Assembly: GCF_913058315.1 (NCBI RefSeq)
Contig: NZ_CAJXQY010000010.1
Location: forward strand, 1-64,000
Reading direction: 5' to 3'
DNA length: 64,000 nucleotides
DNA from: an uncultured Alteromonas sp.
Lineage (GTDB): Bacteria; Pseudomonadota; Gammaproteobacteria; Enterobacterales; Alteromonadaceae
The notes under the pieces are model-generated. The model worked only from the letters and a program-made list of their open reading frames with translations, had not been told where the DNA came from and made no database searches. Numbering within the stretch: position 1 is the first letter of the stretch; each line of letters starts with the position of its first letter. Shown piece by piece: positions 1-64,000 of this stretch. The translations under genes and the position numbers were made by a program.

Positions 1-1
1 T

Positions 2-2077
2 CTGACCTCCATTGAAAATGGCCTGAAGGACTTCTTTTACAGTATTGGTAAATACAACGCTGACGTCACCGCAATCATTACGCCCCTACCGCGTAACCGG
101 GTGGATTTGAAGCTATTGTTTGAAGAGGGCGATGCTGCCGATATCAAACAAATCAATATCGTGGGTAACGAGCTGTTCTCAGATAAGGAACTGCTGGAAG
201 ACTTTGAGTTGCAGTTTAATACTGCCTGGTATGATTTCCTGTCAGAAACCCGTTATCAGCAGCAAACGTTACAGGGTGACATGGAAACTCTGACTAACTT
301 CTACATGGACCGCGGTTACCTGCGTTTCAATGTGGATTCCACTCAGGTGGCCATGACCCCCGAGAAAGACGGTATCTATATTTCACTGAACGTCACCGAA
401 GGTGAGCAGTACACCATCTCAGAAGTTGAGCTGGTGGGTGAAATGCTGGGTCATGAGAACTACATTGAGCGGGTATTACCACTTACGCCGGGCGAGTTAT
501 ACAATCAGGCGGAAGTGACCTACACCGAAGAATTTATCAGCAAATATCTGGGCCGTTTTGGTTATGCCTATCCTACGGTAACCACCGTGCCGGAAATTAA
601 CGATGAAGATAAAACCGTTAAGCTGACTCTGCGGGTAGATCCGGGAAAACGCATCTATGTACGCCGGATTAACTTTAACGGCAACACCATTACGGCCGAT
701 GAAGTGTTACGTCAAAACGTAGTACAAATGGAAGGTACCTGGCTATCCAACGATATGCTGGAAAGCTCGAAAAACGCCATGTCGCGTTTAACCTACATGG
801 AAGAGGTAGAATTTGAGACCGTGCGGATTCCGGGTAAAGACGACCAGGTTGACGTGCAGTTTAAAGTGAAAGAACAACCTTCTGGTTCATTTAATGCGGG
901 TATCAGCTATGGTGATCAGACTAAGTTAGGTTTGCAGGCGGGTATTCAGCAGGATAACTTCCTGGGTACCGGTAAGCGCATCGGCGTTAATGTGAGTACT
1001 GTTTCGTATCAGAAGTCGGCACAGCTGTCTTATACTGACCCGTTCTTTACCATAGACGGCATCAGCTTAGGTGGAACCGTAGCGTTCAGTGAGTTCGATG
1101 GCTCCAGCTTTAACGTTATTCAGTACAATTCCAAGCGCTGGTCAGTCGGTGCCAATATTGGTTACCCGATTGACGAATTTAACCGGATTAACTTTGGTTT
1201 GACGTACTCTGATGTAGAGCTGTCTAACCGGGGGTATTACGAGCAAACTAACCGTTTCTACAGTCAGTTTACTGACGATCAGAATCCGGATGCGCCGATC
1301 TCCTATACCAGCCTGCAAAGTTCGGTTGCCTGGAGTCGCAGTACATTAAACCGTGGTTTGTTCCCAACGGCGGGTTCGTCGCAGCGTGCATCATTCAGTA
1401 TTACCACGCCAAACTCAGACGTGAATTTCTTTAAAACCATTTACGACGGCCGCTTTTACTTCCCGCTCAGTCGCGATCAGCGTTGGTCGGTGCTAACCAA
1501 GGTCAGGCTGGGTTATGGTAATGGCTATGGTGATATCAACGGCGAAGATCAGATTCTACCCTTTACAGAAAACTTCACAGCCGGTGGTGCGGATACGCTA
1601 CGTGGTTTTGAGAACAACACTGTAGGCCCCAGAGGTATACAGCGTAGTCCCGGTTCAAATGCGATTACGTTACCTGATGGAACTCAGCTCCCTGGAAGTC
1701 CGGTTTTCGATTCGTACGTGCTCTCACGTCGTAGCCTGGGCGGGAACGCCATGGCGCTGGGTAGCTTGGAATTAATTACACCGACCCCATTTGTCGAAGA
1801 AGATTCGTCTAACTCAGTTCGTACCAGTATATTTATGGACGTAGGTAATGTGTGGGACACAGAGTTTGATTATGATGAATATCTTCAGTTAAATAGAATC
1901 GGTGGTGATGAACTACTGGATTATTCTGATCCGACATTATTTCGCAGTTCAGCCGGTATTTCTGTACAATGGATATCACCAATGGGCCCAATGGTCTTTA
2001 GCTTTTCGCGAGCACTTAAAGAGCGCGAAGGTGATGATGCGAAATTCTTTACATTTAATATTGGTCAAACATTTTAA
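2..2077 (+). CDS. bamA: Outer membrane protein assembly factor BamA, 5'-truncated by window start
   Basis: Frame open from base 2 (LTSIENGLKDFFYSIGKYNADV...), POTRA-like repeats then C-terminal beta-barrel ending FTFNIGQTF; followed by skp. Confidence 0.95.
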   Translation: MTSIENGLKDFFYSIGKYNADVTAIITPLPRNRVDLKLLFEEGDAADIKQINIVGNELFSDKELLEDFELQFNTAWYDFLSETRYQQQTLQGDMETLTNFYMDRGYLRFNVDSTQVAMTPEKDGIYISLNVTEGEQYTISEVELVGEMLGHENYIERVLPLTPGELYNQAEVTYTEEFISKYLGRFGYAYPTVTTVPEINDEDKTVKLTLRVDPGKRIYVRRINFNGNTITADEVLRQNVVQMEGTWLSNDMLESSKNAMSRLTYMEEVEFETVRIPGKDDQVDVQFKVKEQPSGSFNAGISYGDQTKLGLQAGIQQDNFLGTGKRIGVNVSTVSYQKSAQLSYTDPFFTIDGISLGGTVAFSEFDGSSFNVIQYNSKRWSVGANIGYPIDEFNRINFGLTYSDVELSNRGYYEQTNRFYSQFTDDQNPDAPISYTSLQSSVAWSRSTLNRGLFPTAGSSQRASFSITTPNSDVNFFKTIYDGRFYFPLSRDQRWSVLTKVRLGYGNGYGDINGEDQILPFTENFTAGGADTLRGFENNTVGPRGIQRSPGSNAITLPDGTQLPGSPVFDSYVLSRRSLGGNAMALGSLELITPTPFVEEDSSNSVRTSIFMDVGNVWDTEFDYDEYLQLNRIGGDELLDYSDPTLFRSSAGISVQWISPMGPMVFSFSRALKEREGDDAKFFTFNIGQTF

Positions 2078-2116
2078 TAGTAGCTGGCACAGACCAGAAA
2101 ATAAAAGGAGCACCTT

Positions 2117-2632
2117 TTGAAACAGTTGGCAAAATACGCAATTGCATCGGCAATGTTAGGTAGTGCGATGTTTAGTTCTGCAGCAATGGCAGAACAAAAG
2201 ATCGGCGTGGTAAACGTGCAGGGTATTTTTCAGGCGCTGCCGCAAGCGGCGGAAATCCAGAATGCCATTTCCATGGAATTCAAAGAGCAGGTTGACGAAG
2301 TTAACATGTTACAGCGTGATGGCCAGTTATATGCTGAAAAATTACAGCGTGACGCAGCAACCATGAGCGCTACCGAAAAGAAAGAGCTGGAAGAAAAAAT
2401 TCTGACCGTGCGAGAGCAACTTTCTCAGAAAGTTCAGCCACTTCAGCAAAATATCCAGCGTCGCCAGAATGAAGAGCGCAACAAAATCTTAGCGCTTATC
2501 AAGCAAGCGATCGATTCAGTTGCTGCAGACAACGACTACGATTTGGTTCTGGATGCACCGGCTGTGGTTTATGCAGACGAAAGCAACGACCTGTCACAAA
2601 AAGTACTGGATCAACTGAGTAAATTAAACTAG
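2117..2632 (+). CDS. skp: Periplasmic chaperone Skp/OmpH
   Basis: 171 aa, signal peptide ending AMA, coiled-coil OmpH-like body; TTG start with AAGGAG upstream; follows bamA. Confidence 0.9.
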   Translation: MKQLAKYAIASAMLGSAMFSSAAMAEQKIGVVNVQGIFQALPQAAEIQNAISMEFKEQVDEVNMLQRDGQLYAEKLQRDAATMSATEKKELEEKILTVREQLSQKVQPLQQNIQRRQNEERNKILALIKQAIDSVAADNDYDLVLDAPAVVYADESNDLSQKVLDQLSKLN

Positions 2633-2724
2633 TCAGCGGCTGGTAACTACAGAGCAGGAGTTTAATACTGTTCTGTAAGTCGTCAGCAGGTACTTACAGC
2701 AACAACTAGTATCTAATCGTAATC

Positions 2725-2762
2725 AATCAGGCCAGCGCAGTGTGTTGGTCTGATTTGTTTTT
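2725..2762 (+). terminator. Rho-independent terminator after skp
   Basis: AATCAGGCCA / TGGTCTGATT stem (10 bp, one G-U) followed by TGTTTTT. Confidence 0.65.
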
Positions 2763-2860
2763 AAGTGATTAACGCGTAAGGTTGCGGCCCATTAAAAGTC
2801 ATAGCGGCAAGGCACCATATAGGGAGCTGTCTGCTTATACCGTGTCGAAGGAGATAATTT

Positions 2861-3310
2861 TTGGCCAACCCACTTAATACCATTGAAATCCGTGAAATCA
2901 TGGATTTGCTGCCCCACCGGTATCCGTTTCTGTTGATTGACAGAGTGACGGATTTTGAACTGGGTGTCAGTATTAAAGCCTATAAAAACATTACACTGAA
3001 CGAGCCATGTTTTACCGGCCATTTCCCCGATTATCCTATTTTCCCCGGGGTTCTTATCCTTGAAGCGATGGCCCAGGCTGCAGGCATTTTAGGGTTCAAG
3101 ACCATTGGGAAAAACGATAAGCTATACTTATATGCCGGCATTGATAATGCGCGTTTTAAGCGCCCGGTCACCCCAGGTGACAAACTTGAGTTTGATGTGT
3201 GTCTGGTAAAAGAGCGTCGTGGGATCTGGAAGTTCAAAGGCGTCGCAAGTGTCGACGGCGAAGAAGCCTGCTGCGCAGAATTTATGTGTGCAATGAGAGA
3301 GAAAGATTAA
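2861..3310 (+). CDS. fabZ: 3-hydroxyacyl-[ACP] dehydratase FabZ
   Basis: 149 aa, [34 protein letters not shown] motifs; TTG start, SD AAGGAG. Confidence 0.95.
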
Positions 3311-3311
3311 C

Positions 3312-4082
3312 GTGATTCATGAAACTGCTGTGATTTCCCCCAATGCCAAACTCGGTAACAACGTAGCCGTTGGCCCGTTTTCAGTGATTGGAGACGACGT
3401 GGTACTTGGCGATGATTGCCGGGTGGAGTCGCATGTGGTGATAAAAGGGCCATCGCGTATCGGACGAGGTAATCATTTTTACCAGTTCACGTCGATTGGC
3501 GAAGATTGCCAGGATAAAAAATACGCCGGCGAACGCACAGAGCTAATTATTGGTGATAACAACGTCTTTCGTGAAGGCGTTACGGTTCACCGTGGTACGG
3601 TTCAGGATCAGAGCGTTACCCGTATTGGTAATGATAATCTGGTAATGGTGAATGCGCACATCGCGCATGACTGCGTGATTGGTAATGGCACCATCCTGGC
3701 CAATAACGTGGCGGTTGCAGGTCATGTGGAAATCGGTGATTACGCCATCCTTGGCGGCACCACAGCAGTTCATCAGTTCTGTAAAATAGGCAAGCATGCC
3801 TTTACCGGTGGTGGCGCTATCGTACTGCGCGATATCCCTCCATTTGTGATGATTAGCGGCACTAAGCACGTCCCTCAGGGGATCAACTCTGAAGGCCTTC
3901 GTCGTCGCGGATTTGGCAAAGAAACCATCATGGCCATAAAACGCGCGTATAAAGTGATTTACCGCGATAACAACACGGTTGAAGAAGCAATTAAGAAACT
4001 CACCGAGATGGCGGAAGGTCATCCCGAAGTTGGCATGTTAATTACGTTTCTGGCGGAGTCAGAACGCGGCATCGTACGTTAA
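3312..4082 (+). CDS. lpxA: UDP-N-acetylglucosamine acyltransferase LpxA
   Basis: 256 aa, hexapeptide-repeat left-handed beta-helix, [14 protein letters not shown] start; operon position. Confidence 0.95.
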
Positions 4083-4085
4083 GCG

Positions 4086-5240
4086 ATGACTGCAAAACCG
4101 CTACGCATTGCCGTCGTTGCCGGTGAAGCGTCCGGCGACGTACTCGCCGCCGGACTCATCAAAGCGCTGAAAACGCGCTACCCGGACGCGATATTCGAAG
4201 GCATTGCCGGGCCGCATATGCAGGCGGCGGGTTGCACCAGTTTGTTTGATATCGAAACTCTTTCGGTGATGGGATTGGTGGAAGTGCTATCCAGCATCCG
4301 CCCTATTCTGAAAGTTAAAAATGAACTTATCGCTCATTTTATTAAGCACCCTCCACACGTTTACATTGGCGTAGATGCGCCTGATTTTAACCTGCGTGTA
4401 GAAACCGCTTTAAAACAGCATGGGATTAAAACCGTGCACTACGTTAGTCCAACTGTCTGGGCGTGGCGGGAAAAACGTATTTTTAAAATTGCCAGGGCCA
4501 CTAACCGGGTACTGGGGATTTTTCCTTTCGAGCAGGATGTTTACGATAAATACCAGGTGCCCTATAGCTTTGTGGGTCACACCATGGCCGACATTATTCC
4601 GCTGCATCCTGATCAGGCCGAAGCCAGAGCAACGCTAGGCCTGAGCAACGACAACCAGTGCCTGGCACTGTTGCCCGGAAGCCGGGGCGGCGAGGTGGCA
4701 AAATTGCTGCCGGTATTTACCGCTACAGTAGAGCAATTGTGGCAGCATAAGCCTGAATGTCAGGTTGTTATCCCGGCCGCCAATGACAGACGTTTGCAAC
4801 AAATCGGGCAATACTTGCAGGCCAATAATCCGGACTGGCTTAAAGACAGTCGGGTACAGGTGCTGGCGGGGCAGTCCCGAGAAGCCATGATTGCCAGCGA
4901 TGTGATCCTGTTGGCTTCCGGCACGGCTACGCTCGAAGCCATGCTCTGCAAGCGGCCCATGGTATCGGCCTACCTGCTATCCTGGTTAACGCATAAAATG
5001 ATGATGCGGTTATACAAACCGGCGTATTTTTCACTACCGAATATTCTGGCTAACGAAGCACTGGTGCCCGAGCTGTTGCAGGAAGATGTGAATCCCGGGC
5101 GGCTTTGCAGCGAATTGCTCAACTTGTTCGATGCCGATACCACGGCGTTAACGGAGCGGTTTGTAGAATTGCACCAGTCGTTAAAGCAAAACGCCGATGA
5201 GCGTGCGGCAGAAGCCGTTCTGGAAGTAATCAATGAGTAG
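4086..5240 (+). CDS. lpxB: Lipid-A-disaccharide synthase LpxB
   Basis: 384 aa, [33 protein letters not shown] motifs. Confidence 0.95.
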
Positions 5241-5832
5241 TAAGTATATTGCCGGCGTAGATGAAGTTGGCCGGGGCCCTTTAGTGGGCGATGTTGTCAC
5301 GGCTGCGGTGATCCTCGATCCGAATAACCCTATAGACGGGTTAACGGACTCTAAAAAACTCAGTGAGAAAAAGCGCAACGCTTTATCGGCAGAAATCAAA
5401 CAAAAAGCGCTGGCGTGGGCTATCGGCCGTGCAACGCCAGCCGAAATCGACAAACTAAATATTCTGCACGCTACTATGCTGGCCATGACCCGCGCCGTAG
5501 ATAACCTGTTACTAACACCAGACTACGTGCTGGTGGACGGTAATCGATTACCGCCCTGGTCTTATCCTGCAGAAGCAGTGGTAAAAGGCGATAGTCTGCA
5601 TCCTGAAATTTCGGCCGCATCGATTCTGGCCAAAGTGGAGCGGGATAACGATATGCTGGATCTGGATCAGCAATATCCTGCTTATGGATTTGCCGCGCAC
5701 AAGGGCTATCCCACCAAAGCGCACTTTGCAGCGCTGGCCGACAACGGTGTATTATCGTGTTATCGCAAAAGTTTTAAACCGGTTCAGGCATTACTTACTG
5801 CTGCAGAATCCTCGGTGACAACTAAAGGTTAA
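5233..5832 (+). CDS. rnhB: Ribonuclease HII
   Basis: 199 aa, [14 protein letters not shown] motif; overlaps lpxB end. Confidence 0.95.
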
Positions 5833-5838
5833 TAAAAA

Positions 5839-8800
5839 ATGTCAGCGAACTTTGTTCATTTACGGGTACACAGTGACTTTTCCATGATGGATGGTCTGAA
5901 TAAGGTCAAACCTATTCTGGCCAAAGTGGAAGAGCTGGGCATGCCGGCGGTGGCTATCACCGATCAGATGAATATGTGTGGCCTGGTAAAATATTACTCA
6001 GAGGCGCACTCCCGCGGGATAAAACCCATCATTGGCACCGATTTCTGGGTGCAAAGCGAAGATTTTCCCGACGAGCCGTTCCGCCTCACCTTACTGGCCA
6101 TGAACAACGAGGGATATAAAAATATCACCTTGTTAATTTCGAAAGCGTACCTGCGAGGCCATGTCCATCATCGGGCGATGATTGATAAACAATGGCTGGC
6201 GGAACATGCCGATGGCGTGATTGTGCTTTCTGGTGGAACCAAAGGCGATGTTGGCCAGTTACTGACTAAAAACAACCCTAAAATGCTGGAAGACAACCTG
6301 GCATTTTATACTTCCCATTTTGCCGATCGTTTCTATCTGGAACTGGTTCGCACCGGGCGACGGGGCGAAGAAGACTACAATCATGCCGCCTTTGCGTTAG
6401 CGGAAGAACGCGGTTTGCCCGTAGTAGCCACTAACGAAGTATGCTTTATCGATCGGGATAAATTTGACGCCCATGAAATCCGCGTAAGTATCCATGATGG
6501 TTACACGCTGGATGATAAGCGTCGCCCGAAACTGTACAGTGAACAGCAGTATCTACGTAGTAGCGAAGAAATGGTCGCGCTGTTCGAGGACATTCCCGAG
6601 GCTATTGAAAACACCGTAGAGATTGCTAAACGCTGCAATGTAACGGTTCGTCTGGGCGAGTATTTTCTGCCGCAGTTTCCTACCGGCGGAATGACTACCG
6701 AAGACTTTCTGGTGAAGGTTTCAGAAGAGGGACTTGAGGAGCGTCTGGCGTTCTTATTTCCCGATGAAAATGAGCGCCGGGAAAAGCGACCCGCCTACGA
6801 CGAACGGCTTGAAATTGAGCTGGGCGTAATCAATCAGATGGGCTTCCCAGGTTACTTCCTGATCGTCATGGAATTTATCCAGTGGAGTAAAGACAACGAC
6901 ATTCCGGTTGGGCCAGGCCGTGGTTCTGGTGCTGGGTCACTGGTGGCTTATGCCCTGAAGATCACCGATCTTGATCCGCTGGAATTTGACCTGCTATTCG
7001 AACGGTTCCTTAACCCTGAGCGGGTATCGATGCCCGACTTTGACGTTGACTTTTGTATGGACCGGCGTGACGAGGTTATCGACCACGTTGCTGAGCTGTA
7101 TGGCCGGGATGCGGTATCGCAGATTATTACTTTTGGTACCATGGCAGCCAAAGCGGTGGTCCGCGACGTGGGCCGTGTACTGGGTCATCCCTATGGTTTT
7201 GTTGATCGCATTTCAAAGTTAATTCCGCCGGATCCGGGCATGACTCTGAGCAAAGCCTTCGAAGCGGAGCCGCGTTTACCCGAACTGTATGATCAGGATG
7301 AAGAAGTCCGCGATCTTATCGATATGGCGCGCATCCTTGAAGGGGTAACCCGAAACGCCGGTAAGCACGCCGGTGGCGTGGTGATTGCGCCGACTAAAAT
7401 TACCGATTTCTCACCGCTCTACTGTGATGATGAGGGCAAAAACCCGGTTACCCAGTTCGATAAAAACGATGTGGAAACCGCCGGTCTGGTTAAGTTTGAC
7501 TTCCTCGGGTTACGCACCCTGACCATCATCCAGTGGGCCCTGGATATGATTAAGGAAGGGCAGGGCAAAGACGTTGATATTGCCGCCATTCCGTTAGAAG
7601 ACAAAAAGAGTTTCCGGTCATTGCAGGCCGCCGAAACCACTGCGGTATTTCAGCTTGAATCCCGCGGTATGAAAGAACTCATCAAACGCCTTAAGCCGGA
7701 TTGCTTTGAAGATATCATCGCATTGGTGGCCCTGTTTCGTCCGGGACCTCTGCAGTCGGGCATGGTAGATAACTTTATTGACCGTAAGCACGGCCGTGAG
7801 GATATCTCCTATCCGGATGCCGATTATCAGCACGAGTGCTTACAGGAAATCCTTGAACCCACCTACGGCATTATCCTCTATCAGGAGCAGGTAATGCAGA
7901 TTGCCCAGGAAATGGCAGGCTACTCGCTGGGTGGAGCAGACTTACTTCGTCGGGCCATGGGTAAGAAAAAGCCCGAAGAAATGGAAAAGCAACGGGCGGT
8001 GTTTGCCGAAGGGTCAAAAAACAACAATATTGACCCGGATCTGGCCATGAAAATCTTTGACCTGGTAGAAAAATTTGCCGGTTACGGGTTCAACAAATCT
8101 CACTCTGCTGCCTATGCGTTGGTGTCTTACCAAACGCTGTGGCTGAAAGTGCATTATCCTGCTGAATTTATGGCGGCGGTTATGTCTGCCGATATGGATA
8201 ACACGGATAAAATTGTTACCCTGGTGGATGAAGTGGGCCGTATGGGCCTGAAGATACTTCCGCCGGATCTGAATAAAGGTCGTTATAAGTTTACTGTCGA
8301 TACCGAAGGTCGGATTGTTTATGGTATCGGTGCTATTAAGGGCGTGGGCGAAGGTCCTATTGAAGCGATTATTGAAGCCCGTGAGAATCAGGGGGAATTT
8401 TCTGACCTGTTTGATTTTTGTGCCAAAGTTGATCTTAAGCGTGTGAATAAGCGGGTATTGGAAAAGCTGGTACTGGCGGGCGCAATGGATAACCTTGGCC
8501 CGCATCGTGCGGCCATTATGGCGTCGTTGCCAGAAGCCATAGCAGCGGCCGATCAGCATGCTAAAGCCGAGTCTTTCGGTCAGTCAGATATGTTCGGATT
8601 ATTGACGACTGAACCTGAGCAGGTACGCCAGGCGTTTGCTGAAGTGCCACAGTGGCCGGAAAAAGTCTGGCTCGATGGTGAGAAAGAAACCTTAGGGTTA
8701 TATTTAACCGGCCATCCTATTAATCAATATGCCGAAGAAGTTCGTAACTATGTAGATGGAAGGTTGGTTGATCTGCGTCCGACCGGTAAAGATCAAATGG

Positions 8801-9303
8801 CTACGGCAGTTGGTCTGGTGCTGGGTGTACGGGTAATGACCAATAAGAAAGGCCGGCGCTGGGCAATTGTTACACTTGACGATAAAAGTGCTAGAATGGA
8901 CGTCAGGTTCTTCCCTGAAATGTATGAAACTTTTGAATCAGTGCTCGAACCTGATCGTATTTTGGTCATCAAAGGACAGGTCAGCTTTGATGATTTCTCG
9001 GGTGGCAATACAATCACCGCCCGGGATGCTATGGATATAGTGCAGGCGCGTGAGAAAAATGCGCGTTCTCTGGCGTTGCAAGTCGACACACAATGGTGTA
9101 AACCAGATAAGTTATCATCGTTGCAGTCGATTTTACGTAATTATGCGGGCGGTAGTTGCCCGGTTCAGTTAGATATTTTACATCCGGATGTGGCGGTTTC
9201 ATTAAAATGTGACGCGCACTGGTTTATTACACCCGAAGATCAATTATTGCACGATTTAAAACAGTGCCTGGGTGAGCAGTCGGTTAAGCTAACCTTTCAT
9301 TAG
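5839..9303 (+). CDS. dnaE: DNA polymerase III subunit alpha
   Basis: 1154 aa, PHP domain at N-terminus, [32 protein letters not shown] motifs. Confidence 0.97.
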
Positions 9304-9347
9304 TCGATGAAAGTCGGGCTAATCAGGGAGTAAAAGTAGGACACGTA

Positions 9348-10304
9348 ATGAGTATACAGTTTTTGGATTTTGAACAACCAATAGCCGAACTAGAAGCAAA
9401 AATTGAAGAGCTGCGGTTGGTAAATCAGGGCGGTGAGTTTGATGTGGGGATCGAAGAAGAGATCACCCGTCTGCGCACGAAAAGTGCTGAGTTAACCGGC
9501 AAGATATTTTCGAATCTTGGTGCCTGGCAGATTTCTCAGTTAGCGCGCCATCCCATGCGTCCTTATACGCTGGATTATCTTGGCCGCACGTTTCAGGAAT
9601 TTGACGAACTGGCCGGCGATCGCGCGTATGCGGATGACAAGGCGATTGTAGGCGGCCTGGCGAAATTAGACGACCAGCCGGTAATGATTATAGGTCATCA
9701 GAAAGGCCGTGATGTACCGGAGAAGATTAAACGTAACTTCGGGATGCCAAAACCGGAAGGTTATCGTAAAGCGTTGCGTCTGATGAAAATGGCAGAGCGC
9801 TTTAATTTGCCCATTATTACCTTAATCGACACCCCCGGGGCGTATCCTGGTGTTGGCGCAGAAGAGCGTGGCCAGAGTGAAGCGATTGCCCGTAACCTGA
9901 AAGAAATGGCCGAGCTGAAAGTGCCTATCATCTGTACCGTTATTGGTGAAGGTGGTTCTGGCGGTGCCCTGGCCATTGGCGTAGGTGATCGCGTGAATAT
10001 GCTGCAATACAGTACTTACTCGGTGATTTCGCCGGAAGGTTGCGCGTCGATTCTGTGGAAGAGCGCCGATAAAGCGCCACAGGCGGCCGAAGCCATGGGG
10101 GTTAGCGCGCAGCAAATTAAAGAACTGGGGCTAATCAATGCTATCGTTGAAGAGCCATTAGGCGGTGCGCACCGTGATCACGACAGTATGGCAGCTAATC
10201 TGAAAGCCACGCTGAAACAGCAATTAAGCCAGTTACAATCGTTGCCAGTGGATAAACTGATGGATGAGCGCTATGAGCGCCTGATGTCATTTGGTTATTG
10301 CTAG
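9348..10304 (+). CDS. accA: Acetyl-CoA carboxylase carboxyltransferase subunit alpha
   Basis: 318 aa, [38 protein letters not shown] motifs. Confidence 0.97.
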
Positions 10305-10329
10305 GCCACATTAAATCGATTACTTTACT

Positions 10330-10353
10330 AAAGGGCCGTATCGGCCCTTTTTT
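10330..10353 (+). terminator. Rho-independent terminator after accA
   Basis: AAGGGCCGTATCGGCCCTTTTTT stem-loop plus U tract. Confidence 0.85.
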
Positions 10354-10383
10354 ATTCTGTTTTAATCAGGTTACAGCGCCTTT

Positions 10384-11730
10384 ATGGATCCCATTTATCA
10401 CGCACTCAAAACGCATTTGGCCACGGTTGTGCAGGAGCATCATCCGCAATGCCTGATCGTGGGGTTAAGTGGTGGTGTTGATTCGGTGGTGTTATTACAT
10501 GCACTGAGTGTGGTACAGCGCTGCGAACCGAACTTGCCTGAAATTTCCGCCGTTTATATCAATCACGGATTAAGTCCCAATGCTGATCTGTGGCAGCAGT
10601 TTTGTTCGACTTTTTGTGAGTCAGTACGAGTCCCTTTTACCGCATACCCGGTGGACGTTTCACCCGGGCCTCGGGAGAGCCTGGAAGCCTGCGCCAGAGA
10701 GCAACGTTATGCGGCATTAACCCGGCATGCTAAGTCAGCAAATGGCGCTATCCTGACCGCCCACCATCAGGATGATCAACTGGAAACGGTGCTGTTACAG
10801 TTAAAACGTGGCGCGGGTCCGAAAGGGCTGTCCGGAATACCGGCTATCAGCACGATGCATTCGGTGATATTGAGCCGGCCGTTACTGGCGATTAGCCGAG
10901 AACAAATTGTTGCCTACGCCAGACAGCACTCATTACGTTGGATTGAAGATGAGTCCAATATGGACGACAGTTTTGACCGTAATTTTCTGCGTCAGCAAAT
11001 TATCCCTTCGCTGAGTGCCCGTTGGCCAGCGGTGGGTCAGACAGTGTCACGCAGTGCCGGTTTATGTGCCGAACAGCAGGCACTATTAGATGAGGTTTGT
11101 GACGATCACCTGAACAACGGTTTGTGTTATCAACCTGATCGTATCAGTGTGACGCAGCTCAAAAGCTTTTCGGCGCGCTGGCAACGGGCCTTATTACGCC
11201 GCTGGCTTGAGCGTAATCAGGTGGCCATGCCGGGGACAAAGCAACTGGAACAAATTCAGTACATGCTCAGGGCTAAGCCGGATGCTCAACCACATCTGGT
11301 GCTTGGGCGTGTTGAGTTACGACGTTACCAGAATGAATTGCATTGCCTGCACAAACGGGTAAGTGACTGGTCTTTTGAGTCCCTTGAATTTAACGTGGGG
11401 GAAGACGTTAGGATTGCCCCGGTCGGTCAGCGCTTATCCATCCGCCATCAGGCGAATGACGCCACGCTCGTGCTGAATACTGCTGTCTCCCATAGCGAGT
11501 TTCTATTGCAAAGGCCGGTGTTATCGGTGGCACTCAAGCCTGCCGGTGCAGCACACCATAAGCCTTTGAAGCAGTGGTTAAAGCAGTGGAATATTCCGCC
11601 TTGGGAACGAAGTGAGTGGTTATTACTCAGCGCTGCACAGCAGCCACTGGTACTAATAAGCAAAGAAAAGGTAATACCGCTGTCTAACGCGGGGCAGTAT
11701 TCATTGTATATCCGGCTGAGACCACTCTAA
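10384..11730 (+). CDS. tilS: tRNA(Ile)-lysidine synthase TilS
   Basis: 448 aa, SGGVDSVVLLHAL PP-loop, HHQDDQLETVLLQLKRG. Confidence 0.93.
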   Translation: MDPIYHALKTHLATVVQEHHPQCLIVGLSGGVDSVVLLHALSVVQRCEPNLPEISAVYINHGLSPNADLWQQFCSTFCESVRVPFTAYPVDVSPGPRESLEACAREQRYAALTRHAKSANGAILTAHHQDDQLETVLLQLKRGAGPKGLSGIPAISTMHSVILSRPLLAISREQIVAYARQHSLRWIEDESNMDDSFDRNFLRQQIIPSLSARWPAVGQTVSRSAGLCAEQQALLDEVCDDHLNNGLCYQPDRISVTQLKSFSARWQRALLRRWLERNQVAMPGTKQLEQIQYMLRAKPDAQPHLVLGRVELRRYQNELHCLHKRVSDWSFESLEFNVGEDVRIAPVGQRLSIRHQANDATLVLNTAVSHSEFLLQRPVLSVALKPAGAAHHKPLKQWLKQWNIPPWERSEWLLLSAAQQPLVLISKEKVIPLSNAGQYSLYIRLRPL

Positions 11731-11763
11731 TTCCCGCTTTGCCAGAGGCAATTCGTTGCCGCT

Positions 11764-12663
11764 TCAGGCTGCCTGATAGGTATCTTTGCCGTCTTCCTTG
11801 GCTTCGTAAAGCGCTTTGTCAGCACGGTCGAACAGGTCGCCCATACTGTCGTTCTCGCGCAGCAGTGTACCGCCTATGCTACAAGTGACATGATGCGCTT
11901 TTAGCAGAGGGTGGGTATGCATGGCGTCGTGGATCCGGCCTGCAATGGCCGATAATTCTTGTGGACAACTGACATCCAGTAAGCAGCAGAATTCATCGCC
12001 GCCGAAGCGATAGGCTTCTTCGTGGCCACGAATGGTGTCGGTCAGGATTGACGCGGTGGTTTCTAACACCACATCACCTTGCTGGTGACCGTGCTTGTCA
12101 TTGACCTGTTTAAAGTTATCTAAATCTACCACCAGAAGTCCGAAGGTCTGGCCGTTGCGCGTATTTCGGTTTATCAGGCGCTGGGCCGCTTCATTAAAGC
12201 CATTTCGGTTCCCCAGGTTGGTAAGTGGATCCTTAGTGGCCATCAACCGTAAACGCTGGAATTCCATCGCGTGAGTTAAGGGGCGGGTAAAAAGCTGATG
12301 CAGAGTTGCCAGTACACGACGCTGAGAGGGCGACAGGTTTTCGTCAAAAATATAACGCACAAACGCGGCATGCTTACCCTGCTCCAGACGCACAGCGCTA
12401 ACCGGTAGACTAACCGCGGAGTGGCTGTGTAGTAAGCCGGCATTTAATTGCTCATCAAACTCTGACATATCGATACCTACCAAGGGTAAATATCTGTTTA
12501 CCTGTGTAAAATAGAGCGAGACGAGTGTATAAATTTCAATCGTCGAGGTCAGTTGGTTTAGCACAGTATTGACCTGCTCACTGGTCAGCACTTCAGGCTC
12601 TATGGTGCCAAGAAAGCTGCTTTCTGCTGTAGCTTGCTCAAATTGAATCATTGATATATCCAA
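11764..12663 (-). CDS. GGDEF-domain diguanylate cyclase
   Basis: 299 aa, KDPLTNLGNRNGF and RFGGDEFCCLL motifs. Confidence 0.9.
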   Translation of the reverse strand: MDISMIQFEQATAESSFLGTIEPEVLTSEQVNTVLNQLTSTIEIYTLVSLYFTQVNRYLPLVGIDMSEFDEQLNAGLLHSHSAVSLPVSAVRLEQGKHAAFVRYIFDENLSPSQRRVLATLHQLFTRPLTHAMEFQRLRLMATKDPLTNLGNRNGFNEAAQRLINRNTRNGQTFGLLVVDLDNFKQVNDKHGHQQGDVVLETTASILTDTIRGHEEAYRFGGDEFCCLLDVSCPQELSAIAGRIHDAMHTHPLLKAHHVTCSIGGTLLRENDSMGDLFDRADKALYEAKEDGKDTYQAA

Positions 12664-12820
12664 GTGCTGCCCCTTGACTCAACGTCTTACACTCACTTCA
12701 CTTTAAGGATGACAAAAAAATGTCGTTTCTTGTGAAAATGTGTGCTTTGATTAGACTTAATAGTATCGTTTCCATTTATAAAGCAAAACACATGCCCAAA
12801 ATGCATTACGGGGAATTTAA

Positions 12821-14797
12821 GTGGTAGAGCACGGTTTCGTTCAAATTGTACTGCTGATGCTTATTGCAGTGGTCAGTGTGGCTTTGTTTAAGCGCATTCA
12901 TTTGCCGCCCATTCTCGCTTATTTGTTTGCCGGGATTATTGCCGGTCCCAGTGGTTTTGCTCTCTACTCTCATCCGGAGGACATGCATCTGGCCGCTGAG
13001 GTGGGGATTGTTTTCTTGTTGTTTTCTCTCGGTCTTGAATTTTCATTACCCAAACTGATGGCAATGCGATCGCTGGTGTTCGGCGCCGGGCTGATGCAAA
13101 TGGTGCTGACCACCGTACTGGGCTCACTGGCAGTGTGGGTACTGGTGGAGACGACCCTCTCTGCAGCAATTGTTATTGGCGGTATGCTGGCGCTTAGCTC
13201 AACCGCTATTGTGATCAAGCAGGTCACCGAAATGGGCATTTTAAACAATGTCCGTACCCAGTTGGCGGTCAGTATTCTGTTGTTTCAGGATCTGGCTGTA
13301 GTGCCATTTTTGATAGTCATTCCGCTGCTATCCGGCCAGAGTGATACCAGTCTGGCCATGGCGCTGACCCTGGCACTGGTAAAAGGCATACTGGTTGTAG
13401 GTATGTTAATGTCGGCCGGTAAATGGGTTCTACCCTGGGTCTTTCGGGAAGTTGCGCGAACCCGCACCGACGAATTGTTTGTTCTTACCACTATATTAGT
13501 CGCTTTGCTGGCGGGCGGAATAACCTACGCATTTGGTTTGTCGATGGCGTTGGGCGCTTTCCTGGCGGGGATGATGCTTGGTGAAAGCCAGTATAAGTAT
13601 CAATTAGAAGCCGATATCCGCCCCTTCCGCGATATTCTGATGGGCCTGTTTTTTGTTACCGTGGGAATGCAGCTGGAGTTGTCAGTGCTCATGAGCTACG
13701 GCCATTGGATTGTGCTGGGCGTTGTTTTATTAATGATCACTAAAGTCATACTCGTGCGTCTGGCGGCCAGTGTTTTCGCCATTTCTTCCATTGATGGCTG
13801 GTCGGCGGGACTTAAATTGTGTCAGGTGGGAGAGTTCAGTTTTGTTATTGCCTCACTGGCCAGCAGTCACGACGTTATCACCCCGGTACAATCTTCTATT
13901 TTGATCTCCATGGGGGTTATTAGCATGGCTTTAACTCCCTGGTTAGTAGAACACAGCCTTGAGCTGGCTCAGAAATTAAGCCCGGCCACACACAATCATA
14001 TTGAGCCTGAAGTCCCGGTTATCGACGTAAGTGGTATGCGCGATCATGTGGTTATTTGTGGCTTTGGCCGGGTAGGGCAATCGGTTGCCAGAATGCTCAG
14101 TATGGAAGACGTGCCGTATCTGGTGATTGATGTCGACCCGATACGGGTGTTTGAGAGTCGCAGCGCCGGCGAACACGTAATTTATGGTGACGCCACCCAG
14201 AAAGACTTACTCCACAGTGCCAGATTGGAACAGGCAAAGCTGGTGTTAGTGACCTTTGCCGAGGCTGACAAGGCCAAGCTGGTGATCAGCGCTGCACGCC
14301 AGGTAAAGGATGATGTAGAGGTGATGGTCAGAACCCCACGCGATGTGGAACTGGAAGCGCTCTACAGCGCCGGGGCAAGTCAGGTAGTGCCGGAACTTCA
14401 GGAGGGCAGCCTGATGCTTATCTCGCAGGTGATGCATTATGCCGGGGTGCCCATGTCGAAAATTCTTAAGCGCGTACGCGAAGAGCGTAAGGGCCGCTAC
14501 GATCACCTGCATGGGTTTTATCCCGGAGAAACGACAGAAATCAGCTACAACACGGCAGATAAACTGGAGTTTATTCATGCCATAGCGCTGGGCACCGACG
14601 CGTTTGCGGTAGATAAGCAACTGCATGAACTGACCGCGATGATTGATAAGGTTAAGATTAAATCGGTGCGGCGCGCCGGTCAGGAATTTACTGCCGAGGA
14701 TTTTCATGAGCGTTTAACGCCGGGGGATATTCTGGTGATTGCAGGCAAGCCGAGACGTATCGAACGTGCTGAGCGGTACCTTCTGGATGGTTACTGA
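12821..14797 (+). CDS. Monovalent cation:proton antiporter (CPA2/Kef family) with TrkA-N domain
   Basis: 658 aa, multi-TM N-terminal half, HVVICGFGRVGQSVAR Rossmann motif, C-terminal TrkA-C-like region. Confidence 0.88.
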   Translation: MVEHGFVQIVLLMLIAVVSVALFKRIHLPPILAYLFAGIIAGPSGFALYSHPEDMHLAAEVGIVFLLFSLGLEFSLPKLMAMRSLVFGAGLMQMVLTTVLGSLAVWVLVETTLSAAIVIGGMLALSSTAIVIKQVTEMGILNNVRTQLAVSILLFQDLAVVPFLIVIPLLSGQSDTSLAMALTLALVKGILVVGMLMSAGKWVLPWVFREVARTRTDELFVLTTILVALLAGGITYAFGLSMALGAFLAGMMLGESQYKYQLEADIRPFRDILMGLFFVTVGMQLELSVLMSYGHWIVLGVVLLMITKVILVRLAASVFAISSIDGWSAGLKLCQVGEFSFVIASLASSHDVITPVQSSILISMGVISMALTPWLVEHSLELAQKLSPATHNHIEPEVPVIDVSGMRDHVVICGFGRVGQSVARMLSMEDVPYLVIDVDPIRVFESRSAGEHVIYGDATQKDLLHSARLEQAKLVLVTFAEADKAKLVISAARQVKDDVEVMVRTPRDVELEALYSAGASQVVPELQEGSLMLISQVMHYAGVPMSKILKRVREERKGRYDHLHGFYPGETTEISYNTADKLEFIHAIALGTDAFAVDKQLHELTAMIDKVKIKSVRRAGQEFTAEDFHERLTPGDILVIAGKPRRIERAERYLLDGY

Positions 14798-14811
14798 AAT
14801 ACGTTAACCGG

Positions 14812-15312
14812 TTAGAAATTAATAGTCACATCACCGGTGGTGGAATCATAATCAACCGTTAATGACGGATTGCTTACCAATGAGTAGGTGCAGGTGAAGT
14901 TGTTATTGTACTGCGCCTCGTACAGCGCGCTGTCGTTGGTTGCAACGCTTGCATCACGGTTATTCAGAACCGCTCGCCATACATCCAGACAATCGTTGTC
15001 GCTATTGAGCGTTAGGCTGGAGCCTCGGGTATCAGCAGGAAAGCCATTGGCATTTACACTAAGGTCGCCACCTACCGCCGGATCGGCGATGGCAATAAAA
15101 TCCTGCTGAGCTTCGTTGTTTCCCGCCACCTGCCACTTGAGGTGAATGAAGTCGACCCCGGACTTAAACGCGCTGGCAGTTGAACGAAATGTCGCCTGGC
15201 TGGCATCACCGGAAAAATCAATAAACTTTGGCAGGGCCACTACCGACAATACGCCAATTAGTACGATAACAATAATCAGTTCGATTAACGTAAAACCTGA
15301 TGACTGACGCAT
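14812..15312 (-). CDS. Type IV pilin-like / MSHA-type prepilin
   Basis: MRQSSGFTLIELIIVIVLIGVLSVVALPKF class III signal peptide; start placed at ATG 15312. Confidence 0.85.
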   Translation of the reverse strand: MRQSSGFTLIELIIVIVLIGVLSVVALPKFIDFSGDASQATFRSTASAFKSGVDFIHLKWQVAGNNEAQQDFIAIADPAVGGDLSVNANGFPADTRGSSLTLNSDNDCLDVWRAVLNNRDASVATNDSALYEAQYNNNFTCTYSLVSNPSLTVDYDSTTGDVTINF

Positions 15313-15493
15313 ACAACAACTCCATGTAACAGCTTGCAACGCGATAAAACCCGCTAGCAAAGATATTCTATAGCTCCGCTGTTGGCAAGAATAATGGCCT
15401 ATTATTCGGGAGGTTTAGCGTTGAGTTACGGAGTTTCTCTGATAGTCAGGTACAACAGGTATGGTGTGAGTGATTTTGGCGTGCTAATAATCA

Positions 15494-15527
15494 AACACCA
15501 GCATTTTACTGCTGGTGTTAGTTTTTT
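15494..15527 (+). terminator. Strong stem-loop with T tract between two genes; probably usable in both directions
   Basis: AACACCAGCA-TTTTAC-TGCTGGTGTT (10 bp) then AGTTTTTT on +; also directly downstream of the 15537 minus-strand stop. Confidence 0.6.
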
Positions 15528-15536
15528 GATGGGCAA

Positions 15537-15770
15537 TCACGCAACCCGGTCGTCTTCCAGATCTTTAAATTGCTTTTTCAGGTCGTAGCCAGGGTCCGTC
15601 ACAATTTTTTCCAGGGTGACAATACGTGCTTTGAGCGCTTCTACTTCTTTTTCCAGCTCATTGGTTTTGTCATTATCAGCGTTATTATTTTTTGCCTTAT
15701 GTTTAGAGGTGGAAATGATGGTGCCGGCTAAAATGGCAACGATCACAACTACTGCAGTCCAAAAGCTCAT
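15537..15770 (-). CDS. Small single-TM coiled-coil protein, weakly PspB-like
   Basis: 77 aa, N-terminal TM then ELEKEVEALKARIVTLEKIVTDPGYDLKKQF. Confidence 0.6.
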   Translation of the reverse strand: MSFWTAVVVIVAILAGTIISTSKHKAKNNNADNDKTNELEKEVEALKARIVTLEKIVTDPGYDLKKQFKDLEDDRVA

Positions 15771-15975
15771 AATATTTTCCCTTCGTTAATCAGTTTCGTA
15801 TAATCAGACACTTAACGTCGCATTTACCGAGCCAGTATATCGGTGTTGGTGATGTGACGACTAGCATCGTTTGGAAATAGTATAGCAAGTACTTCGCCAG
15901 AAACTTAAAGTGCTTTAAAAACATGTGGTTATGTTTTTTTGTGGTGAAGAACTATAATTACTATCGCTATTTTGA

Positions 15976-16601
<626 letters not shown>

Positions 16602-16706
16602 ATTAATCTCCTTGATTATGAATGGGTTGCATTTTTTGTCTTCTACCAACCCGGTATTTACTTTGTTTACTCTAATAGAGTTATATGAAGGTGATGTGAC
16701 AAAAGA

Positions 16707-17981
16707 TCAAGAGGCTTTCATTAACAGTGTTAACGTTTCTGCTACGTAACGTACCTGATCAACGAAAGTCACCGCCTGTGCGCCGTCGGCAAAGCCGGCA
16801 CGGGTAGACACATAGTCTGTTTGCAAGCGGGGTAACTGTTGTTTTACGTCGACCCATAAATCGGGGTTAGCACCTGCCCGTGAAGTCAGTTGCCGGGCAT
16901 CTTCGACGTGGCTGGCGCCAAGATAATAGGCAGCCAGAATAAACCAGGTGCGATCTATACCCTGGATCCTGGCGGGTAATTGCGCTTGCAATAAGTCCAG
17001 TTTACGGCCTATCTGCGCCAATCTTATGGCTGGCTTGTCTATGTCTTTTGCCTGTTCATGCTGCGCTGAACGCCAGTCATTAACGAGGTAATCGATAGCT
17101 GCGATGTAAGCGCCGTCCAGCGTACTTTGGCTCTCTTCAACAGCCTGTTGTATGGCCGGGTAGCGGGTATTGATATCCTCAACCAGCTCTCTGGGATTGG
17201 GTTTGACTAACACTTTTTCCGGTTTAAGCATTTTCTTTGTCAGCACGGCAAGCGAACCATTGGTGCGGCTTAAGTGAGTGAATTCATATAACGTACTGAG
17301 CAACGCTGTATCCTCAGCACGTACCAACCACTGCTTGGTTAGGGTCGCATCAGGCACTACTTGTTCGGCTAAGGATGGGAAATAACCTTTCAGCGCAGCA
17401 CGCCAGGTGGTGGGAAGAATGGTGCAATAGTCGGCCTGACTGATCATCTCAGCCAAGAGCGTTACGCTATCGGCACTGTCAGATTTTTGCCAGTCGATAC
17501 CGGTAATGGCCGTTACCACATCCTGTAAGTAGGGGAGTACCAATCGTTGCCGTGGCCCGGGCGCCGAGCAGGGGCTGGCCGCATTTTCTGGCCCAATCTC
17601 GATTACCGTTGTCGTAAACAAAACCGGCCCATAGCTCAGGTCTGGTTCGGGATCGGTATGGCGAAAACGAGGCGCTGCAACATCGATAGTGTTATTGCTA
17701 AGTGCCTGGTAAAGCTTTGCCTCGCTGTAAAACGGCACGATCTGCAAACTTACTCCCAGGTAGTCAGCATAGCCACGGGCATAGCCGTAATCGAAGCCCG
17801 TCGGGCCGTTTCCGGTCAGATGGTAATGGTGCCTGTCATTTATCAGGCCGACCTTCAAAACCTGTTCCTGCAGGATGGCATTAAGCGTGGTTTGCGCTTG
17901 CGCGCTGGCCATTAACAACCAGCCAATTGCACAGGTGATGAAAAGTATTTTGCTGGTTAGCCGGTGAAGTAGGGGATTCAT
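16707..17981 (-). CDS. MltF-like periplasmic protein (SBP_bac_3-like N-terminal domain plus degenerate SLT-like C-terminus)
   Basis: 424 aa, signal peptide; C-terminus IDRTWFILAAYYLGASHVEDARQLTSRAGANPDLWVDVKQQLPRL resembles MltF; located between tadA and purL as in E. coli. Confidence 0.7.
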   Translation of the reverse strand: MNPLLHRLTSKILFITCAIGWLLMASAQAQTTLNAILQEQVLKVGLINDRHHYHLTGNGPTGFDYGYARGYADYLGVSLQIVPFYSEAKLYQALSNNTIDVAAPRFRHTDPEPDLSYGPVLFTTTVIEIGPENAASPCSAPGPRQRLVLPYLQDVVTAITGIDWQKSDSADSVTLLAEMISQADYCTILPTTWRAALKGYFPSLAEQVVPDATLTKQWLVRAEDTALLSTLYEFTHLSRTNGSLAVLTKKMLKPEKVLVKPNPRELVEDINTRYPAIQQAVEESQSTLDGAYIAAIDYLVNDWRSAQHEQAKDIDKPAIRLAQIGRKLDLLQAQLPARIQGIDRTWFILAAYYLGASHVEDARQLTSRAGANPDLWVDVKQQLPRLQTDYVSTRAGFADGAQAVTFVDQVRYVAETLTLLMKAS

Positions 17982-18069
17982 TATTATTCTTTAATTACTG
18001 CTGTCAGTGCTAAAACCACAGGATTGGCTTATCTGGCTAAAAAAATTACGCCTGAATAACCCTTGCAGG

Positions 18070-18098
18070 TTATCAAGCCGCCGCTTTTCCACTATAAT
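18070..18098 (+). promoter_or_regulatory. Putative sigma70 promoter for purL
   Basis: TTATCA-17 nt-TATAAT upstream of purL. Confidence 0.55.
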
Positions 18099-18181
18099 CC
18101 GCGCCAAACAAGTTCACAACCAGGACTGGCGGAAGATTGGCGTTTTCTCCCCGGCGGTTCTCACAAATTAGGTAGCAAACT

Positions 18182-21100
18182 ATGTTGGTCCTACGTGGCG
18201 CTCCGGCGTTATCTGACTTCCGCACAGCTAAATTAATCCAGCGACTACAGCAATCTGGCGTCGAAGTTACTCACCTGTACAGCGAATACGTTCATTTAAT
18301 TGATACTCTGCAAGCGCTGACAGAAGAACAGTTAACTGTGCTGGATAAGTTGTTAACCTATGGACCTAAGCAGGCACAGGAAGCTGCCGACGGCGAATGT
18401 TTCTTCGTTACTCCCCGGCCGGGAACAATCTCGCCGTGGTCGAGTAAAGCCACCGATATTGCCCATAACTGCGGACTTTCAGCCGTTGCCCGTGTTGAAC
18501 GTGGCTGCGCGTTTTATGTGGTAACAGCTCAGCCTCTCTCTGCTGAACAGCACAAACTGGTTGCCTCAGCGCTGCACGATCGCATGACTGAGAGCGTCTT
18601 TGCGGCGCCGGAAGAGGCCGCGGTGTTGTTTGATAAGCATCAGCCCCGGGAGTTTAACTCGGTTGATATTTTAGGCGCAGGTAAAGACGCGCTGGTGTCG
18701 GCTAACCAAACCCTGGGTCTGGCGCTGGCTGACGATGAAATAGACTACTTGTTCGAAAACTTTGTGAAGCTGGGGCGTAATCCCAACGACATCGAATTAT
18801 ATATGTTTGCTCAGGCGAACTCTGAGCATTGCCGACACAAGATCTTTAATGCTGACTGGACCATTGATGGTGAAGTGCAGCCTAAGTCACTGTTCAAGAT
18901 GATCAAGAACACGTTTGAACTGTGTCCGGAATATGTGTTTTCAGCCTATAAAGATAACGCCGCGGTAATGGAAGGCTGGCAGGCTGGCCGATTCTTCCCT
19001 GAGCCACAGTCTCATGAGTACACTTATCATCACGAAGATATTGCTATCCTGATGAAGGTAGAAACCCATAACCATCCCACAGCAATTTCACCATTCCCTG
19101 GTGCTGCAACGGGCTCTGGTGGTGAAATTCGTGACGAAGGTGCTACTGGTCGAGGTTCTAAACCGAAAGCCGGTCTGGTTGGTTTTACCGTGTCGAACCT
19201 GAAACTGCCTGATGCTGTGCGTCCGTGGGAAGTCGATTATGGGAAGCCTACCCGCATTGTCAGCGCGCTGGACATTATGATTGATGGACCACTTGGTGGT
19301 GCCGCGTTCAACAACGAGTTTGGCCGTCCTAATCTGTTAGGGTATTTCCGTACCTACGAGCAGGAAGTAAACAGCTTTAACGGCACCGAAGTGCGTGGCT
19401 ATCACAAACCCATTATGCTGGCCGGTGGTTTAGGGAATATTCGCCAGGATCACGTCGAAAAAGGTGAAATTACGGTTGGCGCTAAACTGATCGTTCTTGG
19501 CGGTCCGGCTATGAACATTGGCCTGGGCGGCGGCGCGGCGTCTTCCATGACCTCGGGTCAGTCCAGCGAAGATCTCGACTTTGCCTCGGTTCAGCGTGAC
19601 AACCCGGAAATGGAGCGTCGTTGTCAGGAAGTTATCGATGCCTGCTGGCAACTCGGTGACGACAACCCCATTCAGTTTATTCACGATGTGGGTGCCGGTG
19701 GTTTATCGAATGCGATGCCTGAACTGGTGAACGACGGTGGTCGAGGCGGGCGTTTTGAATTACGTAAAGTATTATCAGACGAGCCGGGCATGTCACCACT
19801 GGAAATCTGGTGTAACGAATCCCAGGAACGTTACGTAATGTCGGTCGCGCCGGATAAGCTGGCCGTGTTCGAAGCCATTTGTCTGCGTGAACGTGCGCCA
19901 TTTGCTGTCATTGGTGAAGCCACTGAAGAGCAGCACCTGTTATTGAACGACGAGCATTTTGATAATCAGCCTATCGATTTACCGCTGGAAGTTTTATTAG
20001 GTAAGCCGCCGAAAATGCATCGCGATGTGGCGAGCGCCAGTCAGAGCTCAGCTGAGTTGGATTGCACTGAAATCAATGTGGCTGATGCTGCTGAACGTTT
20101 ACTGCGTTTACCGGCCATTGCTGAGAAAACATTCCTTATCACGATTGGCGATCGCAGCGTAACAGGATTGGTGAGCCGTGATCAGATGGTTGGCCCCTGG
20201 CAGGTACCGGTTGCCGACGTTGCCGTAACGGCATCAGCATTTGATACCTATCATGGTGAAGCAATGGCGATGGGCGAGCGTACGCCGGTAGCCTTGCTCG
20301 ATTACGCCGCTTCTGCGCGACTGGCGGTAGGTGAGTCAATTACCAACATCGCTGCCGCCCACATTGGCGACATGAAACGTATTAAGCTGTCAGCTAACTG
20401 GATGGCGGCTGCCGGTCACCCTGGTGAAGACGCTGGTTTATACGAAGCGGTAAAAGCGGTAGGTGAAGAATTATGTCCGGCACTGGGCCTGACCATTCCG
20501 GTGGGCAAAGACTCTATGTCGATGAAAACCGCCTGGCAGGATAATGGTCAGGATAAATCTGTCACTGCACCGCTGTCACTGGTGATTACCGCCTTTGGCG
20601 CGGCGACGGATATTCGCAAAACGGTAACCCCTCAACTGCGAACCGACAAAGGCGAGACAGCCTTATTGCTGGTTGACTTGGGGAACGGTAAAAATCGCTT
20701 AGGCGCCAGCTGTCTGGCGCAGGTTTATAACCAGTTAGGTAAAACGCCGGTTGATCTGGATGCGCCGGAGTTACTGCTTAATTTCTTTAACGCCGTGCAG
20801 GCATTACTGGCCGACAACAAACTGCTGGCCTATCACGATCGCTCTGACGGTGGTTTATTTGTAAGCGTAGCGGAAATGGCTTTTGCCGGTAAAACCGGGG
20901 TGAGTGTGGCGCTTGATACGCTGGGCGATGACGACCTGGCGGCGCTTTACAGCGAAGAGCTTGGTGCGGTATTGCAGGTCTCTGCTGACGATGTGGAGAG
21001 TGTTCTTGGGGTCTTCGCAGCAAATGGCCTGAGTGAGATGGTGCATACAGTAGGGACATTAAATACTACTGATACCATCGAATTTACCCGTGGCGGCGAG

Positions 21101-22069
21101 GTTGTGCTCAGCGAAGCTCGAACTACCTATCGTGCAATGTGGGCAGAGACAACTCACGCTATGCAGCGTTTGCGCGATAACCCAGAATGCGCAGACGAGG
21201 AACATAAGGCCAAACAAGACGCTAAGGATCCGGGGCTGCACGCTAAACTGAGTTACGATATCAACGATGATGTGGCTGCACCGTATATTGCCAAAGGCAT
21301 TAAGCCACGCATTGCTATCCTGCGTGAGCAGGGCGTTAACTCTCATCTGGAGATGGCGGCAGCCTTTAGCCGGGCCGGATTTACCGCCATTGATGTGCAC
21401 ATGAGTGACGTACTGTCCGGAGCCGTTTCTCTGGAAGACTTCAAAGGCCTGGCGGCCTGTGGTGGCTTCTCTTATGGTGACGTGCTTGGCGCTGGTGAAG
21501 GGTGGGCGAAGTCTATCCTGTTCAATCAGCGAGCCCGTGAACAGTTTGAAGGTTTCTTCCACCGCGACGAGACCTTCAGCCTCGGGGTTTGTAATGGCTG
21601 TCAGATGTTGTCGAACCTTAAATCCTTGATCCCCGGCACGGCTCACTGGCCGCATTTTGTGACCAATCAGTCGGAGCGTTTTGAAGCACGTGTAGCCATG
21701 GTAGAAGTACAGCAGTCCAAATCTGTTTTGTTTGCTGATATGGCTGGCTCAAGAATGCCCATCGCGGTTTCCCACGGTGAGGGGCGGGCGGAGTTCGCTG
21801 TGGAGGCTGATTTACAGTCTGTGCAGGACAAAGTGGCACTGCGTTATGTGAATAATTACGGTGAAGTGGCGTCTCAGTACCCGGCTAACCCGAATGGCTC
21901 ACCCCTTGGGATTACCGGCCTGACTACTGATGACGGCCGTTGTACTATCATGATGCCACACCCTGAGCGGGTATTCAGAGCAGTAGCCAACTCATGGCGC
22001 GCCGATGAATGGCAGGAAGATTCTCCGTGGATGCGTATTTTCCGCAACGCACGGCGTTTTGTTGATTAA
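18182..22069 (+). CDS. purL: Phosphoribosylformylglycinamidine synthase
   Basis: 1295 aa, [33 protein letters not shown]-terminal glutaminase [12 protein letters not shown]. Confidence 0.97.
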
Positions 22070-22084
22070 TTTCAAAAAAATGAC

Positions 22085-22119
22085 GGCAAGGTGTCAAATA
22101 ATTGTCCTGACACCTTGCC
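22085..22119. terminator. 12-bp perfect stem-loop downstream of purL
   Basis: GGCAAGGTGTCA-AATAATTGTCC-TGACACCTTGCC; T tract present only on the minus strand (AAAAAAA at 22073-22080 on +). Confidence 0.5.
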
Positions 22120-22248
22120 AGCGCCCTTCTACTGCATTAAAGTAGTGCAAGCAGTATGGAATGCTGTGTGGTTACAAGGACTTGTAGGGGATGGGTTAAC
22201 ATCGCTGTGCTCAATTTTACAGTGGTCTAGAAATAATAAGAGACGAAT

Positions 22249-22386
22249 ATGAATCGTTCTTCAAAAGGTTTCGGCTTAACCGGCGTGGCTGTTGCAGTGC
22301 TGCTTATGATCGTTACAGCAGCGTTTGGAACCTCCGCCCAGTCAGCTGAATTATCTACCGAAGTTCAACAAATCACTTCAGAATAA
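22249..22386 (+). CDS. Small exported or membrane peptide (45 aa), unannotated in ORF track
   Basis: MNRSSKGFGLTGVAVAVLLMIVTAAFGTSAQSAELSTEVQQITSE*; basic N-region, hydrophobic core, possible cleavage after TSA. Confidence 0.5.
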   Translation: MNRSSKGFGLTGVAVAVLLMIVTAAFGTSAQSAELSTEVQQITSE

Positions 22387-22432
22387 TTAATAAAATTAAT
22401 TAGTTAACGATAATTATGTCATTCGTGGCAGG

Positions 22433-23029
22433 TTATCGTTTTGCCTGTTTTTCGCGATTTATCATCTTTTGATTAGGGTGTTTCTTCAGTAATACGTAAG
22501 TCGCTCCCAGTCCGCCATGCATAGGTTGGGCGGTGTGAAAGGCAATCACGTTATTAAACTGTGGCAACCAATGATTTACGTAAGATTTTTTCAAAGCAGG
22601 AAAGGGCTGACTTTGTTCGCCTTTACCGTGTTGGATTAGTATTGTTCTTACCCCCCGTTCGTGAGCGGCATTGATTTTTTGATACAGTGTGATGCTCGAA
22701 TCCCGCAAAGAAAGACCCGCCAGCGAGATTTTCTGTTCAATTGGATACTTACCCTGACGCAGATTTTTATACACCCCATCCTGGATCCCAGCTTGTTTAA
22801 ACTCCAGAAAATCATCTGGCTTCACTGGCTTTACGCCTTCGAAAGTAAGCGGACTTTCTTTGGGTTTCTGAGCGAGTAGAGCTTCCCGGCGCATTTGTTT
22901 TTCAATAGCTTGCTGGGTTTGCTGAAGGTGAACCTTGTCGTCAGACTTTATCGGTTTAACATCGCCGAGTTCCTGCAGGAAATCCTGAAAGCTATCCAGT
23001 TGTTCAAAATCCTGATCGTCGTGCCGCAT
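22433..23029 (-). CDS. smrA: Smr-domain protein (SmrA/YdaL-like)
   Basis: LDSF..., LSLRDSSITLYQKI, GKGEQSQPFPALKKSYVNHWLPQ, HGGLGATYVLLKK; start at ATG 23029 with GGGGGAT. Confidence 0.8.
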   Translation of the reverse strand: MRHDDQDFEQLDSFQDFLQELGDVKPIKSDDKVHLQQTQQAIEKQMRREALLAQKPKESPLTFEGVKPVKPDDFLEFKQAGIQDGVYKNLRQGKYPIEQKISLAGLSLRDSSITLYQKINAAHERGVRTILIQHGKGEQSQPFPALKKSYVNHWLPQFNNVIAFHTAQPMHGGLGATYVLLKKHPNQKMINREKQAKR

Positions 23030-23114
23030 AAATCCCCCGATCACTAAGTGTCTGAATAGTATTACGCGCGACTGGCGTTAAAGTTCAGTACTTATCGAAG
23101 CTGTAGAAGTTGCT

Positions 23115-23190
23115 TGGCGTCCCCACCGCGACTCGAACGCAGATCTAAAACTTAGGAGGTTCTTGTTTTATCCAGTTAAACTATGGGGAC
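23115..23190 (-). tRNA. tRNA-Arg(CCU), 76 nt with encoded CCA
   Basis: Minus strand GTCCCCA TA GTTT AACTGGATA AAAC A AGAAC CTCCTAA GTTTT AGAT CTGCG TTCGAGT CGCGG TGGGGAC G CCA folds to a cloverleaf with anticodon CCT. Confidence 0.93.
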
Positions 23191-23231
23191 ACGAACCCCC
23201 ATTATAGATAGGCCGGCGAAAATCTAAAGCC

Positions 23232-24413
23232 TTAACGTTTGGCAACGAAGTCGTTTGGCTGAATATTAGCCAGTAAGCCGTCTTCGGCGGCTTTTACCCG
23301 TGCGTTATCGGCATAAGCTTCAATAACGGTGACTTCTTCCGGATACAAATGGTATTGGGTGAACTTAACACCGCGATAGTCGGTTACTTCCTGTATTTGA
23401 TAGATCGAGAGCGTATCGCCGGGTTTCAGGCCGTGCTGGCGACCGAGAGAAATACTCAGCTCGTTGCCACCGTTGATGCTGATCACTCGTCCGGTTGCCG
23501 GTACGCAGGCCAGTGCAGAGTCCACATCACTTTGTAACTGCCGTAGCTGATTTTGCAGGGCTAGGCCATAGGCGCTTTGCCAGAACTGGTTGGAAGACGC
23601 ATCCAGTTGGGCGAAGCGATCGAATTCCCATTCTGATTCGGTCTCATAGGTTTTATTTAACAGCGGTGCGCCATTAATACCGTCTATCAGTTCAACCTTC
23701 AGGCGAAAACTTCGGGTTGCTGTATCGTCCTGCCAGAAAGCCAGGGTGTTACCTTCCGGCCGGTAAACGCTGAGATCTTCAATGACGCCGGTCAGGACGA
23801 ACTGACTTTTGGTTTGAGTGGCCAGGGCGGTAGCCTGGTCACGAATTTGTCTGGACTGCCAGTGCACTACATAAGGCTCAATGCTGCTGATCACAGCATG
23901 TTGCGCGGATTGATCGAATTCCCGCTTTAAGCGGGCGGTGACCAGACGCCCCAGTTCCTGGACCTGACCATCCTGAGCGTGTTGGCGTTCCAGTAACGGA
24001 AAATAGCTGGTCGCAATGGTTTTACTGAAAGGGGCCGCAGAACATTGCTGCTGACCGGGAAAGATATCTGCGCGGATCCGCACCGTCACGGCGTTGTCGT
24101 GCCAGGTTTCAGAGATTAGCTCTAACTGGCGTACTTCGCCCGACGCGCTGACTTCAAGGCGTTCATCATTGAGCAGGCCATCAGTGAGTTGTTGCACGCT
24201 GCGAACCGACGCGCCGGCAAAGAGCATGGCTTGTCGAAGAGCTTCTTCGGTTGCCTGATTTTTTGCCTGGATCTTATTGCCGTTCAGCACCACAGACTGT
24301 CCCTGTGTCTCATACCAGACGGCATAACTTTGCCCTGTGAGAGCGAACAACAGGCAGGTTGTCGCCGACAGAAATCCCGTAAGCCGGGTAATAAGGGTAA
24401 ACATTGTTTTCAT
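23232..24413 (-). CDS. flgT: Flagellar H-ring protein FlgT
   Basis: Exported protein, C-terminal GLKPGDTLSIYQ domain; divergent from flgP, next to flg genes. Confidence 0.82.
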   Translation of the reverse strand: MKTMFTLITRLTGFLSATTCLLFALTGQSYAVWYETQGQSVVLNGNKIQAKNQATEEALRQAMLFAGASVRSVQQLTDGLLNDERLEVSASGEVRQLELISETWHDNAVTVRIRADIFPGQQQCSAAPFSKTIATSYFPLLERQHAQDGQVQELGRLVTARLKREFDQSAQHAVISSIEPYVVHWQSRQIRDQATALATQTKSQFVLTGVIEDLSVYRPEGNTLAFWQDDTATRSFRLKVELIDGINGAPLLNKTYETESEWEFDRFAQLDASSNQFWQSAYGLALQNQLRQLQSDVDSALACVPATGRVISINGGNELSISLGRQHGLKPGDTLSIYQIQEVTDYRGVKFTQYHLYPEEVTVIEAYADNARVKAAEDGLLANIQPNDFVAKR

Positions 24414-24585
24414 GGGTGTCACTCTTACCACTTCTTTTGGTTTGCAATGAGCCGGTTAAGGGCTGGCACTGGTTATGCTGCGTCCCGACTGGTGGGGCTG
24501 CGTGCCCTGCGTCAATCATCTGACTTGCGAATTCGTTCCTGTGGTTGTCTTTGCATATATCGTTCCCAAAATTCAATCAATCGTT

Positions 24586-24601
24586 GGGCACAAATATTGC
24601 T
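24586..24601 (+). promoter_or_regulatory. Putative sigma54 promoter upstream of flgP
   Basis: GGGCAC-AAATA-TTGCT (-24 GG / -12 GC spacing of 10). Confidence 0.5.
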
Positions 24602-24690
24602 ATCTTACGGTTATCAAAAAGTGGCTGTGTGGCTTCCCCTTAGCAGTGGGCAGCGAAACAGGCCACACGGCACAAAAATACGGTGGTTTT

Positions 24691-25167
24691 ATGACGGTTT
24701 TAAAACACATTCAGCAGGCGTTTGCAGTTTTTAGCTGCCTGTTACTCGTAAGTGGTTGTACTTCCATGTTTGATAAACATGTGGAGTGGGAGACTGTCGA
24801 GCCGGAGGAGTACCCGGTGCTAACCGCGGTGGGGTATGCACCGATTGCCTCTCAGCATGGTGGCTCCGATTCAGAGAAAAATATTATGGCGATGAAAGCC
24901 TCTAAGCTTGACGCATACCGGGAGCTGGCTGAACAGGTCTACGGGCAACGAATCAATGGCCAACAATCACTGGCCAACATGGTGATTAATAATGCTCAGT
25001 TGCAGGCATCCGTTGAAGGGGTGATACGCGGCGCGAGGGTAGTAAAAGCTTATCCGGTAGGAGAGGATACCTACGCCACCGAACTGGAACTTGACATGCA
25101 GCAGGTGTATAACATCTATGTATCGACGGCCCGGCCACAACGCTTAAAAACAGTGAAGTACTACTAA
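24691..25167 (+). CDS. flgP: Flagellar assembly lipoprotein FlgP (LPP20-like)
   Basis: Lipobox LLLVSGC, KASKLDAYRELAEQVYGQRI, GARVVKAYPVGEDTYATELELDM; internal ATG 24691 preferred over ORF-track start. Confidence 0.85.
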   Translation: MTVLKHIQQAFAVFSCLLLVSGCTSMFDKHVEWETVEPEEYPVLTAVGYAPIASQHGGSDSEKNIMAMKASKLDAYRELAEQVYGQRINGQQSLANMVINNAQLQASVEGVIRGARVVKAYPVGEDTYATELELDMQQVYNIYVSTARPQRLKTVKYY

Positions 25168-25260
25168 AAGGATTAAGCTATTGGTGCCCGGTAGTTGACG
25201 ATCTCACAACGGTGCTGGTTCCATTTTACCAGGCGCCGGCACACTCAGGGAGAGACAACA

Positions 25261-25709
25261 TGGACCGCGTTATACATCAGTCACGGAGATTATCCTGCTC
25301 AGTCGCTCAGGCCTTTGCCTGCTTTACGCAAAATGCGCTGCTTACCCGTTGGTTAACGGCTGATGCCAATGTCAGTGCCGAAACCGGCGGGCCCTACGAA
25401 TTATTCTGGCAACCGGATGATCGGCAGAATGATTCCACCATCGGTTGTAAAGTGACCGCCATTAGTGAAAATCAGCTACTCGCGTTTGAATGGAAAAGTC
25501 CGGTGCAATTTAAAGCATTTGCTAACCAGGCTGATCCGCTTACGCATGTGGTCGTCAGTTTTGTTGAGCACGCTAGCGATTGCCAGATTCATCTGGTTCA
25601 TAGCGGCTGGCGAAGTTCTGAAAACTGGTTGGCTGCGTATCAATGGCAGGAAAATGCCTGGCAGATGGGGCTGGATAATCTGGTGAAGCTAGTTGAAGAA
25701 AGTCAGTAG
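25261..25709 (+). CDS. SRPBCC / AHSA1-like domain protein
   Basis: SCSVAQAFACFTQNALLTRWLTADANVSAETGGPYELFW; ATG 25261 with GGGAGAG SD. Confidence 0.75.
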
Positions 25710-25722
25710 AGTAGAGTGAAAC

Positions 25723-26154
25723 TTAAGCGCTGACGCCTTTACCTGAAAAGCCGCCTTTCTTTTTGCCGGCTTTATCGTAAGTCAGTGATTCTTTGGCCCG
25801 CACATCCATCATCAGATTGCGTAAATGCACCAGGCGTAACTGACCCTGTTCCACAGCAAGCTGGTTTACCTGCGTGCAGTACTGACATTCGCTTAGTAAG
25901 CTTTTCGCTTCATCGATTTGTGTTTGAATGGCTTCTGGCAAAGGCGCTTCTTGCTGAAGCGCCAACAACTGCGGGTTTATGGCTTCGTCGAGGTCTTGGA
26001 TAGTACCGAGCAGTAGTTCTTTGTCTTTGAGCAGCGTCATTAACGCTTCGGCATCTCTGGAACTAATCAGGTGCAACTCTTTGTCCAGCATCGTCTTCAA
26101 AGATGCCAGATTGTCTGTTTGTTGCGTTAACTGTTCAGTGAGTGTTGCCGTCAT
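25723..26154 (-). CDS. flgN: Flagellar export chaperone FlgN
   Basis: 143 aa helical protein, follows flgM. Confidence 0.8.
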   Translation of the reverse strand: MTATLTEQLTQQTDNLASLKTMLDKELHLISSRDAEALMTLLKDKELLLGTIQDLDEAINPQLLALQQEAPLPEAIQTQIDEAKSLLSECQYCTQVNQLAVEQGQLRLVHLRNLMMDVRAKESLTYDKAGKKKGGFSGKGVSA

Positions 26155-26165
26155 TATTTATCGCT

Positions 26166-26507
26166 TCAGGACTTAAATCCAAAAATTTCCGATTCCAGGC
26201 GCGCAATTTTCTTCGCCAGTGACTGAGGATCGACCTTATACTCACCACTTTGAATGGCTTTCTTCAGCTTATCCACTTTCTCCTGGTTAACCGGCGCTTC
26301 GGCACTTTTCTTTTGTACCTGATTTAATTGCTGAGCAGACTGAGTCAGAGATACTGAATCCTGACGCGGCACATTAGCAGCCTGAGCTGTTGATGCGGCG
26401 GCCTGCTGCGCAGCCGTTTTATTTTGTTGTGGCTGTTGCTGACTGTTGACCTTGTTATTGTCAACAGGTGCTTTGGGTAAGCCATTGTTTACATTGTTAA
26501 TTGCCAT
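26166..26507 (-). CDS. flgM: Anti-sigma28 factor FlgM
   Basis: 113 aa, VSLTQSAQQL...EKVDKLKKAIQSGEYKVDPQSLAKKI. Confidence 0.9.
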   Translation of the reverse strand: MAINNVNNGLPKAPVDNNKVNSQQQPQQNKTAAQQAAASTAQAANVPRQDSVSLTQSAQQLNQVQKKSAEAPVNQEKVDKLKKAIQSGEYKVDPQSLAKKIARLESEIFGFKS

Positions 26508-26542
26508 AATTAATTTCCACTACCTTCTAAACCTCAATATAT

Positions 26543-26569
26543 GTATCGGCTGCAGGCAGAATTTCTTTA
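26543..26569 (-). promoter_or_regulatory. sigma28 (FliA) promoter for flgM
   Basis: Minus strand TAAAGAAA-11 nt-GCCGATAC. Confidence 0.85.
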
Positions 26570-26621
26570 GGCTCAATCGCGTCTTTTTCACATAAAAACT
26601 GCGTTATTTACAGCAACTCTA

Positions 26622-27356
26622 TCACAGATTCACCACGACTTCCTGAGTGCTGGCAACTTCAGCAATAACTGACTTGTTAGAGCTACTGTTCACCACCTCA
26701 ATAGTGTCACCTATTACGCCATCCTGACGGGCAATGCCTGAGGTTTTTACCTTCATAGTACCTGCTCTGGCACTGATAGTGATTCTATCACCTTTGCAGA
26801 TAAAGCATAGCATATTACTTTGTACCGGTTGACCTTCTCTGACGCGGTACTTTAGCCGTGCCCCAACAACGTCCTGCAATGAGGTAAAAGGGGTGTGCCT
26901 GAGTTGTTTGATGTCGACCTCTGCCAACGACAAGTGACTGGCCGAAAGCACCGTATCCGGACTTATCATACTGGCGGTAACAACGATAGTTCGGGTGCGG
27001 GTGACTTTGGCACTGGAAAACAGATACCAGCTGTTGCTGTCGCAACTTACCCGTACATTTAAATAAGACTGCTGCAGCGTGGCAGGATCCACATCAAAGC
27101 TAAACGGCACAGTGCACTGCGGTATTTTAATGCGGCTGTCTATGGGGGTTACTTCAACGCTCAGATTATCGGCTAAGTCGTTGGCTTGGGTGGGCGCCAG
27201 CCGGGTTTTCAAAAACGCTTTAACGGCATTGGTCAGACGCTCATGCTCCGTCGTGGCGTTTTGTTGGGCAATTGCGCTAAAGTGAGCTAAGGTGATACCT
27301 GTAGTCAATATGAAAGCCAGGTGCGCAGGCAAAAGTAATGTTTTCAATATTTTCAT
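26622..27356 (-). CDS. flgA: Flagellar P-ring chaperone FlgA
   Basis: Signal peptide; VGARLKYRVREGQPVQSNMLC, SAF domain, IEVVNSSSNK. Confidence 0.9.
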   Translation of the reverse strand: MKILKTLLLPAHLAFILTTGITLAHFSAIAQQNATTEHERLTNAVKAFLKTRLAPTQANDLADNLSVEVTPIDSRIKIPQCTVPFSFDVDPATLQQSYLNVRVSCDSNSWYLFSSAKVTRTRTIVVTASMISPDTVLSASHLSLAEVDIKQLRHTPFTSLQDVVGARLKYRVREGQPVQSNMLCFICKGDRITISARAGTMKVKTSGIARQDGVIGDTIEVVNSSSNKSVIAEVASTQEVVVNL

Positions 27357-27501
27357 GTTCAGATGTTTTCATTTTGACTATTATTAAATACAAATCAGCG
27401 AGTTTTGCTAATCAGAAAAGCCGCGACAGTTTATTGACGCCACCTCTGTTAAACAGGAAATACGCAAACTCTATGCCCACATTGAAATATCGAGGTGAAG
27501 T

Positions 27502-28428
27502 ATGTCTGGAATTTTAGATTCGGTTAATCAGCGCACGCAACTGGTCGGCCAGAACCGGCTGGAGTTATTGCTGTTCCGCTTGAATGGTCGGCAGCGATTC
27601 GGCATTAACGTATTTAAAGTCCGTGAAGTTCTACAGTGCCCGGCGCTCACGTCGATGCCCAAACTTAATCCTTTGGTGCGGGGAGTTGCGCACATTCGCG
27701 GTCAAACAATTTCGGTCATCGACCTGAGTATGGCTACCGGCGGGCGTAGAATTGAAGATCTTAAAACCGCTTTCATCGTGATCGCCGAGTATAACCGTTC
27801 TGTGCAGGGCTTTTTGGTAGGCGCAGTAGAGCGAATTATCAATACCAACTGGGATGCCATTATGCCGCCGCCACAGGGCACCGGCCGCGCCAGTTACCTG
27901 ACCGCTGTGACCGAAGTTGAAGGTGAGCTGGTAGAAATTCTCGACGTTGAGAAGATCCTTAACGAAATATCGCCACTCAATACAGAAGTGAGCCAGGCAG
28001 TGGCATCGACCTTAAATACCGATGCTTTTAAAGATAAAATTATTTTTATTGCAGATGATTCCTCAGTAGCACGAAATCAGGTGAAGCGAGCGTTAACCAC
28101 GCTGGGACTTGAAATAGAAATGGCCAAAAATGGCCTGGAAGCGCTCAAGCGATTGAAAGAAATCGCCGCCGAAACCGGCGATGTGACCGACAAGGTCGGG
28201 GTGTTGGTATCTGATATTGAAATGCCTGAAATGGACGGGTATACGCTGACAGCGGAAATTAAAAACACGCCCGAGTTACAAAAACTCCATGTAGTACTGC
28301 ATACCTCTTTAAGCGGTGTGTTTAACCAGGCGATGGTTAAAAAGGTGGGTGCTGACGACTTTATTGCTAAATTTCATCCTGATGAACTGGCTTCTGCGGT
28401 TCAGAAATGGCTGGGCCCTGAAGAATAA
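27502..28428 (+). CDS. cheV: Chemotaxis protein CheV
   Basis: CheW-like N-terminus plus receiver domain IFIADDSSVARNQ. Confidence 0.92.
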   Translation: MSGILDSVNQRTQLVGQNRLELLLFRLNGRQRFGINVFKVREVLQCPALTSMPKLNPLVRGVAHIRGQTISVIDLSMATGGRRIEDLKTAFIVIAEYNRSVQGFLVGAVERIINTNWDAIMPPPQGTGRASYLTAVTEVEGELVEILDVEKILNEISPLNTEVSQAVASTLNTDAFKDKIIFIADDSSVARNQVKRALTTLGLEIEMAKNGLEALKRLKEIAAETGDVTDKVGVLVSDIEMPEMDGYTLTAEIKNTPELQKLHVVLHTSLSGVFNQAMVKKVGADDFIAKFHPDELASAVQKWLGPEE

Positions 28429-28448
28429 TCAAGCGGAGTACTAACTGA

Positions 28449-29282
28449 TTGATTAATAAGGATGTATCGCCTGACGCCTACCGTCAGTTCCGGCAGTTTT
28501 TGGAGCAGCAATGTGGTATTGTGCTGGGTGATAATAAGCAGTATTTAGTGCGCAGTCGCCTCGGCGGGCTGTTGCACGAGCGGCAATTAACCAGCATTGA
28601 TGAACTGTTAAGGCAATCCATATCCGGTCGGGATCGGGGATTACTACAGCAGGTTATCGATGCCATGACCACCAACGAAACACTGTGGTTTCGTGATAGC
28701 TATCCATTTGAATTACTGATCCGGCAAATACTGCCTGAGCTTGCCACCCGGCAGCGGCGCATTCGAATTTGGAGTGCAGCATGCTCCTCCGGACAAGAAC
28801 CTTATTCTATTGCCATGTCAATTCTGGAGTATCAGCGTAACAACCCTGGTGCAGGTTCGATCTCGGCTGAGATTCTCGCCACGGATCTGTCCAGTAACAT
28901 GCTTAGAAAATGTGAAGAAGGGGTTTACGATGAACTCTCCCTGGCCCGGGGGCTATCTGCCGATCGTCGCCAGCGGTATTTTCAGCAACACGCCAGCGGT
29001 ATGTTGCAGGTTAAACCGGAAGTGCGCCGGATGGTGAGTTTTCGCAGCCTGAACCTGCTTCACAGCTACTCCTCGCTGGGTAAGTTCGACATTGTATTTT
29101 GCCGCAATGTGTTGATTTACTTTTCTACAGAGCTGAAACAAAAAATACTGCAACAAATTGCCGCCCAGTTAAGTCCAAGCGGCATCCTGTTTCTCGGTGC
29201 CTCGGAATCTGTGGCCGCAGCGGCCGAATGTTACCGCATGGTGAAGTGCAATCCCGGGTTGTACTACAGCAAAAAAGACTAA
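28449..29282 (+). CDS. cheR: Chemotaxis protein methyltransferase CheR
   Basis: TNETLWFRDSYPFELL, IWSAACSSGQEPYSIAM, FDIVFCRNVLIYF. Confidence 0.95.
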   Translation: MINKDVSPDAYRQFRQFLEQQCGIVLGDNKQYLVRSRLGGLLHERQLTSIDELLRQSISGRDRGLLQQVIDAMTTNETLWFRDSYPFELLIRQILPELATRQRRIRIWSAACSSGQEPYSIAMSILEYQRNNPGAGSISAEILATDLSSNMLRKCEEGVYDELSLARGLSADRRQRYFQQHASGMLQVKPEVRRMVSFRSLNLLHSYSSLGKFDIVFCRNVLIYFSTELKQKILQQIAAQLSPSGILFLGASESVAAAAECYRMVKCNPGLYYSKKD

Positions 29283-29337
29283 TTAAAATAGTTAGTTAGT
29301 CTTTCTATTCAATATATCCTCTACCTTAATGCCTGAT

Positions 29338-29353
29338 TGGCACTTAGTTTGCT
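29338..29353 (+). promoter_or_regulatory. sigma54 promoter for flgB operon
   Basis: TGGCAC-TTAGT-TTGCT. Confidence 0.85.
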
Positions 29354-29381
29354 TTTATCTCTGCGATAGAGGAGAAGTGCT

Positions 29382-29786
29382 ATGGCCATTAATTTAGATA
29401 AGCTCGTCGGTTTTCATCAGAACGCGTTGAAGGTCCGCAACGATAAAATGGAAGTCATCGCCGGTAATCTGGCAAATGCCAATACCCCGGGTTACAAATC
29501 CCGTGGCATCGATTTTCAGCAAGCAATGGCACGCGCCCAGCACTCCAGCGGTCAGTCAATGACGCGCACTCACGATAAACACATGAGCGGAGGTATGGTC
29601 TCCTCAACAGAGATTGGTTTTCGGATCCCCTCGCAGCCGGACACCGGCGACGGCAATACCGTCGAAGTCCAGCGTGAACGTAATGAATTCTTAGATACAG
29701 GTATGCGCTATCAGGCCACCATTGAGTTTCTCAACGGAAAAGTCAAAGGCATGAAGAAAGCGATAAGTGGAGGACAAGGTCAATGA
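29382..29786 (+). CDS. flgB: Flagellar rod protein FlgB
   Basis: VIAGNLANANTPGYKSRGIDFQ. Confidence 0.95.
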   Translation: MAINLDKLVGFHQNALKVRNDKMEVIAGNLANANTPGYKSRGIDFQQAMARAQHSSGQSMTRTHDKHMSGGMVSSTEIGFRIPSQPDTGDGNTVEVQRERNEFLDTGMRYQATIEFLNGKVKGMKKAISGGQGQ

Positions 29787-30205
29787 GTCTGTTTGATGTT
29801 ATGTCAATATCTGCGTCAGGTATGCATGCCGAGAGCGTGCGCCTGAACACCACGGCAAGTAACATTGCCAATGCCAACTCAGTTAGCAGCAGTGAACAGG
29901 ATACATACCGTGCCCGCCACGCCGTATTTGCTGCGGAACTGAACCGTGCAACCAATGATTACAGCAAGGGGTCGGAAGTAAAAGTGCTGGGCGTTGTCGA
30001 GAGCGACCGCCCATTACAAACTGAGTACGCCCCGCACAACCCCCTGGCTGATGAAAATGGTTACATCTATAAGCCTAACGTCAACATCGTTGAAGAAATG
30101 GCCGATATGATGTCTGCCTCCAAAGCTTACGAAACCAACGTGCAACTGGCCGATACCACCAAGCGCATTTTCCGTCGGGTATTAACCCTTGGCCGTGGCC
30201 AGTAA
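29783..30205 (+). CDS. flgC: Flagellar rod protein FlgC
   Basis: SISASGMHAESVRLNTTASNIANANS. Confidence 0.95.
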   Translation: MSLFDVMSISASGMHAESVRLNTTASNIANANSVSSSEQDTYRARHAVFAAELNRATNDYSKGSEVKVLGVVESDRPLQTEYAPHNPLADENGYIYKPNVNIVEEMADMMSASKAYETNVQLADTTKRIFRRVLTLGRGQ

Positions 30206-30230
30206 TAGCGGCCAGTAAGAGGATATAAAC

Positions 30231-30920
30231 GTGAGTATAATAACCAACACGCAGGGTCTCAATAACGACCTCTACTGGCAGGAAGAGAAGGTCAAAGTCT
30301 CTGATGGCTCGGAACAGAACCTGTCTCAGGAAGACTTTTTTGCCCTGTTAACGGAGCAGCTATCCAATCAGGATCCCACCAAGCCGGTGGATAACGATCA
30401 GATGGTTTCGCAAATGACCCAGTTCACCACCGCCGATGGCATAAGCAAACTTAACGAAAAGTTTGAAAACTTTGCCACATCGATGACGTCTAATCAGGCG
30501 TTGCAAGCTTCTGGTCTGATTGGTCAGGACGTGTTGGTTGAAGCCAACGTAGGCTATATGGGCAGCGAAGGTGCTGGCATAAGCGGCTTTGTGGTGAACG
30601 AGCAGACCGTTCAGAATATGGAAATCACCATTACCAACGGTAATGGTGAAGTGATTAGAACCATTGATGCGGGTACCCAGGGCGCCGGCAACATTGAGTT
30701 TAGCTGGGATGGTACCGACCGCAGCGGCAATTTAATGCCGCCCGGCGAATACCTGGTCAGTGCCAACGGCCAGGTTAACGGGGAAGGGGTGGCAATTTCT
30801 ACCGCTATCCATCGCCATGTTAGCAGTGTGAGCCTGGCTGGCAGCAACCAGGGCATTATTTTGAATTTAGAAGGTGATGTCAGTATCAATCTTGACGACG
30901 TCATTCAGATCGGCAGTTAG
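30231..30920 (+). CDS. flgD: Flagellar hook capping protein FlgD
   Basis: LSQEDFFALLTEQLSNQDPTKPVDNDQMVSQMTQF. Confidence 0.95.
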   Translation: MSIITNTQGLNNDLYWQEEKVKVSDGSEQNLSQEDFFALLTEQLSNQDPTKPVDNDQMVSQMTQFTTADGISKLNEKFENFATSMTSNQALQASGLIGQDVLVEANVGYMGSEGAGISGFVVNEQTVQNMEITITNGNGEVIRTIDAGTQGAGNIEFSWDGTDRSGNLMPPGEYLVSANGQVNGEGVAISTAIHRHVSSVSLAGSNQGIILNLEGDVSINLDDVIQIGS

Positions 30921-30934
30921 TAGGAGAAAAGCAC

Positions 30935-32341
30935 ATGTCTTTTAACATTGCATTAAGTGGCGTCTCTGCCGCACAGAAAGATTTAGACACTACCGCAAAC
31001 AACATTGCCAATGTAAACACGGTAGGCTTTAAAGAGTCGCGGGCCGAGTTCGGTGATGTGTATGCCGCCTCACTGTTAGCCAGTGGTAAAACCAAAGTGG
31101 GCGATGGTGTGCTCACTCAGGAAGTCGCCCAGCAGTTCAGCCAGGGTAGCCTGCAATTTACCAATACGGCATTGGATTTGGCGATTACCGGCAACGGCTT
31201 CTTTGCCACGGTGCCAGAGATCACCTCGCGGGACTTCTCCTTTACCCGTGCTGGTCAGTTTAAGCTGGACGAAAATAACTTTGTGGTTAACAGCAGCGGC
31301 GATAACCTGCTTGGCTTTCCGGTTAACCCCGACGGCACCAGTTCGTCAGTCGCGTTAAGTACGACCGAACCTGTGCGTATTCCGGATTCTTCAGGCTCAC
31401 CGCAGGCAACGCAGGAAGTGACCATGCGTATGAACCTGCCAGCCAATGATGATTATCTCGATCCTGCCTCGTTTAATCCGGATGATACGCTGACGTATAA
31501 CGCGGCCACCTCGGTAACCGTTTATGATTCACTGGGTGAAAGTCACATTATGACTTACTACTTTGTGAAAGATGGCACCGATCAGGCGGCACCGACTGGC
31601 CCGGATCAGCTCAATAGCTGGTTAATGTTTGCCACCCTTGATGATACGCCGGTAGATATTGCTAACGGTGATAACAGTGTACCGCTGCCAACCAGAGACG
31701 ACCCACAAAACCCGGGGACTCCTGAGCCCTGGTTGCCCGCCAGATTGTCATTTAACCAGAGCGGTGACTTTACGTCACAAATTCCAGCTGGTGGCATCGT
31801 TACTGTGCCATTGGGTGATGACGGTACCGCCAACGCCGCTATAGCGTTAACCGGTGGTGCCGATCAGACGCAAACGATTGGCATCGATTTCAACCTGGAT
31901 CCGCTGGGCGGACAAACTATTAACGAGCCTACTCAATATGCTTCTGCGTTTGAAGTCACCTCGCTGGAGCAGGATGGTTTACCGGTAGGGCGATTAACCG
32001 GCGTCGACATTGGTGAAGATGGCCTGGTCAGAGCGACGTTCTCTAACGGTACTTCAGAACCGGTGGTACGCGTTGCGTTAGTGCGGTTTGCCAATGAGCA
32101 GGGCCTGACCCAGCAGAGCAATACCCAGTGGAAAGAGTCCATTGAATCTGGTGAAGCGCTGGCGGGTGAAGCGACTACAGGGACCTTTGGTGAAATTAAC
32201 TCTTCAGCCCTGGAGCAGGCTAACGTGAACCTGACCACTGAGCTTATTGACATGATCATCGCGCAGCGGAACTTCCAGGCAAACTCCCGAGCACTGGAAG
32301 TTAACAACCAGCTAAATCAGACTATCCTGAATATCCGCTAG
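30935..32341 (+). CDS. flgE: Flagellar hook protein FlgE
   Basis: MSFNIALSGVSAAQKDLDTTANNIANVNTVGFKESRAEFG. Confidence 0.95.
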   Translation: MSFNIALSGVSAAQKDLDTTANNIANVNTVGFKESRAEFGDVYAASLLASGKTKVGDGVLTQEVAQQFSQGSLQFTNTALDLAITGNGFFATVPEITSRDFSFTRAGQFKLDENNFVVNSSGDNLLGFPVNPDGTSSSVALSTTEPVRIPDSSGSPQATQEVTMRMNLPANDDYLDPASFNPDDTLTYNAATSVTVYDSLGESHIMTYYFVKDGTDQAAPTGPDQLNSWLMFATLDDTPVDIANGDNSVPLPTRDDPQNPGTPEPWLPARLSFNQSGDFTSQIPAGGIVTVPLGDDGTANAAIALTGGADQTQTIGIDFNLDPLGGQTINEPTQYASAFEVTSLEQDGLPVGRLTGVDIGEDGLVRATFSNGTSEPVVRVALVRFANEQGLTQQSNTQWKESIESGEALAGEATTGTFGEINSSALEQANVNLTTELIDMIIAQRNFQANSRALEVNNQLNQTILNIR

Positions 32342-32359
32342 GTTATTCATTAATCCCCC

Positions 32360-32386
32360 GGGCCGCAGTATGCGGCCCTTCTTTTA
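32360..32386 (+). terminator. Rho-independent terminator after flgE
   Basis: GGGCCGCA-GTA-TGCGGCCC followed by TTCTTTT. Confidence 0.8.
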
Positions 32387-32415
32387 TCCTCTCTTAGCCT
32401 ACGTATTCGCCGTTT

Positions 32416-32431
32416 TGGCACTGCCTTTGCA
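32416..32431 (+). promoter_or_regulatory. sigma54 promoter for flgF operon
   Basis: TGGCAC-TGCCT-TTGCA. Confidence 0.85.
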
Positions 32432-32471
32432 GAGTAATTGGTAATTACTATTAAAGCGTCAAAAGGCAGTC

Positions 32472-33215
32472 ATGGACAAATTACTCTATATCGCCAGTAG
32501 TGGCGCCAGTCAGGACCTGGTTGGTACGTCTTTACGGGCCAATAACCTGGCTAACGCACAAACCAACGGCTTTAAAGCGCAGCTGGAACAGGCAAGGTCG
32601 ATGCCGGTATACGGCGAAGGTTTGCCGACCCGGGTGTTCGCCATGACCGAAAGCCCCACCAATAACTATGAATCCGGCCCGTTGATTCAGACTCACCGGG
32701 ATCTTGATGTGGCCATTCAGGGTGATGGCTGGTTTGCCGTACAGGATCGGCAGGGTAACGAAGCCTACACCCGCGATGGTAATTTCCAGCTCGGCCAGGA
32801 CGGTGTGCTGGAAGACGTCCACGGTAATATCGTGATGGGCGATGCCGGCCCGCTGTTTTTGCCGGTGCCGCTGGATAACCTCAACATTGCCGCCGATGGC
32901 ACCATTTCCATTCGTCCTCAGGGCGCACCTGAGGCGGTTAGTGAAGAAGTGGGCCGGCTCAAGTTGGTTAACCCGGAATACAGCAATCTTGAAAGAGGTA
33001 ACGATGGGCTATTCCGCCAGAAAGATGGCACCGATGCCCTGGCCGATGAAACCGTGACCGTCATGACCGGCATGCTCGAAGGCTCAAACGTGAACGCCAT
33101 TGAAGAGATGGTCAGTATGATTCACCTGCAGCGTCATTATGAGCTGCAGGTCAAGATGATGAAGAAAGCCGACACGCTAGATATGCGCGGCAACATGCTA
33201 TTACGCATTATTTAA
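32472..33215 (+). CDS. flgF: Flagellar rod protein FlgF
   Basis: MDKLLYIASSGASQDLVGTSLRANNLANAQTNGFKA. Confidence 0.95.
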   Translation: MDKLLYIASSGASQDLVGTSLRANNLANAQTNGFKAQLEQARSMPVYGEGLPTRVFAMTESPTNNYESGPLIQTHRDLDVAIQGDGWFAVQDRQGNEAYTRDGNFQLGQDGVLEDVHGNIVMGDAGPLFLPVPLDNLNIAADGTISIRPQGAPEAVSEEVGRLKLVNPEYSNLERGNDGLFRQKDGTDALADETVTVMTGMLEGSNVNAIEEMVSMIHLQRHYELQVKMMKKADTLDMRGNMLLRII

Positions 33216-33257
33216 TAATTTGCCGCCAGCAACTAACAAGGCAGAGGAGAGACAATT

Positions 33258-34046
33258 ATGCATCCAGCACTTTGGATCAGTAAAACCGGACTTGATGCCG
33301 CACAAACCGACGTGGCCGTGGTATCGAACAACCTGGCTAACGCGTCTACCGTTGGGTTTAAAAAGGATCGGGCGATCTTTGAAGACTTGCTCTATCAAAA
33401 CATCAATCAGCCTGGTGGTCGTTCCTCTGCGGATACCGAATTACCGTCAGGGTTAATGGTGGGGGCCGGCTCTAAAGTGGTCGCCACCCAAAAAGCCCAC
33501 ACTCAGGGCAACCTGTTAACCACCGACAATGCACTGGATATGTCTATTCAGGGGCGCGGCTTTTTTGAGATTCTACAGCCGGACGGCACCATTGCTTATA
33601 CCCGAAATGGTCAGTTTACGTTAAACGATCAAGGGCAAATTGTTACCCCGGGTGCCGGCTTCCTGTTGCAGCCAGAAATCGCTATTCCTGAAGATGCCCA
33701 GCAAATCACCATTTCTCAGGATGGAGAGGTGTCTGCATCGGTGCGTGGTCAGGCTGAGCCTCAGGTGCTTGGTCAGCTCAATATTTCTGATTTTGTTAAC
33801 CCGACCGGCTTACAGCCTGTGGGTCAGAACCTTTATGTTGAAACGGCAGTATCCGGCGCGCCATTGCAGGGTGTACCAGGTCTGCAGGGCCTGGGGACTA
33901 TCGTGCAGGGCACGCTGGAAACGTCCAACGTGAATGTGACCGAAGAACTGGTAAATCTGATCGAAAGCCAACGGCTATATGAAATGAACTCCAAAGTGAT
34001 TTCATCGGTTGATCAGATGCTTGGTCAGGTTATACAGCAGCTTTAA
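33258..34046 (+). CDS. flgG: Flagellar distal rod protein FlgG
   Basis: MHPALWISKTGLDAAQTDVAVVSNNLANASTVGFKKDRA. Confidence 0.96.
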   Translation: MHPALWISKTGLDAAQTDVAVVSNNLANASTVGFKKDRAIFEDLLYQNINQPGGRSSADTELPSGLMVGAGSKVVATQKAHTQGNLLTTDNALDMSIQGRGFFEILQPDGTIAYTRNGQFTLNDQGQIVTPGAGFLLQPEIAIPEDAQQITISQDGEVSASVRGQAEPQVLGQLNISDFVNPTGLQPVGQNLYVETAVSGAPLQGVPGLQGLGTIVQGTLETSNVNVTEELVNLIESQRLYEMNSKVISSVDQMLGQVIQQL

Positions 34047-34060
34047 TCTAAGGTGATCTC

Positions 34061-34744
34061 ATGATGCGTGTATTACTGGTATTTACTTGTGTTGCCCTGT
34101 TTAGCGGTTGTGCCAGTACTTCGCCCGAACGCGTTGAGGCGAATGATCCGTCCTTCGCGCCGGTCATTCCTGAACTGCCGCGCGAGCAAATTGTTGAGGA
34201 CGGCGGCCTGTTTCGCCCGCGTATGGCTAATAGTCTGTATTCAGATGTAACGGCCCGGCGGGTGGGTGACATTATCACGGTGACTCTCAGTGAAAATACC
34301 AATGCTACCAAATCTGCCGGCACCACTACGTCTAAAGAAACCGGTGTTGACGTGCAGCCCATTACCGGCTTAGGCGGCAACGCGTTGAACATAGGTAATC
34401 AGTCCATTCAGCTTGGGGTAAATTCTTCCAGCGAATTTGCCGGAGATGCCCAGGCGAATCAGAGTAACAGTCTGAACGGCAGTATTTCGGTTACCGTCAC
34501 TGACGTACTGGCCAACCAGAACCTGGTAATACGCGGTGAGAAATGGCTGACATTAAACCACGGTGATGAATACATCCGTTTAACCGGCATTATTCGCGCA
34601 TCAGACATTTCACCGGAAAATGAAATCCTGTCGACCCGTATTGCCAATGCCCGCATTCAGTACAGTGGTACCGGTAGCTTTGCCCGCTCTCAGGAGAAAG
34701 GCTGGCTGACTAAATTCTTTTCATCACAATGGTGGCCTTTCTAG
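34061..34744 (+). CDS. flgH: Flagellar L-ring lipoprotein FlgH
   Basis: Lipobox [27 protein letters not shown]. Confidence 0.95.
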
Positions 34745-34752
34745 GGGGTAAC

Positions 34753-35862
34753 ATGGGTAAATTATTAAGTGTCGTACTGTGTTGCCTGTGTCTGGTTACC
34801 AGCGCTCATGGGCAGCGCATCAAAGACGTTGCCAGTATTCAGGGCGTGCGTAGTAACCAGTTAATTGGTTATGGTCTGGTGGTGGGCTTGCCCGGCACCG
34901 GCGAGCAAAGCCCGTTTACCGAACAAAGTTTCAGAACCATGCTGACCAATTTTGGCATCAGCCTGGACCCGAATATTAAACCCAAAATTAAGAACGTCGC
35001 CGCTGTGGCCGTGCATGCCGAATTGCCACCCTTTATTAAACCCGGTCAAACCATCGATGTAACAGTGTCTTCGGTCGGTGAAGCCAGCAGTCTGCAAGGC
35101 GGCACCTTGCTACAAACCTTTCTTAAAGGTGTGGACGGCAATATCTATGCCGTGGCTCAGGGCAGTCTGGTTGTCAGTGGTTTCGGTGCGGAAGGTGGCG
35201 ATGGCTCGCGAGTGGTGGTGAATACGCCAACCGTCGGCCGCATCGCTAACGGTGCGTTGGTTGAGCGGGCAGTACCGAGCGGTTTTGCCAGCGGCGACAG
35301 CCTGACCCTTAACTTGCATTATCCGGATTTTTCTACCGCCCAAGCGCTGGCCGATGTGATTAATCAGCGCCTGGGTGCTCAGCCTGAAAAAGGCTATGCC
35401 ATTGCTGAACCGCTCGATGCGGCGTCAGTAAGGGTTACTGCACCTAGGGATCCGGGTCAGCGGGTAGGCTTTTTGGCCACCCTGGAAAACTTTGAATTTA
35501 CTCCTGCAGATGCACCGGCGCGTGTAGTAGTTAATAGCCGTACCGGCACCATTGTTATTGGTCGCGATGTGCGTTTATTACCGGCCGCAATCACTCACGG
35601 CGGGCTAACGGTGACGATCAGCGAAAATCAGCAGGTAACTCAGCCTAATGCGCTGGCCGATGGTGAAACCGCAGTCACCACTCAGTCGATTATTGACGTT
35701 AATCTGGCCGACAGTCGCATGTTTAAATTTGAACCCGGGGTAACCCTTGATCAACTGGTTCGTGCGGTGAATGAAGTTGGTGCCGCGCCGGGCGATCTGA
35801 TGGCTATCCTTGAAGCGCTTAGACAGGCTGGCGCGTTACAGGGCGAACTGGTGGTGATCTGA
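34753..35862 (+). CDS. flgI: Flagellar P-ring protein FlgI
   Basis: [29 protein letters not shown]; start at ATG 34753. Confidence 0.96.
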
Positions 35863-36815
35863 TGGACGTACTGAATACAAAATCGCAGTTAGAGTCGGCC
35901 CGCAACGTTCATGACTTATCCAGTCTGAACCGTTTGCGTGAAGCTGCCTATTCGAAAGATGACAAAGCGCTCAAAGAAGCAGCGCAGCAGTTCGAAGCGA
36001 TTTTTGTTCAGATGATGCTCAAATCCATGCGTAAAGCCCAGGATGCCATGGCCGACAAAGACAGCCCGTTTAATACCGAAGAAGTAAAGTTCTATCGTGA
36101 CATGCACGATAAACAGCTCGCCCAGGATCTGTCCAGCGGTGGTGGTGTTGGCCTGGCTGAAATTATTGTTCAGCAGTTGGGGCAGCATGATATCAACGAT
36201 TATATTCCGGCCAGTGTGGCCCGTAACGACGGTAATCTGGCGTCGCTGAACCGACAACGTGAATTCCGCATTGAGAAGGCACAACAAACCGCCGAACTAC
36301 TCAGCGATCCGCAATCACAACAGGCCTTTAAAACTGCCGCGTTTAGTAACCCTCAGGAGTTCGTCGAACAACTCTGGCCAGCTGCCAGCAAAGCGGCGGA
36401 AGAGCTGGGGATTGAACCCAGGGCATTACTGGCGCAGGCGGCAGTGGAAACCGGCTGGGGTCAACATGTTATTCATCATGGCAGTGGCAACAGTGCCAAT
36501 AATCTGTTTGGTATTAAGGCCAATAGCAATTGGCAGGGTGAGTCGGCGACGGTCAATACCATGGAGTTTGACGGAACGGTAGCGCGTCAGCAGCGCGCCG
36601 CGTTTCGCTCTTACGATAATTTACAGCAAGGCTTTGAAGATTATGTGCAGTTTATTCGTGGCCAGGAACGGTACCGCCCGGCAGTAGAAAATGCCGGCGA
36701 TCCCAAGACCTATTTTAAAGCCTTACAGGATGCAGGCTACGCCACGGATCCACAGTATGCGGATAAGGTGATGGCCGTTTATAACAGTGATTCTTTGCGG
36801 AGCTATCTGCCATGA
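35862..36815 (+). CDS. flgJ: Flagellar rod assembly protein/muramidase FlgJ
   Basis: Rod-binding N-domain plus glucosaminidase domain (LLAQAAVETGWGQHVI). Confidence 0.95.
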   Translation: MDVLNTKSQLESARNVHDLSSLNRLREAAYSKDDKALKEAAQQFEAIFVQMMLKSMRKAQDAMADKDSPFNTEEVKFYRDMHDKQLAQDLSSGGGVGLAEIIVQQLGQHDINDYIPASVARNDGNLASLNRQREFRIEKAQQTAELLSDPQSQQAFKTAAFSNPQEFVEQLWPAASKAAEELGIEPRALLAQAAVETGWGQHVIHHGSGNSANNLFGIKANSNWQGESATVNTMEFDGTVARQQRAAFRSYDNLQQGFEDYVQFIRGQERYRPAVENAGDPKTYFKALQDAGYATDPQYADKVMAVYNSDSLRSYLP

Positions 36816-36861
36816 AAAAGAGTTGCCCGGTAATGTTGCCCTATCAGGCTAAGGCTTGCTT

Positions 36862-38907
36862 ATGAGCGGCAACGTTGATTTATATTCAATTGCCACCAGC
36901 GGCGTCAATGCCAGCCGCCGGCTGCTGGCGACTGCCAGTAATAACATTGCCAATGTTAACTCTGAAGGCTATGTGCGCGAGCGTACATCGGTAACCAATG
37001 AGCTTTATGGCGGTGTCGGCCGCGCAACCACAGAACGGGTTATCAATCAGTTTGCGCAAAATCAGTTGCGCCGTGATACCACGTTGGTGGGAGAGTGGGA
37101 GACGTTTTCTGAAAAGACCTCAGCAATAGATAATCTGTTGGCCAACGAAGCCAATTCGCTGTCGACCGGGTTTAGTGATTTTTTTGCCTCAGTGCAGACC
37201 GCAGCTGATGATCCAACGAATTTGTCCTCACGCCAGCTGGTGCTGTCAGAGGGGGAAGCATTGCTACGCCGCATGTCGTCACTGTCTGATTTTATGGAAG
37301 CCAAGGAAGAAGAACTTAACCTTGAATTTACCAGCATGGTTAAGCATGCCAACAGCCTGATTGAATCCATAGGCGAGCTGAACAAAGCCATTCTGGTAGC
37401 CAAAGGCAACTTCAAAGACAGCGAACCTTCGGCGTTACTTAACGAGCGTGACAAAGCGATTAATGATCTGGCAGAGATCATGGATATCACCGTGCGAGAA
37501 AGTAAAAATGCCAACGGCTCTTTGCTGGTCAACCTGTCGAGTGGCGAGTCGCTAGTGCTGGAAGACGGCAGTTTTAACCTTTTCGAGCTCAGCGATAATG
37601 CTGATTTCATGCAAAAGCAACTGGAATTGGCGACTAACTTTTCTGGCAGCAAACCCAATACCGATATCAACATTGCTGAAGAAGATCTTGGCGGCGCTCT
37701 GGGGGGCCTGTTTCGCTACCGGGACGAGGTATTAGGCCCGTCGCAGCGGGATATAGGCCAGATGGCGGTGGCTTTTGCCGATGCGGTTAACTCGCAAAAT
37801 CGCCTGGGGATGGATCTGGATTTTCAGCTTGGCGGTGACATATTCACGTTGCCGGAATTGAGCGGCCTGCCGTATAGCAATACCCCACCCACGCTGGCAT
37901 TATCCGGGCAATTTACCCCTGGTAAGGGCAACGAGCTTACCGATGCCGATATTCGCGTTTCGGTTACCAACGTTACCGGCGCCGGTGTGCCCAGTGAGGT
38001 ATCGGTGGAGCTGCTAAATGGCGATGGCACACCTAAGCTGGATGAAAACAACCAGCCGGTGCTGTTCAGTAACATTACGCTAAACGCCGGCTATACCGAA
38101 ATTCCGGGCGGCATTGAAATTGAATTTCAGTCTGCCGGTGGCTACAGCGTAGGCAACCAGTTTCTGGTTCAACCGGTCAAATACAGTGCATCGGATATTA
38201 CTATGGCCACTTCCCGGCCAGAAGACTTAGCCTTTGCCAGCCCGGTACGTGGTGATGCCGGTAACAATAATCTTGGTGATGCTACGGTAGTGAATACTCA
38301 GGTGTACGATACCGATGTTACTACGTCGTTTTTTGATGGCGCGGGTGGACTGGATGCGGGCGCTCCTGCACAGATTCGGTTTACTGCAGGCGACAGTTAT
38401 GAAGTGCTCGATAGCGGCGGCACGGTGTTATCCACCGTTACCGGGGCCACTGATTTTAATAACCTGCTGGCCCAGGCCGGCGCTGGTTTAAACGGCAGTT
38501 ACGATATCAGTCTTGAAGGGATCCCCGCTGCTGGTGACACCTTTTCGATCAGCTACAATACCAATGGTAGCTTTGATAACCAGAATGCACTGGAATTGGC
38601 CTCCTTGAAACAAGCGTCGCTGGTTCAATTGAGCACTAACTCAAGCAGTGAGCCGCGCACGCTGCACGAGAGTTACTCCACCCTGGTAAGCCGGGTGGGC
38701 GAAGAGTCATCCTCTGCCAGTATTGCTCTGCAAGCCGCCGAAAGCATGAAAGTGCAGTCTACCGAGTGGTTTGACTCAGTGTCGGGAGTGAGTCTGGATG
38801 AAGAAGCGGCGAACCTTGTGCGTTATCAGCAGTCTTATGCCGCAGCAGCCAGAATTTTGAGCACGGCTCAGGAATTGTTTAATACTATTTTATCGTCGGT
38901 TAGGTAA
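36862..38907 (+). CDS. flgK: Flagellar hook-associated protein 1 FlgK
   Basis: YSIATSGVNASRRLLATASNNIANVNSEGYVRER; C-terminal D0 helix. Confidence 0.93.
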   Translation: MSGNVDLYSIATSGVNASRRLLATASNNIANVNSEGYVRERTSVTNELYGGVGRATTERVINQFAQNQLRRDTTLVGEWETFSEKTSAIDNLLANEANSLSTGFSDFFASVQTAADDPTNLSSRQLVLSEGEALLRRMSSLSDFMEAKEEELNLEFTSMVKHANSLIESIGELNKAILVAKGNFKDSEPSALLNERDKAINDLAEIMDITVRESKNANGSLLVNLSSGESLVLEDGSFNLFELSDNADFMQKQLELATNFSGSKPNTDINIAEEDLGGALGGLFRYRDEVLGPSQRDIGQMAVAFADAVNSQNRLGMDLDFQLGGDIFTLPELSGLPYSNTPPTLALSGQFTPGKGNELTDADIRVSVTNVTGAGVPSEVSVELLNGDGTPKLDENNQPVLFSNITLNAGYTEIPGGIEIEFQSAGGYSVGNQFLVQPVKYSASDITMATSRPEDLAFASPVRGDAGNNNLGDATVVNTQVYDTDVTTSFFDGAGGLDAGAPAQIRFTAGDSYEVLDSGGTVLSTVTGATDFNNLLAQAGAGLNGSYDISLEGIPAAGDTFSISYNTNGSFDNQNALELASLKQASLVQLSTNSSSEPRTLHESYSTLVSRVGEESSSASIALQAAESMKVQSTEWFDSVSGVSLDEEAANLVRYQQSYAAAARILSTAQELFNTILSSVR

Positions 38908-38912
38908 CAGAC

Positions 38913-40139
38913 ATGCGTATTTCCACCAATCAACTTTATGATCAGAATATCCGCGCGATTATGGATAATCAGTCAGGGCTGGCTGACACCCAGCAGCAGT
39001 TGAGTACCGGTAAGAAAATTAACCGGCCGTCGGATGATCCGGTGGGCACTGCCAAAGTCCTGCGCATGACCGAAGAACTGGCCAGCTTAAAGCAATATCA
39101 ACGTAATAATGACCTGGTAACCGGTTCGTTGGAGCAACAGGAAACCATTCTGCGTAACATTACCGATTCAGTTAACCGCGCAAGGGTGCTCACTATTCAG
39201 GCCGGTGACGGATTGTTATCTGATGCCGATCGTAAAGCGCTGGCGTCAGAGATAGGCCAGATCAAAGACGAAGTATTCGATCTGATGAACTCGCAAAATG
39301 CTGAGGGTGACTACTACTTTTCGGGTTATCAGTCTGAATCTCAACCTTTCGTTTTGAATGCGGGCGGTCCTGGCAACGCGTATACCTATCAGGGCGATAG
39401 CGGTAGCAACGAAGTACAGCTTTCTAATAGTGTCAAGGTGAGAAGCAGCGCATCAGGGCAATCGCTATTCGAAGATGTACCGGCGCGGCGCAACTTCACC
39501 ATCACCAATAATTCCGGGATTACTGTGGATGAAGCGGTGGTGGCCGGGCAGGGCGATTTTGATACTTTCTATAAGAATAACTACGATCCGCTCACCGCTG
39601 CCAATAATAATTATCGCATTACCATCACTGCACCTAACCAGGTAGAGATCCAGAATCTCGGTACTGGTAACGTAGTCGCAACTAAAGATTTCACCTCAGG
39701 TGAGCCATTCAATTTCGCCGGTATTGATTTTAACCTGCAGGGCGGAACCGGTAATACTCTGGATTTTCAGTTAGATGCGCCGCAAAAGAAAAATATTGCC
39801 ACCACGCTGCATGACTTACAGCAGGCGCTGAATAACGATGAGTTGAGTGATGCCGCCTACCGTGAAGCGTTAAGTGATGCCTTGGTGGGCATTGACAACG
39901 GCCTGGAAAAAATAGCCTTTGAAACCTCGTCCATTGGTGCTCGGTTGAATGTGGCTCAATCGGTTTATGAAACCAACCTGGATTTGGAAGTGTCGACCAA
40001 AGAGGCTCGTAGCGCTATTCAGGACGTAGATTATGCCGAAGCCTCAGCCGAATTTGCTAAGCAGGAGGCGGCACTAACCGCAGCGCTGACCACCTTTCCA
40101 CGAATTTCCAATTTGTCGCTGTTTAATTATATTTCATAG
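38913..40139 (+). CDS. flgL: Flagellar hook-associated protein 3 FlgL
   Basis: MRISTNQLYDQNIRAIMDNQSGLADTQQQLSTGKKINRPSDDPVG. Confidence 0.95.
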   Translation: MRISTNQLYDQNIRAIMDNQSGLADTQQQLSTGKKINRPSDDPVGTAKVLRMTEELASLKQYQRNNDLVTGSLEQQETILRNITDSVNRARVLTIQAGDGLLSDADRKALASEIGQIKDEVFDLMNSQNAEGDYYFSGYQSESQPFVLNAGGPGNAYTYQGDSGSNEVQLSNSVKVRSSASGQSLFEDVPARRNFTITNNSGITVDEAVVAGQGDFDTFYKNNYDPLTAANNNYRITITAPNQVEIQNLGTGNVVATKDFTSGEPFNFAGIDFNLQGGTGNTLDFQLDAPQKKNIATTLHDLQQALNNDELSDAAYREALSDALVGIDNGLEKIAFETSSIGARLNVAQSVYETNLDLEVSTKEARSAIQDVDYAEASAEFAKQEAALTAALTTFPRISNLSLFNYIS

Positions 40140-41056
40140 TTAAGCCGGGCAAGATACATTCTGCTTTGATTGTCGAGATGGCTGGAGTAGTAGGCAATAT
40201 ACAGTTTGTCACCCTGGCGAATCATGCCGGGGTAACTGTTATCGCCGCCACTGGGCAATGTCAGTAGCTTAACCAGTTCGCCATTGTGAATATTCAGTGA
40301 CCAAAGCTGTGTCACCAGGTTTCGTCCGTTAAAATGACGCCCGCATACTAAAGCCATATCATTATCAACCGGTAATAATACCGGCGCGCCAATGTAATCG
40401 CCGAGATCCTGCCATTGCCACTGAGTATAAGGCGGCTTGCTCCGGCCCAGCTGTGCCGTGAAGCTGTCGGCATCGCGCCGGGCCACTGCAATAAGTTCAC
40501 CTTGCTGAGTAAAATAACAATCAGTTTCGTTGGGATAGCCCAATTGATGGTGAGTTTTTGACAAACAGGCGCTAACCACCTTGTGCATCTTGCCGCGCAA
40601 ACTGCCAGCATACAAATCCAGTTGTTCTGACGGGCGGTGATAAGCCAGCCCCCAGTGGCGCCCCTGGTAAGTAGTAGCGCGCCACAACCACCAGTTATCC
40701 GGCCCCGGATCGTGACGTGACGACCAACTGAGCCCGTCACCGCTAAACCAGGTGTAAGTTTTCGCCGCGCCCAGGCTGGTCAGCCAGCGCTGATGGGCGA
40801 GAAGATAAAGGCGGTCGTTGTCGATACAAAAATGTGGATCGCGTAGATCGCCCTCCGGACTTGTCAGACATTGAAAGCGTACCGGTTGGCCAAGGTCGTT
40901 AATTTCGGCCACCACAATAATGCCGTTATTACTCATGTGATGGGTGCCCTGGCGATAACACACCAGTAGTCGGTCGTTAAATAAAACGATATCCCCAAAG
41001 GCATTATGCGCAGCGCCCCGGCATACCCGGGTCAGGCGATTTAATTGTACTTTCAT
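40127..41056 (-). CDS. Sialidase-like (BNR/Asp-box superfamily) beta-propeller protein, no evident signal peptide
   Basis: 309 aa; WFSGDGLSW Asp-box-like, NETDCYFTQQGELIAVARRD, GGDNSYPGMIRQGDKLYIAYYSSH motifs typical of sialidase-fold proteins. Confidence 0.6.
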   Translation of the reverse strand: MKVQLNRLTRVCRGAAHNAFGDIVLFNDRLLVCYRQGTHHMSNNGIIVVAEINDLGQPVRFQCLTSPEGDLRDPHFCIDNDRLYLLAHQRWLTSLGAAKTYTWFSGDGLSWSSRHDPGPDNWWLWRATTYQGRHWGLAYHRPSEQLDLYAGSLRGKMHKVVSACLSKTHHQLGYPNETDCYFTQQGELIAVARRDADSFTAQLGRSKPPYTQWQWQDLGDYIGAPVLLPVDNDMALVCGRHFNGRNLVTQLWSLNIHNGELVKLLTLPSGGDNSYPGMIRQGDKLYIAYYSSHLDNQSRMYLARLNYEI

Positions 41057-41154
41057 AATAAAGTTTACACCGTGAATTCTTTATCCTGGCAGTACGTTAC
41101 CACGTTCTGCCTGGCAACTTTTTGCCGTCCCTGAAAAAAATAGTGAATTTTTAT

Positions 41155-41181
41155 TAAAGGGAATTTTGCATGGGTCGATAA
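41155..41181 (+). promoter_or_regulatory. sigma28 promoter for flagellin 1
   Basis: TAAAGGGA-11 nt-GTCGATAA. Confidence 0.85.
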
Positions 41182-41304
41182 AGATGATGAGAGAGCCAGT
41201 TCATCAATTACCCCTCAAGGTGTTGGTGACTACTATTTAAATTGAAAAACACCGGGTCACCCGGTAGCCAGCTCTGGCTGGATTGAGAGTGTAGGAGAGA
41301 CTTT

Positions 41305-42129
41305 ATGTCTATGTTCGTCAATACCAATGTGTCTGCATTAAACGCGCAACGCCAGTTGTTCGATGTATCTAATGCTTTAAGCACTTCATTTGAGCGTCTT
41401 TCATCAGGTTTCCGTATCAACGGAGCTGCTGACGATGCTGCAGGTTTGCAAATTACCGATCGTATGACTTCTCAGATCCAAGGTCTGAACCAGGCTGTAC
41501 GTAATGCTAATGATGCAATTTCACTCACCCAAACCGCAGAAGGCGCGCTGAACGAGACCACTACGGCTCTGCAACGTATTCGCCAACTGGCAGTGCAGTC
41601 TCAAAACGGTATCAACAGCTCTGCTGACCGTGTTGCCCTGCAAAAAGAAGTGTCGGCACTGAAAACCGAAATTTCACGTATCTCTACTGATTCACAGTTT
41701 AACGGCCTTGATCTGTTAACCGGTACTTACTCTGCTAAGTTCCTGGTGGGCGCCAATGGCGGTCAGACTATCTCAGTCAACCTGTCTCGCGCTGGTGGCT
41801 TCGGAGCCTCAGGCCTGAGCGTTGGCTCACTGTCTGTTGCTACGGCTTCAAATGCCTCTGCAGCACTGGCTTCAGTAGATGCCGCAATATCCTCAATCGG
41901 TGGTGTGCGTGCCGACCTTGGTGCACTGCAAAACCGTTTCCAATCGACTATTCGTAACCTGAGTAATATCTCAGAAAACGTATCTGCAGCCCGTTCACGA
42001 ATCAAAGACACTGATTTCGCGGAAGAGACTGCAGCACTAACGCGTAACCAGATTATCCAGCAGGCGAGTACCACTGTTTTGTCTCAGGCAAATCAGCGTC
42101 CGCAGGCTGCACTACAGCTATTAGGATAA
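41305..42129 (+). CDS. fliC: Flagellin (paralogue 1)
   Basis: 274 aa, [47 protein letters not shown]-terminal D0. Confidence 0.95.
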   Translation: MSMFVNTNVSALNAQRQLFDVSNALSTSFERLSSGFRINGAADDAAGLQITDRMTSQIQGLNQAVRNANDAISLTQTAEGALNETTTALQRIRQLAVQSQNGINSSADRVALQKEVSALKTEISRISTDSQFNGLDLLTGTYSAKFLVGANGGQTISVNLSRAGGFGASGLSVGSLSVATASNASAALASVDAAISSIGGVRADLGALQNRFQSTIRNLSNISENVSAARSRIKDTDFAEETAALTRNQIIQQASTTVLSQANQRPQAALQLLG

Positions 42130-42231
42130 TCCGTTATGACACCCAAGTCAGGGAATGGGGCCAGGAGGTAGTGAACCAGGTATCCGCCTGACACCGGGAG
42201 TTAGCTCACTCTCAATTAAAAATGAGCATTA

Positions 42232-42249
42232 GCCGGACGAAAGTCCGGC
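42232..42249 (+). other. GNRA-capped hairpin downstream of flagellin 1
   Basis: GCCGGAC-GAAA-GTCCGGC, perfect 7-bp stem. Confidence 0.65.
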
Positions 42250-42307
42250 GCTTTAACGGCTGTAACTTATTGATTTTTAAGCTCAATAAAATTTAGTAAA
42301 AAAAGGC

Positions 42308-42335
42308 TAAAGGATTTCTCCTGCCCGCACGATAA
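42308..42335 (+). promoter_or_regulatory. Weak sigma28-like promoter for flagellin 2
   Basis: TAAAGGAT-12 nt-CACGATAA (one extra spacer base). Confidence 0.5.
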
Positions 42336-42480
42336 CTATTACAAAGGCACTGCGAATAACAAAAATAAATACGCAAAAGTGCCAGGCTGATCGCCCCAAT
42401 AATAACAATATGATCGGCCAGACCAGGTTAACAAAAACAATAAAAACCTGGGTAATACAAAATCGTTAGGAGATTAAAAA

Positions 42481-43311
42481 ATGAGCTTATACGTTAGCAC
42501 GAATGTGTCGTCGCTGAATGCTCAGCGGCAACTATTTACCTCAAATAACCATTTGAGTACCGCTTTTGAGCGCTTGTCTTCCGGTTTCCGGATTAACAGT
42601 GCCAAAGATGATGCCGCTGGACTACAAATTTCAGACCGTATCACATCCCAAATTATGGGCCTGGATCAGGCCGTTCGTAACGCCAATGACGGGATTTCTC
42701 TCGCTCAGGTTGCCGAAGGCGCCATGCAGGAAATCACTACCGCATTACAGCGTATCCGTGTTCTGGCTATCCAGGCACAAAATGGTATTAATACCTCCGC
42801 TGACCGTCTGGCACTGCAAAAAGAAGTGTCAGCTCTGAAAACTGAGATTTCGCGTATTGCGTCGACCTCTCAGTTCGCGGGTGGGGATATTCTTACCGGT
42901 ACGTTCTCTACTGCATTCCTGGTAGGAGCGCAGGCAGGGCAATTTATTAACTTCAATCTGTCTCGCTCCGGCGGTTATGGCTTCTCAGGCTTAACCAACG
43001 GGTATAACGCCAGTGTTTTGACGGCCGGACAGGCGTCAGCCACGTTACCTATTATCGATTCGGCCATTTCAGCCATCGATGCCAAGCGTGCAGACCTGGG
43101 TGCGATTCAAAACCGCTTCCAGTCAACTATCAGAAATTTAAGCAATATTTCGGAAAACGCTTCAGCGGCACGGTCACGTATCAGAGATACTGATTTCGCT
43201 ACTGAGACTGCCGAACTGACTCGCTGGCAGATTATCCAGCAGGCCAGTACCACGGTACTGAGCCAGGCGAATCAGCGGCCTCAGGCTGCACTACAGCTGC
43301 TGCAAGGTTAA
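42481..43311 (+). CDS. fliC: Flagellin (paralogue 2)
   Basis: 276 aa, [46 protein letters not shown]. Confidence 0.95.
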
Positions 43312-43325
43312 TCCTATGCATAAGC

Positions 43326-43436
43326 TTACGAATGCAAAACGCGGGGGCAGACTGCATTCGGTAATCGAATAACGATGAGTAGATAAAAAGAAAAACGGTC
43401 GAGTTGCAATATGTGGGGGCAGACTGCAATCGACCG
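43326..43436 (+). repeat. Tandem pair of stem-loops sharing a 16-nt G-rich loop with different stems
   Basis: 43326-43364 TTAC(-)GAATGCA/TGCATTCGGTAA and 43396-43436 CGGTCGA(G)TTGCA/TGCAATCGACCG; shared GGGGGCAGACTGCA (43343-43356, 43415-43428). Confidence 0.7.
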
Positions 43437-43769
43437 GTGAGTAGAGTGTATTTGCAAGACAACGTGGTATTTGGTTAACGCTAAATGACAAAACCAGTGG
43501 GTTTTGTGTGTTGAGCTAAGCTGCCGACTGACAGGAATGAAGCCAGGAGGTAGTGAGAGGTATGAGGTCTGAACATCATACCTGCAGTCAGCATGAGCTT
43601 GTGCTCAATTTAGCACTGCTTAACCAGGCATACGCCAAGCAAAGCGTCAGTTTTTTATCACTGACGCCATAAACAATGCATAGGCTGTGCCAACACGTTG
43701 AAGTGATTTTTAAATCGCGTTGAAAATAATAAAAACAACAACGCTAACTTTAACTGTTAGGAGTAATCC

Positions 43770-44600
43770 ATGAGTCTATACGTTAACACCAATGTGTCCT
43801 CTCTGAACGCTCAGCGTCAGATGTTTAGCTCAAGCAACGGGCTGGATACCGCTTTTGAACGCTTGTCTTCAGGCTTTCGCATTAACTCTGCAGCCGATGA
43901 CGCAGCCGGTCTGCAAATCTCTGACCGTATGACCAGCCAGATCCAGGGTCTTGATCAGGCCGTGAGAAACGCCAATGACGGTATTTCTCTGGCCCAGACT
44001 GCTGAAGGGGCGATGCAGGAGATCACCACCGCGCTGCAGCGTATTCGGGTACTGGCAATCCAGTCCCAGAATGGTATCAACACCTCTGCAGACCGCCTCG
44101 CTCTGCAAAAAGAAGTGTCAGCGTTAAAAACTGAAATCTCACGGGTTGCGACTACCAGCCAGTTTGGTGGGGTAGATATTCTTACTGGTGGCTATTCCGC
44201 TAAGTTCCTGGTCGGCGCCAATGCCGGACAAACTATCAGCGTGAATATTTCACGAACCGGCGGCTACGGCTTCTCTGGGCTCACCAATGGTCAGAGTGAT
44301 TTGTCGATTGCCTCAGCGGCAACAGCTTCGGCGGCATTGACCACCATTGATTCTGCTATTTCTGCCATCGATGCCAAACGGGCTGATTTAGGTGCGATTC
44401 AAAACCGTTTCCAGTCAACCATCAGAAACTTAAGTAATATTTCTGAGAACGTTTCAGCGGCAAGATCGCGCATCCGGGATACAGATTTTGCCACTGAGAC
44501 GGCACAACTTACCCGCTTCCAGATCATACAGCAGGCAAGTACAACGGTACTATCCCAGGCTAATCAGCGACCGCAGGCAGCATTGTCGTTATTGGGCTAG
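43770..44600 (+). CDS. fliC: Flagellin (paralogue 3)
   Basis: 276 aa, [46 protein letters not shown]. Confidence 0.95.
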
Positions 44601-44642
44601 ACTTAAAGAAATACCATAGAGGGTAGGAATTGAGAGGCCAAC

Positions 44643-44680
44643 CCTTGCCAGGGATGGCGGCCGTAAGGCCACCAACAAGG
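44643..44680 (+). other. GNRA-capped hairpin downstream of flagellin 3
   Basis: CCTTG...TGGCGGCC-GTAA-GGCCACCA-CAAGG. Confidence 0.5.
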
Positions 44681-44802
44681 ATTAAAACGCCGACTAGCAG
44701 AATTGAGAGTGTAGAATTTAAGGTTGAGAGGCCAGTATATTTCTACTATTTCCGCCAGCCGACTGAAACTGAATTTGCTCAAACTCCTAACGTGAGCAAG
44801 TT

Positions 44803-44833
44803 GGCCGGGTCACTATTTGACTCGGCCTTTTTT
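44803..44833 (+). terminator. Rho-independent terminator after flagellin 3
   Basis: GGCCGGGTC-ACTATTT-GACTCGGCC then TTTTTTA. Confidence 0.85.
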
Positions 44834-45320
44834 ATTTTTATTACCGAATCGTTTCCCGTCACTTACCCAAGTTGCTTTGCAACACTGGTGCCAGCTTTTC
44901 ACTTTTATTACTCATTCACCGTACAGCCCTTATTTTGCGGCTTTTCAGCATAGCCTTCAGTGACGCTGGCGGTGCTTACTTGTTCACATCTGACAAATTA
45001 TTGACGTGCAAAAGCGGAGAATGCTTGCCAGTTAATGCCGCTCCGAGCGGATGATTTTGCCGCCTGCTATCTTTGCCAAGGTTGCGCCGATCTTAAATCA
45101 TTACCGGCTATAGCGATTGAAGTGCGGTTTATATCTACCTTTATTTCACCCACAGACTTTTACTCACCGACGCCTTACAAAGCAACTTGGCTGCGCTTAA
45201 AAAGGCACTGGCAGCGATGTTTTAGCACGAAAGTCGTAAAAAGGTAGATGAATATATATGTTTAAAATCAGTATTTTACGATTAAATTTAAACTTATTTA
45301 ATTTTTTTTCGAAAAAAAAC

Positions 45321-45347
45321 TAAAGATTCTCAAGGTTAGGCCGATAC
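45321..45347 (+). promoter_or_regulatory. sigma28 promoter for flagellin 4
   Basis: TAAAGATT-11 nt-GCCGATAC, preceded by a very AT-rich tract. Confidence 0.87.
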
Positions 45348-45539
45348 CTTTAGTTGAGGGGTAATTCATTTGATGAATTGCGTAGTGTCTGAGAAGCGCT
45401 ACAAAATGAGGTGGTTTAGCAATTGTTGTTGTGATGAATATCGCAACTAACGATTCAGTGCTAAATCAGGTACGAAAGATTATAGCTTAGCAGAGTCCGG
45501 GGGGATTCGGCTACAGGTATAATCCCAGGAGGTTAGATA

Positions 45540-46367
45540 ATGTCTTTATATGTAAATACAAACGTCTCGGCCCTGAATGCACAGCGTCAGCTTTTCGATG
45601 TGAGCAACAAGCTAAGCACATCATTTGAGCGTCTGTCTTCAGGTTTCAGAATCAATAGCGCATCCGATGACGCCGCCGGTCTGCAAATTTCAGATCGTAT
45701 GACGTCGCAAATCCAGGGCCTTAACCAGGCTGTGCGAAATGCAAACGATGCAATTTCACTCACGCAAACAGCGGAAGGCGCCTTATCTGAGGTAACGACC
45801 AGCTTGCAGCGTATTCGTCAGTTGGCAGTTCAGTCGCAAAACGGTATCAACAGCTCTGCTGACCGTATTGCACTGCAAAAAGAAGTGTCAGCACTGAAAA
45901 CTGAAATGTCGCGTATTGCTACTGACACCCAGTTTGGTGGTGTTGATCTTCTGGACGGTAGTTATTCCGCTAAGTTTTTGGTAGGCGCAAATGGTGGCCA
46001 GACCATCTCTGTTAATCTGTCACGTACTGGTGGCGGTTATGGTACTTCGGGTCTGTCACTGGCTAACCTGTCAGTGTCATCAGTCTCCGGTGCTTCTGCA
46101 GCCCTGACATCTATTGATTCAGCTATCTCTACCATTGGTGGTGCACGAGCTGACCTGGGTGCCTTGCAAAACCGCTTCCAGTCTACTATCCGTAACTTAA
46201 GCAGCATCTCTGAAAACGTATCTGCTGCCCGTTCTCGTATCCGTGATACAGACTTTGCGTCAGAAACGGCTGAACTGACTCGTAACCAGATCATTCAGCA
46301 GGCGTCTGTTTCGGTACTGAGTCAGGCTAACCAGCGTCCACAGACAGCGTTGTCGTTGTTAGGTTAA
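45540..46367 (+). CDS. fliC: Flagellin (paralogue 4)
   Basis: 275 aa, [46 protein letters not shown]. Confidence 0.95.
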   Translation: MSLYVNTNVSALNAQRQLFDVSNKLSTSFERLSSGFRINSASDDAAGLQISDRMTSQIQGLNQAVRNANDAISLTQTAEGALSEVTTSLQRIRQLAVQSQNGINSSADRIALQKEVSALKTEMSRIATDTQFGGVDLLDGSYSAKFLVGANGGQTISVNLSRTGGGYGTSGLSLANLSVSSVSGASAALTSIDSAISTIGGARADLGALQNRFQSTIRNLSSISENVSAARSRIRDTDFASETAELTRNQIIQQASVSVLSQANQRPQTALSLLG

Positions 46368-46381
46368 TAGCTGGAAAGTTT

Positions 46382-46444
46382 ACCGGCAACGTGTTGCCGG
46401 TTAAGTCAACGGGTAAACGGGCATCTGTGTAAACAGGCCCGTTT
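46382..46444 (+). other. Two consecutive hairpins downstream of flagellin 4
   Basis: ACCGGCAA-CGTG-TTGCCGGT (46382-46401) and AAACGGGC-AT-CTGT-GTAA-ACAG-GCCCGTTT (46415-46444). Confidence 0.65.
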
Positions 46445-46471
46445 AATGCGTTTTAAAACAGGGGGTTAGTT

Positions 46472-46909
46472 GTGGAAATTTCATCAACACAAATTGGCCA
46501 GAATTTTGCTGGAAATATACCCAAAGAGCAGCCAAAACCCGAGGTTGACTCGGATCAGGTCGCCCTGGACAATTCATCGCAAGGTGCACAAAAAAATGTG
46601 CAGCCTGTTGCAGAAGATGTTCAAGCTGAGAAAAAATCTGCCGATAACTATAATCGAGAGGAACAGGCTCCGGCACTGGATGGTGCAGTACAGGAAATTC
46701 AGTCGTTTTTGCAGACGCAAAACCGTAATCTGGCTTTCTCTGTGGATGAGGATACCAACCGGTCTGTAGTCACTGTTAAAGATTCCTCGTCGGGCGATGT
46801 TATCAGACAAATCCCGTCTGACGAGGTGTTGAGGTTAGCGGAAAGAATTAAAGATCTCCAACAAGACATCGGAAGTAGTGTGGGGGTGTTATTTAATAAA
46901 CAAGTTTAG
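46472..46909 (+). CDS. flaG: FlaG family protein
   Basis: LAFSVDEDTNRSVVTVKDSSSGDVIRQIPSDEVLRLAERI. Confidence 0.92.
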   Translation: MEISSTQIGQNFAGNIPKEQPKPEVDSDQVALDNSSQGAQKNVQPVAEDVQAEKKSADNYNREEQAPALDGAVQEIQSFLQTQNRNLAFSVDEDTNRSVVTVKDSSSGDVIRQIPSDEVLRLAERIKDLQQDIGSSVGVLFNKQV

Positions 46910-46918
46910 AGGTGAGCT

Positions 46919-48367
46919 ATGTCTATTCAATCGCTAGGTGTTGGTTCCGGGCTTGCGCTTGACGATCTGGTAACGCAGTTGCTCAGTGCCGAGCGTGAAC
47001 CAAAAGAAAAGCGCTTAAATGACAAAGAAGAAAAAATTGAGGCAGAGATCTCAGCGCTCGGACAGATTAAATCCAAACTATCTGACTTTAAGGATACGGT
47101 TGATGAAATGCGTCGTGACAGTGATATTAACGGTCGTGAGCCTAGCATAACGCATCCATCCGAAGACAAGGATATCTTTACTGCAGAAGCGTCAAACTCT
47201 GCATTGAGAGGGTCCTATGAAATAGCCGTTTCTGATCTGGCTTCCAGCTCGCGTATTGAAACTGCAAATGCCGCCTTTTCCAGCGGAACCGATAAAGTGC
47301 TCACCGATGGACTCGGTGATGCCTCCATGACATTTAAAATTAATAATACCGGCGATAGTTTTGCCGTGACAGTCAAGCAAGGCATGACCCTGGCTCAGTT
47401 GCGCGAGGCAATCAATAATAACGCTGATAACTTCGGCGTGAATGCCAATATTATCGATACCGGCACGGCATCAGGTGCGAAATTAGTTATTTCTTCCTCA
47501 GTGACTGGATTGAATAATGATCTGATGATCGTCAACGACGGCGACCGCGGTGAGTTGGATGCGTTAACCACCAAGAAAGCTGATGAGACAACTAACAATC
47601 TGGTGCCTGTTAAAAATGCCGGTAATGCCAAGGCAACCATCGATGGTATCCCGGTAGAGAGTGCTACGAATAAGTTTGAGAATACTATCCAGAATGTGTC
47701 ATTTGAGGCGACCAGCACATCCCCATTTGATGTTGATGGCACTACCCGCCTTACCTCTACTCTTGAAATCGGTTATGACCGTGAAGGGCTGGAAAAAAAA
47801 GTTCGCGATTTTGTCGATAATTACAATAAAATTATTAGTGAAATCAAATCATTAACTCGTTACGGAGAGTCCGACCTGGAAGAGGACGGTGCCCTGGCTG
47901 GCGATTCATTGTTACGCGGTATCAGCAACGGTCTGGCCGGTATTGCCGGATCCAGTGTGGCCAACTCCTCGCTCGGCAGTTTATTCGCTATCGGGGTCGA
48001 ACTGAACTCTGATGGAAAGTTAGAAATTCCAGCCACTGATTTTGGCTTGGGTTCGGGTGAAGAACGTTTAGCCGCCGCGCTGGAAGATAATTTTGATGAA
48101 ATCGCTAAGCTTTTTACAGACGAGAATGGCGGGATAGCCGTGCGCATGCACGAACTGACCAAGCAGTATACTTCTTACAGTGGTCTGATAAGTTTACGGG
48201 AGCGGGCGGCAAGAGACGACAAAGACCAGATTGCAGATGATCGTGAAGCTTTCGAATTACGCATGGTGAATTACGAGCAAATTCTGCGTGATCGCTACCT
48301 TAACCTCGACCAGACGGTGGCGAGACTAAATCAAACCGGTTCTGCTTTATTGGCGGCACTAGGCTAG
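46919..48367 (+). CDS. fliD: Flagellar filament capping protein FliD
   Basis: SLGVGSGLALDDLVTQLLSAEREPKEKRL; C-terminal region typical of FliD. Confidence 0.95.
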   Translation: MSIQSLGVGSGLALDDLVTQLLSAEREPKEKRLNDKEEKIEAEISALGQIKSKLSDFKDTVDEMRRDSDINGREPSITHPSEDKDIFTAEASNSALRGSYEIAVSDLASSSRIETANAAFSSGTDKVLTDGLGDASMTFKINNTGDSFAVTVKQGMTLAQLREAINNNADNFGVNANIIDTGTASGAKLVISSSVTGLNNDLMIVNDGDRGELDALTTKKADETTNNLVPVKNAGNAKATIDGIPVESATNKFENTIQNVSFEATSTSPFDVDGTTRLTSTLEIGYDREGLEKKVRDFVDNYNKIISEIKSLTRYGESDLEEDGALAGDSLLRGISNGLAGIAGSSVANSSLGSLFAIGVELNSDGKLEIPATDFGLGSGEERLAAALEDNFDEIAKLFTDENGGIAVRMHELTKQYTSYSGLISLRERAARDDKDQIADDREAFELRMVNYEQILRDRYLNLDQTVARLNQTGSALLAALG

Positions 48368-48396
48368 TAACTGACATAATTATACGAGGACTTTTC

Positions 48397-48825
48397 ATGG
48401 CTCTTACCGGAATCAACGCTTATCGCAAAGGTAATCTTAAGCAGGATATTGCGAATGCCGACCCGCATAAACTCACCCTGATGCTAATGCAGGGCGCGCT
48501 GGACCGTATTGCTTATGCCAAAGGCGCGATGGAGCGCCGCGAATACGAGCAAAAGTCACAGTATATCTCCCGGGTAACCGCGATTCTGCTTAATTTACGG
48601 GATACGCTGGATATTGAAACCGGGGGGGAAACGGCTGAAAACCTTTTTGCTCTTTACGACTATATGATTGAGCGACTCAATGAGGCACACGTCAAGAATG
48701 ACTTGAAGATGCTGGATGAAGTGACTAATCTGTTGACTCCAATTCGTGATGCCTGGGTGCAAATACCTGAAGAAGCTAAGCAGGAAGCTTTTGAGGCCCA
48801 GCGTCAAAAACGTCAAGCTGTGTGA
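48397..48825 (+). CDS. fliS: Flagellin export chaperone FliS
   Basis: INAYRKGNLKQDIANADPHKLTLMLMQGALDRIAYAKGAM. Confidence 0.95.
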   Translation: MALTGINAYRKGNLKQDIANADPHKLTLMLMQGALDRIAYAKGAMERREYEQKSQYISRVTAILLNLRDTLDIETGGETAENLFALYDYMIERLNEAHVKNDLKMLDEVTNLLTPIRDAWVQIPEEAKQEAFEAQRQKRQAV

Positions 48826-49136
48826 ATTTAAACGAACTTAATCATGAATTAACCCCTGACGCCCTCAGTGACGTCAACTCTCAGATAATTGACTCGTTAA
48901 AGCCCGAAGAGCAATCATCGGGCTTTACATTGTTCTATGCACTCATTGTTCAGCGAGATGAGCTTGTTCAGCACATCTTGGCTGATTCCGATCCCGCTTT
49001 TGCCCGTTCATTTGCCGAGAAAGAGTTAGTTGTTAACGACAAACTAAAGGAAGTGGCGCAAACCTTGCTAAAGTCAGCTAAAGACGATGCGAGTCACTTT
49101 ATTCGCAGTCAGGCCGCGATCAAAAAGTACAAATAA
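48822..49136 (+). CDS. Small helical protein in the fliT position
   Basis: 104 aa, GTG start overlapping fliS stop; position after fliDS. Confidence 0.6.
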   Translation: MNLNELNHELTPDALSDVNSQIIDSLKPEEQSSGFTLFYALIVQRDELVQHILADSDPAFARSFAEKELVVNDKLKEVAQTLLKSAKDDASHFIRSQAAIKKYK

Positions 49137-49432
49137 GCAACGGCGACTGTTGTTAGTTGTACTATAAAATGGATTTTTCTGGCGTGAATGACTATATTTG
49201 CTGACGTTGTCTTTATAACCGTCTGTAATGCAAGTATTTTATTTTATAAACAAATAGCAATCAGGCTCGCATATTTTTGCGGTATTTAGGTTGAAGAACC
49301 TGGTGTTGTCATGAGCTTATCAGGCTGCGTTATTAGACTATAACGACAAGGATTTGACACTGGTTGGTATCAGCTCATTATATTGGCTGTGTCAAGCAGC
49401 AATATACCGACGCGTGAACAACAATAACTTAA

Positions 49433-51593
<2,161 letters not shown>

Positions 51594-51597
<4 letters not shown>

Positions 51598-52295
51598 ATA
51601 TTGCAGTGATTCCGGCCCGTGGTGGCAGCAAACGGATCAAAGGAAAGAATGTCCGGCCATTTGCCGGTAAACCATTAATTGCTTATTCCATTGAGGCGGC
51701 GAAGCAGGCCGGTGTATTCAACGATATTGTAGTTTCGACCGATTCGCCTGAAATTGCCCGGGTGGCTAAAGCCTGGGGCGCTACCTTAATCATTGAGCGA
51801 CCTGATGCGCTGTCTGATGATCATACCGGCACCTCTCCGGTGGTTCGTCATGCAATAGACGGCTACAGCGAAATCGTTGAAAAGCCTGAATTTGTGTGCT
51901 GCATTTATGCCACTGCTCCGTTTTTACAGGCTAACTTTCTGGCCGATGGTTTATCTCGTCTGCAAGCTGCTCCGGCTATGCACTACGCCTTTTCGGTAAC
52001 CACGTTTGGTTTTCCTATTCAGCGCGCCATTCGGTTGGCAGGTGAGGGGGTTGAACCTGTGGATGCCAAAAACATGGGCAAGCGTTCGCAGGATCTCGAA
52101 GCGTGCTATCATGATGCCGGGCAGTTTTACTGGGGGCACAGCAGTGCCTGGCTTTCGCATCAACCGATGTTTGCTGCACACAGCATCCCGGTAGTGTTGC
52201 CCCGTCATCTGGTACAGGATATTGATACCATGGAAGACTGGACGCGTGCAGAACTCATGTATCTGGCCTATGTCCAAGGAGGAAATAATGCATAA
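51594..52295 (+). CDS. pseF: Pseudaminic acid cytidylyltransferase PseF
   Basis: NIAVIPARGGSKRIKGKNVRPFAGKPLIAYSI. Confidence 0.94.
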
Positions 52296-53361
52296 CGAAG
52301 GGCCGGCCAGCAAAATAATGATTGGTCACCGTGAAATTAGTCGTGATGTTCCCCCTTTTGTGATTGCAGAATTGAGCGGTAATCACAGTCAGTCGCTTGA
52401 AACGGCGAGAGTCATGGTTAAAGCCGCAGCCGAAAGTGGCGCTCATGCCATTAAGCTGCAAACTTATACTGCTGACAGTATGACACTGGATGTGATGGAA
52501 GCCGGTTTCGTTATCGAGGAAACCGATAGCTTATGGCATGGTGCCAGCCTGTATAGCTTATATAAGAAAGCCGCAACCCCGTACGAGTGGCACAGTGAGC
52601 TGTTCGACTATGCTAAATCGCTGGGAATGTTGGCCTTCAGCTCACCCTTCGATGAGTCGGCGGTGGACTTTTTAGACGAACTGAACGTACCGTGTTTTAA
52701 AATAGCTTCTTTCGAGTTAACCGACATTCCACTTATCAAAAAAGCAGCGAGCAAAGGCAAGCCGCTGATCATGTCAACCGGCATGGCTAGCCTGAGTGAA
52801 ATTGAGCTGGCAGTAGAGACCGCCAGAACGGCAGGTTGTAACGACATTATCCTGCTTAAATGTACCAGCACGTATCCTGCTGAACCTATCAATACTAACC
52901 TGACCACTATTCCTCATCTACGTGAGGCTTTCGGCTGCGAAGTGGGCCTAAGTGATCATACTGGCGGGATCGGCGCGGCAGTGGCCAGCGTTGCGTTAGG
53001 TGCTAGTGTGATCGAAAAACACTTTGTGTTGGATCGTAATGGCGGTGGGGTAGACGCGGCCTTTTCACTGGAACCACAAGAGCTTACCTCGCTGGTAACA
53101 GAAACAGAGCGGGCCTGGCAGGCCTTAGGGCAGGTTAAATATGGTGGCACTGTTGCAGAAGATAAAGCGAAACAATATCGCCGTTCAATTTATGTCAGTC
53201 AGGATATTCAACCTGGTGAGCCGCTCAGTCCTGAAAACCTGAAAATAGTTCGCCCGGCCTTCGGCCTCGCGCCAAAGCATTGGGATTCAGTGTTACATAA
53301 AAAAGCTACCCGGTTTATCAGCAAAGGGACAGCACTGAGCTGGGAGCACATAGGCGAATGA
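52288..53361 (+). CDS. pseI: Pseudaminic acid synthase PseI
   Basis: FVIAELSGNHSQSLETARVMVKAAAESGAHAIKLQTY; start ATG 52288 with GGAGG; C-terminal SAF-like domain. Confidence 0.94.
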   Translation: MHNEGPASKIMIGHREISRDVPPFVIAELSGNHSQSLETARVMVKAAAESGAHAIKLQTYTADSMTLDVMEAGFVIEETDSLWHGASLYSLYKKAATPYEWHSELFDYAKSLGMLAFSSPFDESAVDFLDELNVPCFKIASFELTDIPLIKKAASKGKPLIMSTGMASLSEIELAVETARTAGCNDIILLKCTSTYPAEPINTNLTTIPHLREAFGCEVGLSDHTGGIGAAVASVALGASVIEKHFVLDRNGGGVDAAFSLEPQELTSLVTETERAWQALGQVKYGGTVAEDKAKQYRRSIYVSQDIQPGEPLSPENLKIVRPAFGLAPKHWDSVLHKKATRFISKGTALSWEHIGE

Positions 53362-54398
53362 GTGCCGTGCTTTTTTGTACCGGTGGTAGCCATAAAGCGG
53401 GCATTGGCCATATTATGCGTTGCCAGGCGCTTGCCCAGGTAGCCGAGGAACAGGGATTGGAAAGCCTGTTTGTGGTAAACGAGGCAGCCCGGCAGTTCAT
53501 AATGCAACGTCATGATTGGAGCGGACGGCTGCTATTAGCTAAGGATACTGCGCCGGCACTGGCCAGCCAGCTAATGCGGCTGGCCAGTGAAAGTGCCGCC
53601 ATAGCTATCGTGCTCGATGGTTACGATTTCAGTGAGACGTTGCTACGTGAAGTTAGTACCGCCGGGGCTCCGTTGGTGTTGCTGGATGATATTCGCCAGC
53701 CCGGATTTCAGTATGCGGATATACTGTGTAATCCGGCAGGCGAGGCATGGCGTGAGAGTTACGTTCAGGCGAACCCTGTCGCCATGTTATGTTTAGGTGC
53801 AAAATACCGCCTGCTAAGACGAGAGTTTTCAGTCACTCAACCGTTACCGATAAATCAGCGCTTTAGTCTGACCATCAATATGGGAGGCAGCGATCCCGCC
53901 GGATTAACCTTACCGGTACTCGAAGCGCTAACCGTAGCATTGCCGGACGCGCCATTCAGGGTAGTCACCGGCCCGGGCATGACGGTGGAAGCGCTTAACG
54001 CATTAACTCGCTTTATAACAGAGAGTGATAGTGCTATTCAGCACGTGCACAATTGTCAGGATATGGCCGATCTGTGGGTCAATGCCCGTCTTGCGGTGGT
54101 TGCTGCCGGAGGCAGTCAGTTCGAGCTGGCTGCGTGCTTAACGCCTTCGTTATTGCTTACTGTGGCCGATAATCAGCGCCAGGCCAGTGAGCAAGCTGCC
54201 GGACAGGGCTGGTGTGAGGTCATGAATGCAGAAGAAAAGCTGGAGTTCGCCGCTCTTACAGCCAGAGTAAAAGCGCTTTGGCAGGATGAAAATCGCCTGG
54301 AAGTTATGTCTCAGGCAGCCTCTGAAGTTGCCGTCACCGATGGCGCCTGGCAGCTTCTGGATGCCATTGCTCAATGGCGCAACGATCAGGTGGGGTAA
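53358..54398 (+). CDS. pseG: UDP-2,4-diacetamido-2,4,6-trideoxy-L-altropyranose hydrolase PseG
   Basis: TGGSHKAGIGHIMRCQALAQ, INMGGSDPAGLTLPVLEAL. Confidence 0.92.
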   Translation: MSAVLFCTGGSHKAGIGHIMRCQALAQVAEEQGLESLFVVNEAARQFIMQRHDWSGRLLLAKDTAPALASQLMRLASESAAIAIVLDGYDFSETLLREVSTAGAPLVLLDDIRQPGFQYADILCNPAGEAWRESYVQANPVAMLCLGAKYRLLRREFSVTQPLPINQRFSLTINMGGSDPAGLTLPVLEALTVALPDAPFRVVTGPGMTVEALNALTRFITESDSAIQHVHNCQDMADLWVNARLAVVAAGGSQFELAACLTPSLLLTVADNQRQASEQAAGQGWCEVMNAEEKLEFAALTARVKALWQDENRLEVMSQAASEVAVTDGAWQLLDAIAQWRNDQVG

Positions 54399-54399
54399 C

Positions 54400-54978
54400 A
54401 TGTTGAGCGACGAACCGGTAAATCAGTTTACTCTGAGTGCCTACCAGGTTGAGTTACTGCCGATGACACAGGCCCATCAGGCGTTGCTGCGTAGCTGGCG
54501 CAATCAGGATGAAATTCGCCGGCAAATGTTGTCGGCGACGTTGATCACTGAAGAACAACAACAGGCGTGGTTTAAAAAAACGCACCTCGACCCTAAACAA
54601 TTGCATTGGGTCATCAAATTTCGCGATCAATTAATCGGGGCGACAAATGTTAAGTCGCTGGAAGCCGGTAAAACGGCTGAACAGGCTAACTTGTTGGAGC
54701 CTGGCTTATATATCGGTGAGCGGCGTTACCAGGGTAATATCGTGGCTTTTGCGCCAACCCTGGCTATGTATGACTTTTGTTTTGACCAGCTAGGCGCGCA
54801 ACGATTCAGGGCGGTGGTTAAGCGTAGTAATCATAATGCAATGAGTTACAATCAAAAGCTTGGTTATGCCATTGTCGAAGATAACGACCTTTGTGTACTG
54901 GAACTGGATCTAGAGAGTTATCGTCAGGCAACGGCCCCGATTAAACAGTTTTTATCACGCACTCGCAACGCGAAATAA
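54400..54978 (+). CDS. pseH: GNAT N-acyltransferase PseH
   Basis: LRSWRNQDEIRRQMLSATLITEEQQQAWF, GNAT fold; start at ATG 54400. Confidence 0.88.
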   Translation: MLSDEPVNQFTLSAYQVELLPMTQAHQALLRSWRNQDEIRRQMLSATLITEEQQQAWFKKTHLDPKQLHWVIKFRDQLIGATNVKSLEAGKTAEQANLLEPGLYIGERRYQGNIVAFAPTLAMYDFCFDQLGAQRFRAVVKRSNHNAMSYNQKLGYAIVEDNDLCVLELDLESYRQATAPIKQFLSRTRNAK

Positions 54979-54992
54979 GGAACGAGATACAC

Positions 54993-55235
54993 GTGGATAC
55001 GCAACAACAATTACAACAGGCCTTTAGTGATGCACTGGGGATCCCGCCGGAAAAGGTCACCGACGGACTCACTTACAATACCATCCCTGAGTGGGACTCA
55101 ACGGCTCATATGGTGTTAATCGCAGAATTAGAAAATGTATTTGATGTGATGCTGGATACCGATGACATTATTGATATGAGCTCGGTGGCTCAGGCTAAAT
55201 TAATTTTACAAAAATACGATGTCACTTTCGTCTAA
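54993..55235 (+). CDS. Acyl carrier protein
   Basis: 80 aa, IPEWDSTAHMVLIAELENVFDV with phosphopantetheine Ser. Confidence 0.88.
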   Translation: MDTQQQLQQAFSDALGIPPEKVTDGLTYNTIPEWDSTAHMVLIAELENVFDVMLDTDDIIDMSSVAQAKLILQKYDVTFV

Positions 55236-55983
55236 TACTGTTTTGCAAAATGCTTCTGTACTGGTTACCGGAGCAAGCGGCGGCATCGGCCAGGCGGTTG
55301 TGGCCGCCTGCATAGAAAGCGGTGCCACCGTATTTGCCGGCGGACGCAACGAAGAGGCGCTGAGCGCCATGCAGGAGACCTTTGGCAAAGTATTACGGCC
55401 GCTTGTTTACGATGTTACCGACGAGCATGCGGTGAAAGACACATTCCGGCAACTGCAGCGCCAGGTTTCGGATGGGCTGTCCCCGCCGTTATTTGGCCTG
55501 GTAAATAATGCCGGTGTGATGCTGGAGTCGCCGTTATCGGTAACCAGCATGGACAAACTTAAACAGCAGCTCAATATTAACTTTCTCGCTCCTTATCAGC
55601 ATATGCAATTGGCCAGCCGACTAATGAGCCGCCTACGCCGAGGCAGTATCGTTAATATTGTATCGCAGGTCAGTGAGCAGGGAAGTAAAGGCATGAGCGC
55701 GTACGCGGCCAGTAAAGCAGCCCTGACCGGCGCAACCAAATCCCTGGCGAAAGAACTGGCACCGGTGGGTATTCGGGTGAATGCGGTAGCGCCCGGATTT
55801 ATCGATACTCCACTTACCGAACATTACGAAGAAGAAGCCAGACAAAAAGTGCTGCAGCGAACCGTGCTGCAGCGTGCCGGCACTGCAAAAGAAGTGGCTG
55901 ACGCAGTGCTCTATTTACTCTCCGAGCAAGCCGGTTATACCACCGGGCATGTGCTACCTGTTGATGGACACTTTTGCCCATGA
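55219..55983 (+). CDS. SDR family oxidoreductase (FabG-like)
   Basis: VLVTGASGGIGQAVV, NNAGVM, YAASKAAL. Confidence 0.9.
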   Translation: MSLSSNTVLQNASVLVTGASGGIGQAVVAACIESGATVFAGGRNEEALSAMQETFGKVLRPLVYDVTDEHAVKDTFRQLQRQVSDGLSPPLFGLVNNAGVMLESPLSVTSMDKLKQQLNINFLAPYQHMQLASRLMSRLRRGSIVNIVSQVSEQGSKGMSAYAASKAALTGATKSLAKELAPVGIRVNAVAPGFIDTPLTEHYEEEARQKVLQRTVLQRAGTAKEVADAVLYLLSEQAGYTTGHVLPVDGHFCP

Positions 55984-57389
55984 GTTATGCAGAGCTGGCG
56001 ATCCCGTTTATTAAAGCCCACCGGCAATCAGAACGCGTGGCATTGATGGATGATACCGACAGTCTCACTTACCGCGAGTTAAGTGAGGCAGTAGAACGTC
56101 GAGCGCAAAACTGGCAGCAAATTGTTACCCTTCATCGCCCGCTGGTGATGATGCTTATTGATAACAGTATTACCAGTGTGGTGGATTACTTAACCGCGCT
56201 AAGCCTCGATTATGTGGTGCTGCTGCTTAACCCCGCGTGCTCGCTTGTTACCCGTGAACAGTATTCACAGGCATTAACACCCAATGCGGTAATTGGTGAT
56301 GGCACCGTTACCCTTTTGCATAACGAGCCATTGCCAACAGATGCGCGGCTAAGCCTGTTATTATCGACTTCCGGTAGCACTGGCGCCGGCAAGTGCGTGG
56401 CGCTCTCGCAGCATAATCTGATGGCGAACTGTGACGCCATTTTAGCGTATCTGCCCATTGTGGCAGAGGATATTACGCTGGCTACCCTGCCGCTCAGTTA
56501 TTCTTACGGACTGTCGGTATTGCACACGCATCTCAAAGCAGGTGCAGCAATTTGTTTTACCCGCCACAGCGTGTTCGATAAAGCGTTCTGGGAACTGGTA
56601 AAAAACCGTCCGGTGACGTCGCTGGCAGGTGTGCCATCTTTTTACGAAATGCTGCTTCGACTGCGCTTTACCCGCATGGCTTTGCCGGCCCTTCGCTATT
56701 TTACTCAGGCTGGCGGTAAACTGGCTGAAGCCCATGTGACCGGTCTGGCCGAGTACGCCAAACAAACCGATAAAGCATTTTATGTGATGTACGGCCAGAC
56801 TGAAGCCACGGCCCGTATGGCCTACCTGGCGCCAGAAAAAGTACTGGAAAAACCGCAATCCATTGGACAACCAATAGCTGGCGGAGAGTTTAAACTGGTT
56901 GATGGCTTAGCCAGTGAATGTACTGAAGGGGAGCTGTATTACCGTGGTGACAATGTGATGCTCGGATATGTGGCCTCAGTGTCAGATTTGCAGGCTTTTG
57001 AACCGAGTGAATGGCTGGCAACCGGCGATCTGGCAGTGTGTGATGAGGAGGGAGATTACACCATTATTGGGCGTAATAAGCGCATGATTAAGCTGGCTGG
57101 CGAACGGATAAATCTGGATGTGGTTGAGCAGCTTTATTTAAAAGAGCTGGCTGTTCTTAATCTAACTTCACCGGCATGTGTGATTGGTACCGATGACAAG
57201 ATTATTGCCGTTTATGCCGGTTTTCTGGCTGACGGTAGTCGTCAGAATGTGCTTGCAGCATTGGTTAAATCCCTCGCTTTGCCAAAACGCAATTTGCAGT
57301 TAAACGTTATCGATGCGTTACCGCTTCTGGACAATGGTAAAATCGATTATGCACAGTTAAATAAGCGACTGGCGGCACGGGAGGACTGA
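55980..57389 (+). CDS. AMP-dependent acyl/acyl-ACP ligase
   Basis: LLSTSGSTGAGKCVALSQHNL, YGQTEATARMAYL, ATGDLAVCDEEGDYTIIGRNKRMIKLAGERI; ATGA overlap with SDR. Confidence 0.9.
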   Translation: MSYAELAIPFIKAHRQSERVALMDDTDSLTYRELSEAVERRAQNWQQIVTLHRPLVMMLIDNSITSVVDYLTALSLDYVVLLLNPACSLVTREQYSQALTPNAVIGDGTVTLLHNEPLPTDARLSLLLSTSGSTGAGKCVALSQHNLMANCDAILAYLPIVAEDITLATLPLSYSYGLSVLHTHLKAGAAICFTRHSVFDKAFWELVKNRPVTSLAGVPSFYEMLLRLRFTRMALPALRYFTQAGGKLAEAHVTGLAEYAKQTDKAFYVMYGQTEATARMAYLAPEKVLEKPQSIGQPIAGGEFKLVDGLASECTEGELYYRGDNVMLGYVASVSDLQAFEPSEWLATGDLAVCDEEGDYTIIGRNKRMIKLAGERINLDVVEQLYLKELAVLNLTSPACVIGTDDKIIAVYAGFLADGSRQNVLAALVKSLALPKRNLQLNVIDALPLLDNGKIDYAQLNKRLAARED

Positions 57390-57391
57390 TT

Positions 57392-58465
57392 ATGTTTCCG
57401 GGTTATCCAACTGACCTTTTCGACTTGCCAGTTTACGGACTGGCCCGTGCCGAAAAACAAGCCATGCTTAATGGCGTACTGCAGCAACTCACTGCATATC
57501 ATTACCGGCACTGTCAGGCATATCAGCAGATGATTGATTGCAGTCCTTTCGATTTCCGCAATGCTGCTGGTGATGCACAACTACCCGTTGCAGCAAGATT
57601 GTTTAAGGATCTTGAGCTTGCCAGTATTCACCCAACACAGGTATTTCGCCAAATGCGCTCTTCGGGGACCAGTGGGCAGGCATCAAAGATAGCGTTGGAT
57701 GGCGAGTCAGCTAGACGTCAGAGTCAGGTGCTTGTGAAGATCCTGCAAAGCTGGCTGGGGAAACAACGTCGTCCTATGTTGCTGATTGACGCGCCTTCCA
57801 CCATTAAAAAAGCTGGTAGCATGACCGCCAGAGCCGCAGGCTTGCAAGGGGTGTCTCTGTTTGGGCGTCACCATTGTTATGCACTGGATGATGATATGCA
57901 ACTCAATGTTGAGCGGGTGCTGGCTTTTTGCAGGCAATACGAACAGCAACCGGTATTAATATTTGGATTTACATTTCTTGTCTGGCAACGGTTTATACAG
58001 GCGTTAATGACACAAGGTATTCGTGTTAGTTTCAGTAATGCCATTTTGATTCACGGCGGTGGCTGGAAAAAAATGAAGGAGCAAGCGGTCACTGATAAAA
58101 CATTTAAAGCTGCCATACGCACTACACTAGGCAATGTCAGTGTCCATGATTATTATGGCATGGTAGAACAAACGGGTACCATTTATGTGCAATGCGAAAA
58201 CGGGTACTTACATACGCCGGTATGGTCTGATGTTATTATCCGAAATGCCAATGATTTATCCCCGCTTGAGCACGGAGAAAGTGGTCTTATTCAGGTTAAC
58301 TCTGTGTTGCCCACCAGTTATCCGGGGCACTGTATTTTAACGGAGGATCTAGGCACTATTATCGGGGAAGATGACTGTCAGTGTGGTCGTTTGGGTAAAT
58401 ACTTTAATGTGCACGGGCGAGTTCCTAAAGCGCAAGTGAAGGGATGCAGTGATACATTTAGCTGA
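57392..58465 (+). CDS. LuxE-like acyl-protein synthetase
   Basis: MRSSGTSGQASKIALD, VLIFGFTFLVW, GGGWKKMKEQAV, GNVSVHDYYGMVEQTGTIYVQCE. Confidence 0.85.
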   Translation: MFPGYPTDLFDLPVYGLARAEKQAMLNGVLQQLTAYHYRHCQAYQQMIDCSPFDFRNAAGDAQLPVAARLFKDLELASIHPTQVFRQMRSSGTSGQASKIALDGESARRQSQVLVKILQSWLGKQRRPMLLIDAPSTIKKAGSMTARAAGLQGVSLFGRHHCYALDDDMQLNVERVLAFCRQYEQQPVLIFGFTFLVWQRFIQALMTQGIRVSFSNAILIHGGGWKKMKEQAVTDKTFKAAIRTTLGNVSVHDYYGMVEQTGTIYVQCENGYLHTPVWSDVIIRNANDLSPLEHGESGLIQVNSVLPTSYPGHCILTEDLGTIIGEDDCQCGRLGKYFNVHGRVPKAQVKGCSDTFS

Positions 58466-59627
58466 TTCATTATCATCTGAGATAAACTGGCACATCAAAC
58501 CTGATTCGCAGGCGCAGGATCACTCCGCTGCACCTTTAGACGCGATTAAAACTGCGGTGGCGGGATTTTCGGCCTATCTGTTTAAACATCCCACAGCGCG
58601 CGAGTTTCCGGAAATAGTCGCGTTGGCATTTTGGTTCCGTCAGGCGCATCTCGACCAGATAACTGTGGAATTGAAATGTCACCAAATCCACAGACAGGTC
58701 AAACGAGTGTTTCATATAGCACCGGCCAATGTGGATACAGTTTTTATGTATTCAGTATTGTTGTCGGCGTTATGCGGTAATAAAAACGTTGTCAGAGTCA
58801 GCCAGCGAAGCGGCGATGCTACCTGGTTATTAATTGCCTTGCTAAGGAATTATCTGACACTGGCGGAAGGGAGCGACCTTGCTCCGCTGATAGGTGTACT
58901 GGAATATGATGCACTGCATCAGCAGATTACCGAGCAATTAAGCCATTGGTGTGACTTACGGGTTATATGGGGGGGTGACAACGCTATCACCGCCATTTCT
59001 GGGATAGTTCCACAAACACCGCAAATTTGTTTTCCGGATCGTTATTCGGTCACTGTACTTGAGCTTTCCAGGGAGGCTGATTTTGCTAAACATGCGAGGG
59101 CTTTTCTGGCGGATGTTGTACCTTTTACACAGCAAGCCTGCTCTTCACCTAAAGCGATCTATTGGCTAAATACTGATGTTGAAAGTCAGACGCAGTTCTG
59201 GCTGCAGGTAGGTTTAGCTTTGGAATCGATATCGCATAAATTTGAAATGAGCCATAAGGTAGAGCAGCATATCCAGTTGCAAAAACTGGCTGCCAGCTAC
59301 GGGATGACATTATGGCAGCATACGGGCAATAAACATGGTTCTTTTGCCCGTATCCAGAATGTGGGCCCCCTAAGTCACTGTAAAGTCAAAAGCTTGACTG
59401 CCGGAGTGCTCGAAGCACATGACGGCAATGGTTTGGTGCTTGAGCAAGACATAGCGTCCGTTGAAGAGGTTGCTTGTTCGTCGAAGTTGCAAACTATCGG
59501 TTATGCCGTAGCCAGAGATTGGCAAGACCCAAATGGACAATTTAAGCGGGTTGTGCCTGTGGGTAAAGCACTGGAATTTGCGCCAGTGTGGGACGGTGTG
59601 AATTTAATTCAGGCATTTGGTCAATGA
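58449..59627 (+). CDS. LuxC-like acyl-CoA/acyl-enzyme reductase
   Basis: VFHIAPANVDTVFMYSVLLSALCGNKNVVRVS, PFTQQACSSPKAIYWL (candidate catalytic Cys). Confidence 0.85.
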   Translation: MIHLADSLSSEINWHIKPDSQAQDHSAAPLDAIKTAVAGFSAYLFKHPTAREFPEIVALAFWFRQAHLDQITVELKCHQIHRQVKRVFHIAPANVDTVFMYSVLLSALCGNKNVVRVSQRSGDATWLLIALLRNYLTLAEGSDLAPLIGVLEYDALHQQITEQLSHWCDLRVIWGGDNAITAISGIVPQTPQICFPDRYSVTVLELSREADFAKHARAFLADVVPFTQQACSSPKAIYWLNTDVESQTQFWLQVGLALESISHKFEMSHKVEQHIQLQKLAASYGMTLWQHTGNKHGSFARIQNVGPLSHCKVKSLTAGVLEAHDGNGLVLEQDIASVEEVACSSKLQTIGYAVARDWQDPNGQFKRVVPVGKALEFAPVWDGVNLIQAFGQ

Positions 59628-59652
59628 AGTTGTTACAACAAGAGGTTATTGG

Positions 59653-62600
59653 ATGTTAAAAGATATCCGTATTCATTTGGCTGCAGAGGAAGCCGAGCAG
59701 GAACGACTCGAGCAGGCGCTTTCCAGGCATATCGTTTCCAATCACCGTCGCAGTATCATGGCTTTTGCCCGTCATATTCCCTCGTTATTACCAGAAGTAC
59801 AAAATGTTGCGACTGAGAATATTGCGATCTTTGCCAATAAAAACGGGGAATACAATATTGTTGATTACGGAACAGGACGAACTGTATATGGGCTTACCCC
59901 CCAGGCTGAGATCCTCCAACAATATCAGAACATAAAAAATCATGCGCCCTTCATAGCATTACATTGTGACGAAAAAGAGCGTAGCGAAGAAGGCGATAAT
60001 TCGCTGAAATCCATTGCACAGGTTGCTGACTTACCTGGTTATAGGAAGCAGATAGGCTATTCAGCATTACCACAAAACGTCAATGTAATGGTGGTGATGG
60101 GACTGGGACTGGGTTACCACATTGAGCAACTGGTAAAACATCATAACATCAGTCACCTGATCATTTATGAGCCAGAGCGCCAGTATTTTCAGTGTTCTGT
60201 CCTTGCGCTCGATTGGCAACGTTTGTTGCAAACGATGGAGGCCAAAGGGACAGCTGTATTTTTACTCCTTGAAAAGGATGGACGGGATCTTATTGAGAAT
60301 ATTACCGAACTGACCCAACATGTTAACGTTGATGGCTTTTATTACTACAAGCACTATAACCATGCAATTTTTGATCGTTTGGAGGTTGGTTTAAGAGACA
60401 AATCCTGGTCTCAATTGTCTAGGGACGGATTTGATTTAACTCCGAATAGCAATCCAAATCTCTTTTTGCCGGTGTGGTCAGGCAGTATCGAACTGGAAAT
60501 GGTGCACTCCGTTGATAAATCAGACACGTTGTTTAACCGCAATCTATCTGCATTTAAAAAATACTTTCCAGATATCTATAAAGAGTTTGCGGCGTATTGT
60601 CCGACTGACTGGCTGCCAGTAAGAAACGAGCATGACGAGATAAACCTTATTCAGAAACAATCTTTGGCCCCCTTCGGAGGAAAGGCTCCCAGGCAGGATG
60701 CTGATGAAAGTTTTAACCACTTTAAACGGTTCCCACAAAAAGACGGTCTTGTTCTGGGCTATACCGGTACTAAGCTTAAACGATACAAACACTATCAGTT
60801 TGTGGAGAAAACCGAATCGCTGCTTAACGACATTGCGGAGGAAGCAGGCCAGTTGCCAGCAACCGTAAAATCTTTGATTATGTTCGGTATCGGGCTTGGT
60901 TATCAGGTCGAGGCGCTTTTTAAACAACGCCGTGTGGAAAAATTATTCCTGTGTGAGCCTAACCGCGACTTTTTCTATGCCTCCTTATATGCCATTGATT
61001 GGCATTCTATTCTGAACCAGGCAGACAAAGATAATTGCCGGATATATATCAATATTGGTGACGATGGTTCGCATTTGTTCAGAGACTTACTGGCCCAGTT
61101 TTACTCAATAGGTCCCTACATTCTGGCAAGTACCTATTTCTATCAGGCTTACTACAATGCGCATTTAGTACACGCCCTGGCTCAACTTCGGGAGCAACTG
61201 CAAATTGTCATTTCGATGGGTGAGTATTTTGATCATGCGCTGTATGGTATTTCTCACACCATTGAAACGATCAACCGTGGCTATCCGCTGTTAGAAGCTA
61301 ACCCTGCTAAAAAGTTAAGCTTGAAGCAAAAGGAGACCCCAGTCTTTCTGATAGGAAATGGCCCATCTCTGGATGATTGTCTTGCTACCATCAAGGAATG
61401 GCAGGGGAGAGCGATAGTTGTGTCATGTGGTACTGCACTGATGCCTTTATATAAGAATGGTATTATTCCTGATTTTCATGCTGAAATTGAGCAAAATCGC
61501 TCCACCTTCGATTGGGTTAGTCGCATTGCTGATTTTGACTTTTTAAAACGCGTCAGTCTTCTTAGTTGTAATGGAATACATCCCGATACCTGCGATTTAT
61601 TCAAAGAGGTTTTCGTCGCTTTTAAATCCGGTGAATCATCGACCGTATCATCTCTTAACATTATTGGTCGTGCTGCATACGAAGAGCTGGATTATGCCTT
61701 CCCGACAGTATCGAATTTTGCGTTGAATCTATTCATTAAGATAGGCTTTAACCAGATCTACTTGTTTGGTGTTGATCTTGGATTTACTGATCGTAAAAAA
61801 CATCATTCCATTCAGTCCGGCTATTATGAGAGTGATGGCGAGGAGATGTACGATTACAGTGAGAAAAATAATACCTCTATTGTTGTACCGGGTAATTTTG
61901 AAAAGACTGTTTTTACCAAGCATGAATTTAAAGTATCTAAAGATATTCTGGAGCAAACACTATCGAATAAGTCGTTAGACTGTTTTAACTGCAGCAATGG
62001 TGCAAAGATCAAAGATACATTACCGCTAAAATGCGACGACGTTTTATTGGTCAGTACAGAAGAAGATGCCTCAACTGTGGTGGAGGTAATTAAACGTAAC
62101 GTGTTTAAGCCCGTTGCTAACCACAGGCATTACATAGCGCAGTTTGCTGCGAGATACCGACAGGATATTCTGTTAGCGGAATTGGATCATCTGCTAGCCC
62201 TGATCAATGAGCCGATAGTGTCTGTCGAAGAGGTCAATACGCTAATAGAAAAGCAAAAGAACACTATCTTTGAATCCTATAAAAATGGTTCGTCATTGTT
62301 GTTCTACCTCCTCTATGGAAGTATGAATTACTGCAATGTACTGCTCAGCAAATGCGAGAATATAAAACAGGAAGAGACTTTACTGAATTATGCCGAAGGG
62401 GTTTTGCAGCAGTGGTCAGCTTTTCTGGCCGAAGTAAAAGAATTGGTCCATCATTTAGATGTCAATTTCGATACTTCCGAGTCATTTGGAGACATCAGGC
62501 AAGTGGCTCACCTAAAGCGTTTCAGTGCAAAGACTGTTTACCTCACCAATATTCATCAAGAGCACATATTTAATCAGTTCAAGGAACGTTTCTTCACTAA

Positions 62601-63264
62601 AGACGTTATCGAGATCAAAGTACTTGAGCCAGATAGTTTAGAGACTCTGCAGTTAGTTGGAGACGAAGCCATCCGATTTGCTTTTTTGGTCAATAGTCAA
62701 AAGCAGGTTGACCACTTAATTGATGTCTTAAATGCCAGTTCGCTCACACAAGGTCATGTTTTTTGGTTCAGTGAAAATGTGTCTGAACTGGATTTTTCCG
62801 GTTTGCGTTTTTCCTGCAGTATCGTTGTTCATCCGGATTTTGTTTATGGTCCTGATGGCCTGCGGCAGATAGTTGAGGGAAGCGCTGCATATTGGGTGGA
62901 AGAACGCATGCCCTACGTTGCGTTAAAATATAATTTCCAGGCGGATTACAGCAGAGTCGTTGTACCAAAGGTTAAAGTCAGAGCAAGTGCCCATCATAAG
63001 ACAGTCATGACAAACTTTTACTATAAAGTGGTTACTAACACGCAAGACTATAGTCATTATCTGGATTTCGGCGAATACCTTGTCTTTGCATCCGATAATG
63101 ACTTGCGTTTGAATTTGACAGATATGGCTGGTAACAGAGCAGGGCTGTTTTCTGTGGCAAACCTAACGGCGGATACATTGCTGGAGGCTGAAATCTGTAA
63201 CGATGTACTGGAGTCCATTTACCTGACCTACGACGCGGGTAAAGCTGGCGGGAGTTATAATTAA
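59653..63264 (+). CDS. maf: Motility accessory factor (Maf, DUF115) flagellin nonulosonic acid transferase, very large
   Basis: PVFLIGNGPSLDDCLATIKEWQGRAIVVSCGTALMPLYKNGIIPDFHAEIEQN; end of pse operon; start at ATG 59653 with AGAGG SD. Confidence 0.85.
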   Translation: MLKDIRIHLAAEEAEQERLEQALSRHIVSNHRRSIMAFARHIPSLLPEVQNVATENIAIFANKNGEYNIVDYGTGRTVYGLTPQAEILQQYQNIKNHAPFIALHCDEKERSEEGDNSLKSIAQVADLPGYRKQIGYSALPQNVNVMVVMGLGLGYHIEQLVKHHNISHLIIYEPERQYFQCSVLALDWQRLLQTMEAKGTAVFLLLEKDGRDLIENITELTQHVNVDGFYYYKHYNHAIFDRLEVGLRDKSWSQLSRDGFDLTPNSNPNLFLPVWSGSIELEMVHSVDKSDTLFNRNLSAFKKYFPDIYKEFAAYCPTDWLPVRNEHDEINLIQKQSLAPFGGKAPRQDADESFNHFKRFPQKDGLVLGYTGTKLKRYKHYQFVEKTESLLNDIAEEAGQLPATVKSLIMFGIGLGYQVEALFKQRRVEKLFLCEPNRDFFYASLYAIDWHSILNQADKDNCRIYINIGDDGSHLFRDLLAQFYSIGPYILASTYFYQAYYNAHLVHALAQLREQLQIVISMGEYFDHALYGISHTIETINRGYPLLEANPAKKLSLKQKETPVFLIGNGPSLDDCLATIKEWQGRAIVVSCGTALMPLYKNGIIPDFHAEIEQNRSTFDWVSRIADFDFLKRVSLLSCNGIHPDTCDLFKEVFVAFKSGESSTVSSLNIIGRAAYEELDYAFPTVSNFALNLFIKIGFNQIYLFGVDLGFTDRKKHHSIQSGYYESDGEEMYDYSEKNNTSIVVPGNFEKTVFTKHEFKVSKDILEQTLSNKSLDCFNCSNGAKIKDTLPLKCDDVLLVSTEEDASTVVEVIKRNVFKPVANHRHYIAQFAARYRQDILLAELDHLLALINEPIVSVEEVNTLIEKQKNTIFESYKNGSSLLFYLLYGSMNYCNVLLSKCENIKQEETLLNYAEGVLQQWSAFLAEVKELVHHLDVNFDTSESFGDIRQVAHLKRFSAKTVYLTNIHQEHIFNQFKERFFTKDVIEIKVLEPDSLETLQLVGDEAIRFAFLVNSQKQVDHLIDVLNASSLTQGHVFWFSENVSELDFSGLRFSCSIVVHPDFVYGPDGLRQIVEGSAAYWVEERMPYVALKYNFQADYSRVVVPKVKVRASAHHKTVMTNFYYKVVTNTQDYSHYLDFGEYLVFASDNDLRLNLTDMAGNRAGLFSVANLTADTLLEAEICNDVLESIYLTYDAGKAGGSYN

Positions 63265-63513
63265 GCCTGAAGCAGGGAGTAGGCCAGACACCGTGGGAAT
63301 ATATTCTTACCTATGCGCCTTATAGCCGTGCCTATAAAACGACAACTAGCGGCAACCCGTTTTCAACTGAAAGAACAACGAGGCACTACTTGAGTTTTTC
63401 GCGAAACCGTCGATAACACGAGTAGGCACTGCTAGTCCGCCTGGGGGCTTGTTAGTTTTAGCGCCTGTTGCGTTATGTTAATTTGTTGAGCAGTTATCGC
63501 GGAGAATCGTAGT

Positions 63514-64000
63514 TTGCTACCATTATCGGGCATATTCGGCATTAGTGCTGGGTTCATCTTCTATTTCGTGTCAGCGAGCAGTCTTCTTGTACTCAATAAA
63601 AAAGTACGTGCCCGTCGGGGGGCTTTGTCGAAGGTGCTCAATGTCAATGATATACAGATACTTATCCTGTCATCACTGGCAGTGAGTTGTGCCCTGGTGA
63701 TGGTGCCCTGGTTAGCCTTCAGAATGTTTATCTGCACCGTCCTTTTCCTTTACGGTGTGTTGGTGTGGTTGGACGCGTTGTTATTTGTTCAATATCGTAT
63801 TGAGGTTAATCGTCAGACGCTTGCCTGGTTTTTTACTGGCCGTAAAGGGATTGCCAAAGGTGTGCCTCACCTTTTCGAGCTAGTCAGACAAGCTCCCTGG
63901 ATTATATTGATTCCGCTCTCATGGGGGGGCGTTCAGGTGCTCGTTTTATATGGCCTTTCATTGCCATTGGATTCGGTTTCTGATGAAACGGCAGGCAATT
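63514..64000 (+). CDS. Polytopic membrane protein, 3'-truncated; resembles N-terminus of LTA synthase/sulfatase-family transferases
   Basis: TTG start with GGAG SD; MLPLSGIFGISAGFIFYF...WLDALLFVQYRIEVNRQTLAWFFTGRKG; open to window end. Confidence 0.5.
   Translation, partial: MLPLSGIFGISAGFIFYFVSASSLLVLNKKVRARRGALSKVLNVNDIQILILSSLAVSCALVMVPWLAFRMFICTVLFLYGVLVWLDALLFVQYRIEVNRQTLAWFFTGRKGIAKGVPHLFELVRQAPWIILIPLSWGGVQVLVLYGLSLPLDSVSDETAGN

What the first reader, a model, noticed from the sequence alone, without database searches (positions are those of the whole stretch)
54993..59627. Five-gene acyl activation/reduction cassette (ACP, SDR, AMP-ligase, LuxE-like, LuxC-like) inside the pseudaminic acid/flagellin glycosylation operon
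Seen: five translationally coupled genes (17-bp ACP/SDR overlap, ATGA SDR/ligase overlap, LuxE/LuxC overlap) sit between pseH and the Maf transferase. Established: LuxE activates acyl groups and LuxC reduces them to aldehydes in bioluminescence; ACP plus ligase loads acyl chains. No luxAB is present. Inference: the cassette makes an unusual acyl group (or aldehyde) that is attached to the nonulosonic acid or flagellin, replacing or adding to the acetyl groups normally installed by PseC/PseH chemistry. The presence of a reductive LuxC/LuxE pair, not only an acyl-ACP route, is the unexplained part.
Basis: partly seen in the sequence, partly recalled or inferred. Interest (0 to 1): 0.78.

Follow-up and report, generated by a model that had tools for sequence, protein, structure and literature searches.

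The report
Acyl-group cassette for flagellin sugar
Five linked genes in a marine Alteromonas, a set already catalogued but never explained in the flagellum-sugar islands of Aeromonas, most likely build a small hydroxylated acid and hang it, in place of an ordinary acetyl group, on the sugar that coats the flagellum.

Summary
In detail: an ACP, an SDR, an AMP-ligase, a LuxE-like and a LuxC-like gene lie in one overlapping run between pseH and maf, all with intact catalytic residues. The gene set is not new. It was listed as orf1-orf2-orf3-luxE-luxC after pseH in Aeromonas Group II flagellin islands (2021) and as a gene list in Enterobacteriaceae (2016), with no function beyond "liposugar".

New here: (1) all 40 LuxC loci fetched from relatives carry ACP, ligase and LuxE, and nearly all carry pse genes; (2) the adjacent "PseH" is a distinct subfamily: 0 of 40 keep the second glycine of the GNAT donor loop, against 19 of 19 canonical PseH, and none reaches the PseH cut-off; (3) outside pse loci the same five genes sit beside other amino-sugar N-acyltransferases (PglD-like, FdtA/GNAT); (4) LuxE-LuxC is a separately exchanged pair; (5) the 376.14-Da Pse of Aeromonas AH-3, a Group II strain, equals Pse5Ac7Ac with one acetyl replaced by C4H6O3, the composition of V. 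cholerae O1 tetronate.

Best model: LuxE/LuxC reduce a carboxylate to an aldehyde, the SDR reduces it further, ligase and ACP activate the hydroxy acid, and variant PseH puts it on Pse N7. Chemistry unproven.

The parts
54400..54978 (+). Variant PseH: GNAT amino-sugar N-acyltransferase, probable acceptor-side enzyme of the cassette (the listed ORF begins at 54286, inside pseG)
   Evidence: Below the TIGR03585 cut-off; donor loop lacks the second Gly of GxG in 40/40 cassette homologues against 0/19 canonical PseH; AF2 model pLDDT 95.5, best PDB fold hit H. pylori PseH 4ri1, with the hydroxybutanoyl-transferring FdhC 5ktc also in the list
54993..55235 (+). Acyl carrier protein, phosphopantetheine Ser36 in EWDS
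   Evidence: PF00550; WDS invariant in 40 sequences
55219..55983 (+). FabG-like SDR reductase
   Evidence: PF13561/PF00106; closest PDB relatives are 3-oxoacyl-ACP reductases; catalytic S149, Y162, K166 invariant in 37; not found in the cassette of 3 of 40 loci
55980..57389 (+). AMP-forming acid:ACP/CoA ligase
   Evidence: PF00501; TSGSTG, YGQTE and catalytic K456 (numbered from the TTG start at 55974) conserved; nearest structures are A-domains and oxalyl/malonyl-CoA and similar ligases, low similarity
57392..58465 (+). LuxE-like acyl-protein synthetase
   Evidence: PF04443; acyl-transfer Cys352 aligned to LuxE of 7xc6 and invariant in 24 sequences; extra invariant C268/C329/C331 absent from lux LuxE
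58449..59627 (+). LuxC-like acyl-thioester reductase
   Evidence: PF05893; QQAC Cys231 aligned to LuxC of 7xc6 and invariant in 21 sequences
59617..63264 (+). Maf nonulosonic acid:flagellin transferase (context)
   Evidence: PF20157 and PF01973
49442..54398 (+). pseB-pseC-pseF-pseI-pseG (context, Pse backbone)
   Evidence: NCBIfam equivalogs above cut-off for PseB, PseC, PseI and PseG; pseF by homology and order
41305..46367 (+). four flagellin genes (context, probable acceptors)
   Evidence: tblastn

Best explanation
The five genes plus the variant pseH form one pathway that replaces the N-acetyl on the 4-amino group of the UDP-sugar precursor (N7 of pseudaminic acid) by a small hydroxylated acyl group. 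Proposed order: LuxE activates a free carboxylate as acyl-AMP, passes it through its Cys to LuxC, and LuxC reduces it with NAD(P)H to an aldehyde; the SDR reduces the aldehyde (or a keto group) to an alcohol; the AMP-ligase loads the other carboxylate onto the ACP; variant PseH transfers the acyl group to the amino sugar. PseG, PseI and PseF finish CMP-Pse, and Maf puts it on flagellin. The likeliest acyl group has composition C4H6O3 (2,4- or 3,4-dihydroxybutanoyl, derivable from malate), giving a Pse residue of 376.148 Da. Shown: gene content, conserved catalytic residues, co-occurrence, the PseH subfamily, association with other amino-sugar N-acyltransferases. Inferred: every reaction, substrate and product.
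For: Gene content and catalytic Ser/Cys/Lys/Tyr residues. Co-occurrence in relatives: all 40 LuxC loci have the ligase and LuxE, 38 with a pseI homologue. In the cross-phylum set LuxC was found at 80 of 80 LuxE loci and the ligase at 79 of 80 (read by eye). Cassette PseH is a separate subfamily: 40/40 under the cut-off, 19 genomes over it and none of them with the cassette, donor-loop change 40/40 against 0/19. pseI-pseG-pseH-ACP-SDR-LIG distances correlate at 0.68-0.89 within the Alteromonas-like subset. The same five genes lie beside a PglD-like LbH acyltransferase and a DegT aminotransferase (L170; L205 lacks the DegT label) and beside FdtA, a GNAT and a DegT aminotransferase (L169), so the common factor is acylation of an amino sugar. 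Vibrio ACP-ligase-Fe-ADH-LuxE::LuxC fusion parallels the V. cholerae O1 rfbK-L-M-N order (recalled), where the 471-aa ligase WbeL is predicted to be needed for tetronate on the 4-amino group of perosamine (PMC3441752). A. piscicola AH-3, described with the same five genes, carries Pse of 376.14 Da, still present without fgi-1 (PMC7874193); Ac to C4H6O3 gives 376.148. Precedent for a sugar GNAT with a hydroxyacyl donor: FdhC 5ktc.
Against: No biochemistry, no mutants and no mass data from this organism. 376.14 comes from one Aeromonas strain; C2H4O2 is one of several formulae within 0.02 Da, and O-methylglyceryl is isobaric with dihydroxybutanoyl. FdhC also lacks a GxG loop and is solved with CoA, so the loop change shows an altered donor site, not ACP use. 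SDR is missing from 3 of 40 loci. LuxE-LuxC phylogeny is weakly coupled to the rest (r 0.28-0.52), as would also be seen if the pair served another step. The Vibrio fusion set is only 20-38% identical to the cassette. Malate as substrate is a guess.
Confidence: 0.55

Rival explanations
1. The ACP, ligase and FabG-like SDR make (R)-3-hydroxybutyryl-ACP (from acetoacetate or similar), variant PseH transfers it to give Pse5Ac7(3-OH-butanoyl), 360.15 Da, and LuxE-LuxC does something separate.
For: SDR is nearest to FabG; FdhC, a 3-hydroxybutanoyl sugar GNAT, is among the structural neighbours; 3-hydroxybutanoyl Pse is known in capsules and LPS (general knowledge); LuxE-LuxC evolves apart.
Against: All 40 relatives keep LuxE-LuxC with the ligase; non-pse amino-sugar clusters keep all five as well; AH-3 shows 376, not 360 Da.
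Confidence: 0.2
2. LuxE-LuxC makes an aldehyde that is used for a further sugar or a glycan cap rather than for the Pse acyl group, while ACP-SDR-ligase supplies the Pse acyl.
For: LuxE-LuxC is exchanged as a unit beside the variable glycan region, and maf sits between ligase and luxE in several loci. In other phyla LuxE-LuxC lies with a split transketolase (L158, L199) or with IlvB-like and NeuB-like enzymes (L156, L258), as if an aldehyde were chain-extended.
Against: The gene after LuxC is not constant (Fgi-1-like GT2, sulfatase-like or others); no TPP or extra NeuB-like enzyme was seen in the window cassette; being next to a variable region explains the exchange by hitchhiking.
Confidence: 0.15
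3. Long-chain fatty acyl or fatty aldehyde 'liposugar' on the flagellin glycan, as suggested in the Aeromonas and Enterobacteriaceae papers.
For: Family names (fatty-acid reductase LuxC/LuxE, FabG, ACP); suggestion in PMC7874193 and PMC4875605.
Against: The only measured Group II linking sugar known to me (376 Da) leaves no room for a fatty chain; LuxE and LuxC are far below the NCBIfam cut-offs of the fatty-acid enzymes (65/550 and 34/750 bits); LuxE carries a Cys set absent from lux LuxE.
Confidence: 0.06

Closest known systems
Aeromonas Group II flagella glycosylation islands (Forn-Cuni 2021, PMC7874193; orf1-orf2-orf3-luxE-luxC after pseH)
   Same: Same five protein families, same order, same place after pseH; polar flagellin carries a 376-Da Pse derivative
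   Different: Here pseB-C-F-I-G-H are contiguous, luxC is followed directly by maf, and no Fgi-1-like gene lies directly after luxC; function was not worked out there either
Enterobacteriaceae flagellin islands with Acp, LuxE, LuxC, CaiC, FabG (De Maayer 2016, PMC4875605)
   Same: Same gene list in flagellin islands of more than 70 strains
   Different: No mechanism; read as liposugar; sequences were not compared here
V. cholerae O1 rfbKLMN / wbe tetronate pathway and the Vibrio ACP-ligase-Fe-ADH-LuxE::LuxC set found here (L254-L257)
   Same: ACP, AMP-ligase of about 471 aa, LuxE and LuxC; product in V. cholerae is a C4H6O3 acyl on the 4-amino group of a 4-amino-4,6-dideoxy sugar
   Different: Fe-ADH instead of SDR, LuxE and LuxC fused, 20-38% identity, different sugar; RfbN as a LuxE::LuxC fusion in V. 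cholerae is recalled, not checked
LuxC/LuxE fatty-acid reductase of bioluminescence (PDB 7xc6)
   Same: Acyl-transfer Cys of LuxE and reductase Cys of LuxC conserved
   Different: Low identity, additional Cys cluster in LuxE, no luxAB or luxD noticed in the operon
PseH (4ri1, 4xpl) and FdhC (5ktc)
   Same: GNAT fold, amino-sugar nucleotide acceptor
   Different: Donor loop lacks the second Gly of canonical PseH; FdhC is the precedent for hydroxyacyl transfer to an amino sugar

Membership tests
Aeromonas-type Group II FGI | ACP, SDR, AMP-synthetase, luxE and luxC directly after pseH | tested here: met
Aeromonas-type Group II FGI | Fgi-1-like GT2 directly downstream of luxC | tested here: not met
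   maf follows luxC, then a sulfatase-like gene and a GT8
Aeromonas-type Group II FGI | pseBC separated from pseFGHI by glycosyltransferase genes | tested here: not met
   pseB to pseH contiguous
LuxCE fatty-acid reductase of lux operons | LuxE acyl-transfer Cys and LuxC active-site Cys | tested here: met
   C352 and C231, aligned to 7xc6
LuxCE fatty-acid reductase of lux operons | Scores above the curated cut-off for long-chain LuxE/LuxC | tested here: not met
   65.2 of 550 and 34.3 of 750 bits
LuxCE fatty-acid reductase of lux operons | luxA, luxB and luxD nearby | tested here: inconclusive
   no luciferase-like gene was noticed among the operon ORFs, but the ORFs were not all scanned and the genome was not searched
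PseH (TIGR03585 N-acetyltransferase) | Score above the curated cut-off | tested here: not met
   58.7 of 93.1 bits; same for all 40 cassette homologues
PseH (TIGR03585 N-acetyltransferase) | Donor loop with GxG as in 19/19 canonical PseH and 4xpk | tested here: not met
PseH (TIGR03585 N-acetyltransferase) | Acts on UDP-4-amino-4,6-dideoxy-AltNAc | not testable with these tools
   position in the pse operon only
V. cholerae O1 tetronate pathway (RfbK-L-M-N) | ACP, AMP-ligase, LuxE and LuxC domains | tested here: met
   (against the Vibrio fusion set, not V. cholerae itself)
V. cholerae O1 tetronate pathway (RfbK-L-M-N) | Fe-ADH between ligase and LuxE/LuxC | tested here: not met
   an SDR takes its place
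V. cholerae O1 tetronate pathway (RfbK-L-M-N) | Product 3-deoxy-glycero-tetronyl on an amino sugar | not testable with these tools
   mass agreement in Aeromonas AH-3 only

The most novel reading that the evidence does not exclude
A portable five-gene module, spread over several bacterial phyla, in which a LuxC/LuxE carboxylate reductase and a dedicated ACP build short polyhydroxylated acyl groups for amino-sugar N-acyltransferases; in flagellin islands it makes N-dihydroxybutanoyl pseudaminic acid, with an acyl-ACP-dependent PseH subfamily.
Probability: 0.4. Interest if true: 0.72.

Novelty: new member of a known kind. Interest (0 to 1): 0.52.

Why it matters
LuxC/LuxE homologues in glycan clusters are usually labelled fatty-acid or bioluminescence enzymes and left there. 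If this reading holds, they mark non-acetyl N-acyl groups on bacterial amino sugars, the unexplained 376-Da flagellin sugar of Aeromonas gets a testable formula and pathway, and a simple signature in PseH (loss of the GxG donor loop) predicts from sequence which pseudaminic acids are not Pse5Ac7Ac.

Tried and rejected
Fatty-acid or bioluminescence role: rejected on curated cut-offs, LuxE Cys set and glycan mass. "Two-residue insertion in PseH means no CoA": weakened after the profile alignment to PDB chains showed SpeG with the same loop length and FdhC, solved with CoA, without a GxG loop; only the loss of the second Gly and subfamily status are kept. S. oneidensis sfmABCDE as the counterpart: different genes, no LuxE/LuxC. 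LuxE-LuxC tied to one downstream transferase: not seen. A V. cholerae paper describing rfbK-N was not found in the library; the JBC 2012 AH-3 paper is not held. A recalled Treponema flagellin acyl could not be checked and is not used. First pass at canonical PseH sequences mis-handled minus-strand loci; redone. The ORF-based count of cassette genes loses genes to ORF competition; the tblastn maps are used instead.
Full report
OBSERVATION. Pfam assigns PP-binding, SDR, AMP-binding, LuxE and LuxC, then Maf. PseB, PseC, PseI and PseG upstream pass NCBIfam cut-offs, PseH does not (58.7 of 93.1 bits). The gene listed at 54286 most likely starts at 54400, just behind pseG. Catalytic residues are present: ACP Ser36, SDR S149/Y162/K166, ligase TSGSTG and K456, LuxE C352 and LuxC C231, the last two aligned to the solved LuxC-LuxE complex 7xc6 and invariant across relatives.

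KNOWN BEFORE. The same five genes in the same order after pseH are described in 98 Aeromonas strains with Group II flagella glycosylation islands (PMC7874193), and the same gene list in more than 70 Enterobacteriaceae strains (PMC4875605). Both papers suggest a fatty "liposugar" and, in the passages read, test none of the five genes singly. So the cassette is known as a gene list and unexplained as a function.

DISTRIBUTION. Of 148 related genomes 43 match the LuxC; the two weakest of these are outside the group. The 40 loci fetched from other genomes all have ligase, LuxE and LuxC (in L071 the ligase and LuxE read as one long frame); 37 show the SDR, and 38 show a pseI homologue within about 10 kb (ORF maps). 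In L039, L049, L058, L059, L061, L063, L065 and L067 maf lies between ligase and luxE. No SDR was found in the cassette of three loci (L039, L056, L060), and their genomes hold only general SDRs at 39% identity or less. Counting genomes, LuxC 40, ligase in all 40, and 2 more ligases of that score without LuxC give a Fisher p of 4e-34, ignoring relatedness. In a scan of named genomes the best 80 LuxE loci span Proteobacteria, Bacteroidota, Bacillota, spirochaetes and others. In the tblastn map, read by eye, LuxC was found at all 80 and the ligase at 79; 33 have pseI at 45% or more. These 80 were chosen by similarity to the window's LuxE and are not a random sample.

WHAT THE CASSETTE SITS NEXT TO. 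Outside pse loci the set is found with other amino-sugar acylation genes: L170 has a PglC-type sugar transferase, a PglD-like LbH protein, ACP-SDR-LIG-LuxE-LuxC and a DegT aminotransferase; L205 has the PglD-like gene directly before the ACP but no labelled DegT gene after LuxC; L169 (Flavobacterium) has FdtA, a GNAT, the five genes and a DegT aminotransferase (L205's LbH call rests on its sequence resemblance to the scanned L170 protein, and DegT calls rest on 25-30% similarity to PseC). The shared element is an N-acyltransferase just upstream of the ACP. Other clusters combine LIG-LuxE-LuxC with a split transketolase (L158, L199) or with IlvB-like and NeuB-like enzymes (L156, L258); of these, only one transketolase subunit was scanned against Pfam.

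THE PSEH VARIANT. A whole-genome search with the PseH model found 19 genomes over the cut-off; none of them has a LuxC match. Cassette PseH score about 57-86 bits. In an alignment of 40 cassette and 19 canonical PseH, all 19 and 4xpk have Gly at the second position of the donor loop, while cassette proteins have I, L, V or F when the loops are read against each other by eye, and Ala at the MAFFT column (38/40). The gap placement is uncertain: SpeG has the same loop length as the cassette proteins and FdhC lacks GxG yet is solved with CoA. So the change marks a different donor site and does not by itself prove ACP use. A confident AF2 model (pLDDT 95.5) matches H. pylori PseH best, with FdhC, a 3-hydroxybutanoyl transferase, also among the hits.

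MODULES. Distance matrices for 46 loci: pseI, pseG, pseH, ACP, SDR and LIG correlate at 0.76-0.90, LuxE with LuxC at 0.86, but LuxE/LuxC with the others at only 0.47-0.62 (0.28-0.52 in the Alteromonas-like subset of 30). No significance test was run on these. The gene after LuxC varies, so the pair may be dragged along with the variable region.

CHEMISTRY. AH-3 flagellin carries a 376.14-Da Pse derivative, still there when fgi-1 is deleted. Pse5Ac7Ac is 316.127; exchanging one acetyl for C4H6O3 gives 376.148. Within 0.02 Da eleven CHNO changes fit arithmetically; this one is the simple acyl exchange, and O-methylglyceryl is isobaric. The unexplained 102-Da cap of the same glycan also equals C4H6O3 (102.032). 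V. cholerae O1 perosamine carries a C4H6O3 acyl (tetronate) on its amino group and the 471-aa ligase WbeL is predicted to be required for it (PMC3441752). In four Vibrio genomes I found ACP-ligase-Fe-ADH-[LuxE::LuxC fusion, about 825 aa] next to a nonulosonic acid locus with, in L254, a PglD-like LbH gene (Pfam run on L254 only, and the ACP of L257 was not recovered in the ORF list); from memory this is the rfbK-L-M-N order. It suggests that LuxE-LuxC plus a dehydrogenase turns a carboxylate into an alcohol before the ligase and ACP activate the acid. The identities to the window cassette are low (20-38%), so this is an analogy, not membership.

VERDICT. The five genes are best read as a hydroxyacyl-ACP pathway feeding a dedicated PseH-type acyltransferase. 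Acyl-group synthesis for Pse: fairly likely. C4H6O3 as the group: plausible from one strain. The order of reductions and the starting acid: inference.

Noticed in passing
L158, L199 (also by gene lengths L185, L187, L194, L196, L197, L208, L209, L218): SDR, a split transketolase (two genes of about 270 and 325 aa) and ACP-LIG-LuxE-LuxC in Clostridia, Bacteroidota and others, as if LuxC's aldehyde were chain-extended by a TPP enzyme. Only the N subunit of L158 was scanned; the others are judged by sequence or length.
   Followed up: partly
L156, L258 (similar by gene lengths L171, L186, L203): LuxE-LuxC, ligase and ACP with an IlvB-like TPP enzyme and a NeuB-like gene, a combination recalling sfmA/sfmB of S. 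oneidensis.
   Followed up: no
L254-L257 (Vibrio): ACP-ligase-Fe-ADH-LuxE::LuxC fusion beside a nonulosonic acid locus; may be a tetronate-type acyl pathway on a legionaminic-like sugar.
   Followed up: partly
window 57392-58465: Cassette LuxE has invariant C268, C329 and C331, absent from lux LuxE (7xc6) and partly shared with a phenylacetate-CoA ligase-like chain (9s3l); possible metal site.
   Followed up: no
PMC7874193, A. piscicola AH-3 glycan: The unknown 102-Da cap equals C4H6O3, the same composition as the acyl proposed for the 376-Da Pse.
   Followed up: partly
L136 7515-15144 (contig beyond the window): After maf: sulfatase-family protein, GT8, GT2, an unassigned 384-aa protein and a large multi-domain protein, a glycan-extension region that varies between relatives.
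   Followed up: partly
L133 and L134 (G115, G090): A ligase of about 270 bits without LuxE/LuxC or pse genes nearby.
   Followed up: no
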